Part shown: in pieces, positions 1 through 25,664 of the stretch
Layout: every line of letters begins with the position of its first letter
How positions within the stretch are numbered: the stretch's first letter is position 1
Source of the DNA: a virus
Strand: one strand, 5' to 3'
DNA: 25,664 nucleotides
Virus record (IMG/VR): IMGVR_UViG_3300047554_000147
Coordinates: 1 to 25,664 of that record
Position numbers and translations under genes: made by a program
Notes under the pieces: generated by a model
Told to the model about the DNA's origin: nothing
Databases searched by the model: none
Seen by the model: the letters and a program-made list of their open reading frames with translations, nothing else

Positions 1-1558
1 CGTAGGTCACATCGAATGAGATGTTACCTGTGGCTCCATTACCAACCGGATTCTTATAACTTAGCACCACAGTTTCGACTCCAGAGTCAACGTCGTTGTC
101 TCTGATCTCTGCTGAAAATTCAAATTGTGTCATAATCATTCCTCCGATTGATGTTGATGATGTTGAACTGTATGTATAATTGTCTGCGAGATTCACCGCA
201 GTAAAGTCTTCATCTATAGTCATTATCAACTGTCCGATACGTGTATGGCTAGATAGAGTAAGGACATAGTTAATCACTGCATATCTGTTCAGTGCAGAAA
301 ATACTGCCACTGGTCTAAAGCTGTCTGAAAGATAGATCTGTGAAAAATTTCTATCAACGAACTCGGCTTTGTCTACATTATATGCTTCGCTGACTGCATT
401 AACAGTATTCACTGATACGATACCAGCGGCCTGTTGTCTATCACTTGAACAATCTATTAAAATGTTTCCAGTCTTTTCGCCGAAGTATACTATTGGGTGA
501 GATGGATCGGATGCTGTTGCAGTTTCGTTTCCGCAGTTTTTAAATCTAGATCTAGAAATTATAGTTTTTCTTCCTGCGATTGATCTAACAGCCTGTGTGG
601 CTACTTCTTCAAAATCACAGTCGTTGATATACCATTTGTTATCCTGTCCATTGACTCCGTCAATGTAGATAGCCGTATGATTGACTAAGAATTTACAGCT
701 GACAAAACCCACGATAGTTTCGAACGCCACAGTCTGTGAACATTTTACACTTAGCTCGTTTGAATCAAAGATACAGGATTTAAACTCGACACTATTGACT
801 TTAGTTCCAGCCAATGTGTTCAACCACACAACTGCGGCTGCGGCTGTTGAAAGTGTAACAGTATCTCCTAAACGATATTCTCCTTTGAATCTTACTCCGT
901 CTAGTTTACTATTTGCTAGTCCAGATAGAATTAGAGAACCGCTCGATCTTAAGATAGTGATATTTGAAATTTCTACATTCTGAGGACGATTAGAACTATC
1001 AAAGCCAGCTAATTCTGTTCCGTCGCTGGTAATGAAACGAATATTGTTAGCACCAATGTTGATTACTGCTCCTAACTGTGTCTCGCCTCTGATGATAGCA
1101 TTACTTGGTATCGCTAAACTTCCAGAGATTAAATACTCTCCATTAGGAATCATCAATACTTTTTTGTAATTAGAGTTTGCGTTTCTAAATAATTGAGTAA
1201 ATGCGGTTTGAAAGATTTCTGTGCAGTCTGTAGAACCGTCGCCTATAGCACCAAAGTCGGTGATGCTTACATACTCATCTAGCTTTGATTGTAAGTTTCT
1301 TGGGATCGATAATGTTATAGCTGTATCGTTAGAAGCGAACTGATAACTAGATGCCAGATCTAAGATGTTATCGTGTTCTGTGATAATTTTGGTGTTTCCT
1401 ACATAAGGAGCACCTTCCGCTACAGAACCATTACCAATATAAAGTTCTTGAGTATCAATAGCCCAGGCAAATTCTGCAGAACTAAGCTGCGGAATACCGC
1501 TATTTGAATTTTTTTGTCCTCTGCGGACTTGTATTTTAGATATCTGAACGACAGCCAT
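1..1558 (-). CDS. Tail fibre / tailspike with beta-helix domain (3' end outside window)
   Basis: The reading frame is open from an ATG at 1558 to the window edge, about 519 codons, so the C-terminus is missing. The start MAVVQISKIQVRRGQ followed by LSSAEFAWAIDTQELYIGNG (about residues 25-45) is the phage tropism-determinant/fibre N-terminal pattern 'RRG...L..GE...DT..L.IGNG'. Around residue 85 SITDFGAIGDGSTDCT matches the opening of pectate-lyase-like beta-helix tailspikes. The last part read here (GNGATGNISFDVTY) resembles C-terminal repeats of T4-like marine phage fibres. A GATAAATA late promoter lies 22 nt upstream. It should be a host-recognition or glycan-depolymerising virion protein; catalytic residues cannot be identified from this part. 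Confidence 0.82.
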   Translation of the reverse strand, partial: MAVVQISKIQVRRGQKNSNSGIPQLSSAEFAWAIDTQELYIGNGSVAEGAPYVGNTKIITEHDNILDLASSYQFASNDTAITLSIPRNLQSKLDEYVSITDFGAIGDGSTDCTEIFQTAFTQLFRNANSNYKKVLMIPNGEYLISGSLAIPSNAIIRGETQLGAVINIGANNIRFITSDGTELAGFDSSNRPQNVEISNITILRSSGSLILSGLANSKLDGVRFKGEYRLGDTVTLSTAAAAVVWLNTLAGTKVNSVEFKSCIFDSNELSVKCSQTVAFETIVGFVSCKFLVNHTAIYIDGVNGQDNKWYINDCDFEEVATQAVRSIAGRKTIISRSRFKNCGNETATASDPSHPIVYFGEKTGNILIDCSSDRQQAAGIVSVNTVNAVSEAYNVDKAEFVDRNFSQIYLSDSFRPVAVFSALNRYAVINYVLTLSSHTRIGQLIMTIDEDFTAVNLADNYTYSSTSSTSIGGMIMTQFEFSAEIRDNDVDSGVETVVLSYKNPVGNGATGNISFDVTY

Positions 1559-1579
1559 AGATAATTTCCCGTTATAGGG

Positions 1580-1587
1580 TATTTATC
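1580..1587 (-). promoter_or_regulatory. T4-type late promoter (GATAAATA) for tail fibre
   Basis: Minus-strand GATAAATA ends 22 nt before the fibre ATG and overlaps the last codons of the upstream exonuclease gene. It matches the T4 late consensus TATAAATA at all but the first base. Confidence 0.75.
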
Positions 1588-2284
1588 TTAATGAGTTGTA
1601 GTATTCTTCTACCTTTTCTAACCAGAGGTCTTGATATTTGTTGAAATCGCTGGGCCATAGATCAAACTGCTGATATTCGCAAGCCCTAGAGCACATAAAC
1701 ACATGGCCCTCACGGATGTCTGTGCCGTAGACTTCATTATGTGCTAATATATAAGCCACTAACTGTAAAAAGTAATCTTCGACCCATTCTGCTTTCTTAG
1801 GTTTGTTAGTTTGCTTATAATCACAAACACTAGGATTGCCTTTATAAACCGCCACTAGATCAGTAGTTCCGGAATAAAGTCCAGGAAAGTATAGGCTCTG
1901 CTCCATAGCCCATACTTCGTTAACATCTGATAGACCGTTCTTGATTATCTCGTCAGCCATTTTGTTTGCTTGGACATGAACAGGATTATTGCCGGGCTGT
2001 CTTTGTATACCTGCAATAAATCTTTCTAGGTTACTGTGCATGGCTGTGCCTACGCCGGCAGCTTCAGTTGTGATCTGTTTGGCCTTTTCTTCTCCTATTC
2101 GTTTCTTCCACTCATTTAAATGAGTCATATCCTTAGTTGCTGAAAGGATAGTTGTTACGCTGGGAAGGCTTTCACCGTCTGGTGTTAGATATACACGTTT
2201 GCGTGTTACGGGATCGTTGATCTGTTGACAGTTCTTATATTGGAACTTTTCAACAAATGGGGGCGGAGTAAGTTGTATTGTCAT
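1583..2284 (-). CDS. PD-(D/E)XK exonuclease (RecB/MGME1-like)
   Basis: This 233-aa protein has the core of the PD-(D/E)XK nuclease fold: GTTDLV with Asp142, then DYK (Asp155, Lys157), then a QLVAY helix (Gln174). Upstream GVGTAMHSNLE (about 78-88) is the helix that often carries a conserved His in RecB-like exonucleases. Related proteins are common in T4-like marine phages and are thought to process phage or host DNA. It is a single gene; a TTGACA-N17-TAATAT sigma70-like promoter lies directly upstream, so early expression is likely, unlike the fibre gene that follows. The start codon lies at the foot of a 9-bp inverted repeat. Family assignment is firm; the exact DNA substrate is unknown. 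Confidence 0.85.
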   Translation of the reverse strand: MTIQLTPPPFVEKFQYKNCQQINDPVTRKRVYLTPDGESLPSVTTILSATKDMTHLNEWKKRIGEEKAKQITTEAAGVGTAMHSNLERFIAGIQRQPGNNPVHVQANKMADEIIKNGLSDVNEVWAMEQSLYFPGLYSGTTDLVAVYKGNPSVCDYKQTNKPKKAEWVEDYFLQLVAYILAHNEVYGTDIREGHVFMCSRACEYQQFDLWPSDFNKYQDLWLEKVEEYYNSLR

Positions 2285-2308
2285 ATTCTGTATATATTAA
2301 CAGAATAT
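2283..2308. repeat. 9-bp inverted repeat at exonuclease start
   Basis: ATATTCTGT (2283-2291) and ACAGAATAT (2300-2308) are perfect inverted arms around an 8-nt AT loop. The repeat covers the -10 region, the predicted start site and the first bases of the start codon, so it could be an operator for a dimeric repressor. Confidence 0.5.
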
Positions 2309-2322
2309 TTTAAAGATGTCAA
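2294..2322 (-). promoter_or_regulatory. sigma70-like early promoter for the exonuclease
   Basis: Minus strand TTGACA (2322-2317), 17-nt spacer, TAATAT (2299-2294). Transcription should start near 2287, only a few bases before the ATG at 2284, leaving almost no 5' leader. Confidence 0.55.
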
Positions 2323-2711
2323 ACCTGGGGAGTTGCTGTGGCCTGTGCTAGTTGAGCAGGTGCTGCTGAAGCTGCGATTTTATCTACAGTTTGGGCACTG
2401 TCTTTGCCGCCGTTTGGAATTGGCTCGTTAGCATCACCGGGTTCTTCTGCGCCAGGGACATTCAATTCGATTCCATTCTTATCAAAGTTTTTAACCAAAC
2501 CTTGAATAGTAGGATTTGAGTCATACATGGATTTAAATGTTTCGTAGTCGGCAGCGAATTCAAATCCGGCATTAGCTGAGATATTTTGTAATGCATTCCA
2601 ATTTAATTTACTTGGTGCTTTTTTAGATGATGCTCGACCTATATGATTTTTTAAAATCATAACGAACTTGTCTAGTCCTGCATCGTCACCTGCGAATTCA
2701 AAAAATCTCAT
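2319..2711 (-). CDS. Hypothetical virion-type protein with MRFFEF leader
   Basis: 130 aa of unrecognised function. The N-terminus MRFFEFAGDDAGLDKF is folded-looking and mixed charge; from about residue 85 the chain becomes low-complexity, rich in Pro, Ala, Gly and Gln (GAEEPGDANEPIPNGGKD, then Ala/Gln runs). Its ATG overlaps the stop of the upstream gene (ATGA), so it is the last gene of the late operon that begins at the promoter near 4450. The leader recalls MRFWEIL of the ligase-like protein at 6534-7631, but no (I/L)xE cleavage motif is seen. Neighbours suggest a head or virion-associated protein. Confidence 0.7.
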   Translation of the reverse strand: MRFFEFAGDDAGLDKFVMILKNHIGRASSKKAPSKLNWNALQNISANAGFEFAADYETFKSMYDSNPTIQGLVKNFDKNGIELNVPGAEEPGDANEPIPNGGKDSAQTVDKIAASAAPAQLAQATATPQV

Positions 2712-3088
2712 CCTAGTTCTGCCAATTGTTTTTGTAGGTCTGCAAGTTCAGCTTGTTTTTCTTTGATAGCATCTTGCACTTGCTTTTTCTGCTCTTGCTG
2801 ATCTTTTGCTGCTGCTGCCGCTTGTGCTGGATCTATACCTTGTAAAGTTTGTGCTGCTTGACCAACACCTTGTCCAACAGCATTGCCTGCTGATTTTACC
2901 GCACTAACTGCTCCTGGTGCGACGGCTTTAACAGCCGAACCAACCCCACGTGCTAGTGCGGCGCCACCTCTTACTGCGGCGCCACCGACTGCTGCGGCAC
3001 CTCTAGCTATTGCCCCGGCACCCGCAGCGATAGCTGGAAGTATTTCATCAAGCTGAGCGTCGTGCTCTTTTAAATCTGAAAGTTTCAT
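2708..3088 (-). CDS. Ala/Gly-rich protein with C-terminal coiled coil
   Basis: 126 aa. A short acidic leader (MKLSDLKEHDAQLDE) is followed by about 75 residues made largely of Ala, Gly and Val with spaced Arg/Lys (for example GAAAVGGAAVRGGAALARG), then a charged Gln/Lys/Glu helix to the end that should form a coiled coil. The middle part looks like a glycine-zipper helix able to insert in membranes or pack into bundles. The leader holds two T4-protease-like sites (LKE, LDE). It is translationally coupled on both sides (TAATG upstream, ATGA downstream). A head-packaged or injected membrane-active protein is plausible; no family was recognised. Confidence 0.7.
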   Translation of the reverse strand: MKLSDLKEHDAQLDEILPAIAAGAGAIARGAAAVGGAAVRGGAALARGVGSAVKAVAPGAVSAVKSAGNAVGQGVGQAAQTLQGIDPAQAAAAAKDQQEQKKQVQDAIKEKQAELADLQKQLAELG

Positions 3089-4419
3089 TAGCCTGCTAGA
3101 ACTTTTAATAGACGGTTGCTGCGATCAATGCTTTCGCGTTGCTCACGACCTGCGGCTTCTAAACCACCTGCGGCTGCATCGGCTGCACCGAACTCATCAT
3201 CTCCACCTTCTTCTGGTGCGCCCATCTCATCACCAGTGTTCATCATATCTGGCTCAGCAGCGCCTAGTTCATCACCGCCTTCAGCACCTGGTTCAGCACC
3301 TAGCATTTCTGCTCCTTGCTCTTCGCCAGTTAGTGTTCTAACACCTGTGGCTAGAGTTTCACGTGTCTGCTTTAGATTTTCTAGAGCTTGCTGGATAGCA
3401 GGCGCTGTTGCAGAAATAAAACTCTTGGCTAGATCTTGTCCCATCTCATCACGGATCTGATCACCTAATTGTAGAAGTGTGTCGTTTTCCATGCCAGATA
3501 GTTCTTCAATCCAACGGCTAACTCTGTCGACCATTGTTTTTGCTGTGACGATTGCACTGGCCTGTTGCACTTCGCCTTCTCTTAGTGTAGTCATATCTTC
3601 TCCTGATTCAATTGACTCGTTTTTCTCTTTGTTGTGTTGCTTCCATGCGGTTGCATAGGCAATGCTCTTTTCTTTATCTGTTAGTTTACCATCTTTGGCA
3701 TATCCTTTCTTGATATGCTTTACCATTCTTTCTGCTTTGGCGCCTGGAGGTGCCTTTTCTTCTATGCTTTCATCGTAACCAAAGCTACCGTAGTCTTCAT
3801 CCGATCCGTGACCTGCCGATGCTAGAGCGTCTGCATCGTCGCTTGAATCATAAGAACCTTCTGGCTCATCTTGATCGCCACCATCTACTAGTTCTTCAAA
3901 CTCTGCTTGTAGATCGTCAACATATCCGTCCATATTACGTAGTTCGCCGCCGTCTTGATCATAATAAGCATACCATACCACTTCAGCAGCAGACTCAGCA
4001 TCACCGTTCTTTAGATGCTGGATGATTTCTTTAAAATCTGGATCACCGTAGCCGCCAATCTCATTCATATCGGAATCGAATCGTTTTAATAATTCCTGAA
4101 CTCGCTCTTCCATCGATCCGAACCCTTCTTCAACTTCAGCAACACTAGGGTCAGCGATAAATTCCTCACGCTCTGCGATTTCAGCATTGATAGCATCTAA
4201 CATGAATTGAGCTTTAGTATAAGCGTCATTCTCTAGATTTTCGTTAAATCCGCTTTCTGAGCGAACTTGGCTGATCTGTGTTCTCAGTTTGTTACGGGCA
4301 TCTTCTAGTTTAGGAAGATCAAAGCTCTGTAGGTCTAGACGTTGTCCAAACATCTTTTCCATGCTTTCGTTGATCTTTTTGCTTGATCTATTGTTTTTAA
4401 ATAGGTCTGTAGTTTTCAT
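3088..4419 (-). CDS. Large acidic virion/prohead-associated protein
   Basis: 443 aa from ATG 4419 (MKTTDLFKNN). A longer frame begins at a TTG 15 nt upstream, but the late promoter spacing (26 nt) favours the ATG. The chain has a helical N-terminal part, a very acidic linker (about 180-215, runs of Asp/Ser/Glu), and a basic segment PPGAKAERMVKHIKKGYAKD then KLTDKEKSIAYATAWK, a motif I know from marine T4-like phage proteins. A second helical part is followed by a Gly/Glu/Ala/Met-rich acidic tail. An INE site near residue 21 could be cut by a gp21-type protease. It heads a three-gene late operon. A scaffold-like or internal head role is inferred from acidity and context. Confidence 0.78.
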   Translation of the reverse strand: MKTTDLFKNNRSSKKINESMEKMFGQRLDLQSFDLPKLEDARNKLRTQISQVRSESGFNENLENDAYTKAQFMLDAINAEIAEREEFIADPSVAEVEEGFGSMEERVQELLKRFDSDMNEIGGYGDPDFKEIIQHLKNGDAESAAEVVWYAYYDQDGGELRNMDGYVDDLQAEFEELVDGGDQDEPEGSYDSSDDADALASAGHGSDEDYGSFGYDESIEEKAPPGAKAERMVKHIKKGYAKDGKLTDKEKSIAYATAWKQHNKEKNESIESGEDMTTLREGEVQQASAIVTAKTMVDRVSRWIEELSGMENDTLLQLGDQIRDEMGQDLAKSFISATAPAIQQALENLKQTRETLATGVRTLTGEEQGAEMLGAEPGAEGGDELGAAEPDMMNTGDEMGAPEEGGDDEFGAADAAAGGLEAAGREQRESIDRSNRLLKVLAG

Positions 4420-4444
4420 ATTTAAAAGGTCCAAATTTATAGTA

Positions 4445-4452
4445 TATTTATT
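4445..4452 (-). promoter_or_regulatory. Late promoter (AATAAATA) for the 4419-2319 operon
   Basis: Minus-strand AATAAATA ends 26 nt before ATG 4419, the same placement as other late promoters here. A second, weaker TATAAATT lies a few bases downstream. Confidence 0.7.
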
Positions 4453-4877
4453 CAGAACACAGCCAATCGCTCTACTGTTTTCTTTGCTTGTATAGTGCGA
4501 TCTCTGCTCTCACAGTATCTAGCCCATAGCATATCTGCTTTATCAAAATCTCGCTGATGCATGGACCTTTCGTATTGCGACCTTAGCATCTGACTATCTG
4601 AAAACCACTTGCCGTAGGTTTGATCTGCTCGATATATTTCGTCTATGGTTATCTGTGACTTATTCATAGCCAATAAGTTAGCTATGCTGATCGCTGATTT
4701 GTTTAAAGATATGCCCTGATATATGATCTGTCCATTTTTTATTACGTTTTTGAGATTACCAACATTCTTTATTAAAAAATCTCCAACAAGGATTCCGTCC
4801 TCAGTTTTTATAGGAATTATTAATTTGGATAATTCTTTTTTAACGACTTGTTCTAGCCGTTGAGATATGTTAGTCAT
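4452..4877 (-). CDS. Hypothetical phage protein
   Basis: 141 aa, no recognised family. It begins with a basic amphipathic helix (MTNISQRLEQVVKKELSKL), then a beta-rich middle (GILVGDFLIKNVGNLKNVIKNG), and ends with a helical charged part containing many Arg (SQYERSMHQRDFDKADMLW...). No signal peptide or membrane segment. The start codon follows immediately after the seven-T tract of a terminator-like hairpin, so no Shine-Dalgarno can be found in the usual position. A later start is not obviously better. Its stop lies inside the late promoter of the next operon. Confidence 0.7.
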   Translation of the reverse strand: MTNISQRLEQVVKKELSKLIIPIKTEDGILVGDFLIKNVGNLKNVIKNGQIIYQGISLNKSAISIANLLAMNKSQITIDEIYRADQTYGKWFSDSQMLRSQYERSMHQRDFDKADMLWARYCESRDRTIQAKKTVERLAVF

Positions 4878-4881
4878 AAAA

Positions 4882-4900
4882 AAAGGACCTATGGTCCTTT
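4882..4900 (-). terminator. Rho-independent terminator abutting a start codon
   Basis: AAAGGACC / GGTCCTTT arms with a 3-nt loop. On the minus strand the stem is followed by TTTTTTT and then directly by the ATG of the next gene (4877). It ends the 4933-5178 transcript, or attenuates read-through into the 141-aa gene. Confidence 0.75.
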
Positions 4901-4932
4901 ATTTAATGTATGTAGTTAATGGGCTAAAAATT

Positions 4933-5178
4933 TCAGCCCATCTTCATTAAAATAGTTACAACGATTCCTAATACACCTGCTATAACTGTTCCTGCGGTTC
5001 CGATGATCACTTTGGTCATAGATTTTTGACCTTCGATGATATCAGTGTGAATGGTATTCACTTTTTCTTCTAAGTTTGTTAGACGTGTGTCTAACTGTAG
5101 ATAGCGCATAGCGCAGAGATCTACGTGAGCTTCTAGACTTTCTTTTTCAAGTTTTGTGGTCTGTGCTAATTCAGACAT
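4933..5178 (-). CDS. Small coiled-coil protein with C-terminal membrane anchor
   Basis: 81 aa. Residues 1-52 form a heptad-like helix (LEAHVDLCAMRYLQLDTRL, then NLEEKVNTIH), followed by one hydrophobic segment at about 58-78 (VIIGTAGTVIAGVLGIVVTI) and a short KMG tail. This tail-anchored layout recurs in T4-like marine phages in proteins of unknown role; holin-associated or tail/head membrane-contact roles have both been considered, and nothing here decides. GGAG sits about 10 nt before the ATG. A late promoter lies 70 nt upstream and a terminator lies just downstream, so it is a monocistronic unit. Confidence 0.78.
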   Translation of the reverse strand: MSELAQTTKLEKESLEAHVDLCAMRYLQLDTRLTNLEEKVNTIHTDIIEGQKSMTKVIIGTAGTVIAGVLGIVVTILMKMG

Positions 5179-5246
5179 AATACGATATTCTCCAAAATAA
5201 AAAATTGGATGCCTAAAATACTATGCCTGTTGTGAGCCTCTATCTT

Positions 5247-5558
5247 TTATTTATCTTTTGATAAAGTTTCTAGTATAGCAGATCTTATTTCCTTGACGTC
5301 ATTAGAAACATCTCTAACTTTATCTTTGGTTTCGTCCCATTGTTTGACTAGATTTCTCATGGTATACATAGCCCACCACCACCAGATAACTGCTATAGAA
5401 AACATTATAGTTTCTCCGGTTATCATAGCTAGACTAAAGAAACTACCGTCAAAAAATCTCCATGTGAAAAATGTGCCTGCGAGAGCTGTTATGGGGAGAA
5501 CTACTGCTGCCCATGCCCAGAGCCTGATTTGTGTTATTGTTTTTGTTTTGAAGTTCAT
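5247..5558 (-). CDS. Small two-helix membrane protein
   Basis: 103 aa when started at ATG 5558 (MNFKTKTITQIRLW). I prefer this to the in-frame ATG at 5594 because GAGG precedes it and a GTTAAATA element lies 23 nt upstream, inside what would otherwise be coding sequence. Two hydrophobic segments (about 13-32 and 38-64, the latter with WWWWAMY) are followed by a charged C-terminal helix (KQWDETKDKVRDVSNDVKEI). It resembles holin/spanin-sized membrane proteins and sits next to another small membrane protein, but no lysis enzyme is visible nearby, so lysis is only a possibility. Confidence 0.7.
   Translation of the reverse strand: MNFKTKTITQIRLWAWAAVVLPITALAGTFFTWRFFDGSFFSLAMITGETIMFSIAVIWWWWAMYTMRNLVKQWDETKDKVRDVSNDVKEIRSAILETLSKDK
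5248..5255 (-). promoter_or_regulatory. Late promoter (GATAAATA) for 5178-4933
   Basis: Minus-strand GATAAATA within the end of the upstream gene, 70 nt from ATG 5178, giving a longer leader than the others. The leader holds a small TCCAA/TTGGA inverted repeat. Confidence 0.55.
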
Positions 5559-5580
5559 TTTATTTGCCTCTATATGAAAA

Positions 5581-5588
5581 TATTTAAC
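5581..5588 (-). promoter_or_regulatory. Late-promoter variant (GTTAAATA)
   Basis: Minus-strand GTTAAATA, 23 nt before ATG 5558. The same variant occurs 22 nt before ATG 8690. Confidence 0.5.
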
Positions 5589-5612
5589 CTCCATACAGGT
5601 GAAATTTAAACG

Positions 5613-6005
5613 CTAGATTATTTCTATCCAGGTATTTGTTTTGTCGCCCACAGTTTGGAATACCGGGGGACTGATATCTGCAGAATTTTCTAATAGGTCT
5701 ACTATAGGAACTCCGTGTAGATCTTTGAGTAACAGGGAAACTTTATTATCATTTTCTTTAAACACATCATCTCGTTCTGTAGAGAATTCCCAGATCCAAT
5801 AAACGGCCTTACCTTCGTTACCTACGGGCAATCTGCCATTTTCTTTTTCGGGATCTTTGTTCCATTCGATATTACTCCTTATACCAATAGTCTGTATAAG
5901 GCTGTTGAAGTTGGCCTGCTGTCCAATTTTGATTTTATCTGTTTCGGATCTTGATGCACCGCTTCTAGTAATATCGATTAAGGTGATGAGTCTATAGCGT
6001 TCCAT
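5613..6005 (-). CDS. Hypothetical phage protein (MERYRLITLIDITRS type)
   Basis: 130 aa, soluble. The start MERYRLITLIDITRSGASR is a pattern seen in small conserved proteins of T4-like marine phages; the rest (SNIEWNKDPEKENGRLP, VYWIWEFSTERDDVF) suggests a compact alpha/beta fold. No catalytic motif is recognised. It follows a terminator hairpin, and the only promoter-like element (GTAAATAG, 6016-6022) sits about 11 nt before the ATG, closer than for other late genes, with no Shine-Dalgarno between them. Function unknown. Confidence 0.75.
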   Translation of the reverse strand: MERYRLITLIDITRSGASRSETDKIKIGQQANFNSLIQTIGIRSNIEWNKDPEKENGRLPVGNEGKAVYWIWEFSTERDDVFKENDNKVSLLLKDLHGVPIVDLLENSADISPPVFQTVGDKTNTWIEII

Positions 6006-6034
6006 AATATGCTACTATTTACGCAGATAAAAAA

Positions 6035-6055
6035 AGACCGGAATAAATCCGGTCT
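6035..6055 (-). terminator. Rho-independent terminator after 6085-6444
   Basis: AGACCGG / CCGGTCT arms (7 bp, 7-nt loop). On the minus strand the stem is followed by a run of T. It closes the monocistronic 6444-6085 transcript. Confidence 0.85.
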
Positions 6056-6084
6056 CTTCCTTCCCATCCCTGAGAAATAACAAA

Positions 6085-6444
6085 TTATAGTGAGTATAAT
6101 GTTGTTGGTGCTGTTACAGTTAATGTAGTAGTATCTGTGAATGTCCAAACACCTGTTGATGTTAGGGAACCTGCACCGATGATACGACCAACACGAGTTG
6201 CTAGTGTGTCAACATCTAGATTGTGGTTATCACCAAAAGTGATGATAGCCAAACCGTCGCTCTTAACTTGGAACACAGAAGAAGTTGTGCCGATTTCGTC
6301 TGTTACTGGTGCTGCTGTTGCTGCTGTTAAAGCAGATGCTGTGCCTGAACCGCTCAATACATATTTGAATACGGTTTGTTGGAATGTCTTTTGAACTGTT
6401 CCTAACGCTACTGCTGTAGGGTTTACTCTTGTTACTGATGCCAT
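6085..6444 (-). CDS. Small, probably abundant structural protein
   Basis: 119 aa, rich in Thr, Val, Ala and Gly with alternating beta-type hydrophobicity (GLAIITFGDNHNLDVDTL, then TSTGVWTFTDTTTLTVTA), lacking Cys and strongly charged regions: typical of a beta-sandwich virion or decoration protein. AAGGAG lies 7-12 nt before the ATG (a very good Shine-Dalgarno). The gene has its own late promoter, a GC-rich hairpin near the 5' end of the leader, and its own terminator. This expression layout suggests a highly made product. I do not recognise the family; a capsid or tail decoration role is inference. Confidence 0.75.
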   Translation of the reverse strand: MASVTRVNPTAVALGTVQKTFQQTVFKYVLSGSGTASALTAATAAPVTDEIGTTSSVFQVKSDGLAIITFGDNHNLDVDTLATRVGRIIGAGSLTSTGVWTFTDTTTLTVTAPTTLYSL

Positions 6445-6471
6445 GATTTTTCTCCTTGTCTCTTAAATCGT

Positions 6472-6488
6472 GATCCCGCTCCGGGATC
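6472..6488 (-). promoter_or_regulatory. GC-rich 5'-leader hairpin
   Basis: GATCCCG / CGGGATC (7 bp, 3-nt loop) lies between the late promoter (6496-6503) and the Shine-Dalgarno of the 119-aa gene. The predicted transcript would begin within a few bases of it. There is no T tract, so it is not a terminator; mRNA stabilisation is likely. Confidence 0.6.
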
Positions 6489-6495
6489 GGCATAG

Positions 6496-6503
6496 TATTT
6501 ATT
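6496..6503 (-). promoter_or_regulatory. Late promoter (AATAAATA) for 6444-6085
   Basis: Minus-strand AATAAATA in the gap between the ligase-like gene and the 119-aa gene, 52 nt before the ATG. Confidence 0.65.
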
Positions 6504-6533
6504 ATTTGGAGGAAAAATCAGGTGTTTTGGCTA

Positions 6534-7631
6534 TTATTCTGATCGGAATGGGGTCCAACGATCCCTAGGAACTAGTTTAGATCCGCCAGCTACATAACCT
6601 TCACCGCCAGGCTTGCCGCCTGTGTGTGCTGTGATATCGCCCTTGGCAGCATCTAGTTCTCGTATAACTTCGTCTTTAGCAGCCATGATTTCTTTAACCA
6701 GGGCGAATAACTTATCTAGTATACCCGGATTGTTATCACTGTGTGCTTTGATCTTAGCAGCCTTGGCCGGAGTCTTTTGTAGGAAGTTAAAAAACGCTTC
6801 GCTATTGATATTATCTAATTGTTTGGCCTTGCTCTGTGTATTAACAAATGTATAGATTTCGCTCTGTAGATAGCCCATACCTGCCACAGGTGCTAGGAAC
6901 TTATCGATAGCTGGCTGATCTTTAGCCATAGATTCTATCTTTCCTAGATTGTCTGCGCTGACTTCTGGTCTATGGCTTACATAAGTTAAACCAAACACAG
7001 CAAGTTCTGGATTGGCATTCAGAGCTTTTACATCTTCGATATCCTCACCAGACTTATCACCGAAGTAATCTAAATGTTTATGTGCGGCAACCGCTATCTT
7101 AGCCTTACCTAAACGAACACCCACTGGACTGGTTGCCTTGACTTCGTAGGTTGTTTGATTAGGGGTGAACATGATCTTACCATCGCCGCTGTCATAGGGC
7201 TTGCCTGGATGGAATAGGATATCTCCATAGATATATCCACGGAAGTCTTTGGGCGTGCCTTTTTCGAAGATTGGCCACAGGCTGGCCATATCGTTGGCAA
7301 ACTTTTCACGCCAGTCTTCTCCTTTGCCACGACTCATGATAAAGGATTTTAATTCTTCTGGGCTAGATGATTTACCTTCTTCACGACCCCAGTTATTCTT
7401 TCCTACCATACGGAACGTGCCGTCGTCTTCACGACCCCAATACACAGTAGGGTTGCCGTCCCACTTGATAGATATCTTACTTTCTGGTTTGGCTAGGTCT
7501 TTAAGTATCTGTATAGCACGTTGAGCACCGTTAGGTTCTGTGAACACAAGATCTTCAAGGTGATTGAATTCTCTGCCTACTTTCTTAGGAGCAGGAGCTT
7601 CAGCTTCTGTTAGTATTTCCCAAAATCTCAT
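6534..7631 (-). CDS. KxDG nucleotidyltransferase/ligase-like protein with capsid-targeting-like leader
   Basis: 365 aa. ISIKWDGNPTVYWG (about 53-66) contains KWDG with Lys56, the motif I lysine signature of ATP-dependent DNA/RNA ligases and capping enzymes; FRGYIYGDILF (130-140) could be motif III, and YEVKA (162-166) and GKAKIAVAA (175-183) may stand for later motifs, although the usual EGxV of motif IV is not seen. The N-terminus MRFWEILTEAEAPAP resembles T4 internal-protein targeting leaders, with a possible gp21-type cut after LTE. It overlaps by 4 nt with an upstream pol-beta-like nucleotidyltransferase. Activity is unproven; the family is found in T4-like marine phages as unknown. Confidence 0.75.
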   Translation of the reverse strand: MRFWEILTEAEAPAPKKVGREFNHLEDLVFTEPNGAQRAIQILKDLAKPESKISIKWDGNPTVYWGREDDGTFRMVGKNNWGREEGKSSSPEELKSFIMSRGKGEDWREKFANDMASLWPIFEKGTPKDFRGYIYGDILFHPGKPYDSGDGKIMFTPNQTTYEVKATSPVGVRLGKAKIAVAAHKHLDYFGDKSGEDIEDVKALNANPELAVFGLTYVSHRPEVSADNLGKIESMAKDQPAIDKFLAPVAGMGYLQSEIYTFVNTQSKAKQLDNINSEAFFNFLQKTPAKAAKIKAHSDNNPGILDKLFALVKEIMAAKDEVIRELDAAKGDITAHTGGKPGGEGYVAGGSKLVPRDRWTPFRSE

Positions 7632-8416
7632 GATACTATGTCTATGATCCTACGCATCCAGCTAGGACTGTTTGGTGTGTAATGTTCTAACGCTTCTTTC
7701 TTAGGAAGCTCGATGCCACTGCGCCCTAGAGTTTCTTGTGCGGCAGCGATGAGTTCTTCATAGTTAGGTAATTTTTTAATATAAGAAATGATACTTTCAA
7801 CTGAACGAATGTCTTTTACTGTGGCCGACTGACCTAGTAATTTTTTAGCAATAACATTCCAGTCATCACCTTGGGGAATCGGTTCGTTGGTTTCTGGATC
7901 AACTAGTCCGTGCTTGGGACTGTATTTCATTGCTCTGGCTCTGGCGATGCTGCTCAATAAAATGTGTCTATGCTCACCCCTGTAAGGACTATCTTGTATG
8001 CCACCTAACATCGATCCTTGTTGGAATTTAGGATTGGCGGAAAACATAAAATCTGTTTGAGCAAATCCGTTGCTAGGATCACCGTTAATTGGAGTTTTTA
8101 AATGAACGTTATCGCCCGATAGCTTTACGCTATCTTTACCAAATACTGATATTAGTTTTTGTGCGAACTCTTTTTTATCTAGTTCGTTAGCATCAACAGA
8201 TAGATCTAAGTCTCCGCTGTCTGCTTTACGACCTGTGGTGCCTAACCATTTAATAGGAACACCTGCTTCATCCTTATCCATAGTAAAATCAACCCCTGTT
8301 TCTTTTTCTAGAAATGCAATAGTGGTAGGGATTTCTTCGCGTTTGATTCTGCGTGTTAGGGGTTCTTTATCTGGGCCTTTAAAAACATTGCCGCCCTCAA
8401 ATAATTCAATCGTCAT
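7628..8416 (-). CDS. Pol-beta superfamily nucleotidyltransferase
   Basis: 262 aa. LGTTGRKADSGDLDLSVD (58-75) is the hG[ST]..(S)GDxD signature with Asp69 and Asp71, and QTDFMFS supplies the third acidic residue (Asp122), so all three metal ligands of a pol-beta-type nucleotidyltransferase are present. The C-terminal half is helical and includes a RARAMKYSPKHG segment that could bind nucleic acid. The stop overlaps the start of the ligase-like gene (ATGA), and its start overlaps the upstream 94-aa gene by 11 nt, so the three are translationally coupled. It may add nucleotides to an RNA or DNA end, or modify a protein; the substrate is unknown. Confidence 0.82.
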   Translation of the reverse strand: MTIELFEGGNVFKGPDKEPLTRRIKREEIPTTIAFLEKETGVDFTMDKDEAGVPIKWLGTTGRKADSGDLDLSVDANELDKKEFAQKLISVFGKDSVKLSGDNVHLKTPINGDPSNGFAQTDFMFSANPKFQQGSMLGGIQDSPYRGEHRHILLSSIARARAMKYSPKHGLVDPETNEPIPQGDDWNVIAKKLLGQSATVKDIRSVESIISYIKKLPNYEELIAAAQETLGRSGIELPKKEALEHYTPNSPSWMRRIIDIVS

Positions 8417-8690
8417 TGTTTTGATCTAAATGTTTGTTGGTTCTTCTAGATTCAACGATCTTGCGTATACCACGGGTAAATTTAGCAGTATCTTGTCCTC
8501 GGATAGCATTGATAAATCTACGTTCCAATTCGTCTGCCTGCTCTGGAGTGTAGTTCTTATGGATGCTTTCTAAAAGGTTGATTGCTGAATTTATGATATT
8601 CGTAGCTCTGCTTTCGAATAGGGAGTCCTTGTTTCGGACTTCTGCTATTTCATTCAATTCTTGCAGTATTGATCTAGTTCTTAGTTTCAT
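8406..8690 (-). CDS. Small basic helical protein, first gene of NTase/ligase-like operon
   Basis: 94 aa, almost wholly helical and rich in Arg/Glu/Asn (AINLLESIHKNYTPEQADEL, then RGIRKIVESRRTNKHL). The N-terminus MKLRTRSILQELNEIAEV contains LQE, LNE and IAE, each a possible gp21-type site. A GTTAAATA late-promoter variant is 22 nt upstream of the ATG. It shares the transcript with the nucleotidyltransferase and ligase-like genes, so a partner or antitoxin-like or scaffold role is possible. No family recognised. Confidence 0.72.
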   Translation of the reverse strand: MKLRTRSILQELNEIAEVRNKDSLFESRATNIINSAINLLESIHKNYTPEQADELERRFINAIRGQDTAKFTRGIRKIVESRRTNKHLDQNNDD

Positions 8691-8711
8691 CGGGATATCC
8701 GTTCTATATTA

Positions 8712-8719
8712 TATTTAAC
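8712..8719 (-). promoter_or_regulatory. Late-promoter variant (GTTAAATA) for 8690-6534
   Basis: Minus-strand GTTAAATA 22 nt before ATG 8690, in the divergent gap 8691-8827. Confidence 0.55.
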
Positions 8720-8772
8720 TCGAATTAATCATATTGTAAACTAAACTTATTTCTCTGTCAAATCCTCTTATT

Positions 8773-8803
8773 TTGTGCGGTGCGCAAGCTCTCAGTATAA
8801 ATA
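8773..8803 (+). promoter_or_regulatory. Plus-strand promoter: sigma70-like and exact late-consensus overlap
   Basis: TTGTGC (8773-8778), 17 nt, TATAAA (8796-8801) fits a host sigma70 promoter. The same bases read TATAAATA (8796-8803), the exact T4 late consensus, 25 nt before ATG 8828. The small-gene context favours early use, but both could operate. Confidence 0.65.
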
Positions 8804-8827
8804 CTGATACACACTTAAGGACACAGT

Positions 8828-9010
8828 ATGAAAAGAATCACTGATCACATGTTGAGCATTTTAGAGCGTTTATCTGAAATGTTCCCAAAACAACACTACC
8901 AAAGCGAATTAGATCGCTACATTTCTGCTAGACGCCCTCAGAGCGCCGCAGACGTAGAACACTTTACCAAAGAGTTCGAATACAAAATCTCACAAGGAAA
9001 ATTGATATGA
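8828..9010 (+). CDS. Small early protein, 60 aa
   Basis: 60 aa, helical, with many charged and aromatic residues (HYQSELDRYISARRPQSAAD, then FTKEFEYKISQGK). AAGGA precedes the ATG at good spacing. It is the first gene of a plus-strand cluster of very small genes typical of phage early regions, and its stop overlaps the next start (ATGA). No family recognised; such genes often encode host-takeover proteins. Confidence 0.72.
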   Translation: MKRITDHMLSILERLSEMFPKQHYQSELDRYISARRPQSAADVEHFTKEFEYKISQGKLI

Positions 9011-9129
9011 AAACAATCATAAACTATGTTTATGGAATTCTTGACGGCTTTGCCAGAGCTCGTGCAGCTACATACTTTACACGCATGGGCAGACACGACC
9101 TAGCTAAAGATATAATGCTTAGAGATTAA
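9007..9129 (+). CDS. Very small early protein, 40 aa
   Basis: 40 aa (MKTIINYVYGILDGFARARA then ATYFTRMGRHDLAKDIMLRD). It begins in an ATGA overlap with the gene before and ends in a TAATG overlap with the gene after, which argues strongly that it is translated. The GFxRARAAxxxxRxGxxxxA pattern resembles short proteins found in other T4-like marine phages. Likely an amphipathic helix; function unknown. Confidence 0.7.
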   Translation: MKTIINYVYGILDGFARARAATYFTRMGRHDLAKDIMLRD

Positions 9130-9338
9130 TGATGTTTAAATTCAAGGAAATTCCATTCAATCAATGGGGACCTTGGCGCAATCAATGGGGCTATGTTACT
9201 ACCGTAGCTCAGTTTGACGAGGACGATATAATGTTAAAAAGTATCACACCGTATAACAGAAAAATCGTTAGAAGGTTTACCGACTGGGAAGATTGTCAGC
9301 GTTTGATAGAATTGCTTGAGCAAGATCGGAGATTTTGA
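9129..9338 (+). CDS. Small early protein, 69 aa
   Basis: 69 aa starting at ATGATG (the first or second Met may be used), overlapping the previous stop (TAATG). Trp-rich N-terminal half (FNQWGPWRNQWGYVTTVAQF) and an Arg/Glu-rich C-terminal helix. The stop lies just before the next promoter. No recognised family. Confidence 0.7.
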   Translation: MMFKFKEIPFNQWGPWRNQWGYVTTVAQFDEDDIMLKSITPYNRKIVRRFTDWEDCQRLIELLEQDRRF

Positions 9339-9350
9339 TCGTGTTTACTC

Positions 9351-9379
9351 TTGATTTATACCCACTCGGTATATATAAT
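9351..9379 (+). promoter_or_regulatory. Near-consensus sigma70 early promoter
   Basis: TTGATT (9351-9356), 17 nt, TATAAT (9374-9379). It lies 31 nt before ATG 9410 and drives the 73-aa and 92-aa genes. Confidence 0.85.
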
Positions 9380-9409
9380 ACTACATACACAAACACACAA
9401 GGAGAAGTT

Positions 9410-9631
9410 ATGTTTACACCACACTTTTACATCGAATCTTTTCAGAACACTAAAAAGATCATCACTGATCAGATTTTCAAAGATCCTGCTCTAAACAAAG
9501 CAGCCCACGCATACATTGATGCACAAACACAATTCGCCAAGATGGCCGTTAATAACACTATCGACATGGCTAAATATTCTGTGGAAACAACTAGTAAGTA
9601 TTTGTTTCCGAAGAAGGAAGGAACCGCCTAA
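9410..9631 (+). CDS. Phasin-like small helical protein
   Basis: 73 aa from ATG 9410, chosen over an upstream in-frame start at 9335 because AAGGAGA precedes it and the upstream extension would cover the promoter. The chain is helical and amphipathic with AAHAYIDAQTQFAKMAVNNT (about 32-51), DMAKYSVET and a closing FPKKE, reminiscent of short phasin-family sequences, which coat polyhydroxyalkanoate granules or act as chaperone-like surface proteins. The phasin match is from pattern memory only. It is early expressed, and the next gene has an almost identical leader (ACACACAAGGAGAA). Confidence 0.72.
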   Translation: MFTPHFYIESFQNTKKIITDQIFKDPALNKAAHAYIDAQTQFAKMAVNNTIDMAKYSVETTSKYLFPKKEGTA

Positions 9632-9666
9632 AGGTTCGCAGACATACACACACAAGGAGAAAAATT

Positions 9667-9945
9667 ATGTCAACTACAAATGGACTACCAGAAGTGAAAC
9701 TACCAGAAGTTAAATTTAATAAGAACGGATACGAGATCCGCACAGAAATCTTAGAAATGGCTAAGGACCTAGTTCAAAGCGAATATCATGTTAAATTCCA
9801 AGGTTGGGAAATGACTGCTGCTCGTGACGAGAAGACTGGTCAAATTGTAAACACAGTTAAAATGCCTGAGTTTCCTGGTTTAGATAAGGTATTAGAAACC
9901 GCCGAGAAAATGTATAGCTTTGTTAACAACGGCGTGAAGAAGTAA
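9667..9945 (+). CDS. Conserved small phage protein (LPEVKFNKNGYEIRTEIL type)
   Basis: 92 aa. LPEVKLPEVKFNKNGYEIRT followed by EILEMAKDLV and a beta hairpin TAARDEKTGQIVNTVKMP is a pattern I know from short conserved proteins of T4-like marine phages, function unknown. The N-terminus holds a direct repeat (LPEVK twice). AAGGAG lies about 10 nt before the ATG. It is the last gene of the early plus-strand cluster, followed by a strong terminator. Confidence 0.8.
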   Translation: MSTTNGLPEVKLPEVKFNKNGYEIRTEILEMAKDLVQSEYHVKFQGWEMTAARDEKTGQIVNTVKMPEFPGLDKVLETAEKMYSFVNNGVKK

Positions 9946-9980
9946 TATTAGGCTCATAGAGCATTATATATGAGAAAGTA

Positions 9981-10004
9981 AAAACCCCCGAAAGGGGGTT
10001 TTTT
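9981..10004 (+). terminator. Strong, probably bidirectional terminator
   Basis: AAAACCCCC-GAAA-GGGGGTTTTTT: a five-GC stem with a GNRA loop flanked by A and T runs, between converging genes. It ends the plus early cluster and can also end the minus desaturase transcript. Confidence 0.92.
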
Positions 10005-10005
10005 A

Positions 10006-10707
10006 TTATCTAACTTTAGCTAATCTAAAGAACCTAAGTATCTTTATATACTGCCAACCAATATCAAACTCATACCAACGTTTGCTGAACTTGGCTGAAG
10101 CACCGTCGCCGTGGTGATTGTTGTGTAGCTCTTCCCCACCAATCCAGAATGCCCAAGGTAGCAGGTTACGGCTAGTATCCTTGACATCATAGTTTCGATA
10201 ACCCCACCAATGTGCCGCACCGTTGATAACACCTGCGGCCCATACAGGAATCCACAGCATTTGAACACCCCAAATCACAAGTCCCACAGGTCCAAAAAGA
10301 GCAAGATCTATGATCAACATTAAAAGAATCCCTAGGCGACTGTGCGGGGTGTATAAGTTTTCCTCGATCCAATCCTCAGGTGTGCCCATGCCTAGATCGC
10401 GGACTAGTATTTTGTTTTTGCTGGCCTGATGATACAAGAAGGCGCCGCCGAACAACACACGCCAAATACCGTGTATCTTCGGTGAGTGTGGATCTTGTTC
10501 TGTGTCCGCGGCCTGATGGTGCTTGCGATGTATAGCCACCCATTGCTTGGTAACCATACCTGTGGTTAGCCATAACCAAAATCTCATGAAGTGTGCTACC
10601 ACTGGATGGAACTGCACTGCTCTGTGTGCCTGTGATCTGTGTAAGTAAAGAGTCACACACGCTATAGTGATTTGCACCATCACCAAGGTGTAGATAAATT
10701 CTATCAT
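10006..10707 (-). CDS. Acyl-lipid/acyl-CoA desaturase (fatty acid desaturase family)
   Basis: 233 aa from ATG 10707, which overlaps the aldolase stop (TAATG); a longer frame to 10779 is rejected because it lies inside the aldolase. All three histidine boxes of the membrane di-iron desaturases are present: HRSQAH (23-28), HRKHH (60-64) and HNNHH (194-198), plus NGAAHWWGYR with His165. Hydrophobic stretches at about 1-20, 41-55, 124-145 and 148-162 suit the membrane core. The enzyme should put a double bond into acyl chains, changing membrane fluidity. It is shorter than typical bacterial delta-9 desaturases but looks complete. It is the last gene of the late isocitrate lyase operon. Confidence 0.92.
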   Translation of the reverse strand: MIEFIYTLVMVQITIACVTLYLHRSQAHRAVQFHPVVAHFMRFWLWLTTGMVTKQWVAIHRKHHQAADTEQDPHSPKIHGIWRVLFGGAFLYHQASKNKILVRDLGMGTPEDWIEENLYTPHSRLGILLMLIIDLALFGPVGLVIWGVQMLWIPVWAAGVINGAAHWWGYRNYDVKDTSRNLLPWAFWIGGEELHNNHHGDGASAKFSKRWYEFDIGWQYIKILRFFRLAKVR

Positions 10708-11360
10708 TAATAATTCCCTGAGCTTAGAACGATCTTGCAGATGTGTTCTAAACGTTCTATGTGTTCGAAACTGCGCCATGGCGTAGAATCGATGGCCACG
10801 ACCCCGTGACCTTTTATTCCTACTATATCATACTTAATCTCACCAGTTAGGGGATTTAAACCCAACTTTTCATGACACTGATCGCCCAGCTCCTGCGAGA
10901 TAGGAGGCACATCGCCTACATTAGGTGCTACTCTAGTGTATCGACTTAATTCAGGAAAGTCTTTGACTAACTCTGAAAGTTCAATACCGGCATGCATGGC
11001 CGCTACGATGTAGGTAGGATGTATGTGTGTGACCACACGAACTTCATCTGTGTGTATCTCACGCTGTAGGCCAAAGTGCAGAGGCATTTCGCCCGTGGGC
11101 CTCAAGCCAATCGAGATGTCACTGTAGGGCATTTCTTCCCAACCATAGAGCATTTCTGCTGTGCCTGCGCCACTGTTGATGGTCCTAAGGATCTTGATCT
11201 TCTTGAACTGATCGGGCTGTAGTGTCTGCTTGCGGACGCCTGAGGGTGTGACATAGAAATGATCTCTGTCGTGATGGCGAATAGAGATGTTGCCATCCCT
11301 GCTGGTTATCCAGTTGCGCTTATATGCTTCTACTAATATATCGCAGATTGTTTCTAACAT
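10707..11360 (-). CDS. Class II aldolase/adducin family protein
   Basis: 217 aa with class II aldolase landmarks in order: DGNISIR (22-28), TPSG (38-41), RPTGEMPLH (87-95) with Glu91 as the likely catalytic acid, THIHP (111-115) with zinc ligands His112 and His114, and GIKGHGVVA (181-189) with the third His185. Family members cleave or epimerise sugar phosphates (fuculose-, ribulose-phosphate) or dehydrate methylthioribulose-phosphate; residues here do not choose between them. It begins 7 nt inside the end of the 79-aa gene and is coupled to the desaturase. Sugar or C2/C3 aldehyde metabolism is likely, the exact substrate unknown. Confidence 0.85.
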   Translation of the reverse strand: MLETICDILVEAYKRNWITSRDGNISIRHHDRDHFYVTPSGVRKQTLQPDQFKKIKILRTINSGAGTAEMLYGWEEMPYSDISIGLRPTGEMPLHFGLQREIHTDEVRVVTHIHPTYIVAAMHAGIELSELVKDFPELSRYTRVAPNVGDVPPISQELGDQCHEKLGLNPLTGEIKYDIVGIKGHGVVAIDSTPWRSFEHIERLEHICKIVLSSGNY

Positions 11361-11593
11361 TTATCTTCCTTTGCCAGTCTGGGGTCATTCCAGACATTGC
11401 GGTTATGTGAGACTGACTCTTTCAGCAGCCTAAACGTTTTCTCTTTTGGAGTTTCTGTGAAAGTAAAATACAGTGAGTTCAAAGGAGGTCTTCCAGTGTT
11501 CTCATCATAGAGTGTTCGATATTCATAATAAGAGGAAAGCCAGACTACCTGTCCGCTTGATACTCGTTGAGGTAGCCAGGCAAACTTACGCAT
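11354..11593 (-). CDS. Hypothetical 79-aa protein in isocitrate lyase operon
   Basis: 79 aa, soluble, aromatic-rich N-terminal half (VVWLSSYYEYRTLYDENTGR) and charged C-terminal helix (TPKEKTFRLLKESVSHNRN). Its ATG overlaps the isocitrate lyase stop (TGATG), and its end overlaps the aldolase start by 7 nt, so it is clearly part of the same coupled message. No family recognised. Confidence 0.72.
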   Translation of the reverse strand: MRKFAWLPQRVSSGQVVWLSSYYEYRTLYDENTGRPPLNSLYFTFTETPKEKTFRLLKESVSHNRNVWNDPRLAKEDKC

Positions 11594-12867
11594 CAGTGGA
11601 ACTGCTCCTCTTCTGTTGATCCTTTCAGTGCCTGTGTGGAGGCATCTTTCTCCACAGTAGTAGTGATAAGATCAAAGTAACCGGTGCCCACTTCACGCTG
11701 ATGTTTCACAGCTTCAAATCCAATAGCCGCATTGGCGAACTCCTGCTCCTGCATCTTGACGAACGCGGTCATACCTTCGCGAGCATAACCGTGTGCTAGT
11801 TCAAACATACCGTTGTTTAGATTGTGGAAACCTGCCAAGGTGATGAACTGGAACTTGTAGCCCATGGCACCTAGTTCACGTTGGAACCGGGAGATAGTAG
11901 CATCATCTAGATTCTTCTTCCAGTTAAAGCTAGGTGAGCAGTTGTAGGCTAGCATCTTATTCGGATAGTGTTTGTGGACTCGTTCTGCGAACTCTCTTGC
12001 GAACTCAAGATCTGGCTTCCCAGTTTCGCACCAGACCAAGTCGGCGTAAGGTGCATAAGCGATTGCTCTGCTGACGGCTTGATCGATTCCGTTTCTGGTC
12101 CTGTAGAATCCTTCAACAGTTCTTTCACCAGTAAGAAAAGGAATGTCATTATCATCGATGTCGCTAGTAATAAGATTACCAGCTTCGGCATCAGTTCGTG
12201 CAATAACAAGAGTAGGCACGCCCATAACATCAGCAGCGAGACGAGCGGCAACAAGTTTATTGACTGCTTCTCTGGTTGGAACAAGGACTTTACCTCCCAT
12301 ATGTCCGCATTTTTTAGCAGACGCTAGTTGATCTTCGAAGTGGACTCCTGCGGCGCCAGCTTCGATCATGTCTTTCATCAGTTCATAGGCATTTAGAACT
12401 CCGCCAAACCCTGCTTCGGCATCTGCCACGATCGGTGCGTAGAAATCCTGTTCCTTGCCTTCGCTCCATGCGATCTGATCAGCGCGAGCGAACGTGTTGT
12501 TGATCCTTCTTACCACTGCTGGCACGGAATCTGCTGGGTATAGACTTTGATCTGGATACATATCGCCGGCTAGGTTAGCATCTGCAGCGACCTGCCATCC
12601 TGATAGGTATATTGCTTTGAGTCCTGCTTTGACCTGCTGTAGGGCCTGCATGCCTGTCAGGGCTCCCAGTGTGTTGACGTAATCTTCTTCTAGAAGAAGG
12701 CGCCATAGTTTTTTTGATTGTTCAACAGCAAACTGATTTGGGTAAGTCTTTGAGCCTTGTAAGCGAACGACTTCCTCTGCTGTGTATGGTCTATGTATTC
12801 CATTCCAACGAGGATTAAGGGTCCAATCCTGTTGTAGAGCCTGCTGTCTCTGTGTGCGTTTATCCAT
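11593..12867 (-). CDS. aceA: Isocitrate lyase
   Basis: 424 aa, near the length of E. coli AceA and apparently intact. Active-site elements: YLSGW (87-91), ADAEAGFGG with Asp149, the signature KKCGHMGG with catalytic Cys187 and His189, and NCSPSFNW (309-316). It ends in GSTEEEQFH, like cellular enzymes. The enzyme splits isocitrate into glyoxylate and succinate, the first step of the glyoxylate shunt; no malate synthase is in the window. About seven residues are missing relative to E. coli near 136-142, outside the active site. AGGAGG sits 9 nt before ATG. A CATAAATA late promoter lies 26 nt upstream, so a phage late regulator, not the host, seems to control it. Confidence 0.97.
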
Positions 12868-12892
12868 TTTGGATACCTCCTGTGTAGAGCAG

Positions 12893-12900
12893 TATTTATG
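12893..12900 (-). promoter_or_regulatory. Late promoter (CATAAATA) for the aceA operon
   Basis: Minus-strand CATAAATA ends 26 nt before the aceA ATG; spacing matches the virion genes. A divergent consensus sigma70 promoter follows within 20 nt. Confidence 0.75.
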
Positions 12901-12916
12901 GCTGATCCCGGGGCCG

Positions 12917-12945
12917 TTGACAAAATCATTAACTGAGTATATAAT
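12917..12945 (+). promoter_or_regulatory. Perfect-consensus sigma70 promoter (HAD gene)
   Basis: TTGACA (12917-12922), exactly 17 nt, TATAAT (12940-12945). The predicted transcription start, 7 nt after the -10 box, is the A of the ATG at 12952, implying a leaderless mRNA. Confidence 0.93.
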
Positions 12946-12951
12946 AGCTGT

Positions 12952-13533
12952 ATGAAAAAAATCATTTTAACCGATGCAGACGGTTGTCTTTTAGATTGGG
13001 AATTTGCTTTTGGTGTTTGGATGGAACAGCATGGTTTCCAAAAGACTGAAGACAGCCAATTCAAATATGATATTGGCAAACGCTATGGCATTGAAAAAGA
13101 TCAGGCCAAAAAGCTGATCAAACGGTTTAACGAATCCGCACACATGGGCTTCTTACCGCCCCTGCGTGATGCTATGTTCTATGTGAAACGGCTACACGAA
13201 GAACACGGTTATGTGTTCCACTGTATCACTTCTATGAGCGCAGATGAAAACGCACAGGAACTGCGTAAAATGAATCTGCGTAAACTGTTTGGCGAAACCG
13301 CTTTCACCAAGTTCATCATACTAGACACAGGCGCAGATAAGGACGATGTGTTGGATGCCTACAGGGACAAAGGCTACTATTGGATCGAAGACAAGATCAC
13401 TAATGCTGTAGCTGGACAAGAACGTGGGCTGAAAAGCCTGCTGGTAGAACACGGCCACAACATGGATTTTGAACATCCAGAGATCCCCAGGGTCAAGAAC
13501 TGGCGTGAAATCTACGAGCTGATCGTAGGCTAA
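12952..13533 (+). CDS. HAD-superfamily phosphatase
   Basis: 193 aa. [12 protein letters not shown] (5-16) is HAD motif I with Asp8 nucleophile and Asp10 acid/base; CITSMSAD near residue 91 fits motif II (Ser/Thr), and [14 protein letters not shown] (about 142-155) fits the acidic motif IV. A helical cap lies between motifs I and II. The closest known pattern is the 5'(3')-deoxyribonucleotidase-like HAD proteins of T4-like phages, so nucleotide turnover is likely but not certain. No Shine-Dalgarno exists; the perfect promoter places the start site on the ATG. The message continues into the riboswitch and TerC gene. Confidence 0.85.
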
Positions 13534-13542
13534 ACTAAATAT

Positions 13543-13632
13543 TTCGGGGAGTAACTAACCAACAGGAGTTGGTTCTATACGTCGTCAACACGGCTAGACA
13601 AGCCCGGTGTATAGACAAAGCAGTGAGACCAT
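13543..13632 (+). ncRNA. yybP-ykoY family manganese riboswitch
   Basis: The three conserved blocks occur in order with correct spacing: GGGGAGTA (13546-13553, loop L1), CGTCAACA (13583-13590, loop L3), and GTGAGACC (13623-13630). Between L1 and L3 is a perfect stem AACCAAC/GTTGGTT (13557-13563 with 13568-13574). ACAC (13588-13591) pairs with GTGT (13607-13610) and GGC with GCC just inside, giving the second arm with a bulge. P1 looks short. L1 and L3 form the Mn2+ pocket in this family. It ends 15 nt before the TerC ATG, next to its Shine-Dalgarno, so translational control is likely; no terminator is seen. Confidence 0.88.
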
Positions 13633-13647
13633 AACTTAAGGAAAGAT

Positions 13648-14337
13648 ATGGAACTGTTTACACTCCAAGCCCTTTGGGCTTTTCTCGCTATCATCTTGAT
13701 AGACATCGTCTTAGCCGGAGATAACGCACTGGTTATCGGGATGGCTGCTAATCGACTACCGCCTGAACTTCGTAAGAAAGCGATATTCTGGGGCACCTTT
13801 GGTGCTATCGCTATACGCTTTGTCTCTGTGGCGGCCTTGACTTACCTACTAATGATTCCAGGACTGAGAGCCATTGGTGCTGCCGCACTGATATGGATCG
13901 GTTGGAAGTTGGTATTTGATTCGGGTGAACACGAAGTCAAAGCTTCGGACACATTCTGGGGTGCTATCTGGACTATCGTAGTCGCTGATGCTGTGATGGG
14001 CATAGACAATGCGCTGGGTATCGCTGCTGCGGCCAATGGTAGCTTGGTCCTAGTCATCGCTGGCTTACTGATTTCAGTGCCGATCATCTTGTTCGGTGCT
14101 ACACTAGTTTCAAAGATACTAGCACGTTGGCCAGACACTGTGTTCTTAGGATCGTTCGTTCTGTTCGCAGTGGCCTTCCTCATGCTGATGAAAGAACCCA
14201 TGATGGCTGCATGGTGGGCGGGTTTAGAACCCGTGATCGCTAAAATCTTACCTTGGACCGCAGCATTGGTTATCACTGCCGTTCAATACAACCAAGCTCG
14301 ATTACATTTGCACAAGAAGTATCTGTTCAAGTCATAA
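13648..14337 (+). CDS. TerC-family integral membrane protein (probable Mn2+ transporter)
   Basis: 229 aa with about seven hydrophobic segments. The family's metal-site motifs are intact: IDIVLAGDNALVIG with Asp19, Asp25 and Asn26, and VADAVMGIDNALGIA with Asp114, Asp120 and Asn121. TerC/Alx/YkoY proteins are linked to Mn2+ export and to metal loading of secreted enzymes, and many are governed by yybP-ykoY riboswitches exactly as here. AAGGAAAG precedes the ATG. The gene ends just before a terminator hairpin. In a phage this could lower toxic Mn2+ or feed Mn2+ to extracytoplasmic enzymes during infection; which one is inference. Confidence 0.93.
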   Translation: MELFTLQALWAFLAIILIDIVLAGDNALVIGMAANRLPPELRKKAIFWGTFGAIAIRFVSVAALTYLLMIPGLRAIGAAALIWIGWKLVFDSGEHEVKASDTFWGAIWTIVVADAVMGIDNALGIAAAANGSLVLVIAGLLISVPIILFGATLVSKILARWPDTVFLGSFVLFAVAFLMLMKEPMMAAWWAGLEPVIAKILPWTAALVITAVQYNQARLHLHKKYLFKS

Positions 14338-14341
14338 AAAA

Positions 14342-14356
14342 GGGCCCCAGGGGCCC
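14342..14356 (-). terminator. Terminator for the minus-strand 16011-14398 transcript
   Basis: GGGCCCC-A-GGGGCCC, followed on the minus strand by TTTTTT (14341-14336). It stands between the converging TerC and glycosyltransferase genes; on the plus strand no T run follows. Confidence 0.82.
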
Positions 14357-14397
14357 GGCTGACTACTTGTCCTATTATACGCCATCAGCCAAGGCGA

Positions 14398-15105
14398 TCA
14401 ACCCCAATACTTGGATGAGTCTAGTCGGTCCCAGTATTCTCGATTGTTGCGATTCCAGAAGTTCTTGATCAGATACCAAGCCATACCAAAGTAACCCATC
14501 TTCTTGAACCGTCTACTGTCCTGTCCAAAGTGATGATCTAGTATCCGAAACTTCTTTGGGCTGTATTTCCTAGACAGGAAAAAGTCTTCGCTTGTGGCAA
14601 ACTGTTCAGGAAAGCCACCATACTCTTCGAATCGATCTCTGCGAGTGAGCATGAACGCTCCTACGGCAAATGGTGTGGTATATTTTAGAACATTGTTTAT
14701 GATGTTGAATATCGCAAAGCCTGCCTGTGCTAGGACATTACCGTCATAGCATCTAGCATTCAATCCTACGAGATCGAGATCGTTGTCTTCTAGCGCACGG
14801 ACAGCATCCTGTATCACAGTTGGCTTGAAGAAACGCACATCGCTGTCGATGAACAAGATATAAGGTGTAGAGGCTAATCTAGCACCGTTATTTTTTGCTT
14901 CGGACACAGGACCACCTTGTATGATTTCTACGTTGAGGTCGCCTTGGCTGTCTTTGATAACCTGTCTGGTATTGTCTGTGGAACAGTCTGCTATGATGAT
15001 CCTAGTGTTGCCAATGCCCTGTGCTCGCAGTGCATCTAACAAATGACTGATATAGAGTTCTTCGTTCTTACAGGGAACTACTATGGTTATTTTTTCTTCG
15101 AGCAT
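14398..15105 (-). CDS. Family 2 glycosyltransferase
   Basis: 235 aa with GT-A features: ITIVVPCKNEELYISHLLDA (6-25), IADCSTDNTRQVI (38-50), SEAKNNGARLAST (68-80), the metal-binding FIDSDV with Asp87 and Asp89, and ATSEDFFLSRK (about 168-178) as the acceptor-side ED motif. The C-terminus (GYFGMAWYLIKNFWNRN) is aromatic and could sit on a membrane surface. It transfers a sugar from a nucleotide-sugar; the acceptor could be a lipid, LPS or a virion component. It is the last gene after the PlcP-like phosphoesterase, and the 57-aa gene overlaps its start by 19 nt. Confidence 0.9.
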   Translation of the reverse strand: MLEEKITIVVPCKNEELYISHLLDALRAQGIGNTRIIIADCSTDNTRQVIKDSQGDLNVEIIQGGPVSEAKNNGARLASTPYILFIDSDVRFFKPTVIQDAVRALEDNDLDLVGLNARCYDGNVLAQAGFAIFNIINNVLKYTTPFAVGAFMLTRRDRFEEYGGFPEQFATSEDFFLSRKYSPKKFRILDHHFGQDSRRFKKMGYFGMAWYLIKNFWNRNNREYWDRLDSSKYWG

Positions 15106-15260
15106 TGTGTCTCCAACTTAAACTGTTTAAACTTTAGATCGTAATCAACGGTCTTGGCCGCTTCTAAGCACTGCTGTTCTGTTGGAAACGTCATCTGCAA
15201 CCTTGCTGGTCTGTCCTGTGGATCGTTTACGTGAACTGCTATTATTATCAGTAACCACAT
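15087..15260 (-). CDS. Hidden overlapping small membrane protein, 57 aa
   Basis: ATG at 15260 with a perfect AAGGAG at 8-13 nt upstream, in a different frame from the phosphoesterase gene that covers it. It encodes MWLLIIIAVHVNDPQDRPAR then LQMTFPTEQQCLEAAKTVDY and DLKFKQFKLETQCSKKK: a short membrane or signal segment, the HVNDPQDRP motif, and two Cys that could pair. The pattern resembles short proteins of T4-like marine phages. It overlaps the phosphoesterase by 116 nt and the glycosyltransferase start by 19 nt, so it bridges the two genes. Translation is strongly suggested by the Shine-Dalgarno and gene-like composition; function unknown. Confidence 0.68.
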   Translation of the reverse strand: MWLLIIIAVHVNDPQDRPARLQMTFPTEQQCLEAAKTVDYDLKFKQFKLETQCSKKK

Positions 15261-16011
15261 CGTCTCGCTCCTTGGTCCATGTAACTATTTCCCAACGACC
15301 GTCATGATGTTCTACCAGTGCGGTCATGGATTCTACCCAATCTCCATCATTCATGTATACTACATCGTCTATCATTTTAATCTCTGCGTGATGTATGTGT
15401 CCACAGATCACACCATCGAAACCACGCTTCTTGCAGTAGGCAGCTAGATTACGTTCAAACTGAAATATAAAGTCTACTGCTTTTTTTACACGAGCTTTGA
15501 GATACTTGCTCAGTGACCAGTAGCCAAATCCCATACGATGACGGATCCAGTTGAACTTGTTGTTCAGCATCAGAACAAAGTCATAGGCTTTATCTCCTAA
15601 GAAACTTAGCCAAGGAGCCAGTCTGGTGATACCATCAAACAAGTCTCCATGTGTGACTAGATAATGTTTACCGTCTGCACCTATGTGTTCTATCTGATTG
15701 ACCACTTCGATGTTGCCAAAGTTGATACCATATGGCATAAGAGGACGGAGGAATTCATCGTGATTGCCTGCTACGTATACAACACGGGTTCCACGCTTGG
15801 CATGACCCATGACACGACGGACTACATTGGTATGGCTCTGTTTCCAACGCCACTTGTTCTGTTGTATCCGCCAAGCATCTATGATGTCACCTACCATGTA
15901 GAGTGTTTCACAGGTGTTATGTTTGAGGAAGTTGTTCAGCTGTTCCGCTTTACAATCACGGGTTCCTAGGTGAACATCAGAGATAAAAATAGAGCGGTAA
16001 GTCTTTTGCAT
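15145..16011 (-). CDS. Calcineurin-like phosphoesterase, PlcP/LpxH type (COG2908-like)
   Basis: 288 aa. All metal-site motifs of this two-metal phosphoesterase family are present: FISDVHLGTR with Asp12/His14, MVGDIIDAWR with Asp42, VAGNHDEFLR with Asn83/His84, VTHGDLFD, and CGHIHHAEI. The extra GYWSLSKYLKARVKKAV and NDGDWVES motifs match the alphaproteobacterial branch that includes PlcP, which removes phospholipid head groups to give diacylglycerol under phosphate stress; LpxH of lipid A synthesis is the alternative. The last 35 residues are low-complexity and share DNA with an out-of-frame small gene. The start codon lies in the loop of a long perfect hairpin. Confidence 0.88.
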   Translation of the reverse strand: MQKTYRSIFISDVHLGTRDCKAEQLNNFLKHNTCETLYMVGDIIDAWRIQQNKWRWKQSHTNVVRRVMGHAKRGTRVVYVAGNHDEFLRPLMPYGINFGNIEVVNQIEHIGADGKHYLVTHGDLFDGITRLAPWLSFLGDKAYDFVLMLNNKFNWIRHRMGFGYWSLSKYLKARVKKAVDFIFQFERNLAAYCKKRGFDGVICGHIHHAEIKMIDDVVYMNDGDWVESMTALVEHHDGRWEIVTWTKERDDVVTDNNSSSRKRSTGQTSKVADDVSNRTAVLRSGQDR

Positions 16012-16030
16012 AGCAATATTTACCGCTCTA
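15990..16030. repeat. 11-bp perfect inverted repeat enclosing a start codon
   Basis: TAGAGCGGTAA (15990-16000) and TTACCGCTCTA (16020-16030) are exact inverted arms with a 19-nt loop that contains the phosphoesterase ATG (16011-16009). Inside the loop TTGC/GCAA (16006-16009, 16013-16016) can pair again around the start codon. It could be an RNA translation switch or a protein operator. Confidence 0.8.
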
Positions 16031-16055
16031 GAGTGTGTGTAATATTACAGTTCGA

Positions 16056-16214
16056 TTAAATCTGAACCACGGTCCAGCGGTTTGTAAATGCTTTACCTTC
16101 GGCCTTGCGTTTCAAGATTTTTTGGAACTCGATCTTCTTAAGTTCTGCCATCTTCTTGGCGTCGTGGTCGAAGCAAGCCTTATACAGTTCCGCTACTAGC
16201 TTTTTCTGTCGCAT
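16056..16214 (-). CDS. Small basic helical protein, 52 aa
   Basis: 52 aa ([52 protein letters not shown]). AAGGAGG lies about 10 nt before the ATG and a TGTAAATA late-promoter variant lies 23 nt upstream, so it has full expression signals of its own even though its first 19 nt overlap the end of the upstream gene. It is highly Lys/Arg-rich and helical, possibly nucleic-acid binding. No family recognised. Confidence 0.78.
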
Positions 16215-16849
16215 AGTCTTGCCCCTCCTTGTATAGTATTTACAAAATCTAACAATAACTTATAATGTCTTTGATCGTGCCAGTGAGGTTCTAGATATCG
16301 TTTATCATACCACCACTGTTCACTTTCTAAGTGACAGCCGATCAACCCAATGTTCCTTTGTATAATCGCCATAGCACTGCCGTTGCTATAACTAGCCACA
16401 GGGTCCATATTGTCGCCAACAAAACAACAACCATCATAGAAATACATCCTTTCATTGTGCCCCTGCCACTGCACAGGCATGGCCTTAGGGTGAGGTCTAC
16501 GTGTGCAGGCCTTAGGCTGCGTGATATACTGCTCTACTCTAATATCATCTAGGATATCAAAGTAATGCTGATCGGCCCAATAGGCGCCCATGCATATGCC
16601 TAGATATCTGCCGCCCGATTTTACAAAGTTACGAACTGCGTCATAGTTCCACTTCATCAAAACATCAAACCGATCCGCATCACCAAAGCCTCCGGGAAAG
16701 CACACACAGTCCACATCATCGAAGAACGTGGGTTCTACTTCATCTCTGGAAAATAGTTTGAAAGAATGTTGAGGGGATAGAGCTTTGATTATTCCGTTAG
16801 CGGAATCTACGGCACACACTGGCTGATGTATGAACACAGCGATTTTCAT
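16196..16849 (-). CDS. BPL_N-type class I glutamine-amidotransferase-like protein
   Basis: 217 aa with a flavodoxin-like class I amidotransferase layout: [13 protein letters not shown] (about 49-61), [14 protein letters not shown] (79-92) with the nucleophile Cys86 in the elbow, and [13 protein letters not shown] (168-180) giving His173 and Glu175, a complete Cys-His-Glu triad. The PGGxxD and CMGAYWA forms match the domain found at the N-terminus of eukaryotic biotin-protein ligases and in stand-alone bacterial proteins of poorly known role. No synthetase partner is fused or adjacent. It could act as an amidase or peptidase on a host metabolite or glycan. The promoter is unclear. Confidence 0.8.
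16237..16244 (-). promoter_or_regulatory. Late-promoter variant (TGTAAATA) for the 52-aa gene
   Basis: Minus-strand TGTAAATA within the end of the amidotransferase-like gene, 23 nt before ATG 16214. Confidence 0.55.
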
Positions 16850-16947
16850 AGTGTAACAGATAAATGCTCACTTAGGTTGCCATTCCGGGGCACGACTCCC
16901 ATAACAACCTGCCCAGCAGCCGGGCACACACTTGTAACGATAACGTC

Positions 16948-17064
16948 CTAAGGTAGTGTGTCAGGTTTCGGTGGACAACAATATGTTGGATCACACCATT
17001 CATTTTCTGCGTAAACTGGCAATGTAGAAAGAGAAAACAACATTATTAAAATTATATTCTTCAT
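16948..17064 (-). CDS. Small secreted Cys-rich peptide, 38 aa
   Basis: ATG 17064 lies one base after the stop of the 374-aa gene (TAATATG, the same junction as at 19056). It encodes MKNIILIMLFSLSTLPVYA, a clear signal peptide with an AxA-like cleavage site, then ENEWCDPTYCCPPKPDTLP with three Cys. Just after its stop another frame continues with a second Cys-rich stretch (16868-16960), so the gene may be frameshifted or shortened. Secreted or periplasmic location is likely; function unknown. Confidence 0.6.
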   Translation of the reverse strand: MKNIILIMLFSLSTLPVYAENEWCDPTYCCPPKPDTLP

Positions 17065-17065
17065 A

Positions 17066-18190
17066 TTAATCTTCGCGATCTTTTTCTACAGTAAAGTCAT
17101 CACGACTTAAATTTGGATGTCTTGTGATAACTTTATTGATTACATCTTCTTTGCTGTCGCCTTCGATACGTGCCTGACGTCCGCTGCTAGTCAAGGTAAC
17201 GATATAGGCTCCTGGTCCGTCACTGTCATCGCCTTCTGGCTTTTCTTCTTCCTTGGCTTCTGAAGCGTAGGAATATGGTAGTCTATCTTTGATATCCGCC
17301 ACAGCTTTTTCAATATCGTAACCGCCTTTGACGATGTCTCCGGAGTTCTGTTTGACTTCGTCGGCTTTGGATTTCAATGCTGCTATGATCTTTTTTAGCA
17401 ATCCTGGAAACATTTCAGCAAACTTCTTATCGCCACTAGAATAACTTAGACTCTGGTCTCCGTTGTTCATCTGTCCTGTAGGGCCATGCATCTGCCACTT
17501 GCCGTTTACATCTTCGTGATTATCTTTGTCAATGATAGAGATCAGCGGACCTTCTGGAGCATAACGATCAAACCAACGCATACCAGAACTGGATCCTGTG
17601 CAGAAACTGGCCTTAAATCCTGCGGAGTTGTTAAATGTGTAGCAGGCACCGTAGTTGTATGGTAGTGTTACTAGGAAACGCTCATCATCTATCAGAGTAG
17701 TTTCTTTCTTTTCACGCTTATGTTTTTCAATAGTCTCCGCATCTTTGATACGTTCTAGTTCATTACGATATTCTCTGCTTTGTATGATCTGCTGTATCTG
17801 ACGTAGGTTCTTAAACTTGTTGAAATCTTGATGTGGTTCTTTGAGTTTCCCACGAATACTCAGTGCTTTCCAAGCGCCTAGAGCATCACCGCCTTCACCG
17901 TTGATATCTTCATAGTCGACAATGCCGTTTGTATACAAACGTGTGAGCCAATCATCAAATTTGCCATCTGCTGATAGATCACCGTAGTCGGTGGTTCTGA
18001 GACTGTCGTCTAACATCTCGCTCCATAGTTTGACAATTTCATCATCTGTAGGTTTAGTTCCTAGACGTGCTACTTTATCTTTGGGTAAAGTGCTGTCGTG
18101 ACGCATAGCGATCCCTAGCATCTTAACAGTCTTAGGATCTTTTAACTTAGCCGCTATGTTGGCTTCTAATACGATTTGACCTAGTTTCAT
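17066..18190 (-). CDS. Large hypothetical phage protein with WFDRY...GPL domain
   Basis: 374 aa. The middle (about 190-250) reads VTLPYNYGACYTFNNSAGFK, then CTGSSSGMRWFDRYAPEGPL and ISIIDKDN...KWQMHG. This recalls a domain met in many large phages with the shape '(W)CTA..N.FxxYxxxGPLY.I.DK...YQ.H', whose function I do not know. The N-terminus MKLGQIVLEANIAAK resembles capsid-targeting leaders (possible cut after VLE). The C-terminal 60 residues form a small separate domain after an acidic linker. It overlaps the upstream gene by 4 nt (ATGA) within the late nuclease operon. Confidence 0.75.
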   Translation of the reverse strand: MKLGQIVLEANIAAKLKDPKTVKMLGIAMRHDSTLPKDKVARLGTKPTDDEIVKLWSEMLDDSLRTTDYGDLSADGKFDDWLTRLYTNGIVDYEDINGEGGDALGAWKALSIRGKLKEPHQDFNKFKNLRQIQQIIQSREYRNELERIKDAETIEKHKREKKETTLIDDERFLVTLPYNYGACYTFNNSAGFKASFCTGSSSGMRWFDRYAPEGPLISIIDKDNHEDVNGKWQMHGPTGQMNNGDQSLSYSSGDKKFAEMFPGLLKKIIAALKSKADEVKQNSGDIVKGGYDIEKAVADIKDRLPYSYASEAKEEEKPEGDDSDGPGAYIVTLTSSGRQARIEGDSKEDVINKVITRHPNLSRDDFTVEKDRED

Positions 18191-19056
18191 CCTGTTATCA
18201 ATGCCCTTTTAAAAAATCCAAGAACTGTGCCTAGTTTTTTCTGATCACCATTAGCGATATCTTTCAATAACTGTTGTGCGCCTTCAGAACGCTGTGCGTT
18301 ATAGCCGCTGCCATATCCTCTAGATATCGATCCAGTCTGCTCGGGATAGTGATGGCTAGCTGCCATCAACACTGCGATATTGATCGCTGATTTGATAGAA
18401 CCCGGAACATCAGTAGTATTACCAGCTTCTAGTGCTTCTAAAGCGTTCTGCAGATTTTTTACCTGACTCAGTTTCTTTTCTGCTTTATTAAACGCATCAT
18501 TCTTGATCTGATTAGCGATATGACCTTTGATATCTGCTATGGCTGCTGTGACTGCACGAACCCAAAGAGGTTTAAACTTACGCATCAATGTGTCTTGCGT
18601 GACTTCTTGGCTAGTTCCTGACTGTGCGTCTGCACGTTTCTTTTGTTTATCGTCTACAGCAGAAGTATTCTTACCAACATAGAATTTTTGTAACTTACCA
18701 ATCTCGCCTTTTAAGAAATCTAAGACATTACCGCCTCGACCATCTTTAATCACACGCACTTCACCGCCAGTGCTGGCCACTGCTTCATAGTTTCCGCTAC
18801 GAGCTCTGATAGCACCTGTTCCTTTAGCTCCTTGTATGATAACCCAAGCACCTCTATATGAATCTTTTAATTCACTCCACGAAATCTTATCTACTTGTCG
18901 ATAGTCTTGATCGTGAGCTAGTTTCATCTCTTTGTGAAGTTTAGTTATTACTTCGTTACCGCCGGGGTTTCCTGAGATAAGACTTAGAGATGTAGAAGCT
19001 TCGTCTACATAACTTTCTAGTAGCTGTGCGAATATCTGATAGCTCTTTGCCTGCAT
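18187..19056 (-). CDS. Hypothetical virion-type protein with cleavable-leader pattern
   Basis: 289 aa starting at ATG 19056, one base after the nuclease stop (TAATATG); an earlier in-frame ATG at 19098 lies inside the nuclease gene and is rejected. The leader MQAKSYQIFAQLLESYVDEA carries LLE, fitting a T4 gp21-type cut. A mixed alpha/beta part (WVIIQGAKGTGAIRARSGNY) is followed by long Lys/Gln/Ala-rich helices (KAEKKLSQVKNLQNALEALE) and a Gly/Tyr/Ser loop (SISRGYGSGYNAQ). It is coupled to the 374-aa gene downstream. Family unknown; a head-internal role is suggested by leader and operon. Confidence 0.75.
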   Translation of the reverse strand: MQAKSYQIFAQLLESYVDEASTSLSLISGNPGGNEVITKLHKEMKLAHDQDYRQVDKISWSELKDSYRGAWVIIQGAKGTGAIRARSGNYEAVASTGGEVRVIKDGRGGNVLDFLKGEIGKLQKFYVGKNTSAVDDKQKKRADAQSGTSQEVTQDTLMRKFKPLWVRAVTAAIADIKGHIANQIKNDAFNKAEKKLSQVKNLQNALEALEAGNTTDVPGSIKSAINIAVLMAASHHYPEQTGSISRGYGSGYNAQRSEGAQQLLKDIANGDQKKLGTVLGFFKRALITG

Positions 19057-19057
19057 A

Positions 19058-19492
19058 TTAATTACACCATGATTGTTTAGCTTCGCCGAAATACTCACGA
19101 GCGAAGCCGTTGCGAATTAATTCAGCTCTAAGGCTAACACCATTTAGAATGATATCTCCCAATACACGACCACCGAACTTATCCCATCCGTATAAGGTGA
19201 CCTGATGTTTTTGAGTAGTGGCGACTGCGTTCTTGGTAAAGGCGGAAGCAGCCTGTCCTCGTTGATCCTCGCTCGGACACTGTGCTCGGAATCCTTTTTC
19301 TGGGGTGTCAACACCATAAACTCTGACCGCGAGTTCTGGTTTAAGCGGCTGTGGTAGAAAGGGGGCTGCGATCACCACCGTGTCGCCATCGTTTACACGA
19401 ATGATTTGAGTGTCGTAGGTAACGCCTTTGGGCGTTTTTTGTGCGAATGCTAACATAGGCACAGCAAGTAATAATAGTAGTAGTTTTTTCAT
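19058..19492 (-). CDS. Secreted staphylococcal-nuclease-like thermonuclease
   Basis: 144 aa. A signal peptide (MKKLLLLLLAVPMLAFAQ) is followed by an SNase/OB-fold domain. VNDGDTV carries Asp35/Asp37; VRVYGVDTPE aligns Arg57, Asp62 and Glu65 with the nuclease's Arg35, Asp40 and Glu43; FGGRVLGD gives Arg109 for Arg87. All catalytic residues are therefore present. It should cut DNA or RNA in the periplasm or outside the cell, perhaps degrading DNA released on lysis or DNA of a rival phage. It heads a late operon under an exact TATAAATA promoter, with two leader-bearing proteins and the Cys-rich peptide. Confidence 0.92.
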   Translation of the reverse strand: MKKLLLLLLAVPMLAFAQKTPKGVTYDTQIIRVNDGDTVVIAAPFLPQPLKPELAVRVYGVDTPEKGFRAQCPSEDQRGQAASAFTKNAVATTQKHQVTLYGWDKFGGRVLGDIILNGVSLRAELIRNGFAREYFGEAKQSWCN

Positions 19493-19516
19493 CTGTTGGA
19501 TCCAAATAAGATACTA

Positions 19517-19524
19517 TATTTATA
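19517..19524 (-). promoter_or_regulatory. Exact T4 late promoter (TATAAATA) for the nuclease operon
   Basis: Minus-strand TATAAATA, 25 nt before ATG 19492 and overlapping the stop of the upstream gene. It is the best late match on the minus strand. Confidence 0.85.
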
Positions 19525-20140
19525 CTGTCTTTTCCGTATACTCGGCCTTTTTCCAACCTAGTAAATATTCCGCTTTCCAGTGATTTTGATCAAACCCTAC
19601 TAGATGCTGCCATTGATCTCTGTGCTGCCAAACACGATCAGCAGCATCTAACCAATCTGTATGGCGCACTGTATATTCAAACAAGATCATACGATTTTTA
19701 AAATCTTCGTAATCGTAATTGTCGTATTCTACATGTAGGACTTCAAATGTTACACCGTTTCTTACAGCATCTAGGGCAAAATCAAATCCCCATTTACGAC
19801 GAGTTCTTAAAAGATAATCCGCTGTAGGAGTAGATGTTTTTAAATCTTTGAGCTGTGCTTCAGCGGCACCTTCGTAGCTGGCTCGACAAAGAAACATAGA
19901 ATGATCTAGTATCAATCCTAGGTCGTCTGATTCTAATTCAAACCAAGGTTCTTGCCAACAATGATGATTTAGTATAGGGATGTCAATAGGATACTGCATA
20001 GCGGAGTAAAACTTCTGCTCTGCCCTATTAAGCTCAAACCCGTCTTTGTCGTAGTATCGAAAATCGCTGCTGTCTAGATCATCTATAGATTTGCTACAAC
20101 TAGGATTTGACATCAGTGTTACTTGATGTCTACGAAACAT
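19520..20140 (-). CDS. Hypothetical phage protein, 206 aa
   Basis: 206 aa, soluble, rich in Asp, Tyr and Trp. Features are RYYDKDGFELNRAEQKFYSA (about 28-47), LNHHCWQEPWFELESDDLGL (57-76), LRTRRKWGFDFALDAVRNGV and LHVEYDNYDYEDFKNRMILF. There is no signal peptide. The ATG at 20140 is preceded by AGAAG and lies one base after the stop of the 49-aa gene; a second Met at residue 10 is possible. It resembles conserved unknowns in T4-like marine phages. Function unknown. Confidence 0.75.
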   Translation of the reverse strand: MFRRHQVTLMSNPSCSKSIDDLDSSDFRYYDKDGFELNRAEQKFYSAMQYPIDIPILNHHCWQEPWFELESDDLGLILDHSMFLCRASYEGAAEAQLKDLKTSTPTADYLLRTRRKWGFDFALDAVRNGVTFEVLHVEYDNYDYEDFKNRMILFEYTVRHTDWLDAADRVWQHRDQWQHLVGFDQNHWKAEYLLGWKKAEYTEKTV

Positions 20141-20141
20141 T

Positions 20142-20291
20142 TTATTCTTCTGTTACATCTGCCTGTGCTTGGCAGTGGACACAGGCACATTCTGAGCAGT
20201 GATCGCAGGTTTCATCTGAACAACCATGCCCGCAATGTGCAGGATGTCCACAGTGATTACATTTGAATTCATATTGTTCTGTCTTTGTCAT
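20142..20291 (-). CDS. Small Cys/His-rich metal-binding protein, 49 aa
   Basis: 49 aa (MTKTEQYEFKCNHCGHPAHC, GHGCSDETCDHCSECACVHC, QAQADVTEE) with nine Cys and six His in 30 residues, including CNHC, CDHC and CACVHC knuckles. This density suggests two zinc sites or a metallothionein-like or Fe-S binding unit. GGAG lies about 6-9 nt before the ATG. It overlaps the end of the 140-aa Cys-rich gene by 23 nt and leads directly into the 206-aa gene. A binding role is likely; the metal is unknown. Confidence 0.72.
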   Translation of the reverse strand: MTKTEQYEFKCNHCGHPAHCGHGCSDETCDHCSECACVHCQAQADVTEE

Positions 20292-20691
20292 CTATCGCTC
20301 CTCCAGTGACCCACGCTGTGCATGAACGATCGCCAGCGCATTTAAAATGTAAAAAGTTACAATATCCTAAATCAGCTTTGTGTATTGTTGCCATAGCATC
20401 AGTTTCTTTACTGTCGCCTTTGATACCATCTTCGATACAAGACCACATCTTGTCTGAAACATCGAAGGCTGCACAGTTAGCGCACTTCATAGTTTTAGCA
20501 GTCTTCTCTGTGATGTTCCAACGTTTGGCAGCGTCCTTCCAATATGATTCTGGTTCATCTGGATTGGCAGGTCCGTAGTGATATTCGTCTATGGCCTTCT
20601 GACGGTTCTTTAAGTTGACATCAATATCGTATGTGGCGACGGGACAGCCCTTGTTGGCCGCTTCTACTATACGGATATATTTTCTATACAT
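20269..20691 (-). CDS. Cys-rich conserved phage protein (possible Fe-S or zinc site)
   Basis: 140 aa. The C-terminal half has a spaced cysteine set: KCANCAAFDVSDKMWSC (Cys69, Cys72, Cys84), GYCNFLHFKC and RSCTAWVTGGAI, a pattern I know from T4-like marine phages, where it looks like a high-potential Fe-S-like site; this is not proven. The N-terminus MYRKYIRIVEAANKGCP resembles a capsid-targeting leader with a possible cut after IVE. Its ATG overlaps the preceding tail gene stop (TAATG), placing it in the tail-protein operon. Confidence 0.78.
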   Translation of the reverse strand: MYRKYIRIVEAANKGCPVATYDIDVNLKNRQKAIDEYHYGPANPDEPESYWKDAAKRWNITEKTAKTMKCANCAAFDVSDKMWSCIEDGIKGDSKETDAMATIHKADLGYCNFLHFKCAGDRSCTAWVTGGAIDDKDRTI

Positions 20692-21989
20692 TATCTTACC
20701 TCAAGCCAGTTGATGCTGGCGAATGCTGTTTTATTTGCCAGCGTAGATGCTATCTCTACTGTGAGTATGTCTGACACTGTGCCCATACCGGTCCTACCCA
20801 ACTGATTAGTAGTTCTGTCATCAAACTTGATCGTGATGCCCTGCTGATAAGTTCCAATGTAGCCTGTCTTTAGGATCCTACCATTGGAGGCTCCAGTGGC
20901 GCTGACATCATACTCTGCAAAACTTTCAGAACCTACGCTGACCCAACTGGCATCTGTCAGCACAGGATTCAACACTAATCTATAGAATATCTGTGTGTTG
21001 TCCAAAGTCGCTGCCTGTAGGTCAAAGGGTAGGACAACACCCTGTAGTCTATCACTCTTCAATCGTATGCTCAACACTGGATAGAAAGTGTTGGCAGAAG
21101 ACAGAGTCCTGCCCGCGACTGGCGTAGCCGCATTGGACTCAACACCCAATGGTCCCACAGTGCCTTCAATGAGAACGCTGTAAGATCCTGTGTAGAAAGT
21201 GTGTGTGCCTGCGGTGCCTGCGACATTGGTCAGTTCTGCTCTAACAGGCAGGAAAGGTGGTGAGCTCCAAGGCTGTGCCGAACGGTTAGCGTGATTGAAT
21301 TGATGCACAGGGTAGGCATTGTTGTTGATGATGAACTTGAACTCTACTTGTCCTGCACCATACCATTCATACTCTATGACCATAAGGTGTATTTTAGTAG
21401 AGTCTGCGGTGATGCCGCTGGGACCTGTGCCGTCAAGACGATCTACATTCCAATCAGCACGAGCTACACGCTCTTCCACCACACCTGAGGCGGTATTCCT
21501 GCGGCACACTACATAGTAGGTTCCGTCGCCACCATCCTCAAAGTAAGCACCATTGTTGGTGTCAAATAGGCCGTAGCGTCTGCGTATGCCTAGAGCAGGT
21601 GTGCCAAAGATCACGCTCATAGATATCTCGTTTTGACGACCTGGGATATATCTCTGCACTCTACGAGTCTGTCTAATGATTTCATCACCTGCGGTGCCGC
21701 CTACAGTCATTTCGATCATACCCATATAGGTATTCACTGTGCTGGATGCTGTGCCTGATGTTGATTCGTCCCAGATATCTACATCTTTGGTATATTGATA
21801 ACTGCTGAAACTGGCAATCTCGTAAGGAGATACTTTTACACGATTCTTTGAAGTATGCTGTTTGGTAGTATCATCTATGCGTATGATAGGACGGCCATAA
21901 GGATCATAGTCCATGGCCATAGTAAGGTCATTAGTGTTTGGCTCATAACTATGAACGTAGTTAGTGCTGTTGGGGTGTAGATTAGCCAT
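20691..21989 (-). CDS. Tail fibre-associated structural protein
   Basis: 432 aa. MANLHPNSTNYVHSYEPNTN, KQHTSKNRVKVSPYEIASFS, then RYIPGRQNEISMSVIFGTP and GIRRRYGLFDTNNGAYFEDG form a signature of a large virion protein seen repeatedly in T4-like and other marine phages. The rest is beta-rich with many Thr, Ser, Gly and Asn. There is no transmembrane segment. The leader before the ATG is AT-rich with no clear Shine-Dalgarno; transcription probably comes from the promoter at 23412-23419. A fibre or baseplate-peripheral role is likely. Confidence 0.82.
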   Translation of the reverse strand: MANLHPNSTNYVHSYEPNTNDLTMAMDYDPYGRPIIRIDDTTKQHTSKNRVKVSPYEIASFSSYQYTKDVDIWDESTSGTASSTVNTYMGMIEMTVGGTAGDEIIRQTRRVQRYIPGRQNEISMSVIFGTPALGIRRRYGLFDTNNGAYFEDGGDGTYYVVCRRNTASGVVEERVARADWNVDRLDGTGPSGITADSTKIHLMVIEYEWYGAGQVEFKFIINNNAYPVHQFNHANRSAQPWSSPPFLPVRAELTNVAGTAGTHTFYTGSYSVLIEGTVGPLGVESNAATPVAGRTLSSANTFYPVLSIRLKSDRLQGVVLPFDLQAATLDNTQIFYRLVLNPVLTDASWVSVGSESFAEYDVSATGASNGRILKTGYIGTYQQGITIKFDDRTTNQLGRTGMGTVSDILTVEIASTLANKTAFASINWLEVR

Positions 21990-22007
21990 AAATTAATTTA
22001 ATAGATG

Positions 22008-22469
22008 TCAGTCATTAGTCTGTATCTGTGACCAACCGTTACTCCCTAGAGACATTAAGATTTTATGGCCGTTGCCGCTGTTTGATACTCCCACATAACT
22101 ATAAATGCCGCCAGGATAACGATATCTATCAACATAGGTCGCATTTGATGATGTAGAAGTCAAAATAACTATCTTACCCGAAACTGAAACATTTGGTAAA
22201 GTTGCACGGCCAACATCACCTAAACTGTTGGTGATGTTTACTCGTTCAGTTTGATAGTTGTCTGTGATTGCTATACTGCTACCATCTCCCGAAGATGTAG
22301 GGCCAGCCAATACATTTGCAGAATGACTGACTGTTTTCGTATCATTCATATAGGTTTTAAGTGCAGAACCGGTAATCTTTTTAGTTGCCGCTCCTTCTAC
22401 TACAGGAACGACAGCTGCATCTGTCATTGCTGCAAGAGATGTTAACTGTGATATTTTTACATTTGCCAT
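22008..22469 (-). CDS. Small tail-associated structural protein (MANVKISQL type)
   Basis: 153 aa. MANVKISQLTSLAAMTDAAV then VPVVEGAATKKITGSALKTY is the common opening of phage tail-fibre attachment/receptor-binding proteins. The remainder is beta-rich with Ser/Thr/Gly/Asn repeats and aromatic residues near the end (GGIYSYVGVSNSGNGHKI). GGAG lies 9-12 nt before the ATG. It follows the ubiquitin-like tail protein closely (4-nt gap). Likely a short fibre or collar. Confidence 0.82.
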   Translation of the reverse strand: MANVKISQLTSLAAMTDAAVVPVVEGAATKKITGSALKTYMNDTKTVSHSANVLAGPTSSGDGSSIAITDNYQTERVNITNSLGDVGRATLPNVSVSGKIVILTSTSSNATYVDRYRYPGGIYSYVGVSNSGNGHKILMSLGSNGWSQIQTND

Positions 22470-22473
22470 TTTC

Positions 22474-22989
22474 TTACTCCGTTATTATTGTGTCACTGCC
22501 TTCAGTTATAATGGTATCTCCGTCTTCGGTTAACAAGGAATAATCTCCTGTTCCGAATGCTAACCAAGGCCTGCCATTTACTAGACCGCCTACATTAGCA
22601 TTGTCTGTTACTGTATTGCCAGTGTATTTGGTAGGCAGATCGTTTCTATCGTATGTAGATGTTCTAGAAGTAGCTGCTCGTTTGATCGCGGCTATCTCTA
22701 ATTTCTGTATTTGTCGTTGCTCTTTTGTTCCGTCTTGTCTAAGAGTGCATTGAACGGTGTCGCCATCGCTGAGTCCTATTGGTCCTACGCCTGCTAGAAC
22801 TGTGGTGCTATCTCCGTAGATAGTATCGTTATACTCTGGATAACCTAATATATGAATCGCGTAGTATTCTGTAGGTAGCCCTTCGTCTGTGGCGATAGCT
22901 GTGATCAAATCATCCACAGTATCTGTGTTTAGATCTACAGTTAAGCTGTCTAATTTACCTGTTAGACCTTTATAATAAATCGTGGCCAT
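22474..22989 (-). CDS. Tail-associated protein with ubiquitin-like N-terminal domain
   Basis: 171 aa. Residues 1-88 follow the order of a ubiquitin/beta-grasp fold: IYYKGLTGKLDSLTVDLNTD (two strands), TVDDLITAIATDEGLPTEYY (helix then turn, like EGIP in ubiquitin), AIHIL (strand), and LSDGDTVQCTLR (last strand). A charged helix follows, then YDRNDLPTKYTG and NGRPWLAFG. The tail SLLTEDGDTIITEGSDTIITE is a short Glu/Asp repeat common at the end of phage tail proteins. The ATG overlaps the preceding stop (TAATG). Fold assignment is by pattern only. Confidence 0.75.
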   Translation of the reverse strand: MATIYYKGLTGKLDSLTVDLNTDTVDDLITAIATDEGLPTEYYAIHILGYPEYNDTIYGDSTTVLAGVGPIGLSDGDTVQCTLRQDGTKEQRQIQKLEIAAIKRAATSRTSTYDRNDLPTKYTGNTVTDNANVGGLVNGRPWLAFGTGDYSLLTEDGDTIITEGSDTIITE

Positions 22990-23393
22990 TAGTTGTTTCC
23001 GTGTAATCTAAAACTGTTAGCACGAATATCATCTACGTGCTTGGGCTTGTTTGGGCCACCACCAGCATTAGTAGTTACTGCGTCTGGTGCAGCATATTCT
23101 TCTTTAGGAGTGTTTGAATATTCAGTTGTCTCACCTTTATCCGCTAGATCAACGATCTGACGGAATCTGCGAATGTCATCATTGTAAAAGTCTTCATCTT
23201 TAATCGACGACTTGCCCTGCTTCTGCATGAAGCCAACTATATCATCGTAGCTGGCCATATCCACTGGGCCTTTTTTGCTGAGTTCTATAACTCTCTGTGC
23301 CACATCGTGTATGTCTGCATCTTGTTTAATATCTTCGCGGGCTAGTTCTAGCAAACGAATAAACAAGGGAACATCTAATTGAACTATATCCAT
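22989..23393 (-). CDS. Conserved virion-type protein ([16 protein letters not shown])
   Basis: 134 aa. The helical N-terminus ([20 protein letters not shown], then [16 protein letters not shown]) and the motif [11 protein letters not shown] match a small conserved protein found in the structural region of T4-like marine phages. The C-terminal third is Pro/Asn/Gly-rich and disordered. A GATAAATA late promoter ends 19 nt before the ATG. It is the first gene of the tail operon running to about 19520. Confidence 0.78.
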
Positions 23394-23411
23394 TTGTAAT
23401 CTCCGATTGAA

Positions 23412-23419
23412 TATTTATC
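23412..23419 (-). promoter_or_regulatory. Late promoter (GATAAATA) for the tail operon
   Basis: Minus-strand GATAAATA, 19 nt before ATG 23393, in the 34-nt gap shared with the divergent ALA synthase gene. Confidence 0.75.
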
Positions 23420-23427
23420 GGTTAAAT

Positions 23428-24648
23428 ATGTTTACTATGATCAACAAAGAACATTTCAAACACTTAATCAAAGACCTTAAAGATTCAGGAAAATATCGTG
23501 TATTCAACGATATCGTTCGCGAGCGTGGGCAGTTTCCTAAGGCTATATGGTATGGACCTTATAATATTAAAACTATAGTTAATTGGTGCTCAAACGATTA
23601 CCTAGGTATGGGGCAGCACAAAGTAGTTTTAGATGCTATGCACACTGCCTTAGATCAAACAGGTGCAGGGTCAGGCGGCACACGTAACATAGGTGGTCAC
23701 AGTCACTATCACGTGGCTCTAGAGCATGAGTTGGCTATGTTGCACAACAAAAGCCGTGCCCTACTGTTTAGTTCAGCGTATGTGGCCAATGAGTGGACAC
23801 TGATCAGCCTTTCTAAAATAGTGCCGAACATACAGTTTATTTCTGACAGTAAAAATCACAACAGTTTGATCGTGGGTATTCAACACAGCCGAGCACCTAA
23901 GCAGGTATTTGAACACAACAATCTCGAAGATCTAGAAAACAAACTAGCCAACAGTAAGCTAGGAGGATTTACTCCTTGCATCGTATTCGAATCAGTGTAT
24001 TCCATGGATGGAGATGTATCGCCTATTCGAGAGATCTGCGACCTTGCTGACAAGTATCAGGCCATTACCTACATCGATGAAGTGCATGCCGTGGGCTTAT
24101 ATGGCACACACGGTGGCGGCAAAGTAGAAGAGCTAGGATTAGAAAATAGGATCGACATCATCAACGGCACACTGGGCAAAGCCTTTGGTGTCCAAGGCGG
24201 ATATGTTGCGGCTGATGCTGATGTTATAGATGCTATCCGTTCTGTGGCTGCGGGCTTTATCTTTACTACATCGATGAGTCCGGTGGCCTGTGCTGGTGCT
24301 CTAGCTGCGGTTAAATGGTTAAAGGATCACGATGAAGTTCGTGTCAAGCATCAAGAACGTGCTCGTAAGCTCAAACATAGATTAAATGCTAATGGTATCA
24401 CAGTCATGGAATGTTCTACCACTCACATAGTTCCTGTGCTTGTTGGTGATGCAGTAAAGTGTAAAGCGATTTCGGATATGTTGTTGAACGAATACAACAT
24501 CTATGTTCAGCCAATCAATTATCCTACAGTTGATGTGGGAACGGAGCGGTTACGTTTCGCACCTACTCCGTTTCACGACGATGGAATGATCGAAGATCTT
24601 ATTTCTGCTCTGACTGCTTCGTTTGCGTATCACCAGGTGCGAGCCTAA
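23428..24648 (+). CDS. hemA: 5-Aminolevulinate synthase (C4/Shemin pathway)
   Basis: 406 aa from ATG 23428; ATG 23437 is equally possible and a TTG at 23407 is less likely. The alpha-oxoamine synthase fold is complete: GRYRVF-like GKYRVFNDI (21-29), [13 protein letters not shown] (52-64), [13 protein letters not shown] (78-90), YIDEVHAVG (215-223), and GTLGKAFG (247-254) with the PLP lysine Lys251. GSGGTRNI and overall length favour ALA synthase over KBL or BioF. It joins glycine and succinyl-CoA to 5-aminolevulinate, the first heme precursor, a route confined mainly to alphaproteobacteria and mitochondria. It has no clear promoter or Shine-Dalgarno. Its 3' end overlaps the cupin gene by 50 nt. 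Confidence 0.93.
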
Positions 24649-24985
24649 AACGATCTTCTACGATGTCTGTAGTCCCTACTTCAAAGATCACAGTGTTAGG
24701 TTCTAGTGCTTCAACTTGATGCGGACTCATTTCAGCGAAGTCCGCGGTCTTGCCTGCTTCAAGCACTGCCTGTTTTAGTTCTCCAGTGCCTACATCAGTC
24801 CAGGTTATCTTTATCTTTCCTTCGTTGACAAACCAGCTCTTGCGTTTTTCTCTGTGAAACACTAGGCTAGTCTTAGCACCTACTCGTTCAAATACCAGTA
24901 TTTTCCCACAGTATTTGTCATTGTTGGCCCAGACTAATTCAAAGCCCCAGCCCTTGTCTATTTTTCCAGTTGGTTGTTGGTTCAT
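24599..24985 (-). CDS. Cupin-fold protein (sugar-phosphate isomerase-like)
   Basis: 128 aa. [20 protein letters not shown] then [20 protein letters not shown] and PHQVEAL follow the single-domain cupin related to the C-terminal half of mannose-6-phosphate isomerase / GDP-mannose pyrophosphorylase, common in T4-like marine phages. His residues in VFHREK and SPHQVE are candidate metal ligands. The role may be mannose or sedoheptulose phosphate handling, or simple sugar binding. It is coupled to clpP by an ATGA overlap. Its C-terminal tail ([11 protein letters not shown]) overlaps the end of the ALA synthase gene on the other strand. Confidence 0.8.
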
Positions 24986-25572
24986 GGTCGTTTCTCAATA
25001 ATTTTATCAATAAGTCCGTATTCTAATGCTTCTTCTGCACTCATGAATTTATCTCTATCCATGTCGCGCTCAAATTCTTCGTAGGTCTTGCCTTTGGTAT
25101 TATGCTTGACATACAGTTCTGTGAGACGCTGCTTGATGTGCATGATTTCTTTGTAACTGATCTCAATATCAGATGCCATACCTCTCGCACCACCACTGGG
25201 CTGATGGATCATATGTCTTGCGTTGGGCAACATAAAGCGTTTGCCCTTTGCTCCGGCATTGGCTAGGAATGATCCCATAGAACAGGCCTGCCCCATGACA
25301 TAGGTAGCTACGTCACACTTGATGAACTGCATAGTATCGTAAATGCTTAATCCTGCTGTGACCACACCCCCAGGACTGTTAATGAATAAGTTTATATCTT
25401 TGCCAGGATCTTCCGATTCCAAGAACAACATCTGTGCCACGATCAAATTAGCCATGTGGTCTTCTACTGGACCGTTCAGCATGATGATTCTTTCTTTGAG
25501 CAATCTACTATAGATATCAAAGGCTCGCTCTCCTTTGGATGTAGTTTCGATTACCATTGGGACTAGGGTCAT
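24982..25572 (-). CDS. clpP: ATP-dependent Clp protease proteolytic subunit
   Basis: 196 aa, close to the length of mature bacterial ClpP. The catalytic triad is complete: GQACSMGSF with Ser98, [11 protein letters not shown] with His123, and Asp172 in [20 protein letters not shown] and the oligomer-interface helix are conserved. No ATPase partner (ClpA/ClpX) is present, so the phage subunit presumably works with host ClpX/ClpA or replaces host ClpP in mixed rings. AAGGA lies 8 nt before the ATG, and a strong sigma70-type promoter lies upstream, so it is an early gene, co-transcribed with the cupin. Confidence 0.95.
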
Positions 25573-25599
25573 AATATTCCTTTGTTGTATTAAAGTTAC

Positions 25600-25628
25600 A
25601 GTATAATAAAAATCGTAACGAAGGTCAA
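25600..25628 (-). promoter_or_regulatory. sigma70-like early promoter for clpP-cupin
   Basis: Minus-strand TTGACC (25628-25623), 17 nt, TATACT (25605-25600), 28 nt before the clpP ATG. Strong match to host consensus. Confidence 0.88.
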
Positions 25629-25664
25629 GTATGTATCATAAATCTCTTGCTTTTCGGCATTAAG

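Follow-up and report, generated by a model that had tools for sequence, protein, structure and literature searches.

A predicted manganese riboswitch of the yybP-ykoY type, joined to an apparent late promoter, upstream of terC in T4-like phages

Does a phage carry an RNA that senses manganese, and if so, what would it switch? The question is raised by the 25,664 nucleotides of IMG/VR virus record IMGVR_UViG_3300047554_000147 (positions 1 to 25,664, hereafter the window), in which an earlier note, made from the sequence alone, had read a yybP-ykoY riboswitch directly before a TerC-family gene. Riboswitches are rare in phages, and manganese and TerC go unmentioned in the report that says so (PMC9004378). 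The glutamine riboswitch of methylophage Melnitz and its relatives and the psbA-linked riboswitch of a cyanophage are, like the element considered here, RNA sensors of T4-like aquatic phages, but they have other ligands and other genes (PMC9004378). Full-text searches of journal papers, for the most part those open without subscription, turned up no Mn2+ or other metal-ion riboswitch of a phage. The aptamer, its parts and the gene that follows it lie as follows, in window positions:

13546..13630, + strand: predicted yybP-ykoY-type (Mn2+) aptamer (covariation, phage covariance model, shuffles)
13546-13547/13629-13630, + strand: P1.1, a helix of two pairs
13548-13553 with 13625-13628, + strand: L1
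13554-13555/13623-13624, + strand: P1.2 (covariation)
13557-13563/13568-13574, + strand: P2 (covariation)
13575-13584/13605-13614, + strand: P3.1 (covariation)
13585-13591, + strand: L3, with the A41 equivalent at 13587
13592-13596/13600-13604, + strand: P3.2 (covariation)
13615-13622, + strand: linker of 8 nt in place of P4, hairpin absent
13648..14337, + strand: terC, 229 amino acids, TerC family, YjbE subfamily (PF03741, TIGR03717)
14342..14356, no strand assigned: GC-rich inverted repeat GGGCCCC/GGGGCCC just after terC, which bounds the unit (consensus scan)

The gene product is TerC: it matches Pfam PF03741 with 136.6 bits (E 9.6e-40) and NCBIfam TIGR03717, named 'R_switched_YjbE', with 192.6 bits (cut-off 134.8), and it corresponds to phrog_7180, in the category auxiliary metabolic gene. 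Seventeen nucleotides (17 nt) separate the aptamer from the terC start. The repeat behind the gene may be terminator-like on the minus strand, and such matches can be chance.

Three conserved blocks of the aptamer are exact in the window, GGGGAGTA at 13546-13553, CGTCAACA at 13583-13590 and GTGAGACC at 13623-13630. All three together match at a single place in the window, and none of 100 dinucleotide shuffles contains them jointly. Structures of the yybP-ykoY riboswitch (RF00080) are available from L. lactis and X. oryzae. We take position 13587 to be the equivalent of A41 of the solved structure, relying on the L. lactis sequence and on the numbering in the literature, and this placement agrees with the L. 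lactis-like leader found in contig L226. The solved structures form a four-way junction, in which A41 and A48 have a role in the Mn2+ contact (PMC6754395). With that family the phage element shares L1 (GGGGAGUA), the L3 sequence UCGUCA with its metal-contacting adenosine, the succession of P1.2, P2, P3.1, an unpaired 7-nt 5' segment, P3.2 and (G/A)AGACC, and a position before a Mn-homeostasis gene; it differs in that the window's subtype lacks P4 and thus forms a three-way junction, in having a P1.1 cut to about two pairs, and in scoring below the family cut-off. The likeness extends to the E. coli alx leader, whose L1/P1.2 flanks GGGGAGTAAC ... GTGAGACC are identical, which has UCGUCA in L3 and which also precedes a TerC-family gene, one induced by Mn2+ (PMC12096827), but which has a long P4 and is longer overall.

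Across 42 distinct leaders, collected through TerC protein matches and not through the RNA pattern, L1 (GGGGAGTA) is invariant (42/42), as are the A41-equivalent adenosine and (G/A)AGAC(C/T); two CGTCG cases in the L3 count represent an additional CGTC further upstream. In 41 phage sequences of the window's type, type A, 96.7% of the cells of the fold are paired, 17 of the 26 pairs show changes on both sides, and double-change cells number 118, where shuffles give 31.9 +/- 5.7 and slid controls 6-25. Extending the set to 60 sequences of all phage types gives 259 such cells against 65.6 in shuffles, a figure that leans toward the model because its alignment was fitted to it. Both sets support P1.2, whose two pairs alternate among AC:GU, GU:AC and GC:GC, and P2, P3.1 and P3.2. 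On P1.1 covariation is uninformative, since its GG:CC pairs are near-invariant with one G-U exception; this helix amounts to two G-C pairs and at most one A-U. Chance similarity to yybP-ykoY is ruled out by the covariation in the two sets together with the shuffle test, and the phage element is almost certainly homologous to the family, as judged from sequence comparison. The 8-nt linker without a hairpin between P3.1 and P1.2 means that P4 is missing in type A, and we call this P4-less form a variant of the yybP-ykoY riboswitch. A P4 of 4-5 bp is retained by most leaders of phage types B and B2 (for example GAGA:UCUC in L002 and GGAA:UUCC in L052). The phage element very probably senses Mn2+, although with two pairs in P1.1 and no P4 the affinity of the window's subtype could be low.

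The check suggested in the earlier note, a search with the Rfam model, gave no match on the window element at the gathering score and 8.6 bits locally. Read literally, this is one of the outcomes that the note named as refuting its claim, but the weakness is the model's. RF00080 (Rfam release 15; 177 positions, gathering cut-off 45 bits) likewise gives no gathering match in 20 bacterial loci with a TerC gene, an obvious leader being present in 13 of them (L130-L136, L144, L138, L140, L151, L154 and L157). Under relaxed limits it scores the Polynucleobacter leaders at 26-30 bits, L151 at 37 and phage L059 at 23, and it reports nothing for Pigmentiphaga L138 or Alkalihalobacillus L157 even at E up to 10. 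Because it fails on canonical bacterial leaders, its silence says little about the phage element, and we dropped it as a decisive test of membership; reliance on it leaves Mn2+ riboswitches in phages and bacteria under-reported. A covariance model built from the 41 phage sequences alone, R1, recovers all 8 Polynucleobacter terC leaders tested (46-52 bits, E 1e-10 to 1e-12), several further bacterial leaders and E. coli mntP (21.3 bits, E 0.0047); at the E. coli alx locus its sole match is in the correct place at 12.2 bits (E 2.2), non-significant alone. A match to CRISPR-DR17 at 13661-13684 (19.9 bits against a cut-off of 42) was taken as chance.

A feature that sets the phage leaders apart lies immediately upstream:

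13534..13541, + strand: candidate late promoter box of T4 type, ACTAAATA (consensus TATAAATA), its end 4 nt upstream of the aptamer

From the end of TAAATA to the GGGG of the aptamer the distance is 4-8 nt in 61 of 61 distinct viral-contig leaders, a set made up of 60 phage leaders and that of L226, a probable Lactococcus host fragment where the box is there by chance. Within the 200 nt upstream, all 61 leaders together hold one other TAAATA. The box is found in none of 25 bacterial leaders and is, of the traits examined, the sole one exclusive to phages. In the window as a whole it precedes 11 of the 31 open reading frames, against an expectation of about 0.022 per frame. Genes for gp55, the T4 late sigma factor family, occur in 5 of 20 related records (357, 245, 215, 199 and 115 kb); the 191-kb record L030 yielded neither gp55 nor gp23, and the 25.7-kb window is too short to show gp55. 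A consensus scan of the + strand from 13400 to 14500 found no match to a sigma-70 promoter that could be part of the unit. In T4 late promoters transcription starts about 6 nt after the box. By analogy, the transcript would begin with the aptamer's first G or a nucleotide adjoining it, which would leave P1.1 with about two pairs.

Between the aptamer and the gene lies a candidate expression platform:

13629..13651, + strand: hairpin CCATAACTTAAGGAAAGATATGG (predicted fold energy, shuffles, arm swaps)
13638-13644, + strand: Shine-Dalgarno sequence AAGGAAA, enclosed by the hairpin

The hairpin pairs the last two bases of the aptamer (CC) with the GG of the ATGG start-codon region, and its predicted energy in the window, -4.4 kcal/mol, falls to 0.0 when the CC is unavailable. 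Over 50 phage leaders the mean hairpin energy is -4.66, against -1.72 in shuffles, and native arms pair better than swapped ones, in that none of 200 swaps is as low, an outcome that is the same (0/200) with the constant CC and ATGG left out. The CC is paired in 45 of the 50 leaders, L069 pairing it elsewhere, and is unpaired in the other five, all of subtype B2; the platform is therefore not universal. For the whole leader, the aptamer-constrained fold has a predicted energy of -29.8 kcal/mol against -43.7, so that secondary structure alone does not favour the aptamer state, but the energy model excludes tertiary contacts and Mn2+, and most of the gap comes from the way in which P1.1 was forced. 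The minimum-energy fold also pairs GGAG of L1 with CTCC of codons 6-7, a pairing that we rejected since it is not preserved in relatives with CTT or ATT there. No intrinsic terminator that could belong to the unit was found on the + strand from 13400 to 14500, including the interval between aptamer and gene. The element had been placed at 13543-13647, and it does lie there; the functional unit is longer and runs from the promoter box at 13534 to the start-codon region at 13651.

In studied relatives Mn2+ docks L1 on L3 and stabilises a weak P1.1 (PMC6754395, PMC11087558), and Mn2+ induces both alx and ykoY (PMC12096827). Fold, L1 and L3, linkage to terC, promoter box and hairpin are present in the sequences themselves, and from them we infer Mn2+ binding, the transcript start, an ON polarity and the task of TerC. 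A gp55-dependent late promoter would start the RNA within a few nucleotides of the aptamer's first G, making the aptamer the extreme 5' end of a late mRNA. At low Mn2+ the CC would pair with the GG of the start-codon region in a hairpin that hides the Shine-Dalgarno sequence and the AUG. At high Mn2+ the ion would join L1 and L3 and stabilise P1.1. Since this helix and the start-codon hairpin both need the CC, the hairpin would then lose its two strongest pairs, and Mn2+ should make the ribosome site accessible so that translation could start. TerC proteins are tied to Mn2+ export and to the metalation of exported proteins (PMC12096827), and late in infection the phage TerC may move Mn2+ out of the cytoplasm or load exported proteins. 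Taken as a whole, a phage-adapted yybP-ykoY Mn2+ riboswitch that switches terC translation ON is the explanation that we consider probable, and its translational ON output, taken by itself, is a prediction that we hold likely to about the same degree.

The strongest challenge to that output keeps the aptamer and its ligand and assigns them another effect, namely Rho-dependent termination, mRNA decay from the 5' end or an OFF switch. It draws on the five B2 leaders without the CC hairpin (L041, L059, L068, L224 and L228), in which a UCCUU or UUCUU might cover a ribosome site rich in purines, and on E. coli mntP, where Mn2+ control is reported to be combined with Rho (PMC11647493). Set against this are the enclosure of the Shine-Dalgarno sequence and AUG in a hairpin that competes with P1.1, the disappearance of that hairpin when the CC is blocked, the better fit of native than of swapped arms, and the ON response of alx and ykoY to Mn2+ (PMC12096827), so that another output is unlikely.

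A protein search gave 80 TerC relatives in viral contigs, the nearest 90% identical, and in 60 of the 77 with enough upstream DNA the same aptamer leader precedes terC with its L1 and L3 blocks intact, against the loss in close relatives that the earlier note named as refuting its claim. Of the remaining 17, L032, L033 and L034 are left with a small part of the aptamer, which is absent altogether from 14 more distant relatives. Within about 75 nt before terC, the three retain the late box and the 3' end of the leader, together with terC itself, while P2 and most of P3 are deleted; they are a natural loss of the sensor. Along with the 14 aptamer-free distant genes, they indicate that terC can do without the aptamer. 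A DNA pattern scan found 47 viral contigs with the leader, and two broader scans added more. Pattern matches in L221 and L236 were discarded as chance, and L226 and L234 as probable bacterial stretches within viral contigs, L226 being a Lactococcus-like ATPase leader and probably host DNA. The leader also precedes an Alx-like TerC of ~313 aa (L101, L212, L214, L217, L219 and L230) and further TerC subtypes (L216, L227 and L231; L223, L224 and L228). Cultured phages gave distant TerC only, with none above 60% identity.

Under a second alternative, the leader is a passenger that the phage acquired from a bacterium along with terC and kept as a carrier of the ribosome site or a stabiliser of the 5' end, metal sensing having been lost. 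In its favour, Polynucleobacter terC, 64-66% identical, carries this aptamer at the corresponding position, and L032-L034 dropped the aptamer and retained the gene. Yet compensatory changes in P1.2, P2, P3.1 and P3.2 over 60 phage sequences, with L1 and L3 invariant, require continuing selection on the fold. The aptamer has persisted alongside a different promoter and a start-codon hairpin, and it also stands before the second, Alx-like type of TerC (in L101, L212, L217 and L219). We regard a passenger leader as improbable, more so than a different output. The remaining alternative, that a piece of bacterial DNA or a chimeric assembly has been taken for phage sequence, is suggested by isocitrate lyase, 5-aminolevulinate synthase and a bacterial-type ClpP in a record of only 25.7 kb, but it can be dismissed in the face of a virion structural protein (phrog_1645, E 3.4e-125) and a phage exonuclease (phrog_298) in the same window, dozens of viral contigs with the pair, and a late box absent from bacterial leaders.

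A phage-adapted switch remains the preferred reading, and its phage context is secure because the aptamer-terC pair occurs in long phage contigs: the related records of 357, 245 and 215 kb, each of which carries the pair, encode a clear gp23 and also gp55. The pair is widespread in a T4-like phage lineage known from environmental DNA. What had been claimed of this locus, a yybP-ykoY-type riboswitch before a TerC gene in a phage, is borne out by exact blocks, covarying stems and the Pfam match, and the suspicion of a host fragment is rejected; the apparent late promoter, the loss of P4 and of most of P1.1, the start-codon hairpin and the spread across the lineage had been overlooked.

The nearest bacterial terC genes are those of Polynucleobacter. 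In a TerC tree the Polynucleobacter and phage proteins are joined apart from other bacteria (97/100), with Polynucleobacter among the phage branches, in a part of the tree where inner forks are weak and under midpoint rooting. Polynucleobacter terC leaders (L130-L136 and L144) share the aptamer core, and the phage B2 leaders L041, L059 and L068 nearly match them in the segment from P4 to P1.2. They differ in that TAAATA is absent and a TATAGAAT-like element lies upstream as a putative promoter motif, in having a small P4, and in lacking the hairpin between CC and start codon, which was not formed in seven Polynucleobacter leaders and L151. These leaders are unproven members of the yybP-ykoY family, and this nearest bacterial copy of terC and aptamer may have come from such phages.

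P4-poor forms occur in Burkholderiaceae as well. A family-level scan around L133 gave R1 matches in 6 of 150 genomes. In four bacteria of the L133 family (L243, L245, L246 and L247) a likely yybP-ykoY aptamer with little or no P4 stands at about position 1505 on the match strand, before a gene that by inspection reads as TolC/CzcC-like, and three of the four have a CCATTTA..TAAATGG hairpin ending in ATGG. Little P4 and a CC hairpin are therefore not traits exclusive to phages.

New in the phage leaders, as far as their sequences go, are a late box abutting the aptamer, the cut P1.1, the loss of P4 in the window's subtype and the start-codon hairpin. Dozens of large T4-like phages share this conserved and covarying element, which is joined to an apparent phage late promoter. 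If the reading is true, the mRNA begins with the bases that the aptamer pairs first, which would make a very compact metal sensor. The 85-nt three-way-junction form would suit structural work as a minimal version. On the predicted mechanism, these viruses would track the manganese level of the infected cell and respond to it by way of TerC, and the metal homeostasis of the infected cell could be tested with a simple reporter. More tentatively, and with somewhat less than even confidence, T4-like phages may have evolved their own late, promoter-abutting Mn2+ switch, in which P4 was lost, the CC clasps the start codon and TerC is timed by the manganese of the cell.

Several other observations concern the contigs themselves. 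The window encodes a full-length isocitrate lyase (11593-12867, - strand; 767.8 bits, cut-off 562), preceded by a TAAATA box at 12900 (- strand), a 5-aminolevulinate synthase (23407-24648, + strand; 572 bits, cut-off 339), a DesA-type fatty acid desaturase (10006-10779, - strand; 411 bits, cut-off 400) and a ClpP (24982-25572, - strand), an unusual metabolic set for a phage contig. Three phages with B-type riboswitches carry a permuted two-piece tmRNA of the betaproteobacterial model with the tag ANDTRFALAA, at L002:4421-4840 (- strand), L005:10081-10479 (- strand) and L009:10081-10479 (- strand); L009 adds a tRNA with anticodon CUA at 12257-12332 (- strand), and L002 likewise encodes a CUA-anticodon tRNA, a set that is a possible host clue and possibly serves amber decoding. 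Contig L123, a different phage or prophage with a tape-measure-like reading on the other strand, holds at 7593-8053 (+ strand) a canonical yybP-ykoY leader that lacks a late box and is followed by a small gene, UPF0016/GDT1-like as read by inspection, apparently an independent insertion of a manganese switch.

Follow-up and report, generated by a model that had tools for sequence, protein, structure and literature searches.

In this work, we describe a two-gene phage unit, a PlcP-type phosphoesterase followed by a glycosyltransferase, which is likely (with a probability of about 0.8) to be a phage-borne lipid-remodelling operon controlled by the PhoB protein of the host. The unit lies in a viral record of 25,664 bases (IMGVR_UViG_3300047554_000147, positions 1 to 25,664), referred to here in its whole length as the window. 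This reading is based on the gene order, the placement of the phosphoesterase in the PlcP branch, a near-universal pairing with a glycosyltransferase, the interchange of GT2 with Agt, a Pho-box promoter and the linkage to pstS. That the viral enzymes are active, which acceptor and donor the GT2 uses, that PhoB binds and that the phage benefits are inferences.

In this view, PhoB of a phosphate-starved host would act on the Pho box and promote transcription of PlcP and GT2. PlcP would cut the phosphate-bearing head group off the membrane phospholipids PG and PE, leaving diacylglycerol, to which GT2 (Agt in sister phages) would transfer a sugar from a nucleotide sugar; the product would be a glycolipid, and the bilayer would stay intact. 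The released phosphate would go into viral nucleotides and DNA, often alongside a phage-encoded PstS. The two reactions are known for the bacterial homologues, of which PlcP turns PG/PE into diacylglycerol and Agt (GTcp) glycosylates diacylglycerol, with Pho boxes upstream (PMC4796936, PMC8231724), and they are carried over to the phage enzymes by analogy.

Both genes are on the minus strand, head to tail, with 39 bp between them. The first (15145..16011; 288 aa; Metallophos, 6.7e-11) encodes a metallophosphoesterase predicted to be a phospholipase C producing diacylglycerol from phospholipid. The second (14398..15105; 235 aa; Glycos_transf_2, 7.6e-22) encodes a GT2 glycosyltransferase (GT-A fold) in the place of Agt, predicted to glycosylate diacylglycerol. 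Just 5' of PlcP we found a Pho box (16044..16061, minus strand), a PhoB-type direct repeat with an 11-bp period (ATTTAAT CGAA CTGTAAT) and one mismatch to the core TGTNA-N6-TGTNA. It is followed, 22 nt after the core, by a TAAATA promoter element (16017..16022, minus strand), which is -10-like and also fits the core of T4-type late promoters; the start codon is at 16011. Just 3' of GT2, between the convergent GT2 and TerC genes, there is an intrinsic terminator (14342..14356, minus strand), the GC-rich GGGCCCCTGGGGCCC-T6, with a 6-pair GC stem and a T-run. A preliminary description of the window had claimed a COG2908-type phosphoesterase and a GT2 at 14398-16011, sharing one transcript. The first claim held, as the reading frames lie where they were placed and the Pfam matches agree. 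The second held as an inference from sequence features, since the promoter, the short gap and the terminator support a single transcript well.

A conserved small ORF of 52 aa (16056..16214, minus strand) lies directly upstream of PlcP, a position it occupies in at least 23 loci (cluster c3). Its 3' end overlaps the Pho box, it has no Pfam match, and it is possibly not a part of the PlcP-GT2 unit. The next gene (16196-16849, minus strand) encodes a BPL_N/glutamine-amidotransferase-like protein that was found as a neighbour of PlcP, on one strand or the other, in 20 loci (cluster c4). The backbone of the record resembles that of T4-like phages, as indicated by short DNA matches to cyanophages and by a phage exonuclease (phrog_298). 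No tRNA that could point to the host was found in the window.

The phosphoesterase (16011-15145) is of the PlcP type and is not LpxH; its phospholipase C activity on PG/PE is inferred. Against a cut-off of 190 bits, the LpxH family model (TIGR01854) gave it only 33 bits, and membership in that family is thus not met. In the phosphoesterase tree, all eight LpxH sequences, taken from E. coli and seven genomes in which PlcP-type homologues occur as well, formed one clade (support 100, starred), with the phage and bacterial PlcP-type proteins on the other side (100, starred). Moreover, GNRD was present in the eight LpxH rows of the alignment and GNHD/E in all 80 bacterial rows and 83 of the 84 phage rows, one phage row being without match; the window protein has GNHD. 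On the grounds of score, motif and clade, an identity as LpxH was rejected. The metal ligands D12, H14, D42, N83, H121, H205 and H207 are invariant. True LpxH and PlcP coexist in several bacterial genomes, and it is to PlcP that the phage protein corresponds. The preliminary description had also pointed to PlcP-branch motifs and had named placement within LpxH, in a phylogeny with PlcP and LpxH references, as a refuting outcome; the motifs were confirmed and such a placement was not obtained.

The tree included homologues of Pelagibacteraceae and Rhodobacteraceae from PlcP-Agt operons and was built without the characterised PlcP of Phaeobacter or Sinorhizobium. It has long branches: one can rely on LpxH being separate from all other sequences, but not on the deeper joins (Mosig, S-SRM01, a fecal phage). 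The phage proteins make up an old and distinct clade, with about 55% identity to their closest bacterial counterparts, which are the PlcP of PlcP-Agt operons. Two observations concern genes filed as bacterial. A PlcP in a Methylotenera MAG contig (L090, 6001-6738) falls inside the phage clade and has phage-like neighbours, which indicates a prophage or viral contamination, and three Pseudomonas aeruginosa plasmids (NZ_CP137508.1, CP075839.1 and NZ_CP042268.1) carry PlcP-type genes, 55% identical to the phage protein, under the name LpxH.

Relatives of the phage PlcP were confirmed in at least 599 stretches of IMG/VR, and their pairing with a glycosyltransferase goes far beyond chance. Sequence past PlcP was available for 77 of the 80 closest viral loci, and all 77 have a glycosyltransferase on the same strand, immediately next in 75 and separated by one gene in two. 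This enzyme is a GT2 in 43 loci and a GT4 in 34, with no locus having both. The reverse searches gave a similar picture: starting from GT2, PlcP was found right before it in 77/77 loci with enough upstream sequence, and starting from GT4, PlcP was adjacent, overlapping or one gene off in 78/79. When 308 loci were pooled, 154 had GT4, 132 had GT2, 22 had neither and none had both. Among 18 large viral records (116-525 kb), 17 hold exactly one type, and one of 525 kb (G425) holds both at separate places. The genomic surroundings vary widely among viral loci, suggesting that the pair moves as one unit. An apparent single-frame fusion of PlcP and GT4 in one locus (L007) was discarded, as a stop codon separates the two genes. 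Some phages, for example Mosig and up to 16 of 73 Mosig-type loci, are without a glycosyltransferase beside PlcP. Where Mosig and some marine relatives have a lone PlcP, one may speculate that the Agt of the host serves. We consider it likely that the unit, carried by hundreds of aquatic phages, swaps lipid phosphate for sugar, the enzyme activities being inferred.

The phage GT4s are clear homologues of Agt. They keep the Agt signatures GRVxxEKN, FPSxxDTFG, YHTKFPE and IATEGPxG and are 34-44% identical to the GT4s of bacterial PlcP-Agt operons, including that of a Pelagibacteraceae genome. Three phage loci (L033, L041 and L043) share the backbone and many syntenic genes of the window, yet have GT4 in the place of GT2. 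On the PlcP tree we counted at least 11 exchanges between GT2 and GT4 when only the starred (well-supported) branches were used, and 38 on the full tree. Since two unrelated families, GT2 (GT-A) and GT4 (GT-B), alternate in a single slot behind PlcP, GT2 probably does the job of Agt, that is, the glycosylation of the diacylglycerol released by PlcP. The preliminary description had warned that a GT2 is not the usual Agt (GT4) and that the link was inferential, which is still the case, although the alternation has strengthened it; it had also held that glycosyltransferase homologues acting on LPS or virion proteins would speak against the idea, and these are not indicated by the context, the viral GT2 standing behind PlcP in 77/77 testable loci.

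The GT2 protein itself says less about its substrate. The DxD metal motif (D87/D89) and the catalytic acidic residues (E173/D174) are invariant, a general feature of GT2 enzymes that is not specific. A structure model (mean pLDDT 71) had PcManGT (Z 17.8, rmsd 3.8, 216 aligned) and dolichyl-phosphate mannose synthase (Z 17.0, rmsd 4.2, 212 aligned) as its best fold matches. The lipid-linked enzymes at the top of the list are merely compatible, as far as a model can predict, with a lipid acceptor, and naming the acceptor from the fold was abandoned, because many unrelated GT2s score close to the lipid-phosphate glycosyltransferases. To our knowledge there is no characterised diacylglycerol glycosyltransferase close to the phage GT2, only remote ones. 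Sugar transfer to diacylglycerol is therefore inferred only from context and from the exchange with Agt, and both acceptor and sugar donor are inferences. Bacterial relatives of the phage GT2 turned up in 7 of 398 proteobacterial genomes (E<=1e-15). In six of the seven (L418-L423) the gene directly adjoins that of a similar membrane protein, and for the four proteins tested Pfam gave VTT/DedA + LssY_C; the short flanks examined showed no PlcP. Such neighbours offer a tentative hint that this GT2 branch has a lipid-linked role in cells too.

The Pho box of the window belongs to a pattern common to the viral loci. Of 191 non-redundant viral loci, 72 have the exact core TGTNA-N6-TGTNA upstream of PlcP, where chance would give 1.3; only the 11-bp period is enriched, ten other spacings giving 0-3. 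With up to one mismatch, and between -75 and -20, a box is present in 113 of the 191 loci, where about 3 would be expected (about 1-2% of random stretches). The TAAATA element follows the box in 99 of the 113, at 12, 22 or 23 nt (39, 41 and 19 loci, respectively), which corresponds to steps of roughly one turn of the helix. Boxes are found mainly in the PlcP clade to which the window belongs; among representatives at <80% identity the count falls to 7 of 34, still with p ~3e-7. Across all fetched viral DNA, and counting redundant loci, the composite promoter of box and TAAATA was found only before PlcP (112), PstS (30), a 232-aa repeat protein (16) and a 117-aa acidic protein (11). The last two (L073, 3314 onward, and L277, 3989 onward, respectively) are families of unknown function that become candidates for a phage Pho regulon through the common promoter. 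In the promoters of bacterial PlcP, the motif (up to one mismatch, 250 bp) was present in 21 of 80, against about 2.4% in random sequence. With its one mismatch, the window meets the Pho-box criterion of the Pho regulon; PhoB binding and induction by phosphate starvation are inferred, in the absence of binding data. It is well known from cyanophages that PhoBR can control phage genes, and predicted phage Pho boxes are sometimes inactive (PMC10976474).

Phosphate genes also accompany the unit. In 17 of 195 non-redundant loci a pstS lies within 300 bp upstream of PlcP, and in the cultured pelagiphage Mosig the two genes adjoin. PstS scored 399 bits against a cut-off of 339. In one locus (L072), a phosphate-selective porin O/P (PF07396, 5.9e-34) and PstS precede PlcP-GT2, making up a complete phosphate module on phage DNA. 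A second porin was considered in two other loci (L013 and L080) and rejected, since the upstream protein of 465-478 aa does not look porin-like by sequence. The suggestion of the preliminary description that the unit frees phosphate is further supported by the Pho boxes and the neighbouring pstS, the enzyme activity and a link to phosphate-poor waters remaining inferred. One sister phage has a PstS with 58-75% identity to those of Burkholderiaceae, whereas a phage AlaS was closest to that of Pelagibacteraceae (PMC11480375), and the host is therefore left open.

The closest known system is the PlcP-Agt operon of SAR11, relatives of Agrobacterium and other Proteobacteria (PMC4796936, PMC8231724), which likewise combines a PlcP-type enzyme, a glycosyltransferase directly downstream and a Pho box upstream. 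A GT4 follows PlcP at a distance of up to about 430 bp in 51 of the 80 top bacterial loci; one of these is in a Rhodobacteraceae MAG (L164) and another, with a gap of 10 bp, in a SAR11 genome (L151). The phage unit differs in that GT2 replaces Agt in the window and in about half of the phages, so that the window fails the criterion of a GT4-type Agt, in that its promoter joins the Pho box with a TAAATA element, and in its frequent linkage to a phage pstS. The pstS and other PhoBR-controlled genes of cyanophages (PMC10976474) resemble our proposal in being auxiliary genes under the phosphate-starvation regulator of the host, with pstS shared. Those genes serve phosphate uptake and nucleotide recycling, whereas the PlcP unit would serve membrane phospholipid turnover; the type of Pho box also differs, and the hosts of the PlcP unit, judged by homology, are proteobacterial. 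LpxH (UDP-2,3-diacylglucosamine pyrophosphatase) shares the calcineurin-like lipid phosphoesterase superfamily with the phage PlcP, but differs in clade and motif.

We found no report of a viral PlcP/Agt cassette in the open-access literature searched, with preprints and most subscription journals outside the scope. Within that literature, the cassette is known as a bacterial operon, and what is new here is its occurrence as a phage operon, the replacement glycosyltransferase and the phage-wide Pho control. Membrane phospholipid is a large cellular pool of phosphorus and viral DNA synthesis is phosphorus-hungry; the known phosphorus strategies of phages are uptake (pstS) and the recycling of host nucleotides. 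If our reading is correct, a third strategy would exist, in which the membrane is tapped yet kept whole. Infection would then shift the lipid make-up of bacterioplankton and represent a viral source for glycolipids in natural waters. Our reading would also account for a gene family that viral surveys wrongly list under lipopolysaccharide synthesis (lpxH, K03269). Viral transcripts from Lake Baikal include a gene named lpxH, K03269 (PMC9611531), which could possibly be an expressed but misfiled PlcP, its sequence identity being unconfirmed. Furthermore, the exchange between GT2 and Agt points to a new family of candidate lipid glycosyltransferases.

A bolder reading, towards which we lean only slightly, is that lytic aquatic phages own a Pho regulon made up of PlcP with Agt or an unrelated GT2, PstS, sometimes a phosphate porin, and the two unknown proteins. 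With it they would hijack host PhoB to mine the phosphate of membrane phospholipids and rebuild the membrane with glycolipids, and the GT2 would be a new phage family of glycolipid synthases and would have taken the place of Agt repeatedly.

Among the alternatives, one accepts the same chemistry and assigns it another purpose, the lipid change blocking superinfection or altering lysis rather than saving phosphate. Phages often alter host surfaces. Lipid changes affect phage attachment in Ruegeria (PMC9938194), GT2 enzymes are typical of O-antigen conversion and the GT2 of the window has a weak match to phrog_841. Nevertheless, the Pho-box control and the linkage to pstS and a phosphate porin indicate phosphate, and such a function would not need a phosphate-starvation promoter, which makes this alternative unlikely. 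Equally unlikely, in our opinion, is that another regulator of the OmpR family, or a phage factor, binds the 11-bp repeat and that the operon is not phosphate-controlled. In its favour, the viral consensus is TGTAAT/C and not the TGTCAT of E. coli, only some of the bacterial PlcP promoters have the motif and TAAATA fits T4-type late promoters. However, the half-sites are spaced just as in PhoB sites, and pstS, a textbook Pho gene, has the same promoter in front of it.

It is very unlikely that GT2 modifies phage DNA or virion proteins with PlcP as a chance neighbour; the GT2 family is diverse, its fold is common to many enzymes and the acceptor cannot be read from sequence, but the 77/77 association with PlcP and the recurrent exchanges with Agt at one position argue against it. 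Finally, an LpxH-like enzyme acting with GT2 on lipid A or LPS, in line with the present annotation as UDP-2,3-diacylglucosamine hydrolase, draws on distant homology, on LpxH being the closest solved structures (PDB) to the window phosphoesterase and on database names (K03269 in PMC9611531), and is all but excluded by the model score, the clade, the motif and the coexistence of both enzymes in bacterial genomes.

Besides the lipid-remodelling unit that we favour, the window encodes an acyl desaturase of the DesA family (10006..10779, minus strand), with three His boxes and a score of 411 bits (cut-off 400). Desaturases that act on host membrane lipids are known from cyanophages (Roitman et al. 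2018, cited in PMC11480375); unlike the PlcP unit, they alter acyl chains and not head groups and free no phosphate. The start of the gene is 3.6 kb past the stop of GT2, beyond the terminator and two genes on the opposite strand (TerC and HAD), suggesting a separate transcript. Of 195 non-redundant loci, 39 have a desaturase in the neighbourhood of the cassette, 13 of them within 1.5 kb. The preliminary description had placed a desaturase 4 kb away from the pair; the gene is real, but it lies outside the transcript and near only some cassettes. It is loosely tied to the unit, and a related function is no more than possible.

The TerC gene (13648-14337, plus strand) encodes a metal transporter of the YjbE type. 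A ClpP (24982-25572, minus strand) scored 306 bits, just short of the bacterial cut-off of 308.6. The window also has a 5-aminolevulinate synthase (23407-24648, plus strand; 572 bits, cut-off 339); a phage gene for this enzyme (AlaS, Shemin pathway) has been described and shown to be active for the freshwater phage CB_2 (PMC11480375). A full-length isocitrate lyase, an enzyme of the glyoxylate shunt (11593-12867, minus strand; 768 bits, cut-off 562), is adjoined by a class II aldolase (10707-11360) and is also found, with 93-95% identity, in three other loci (L004, L033 and L043).
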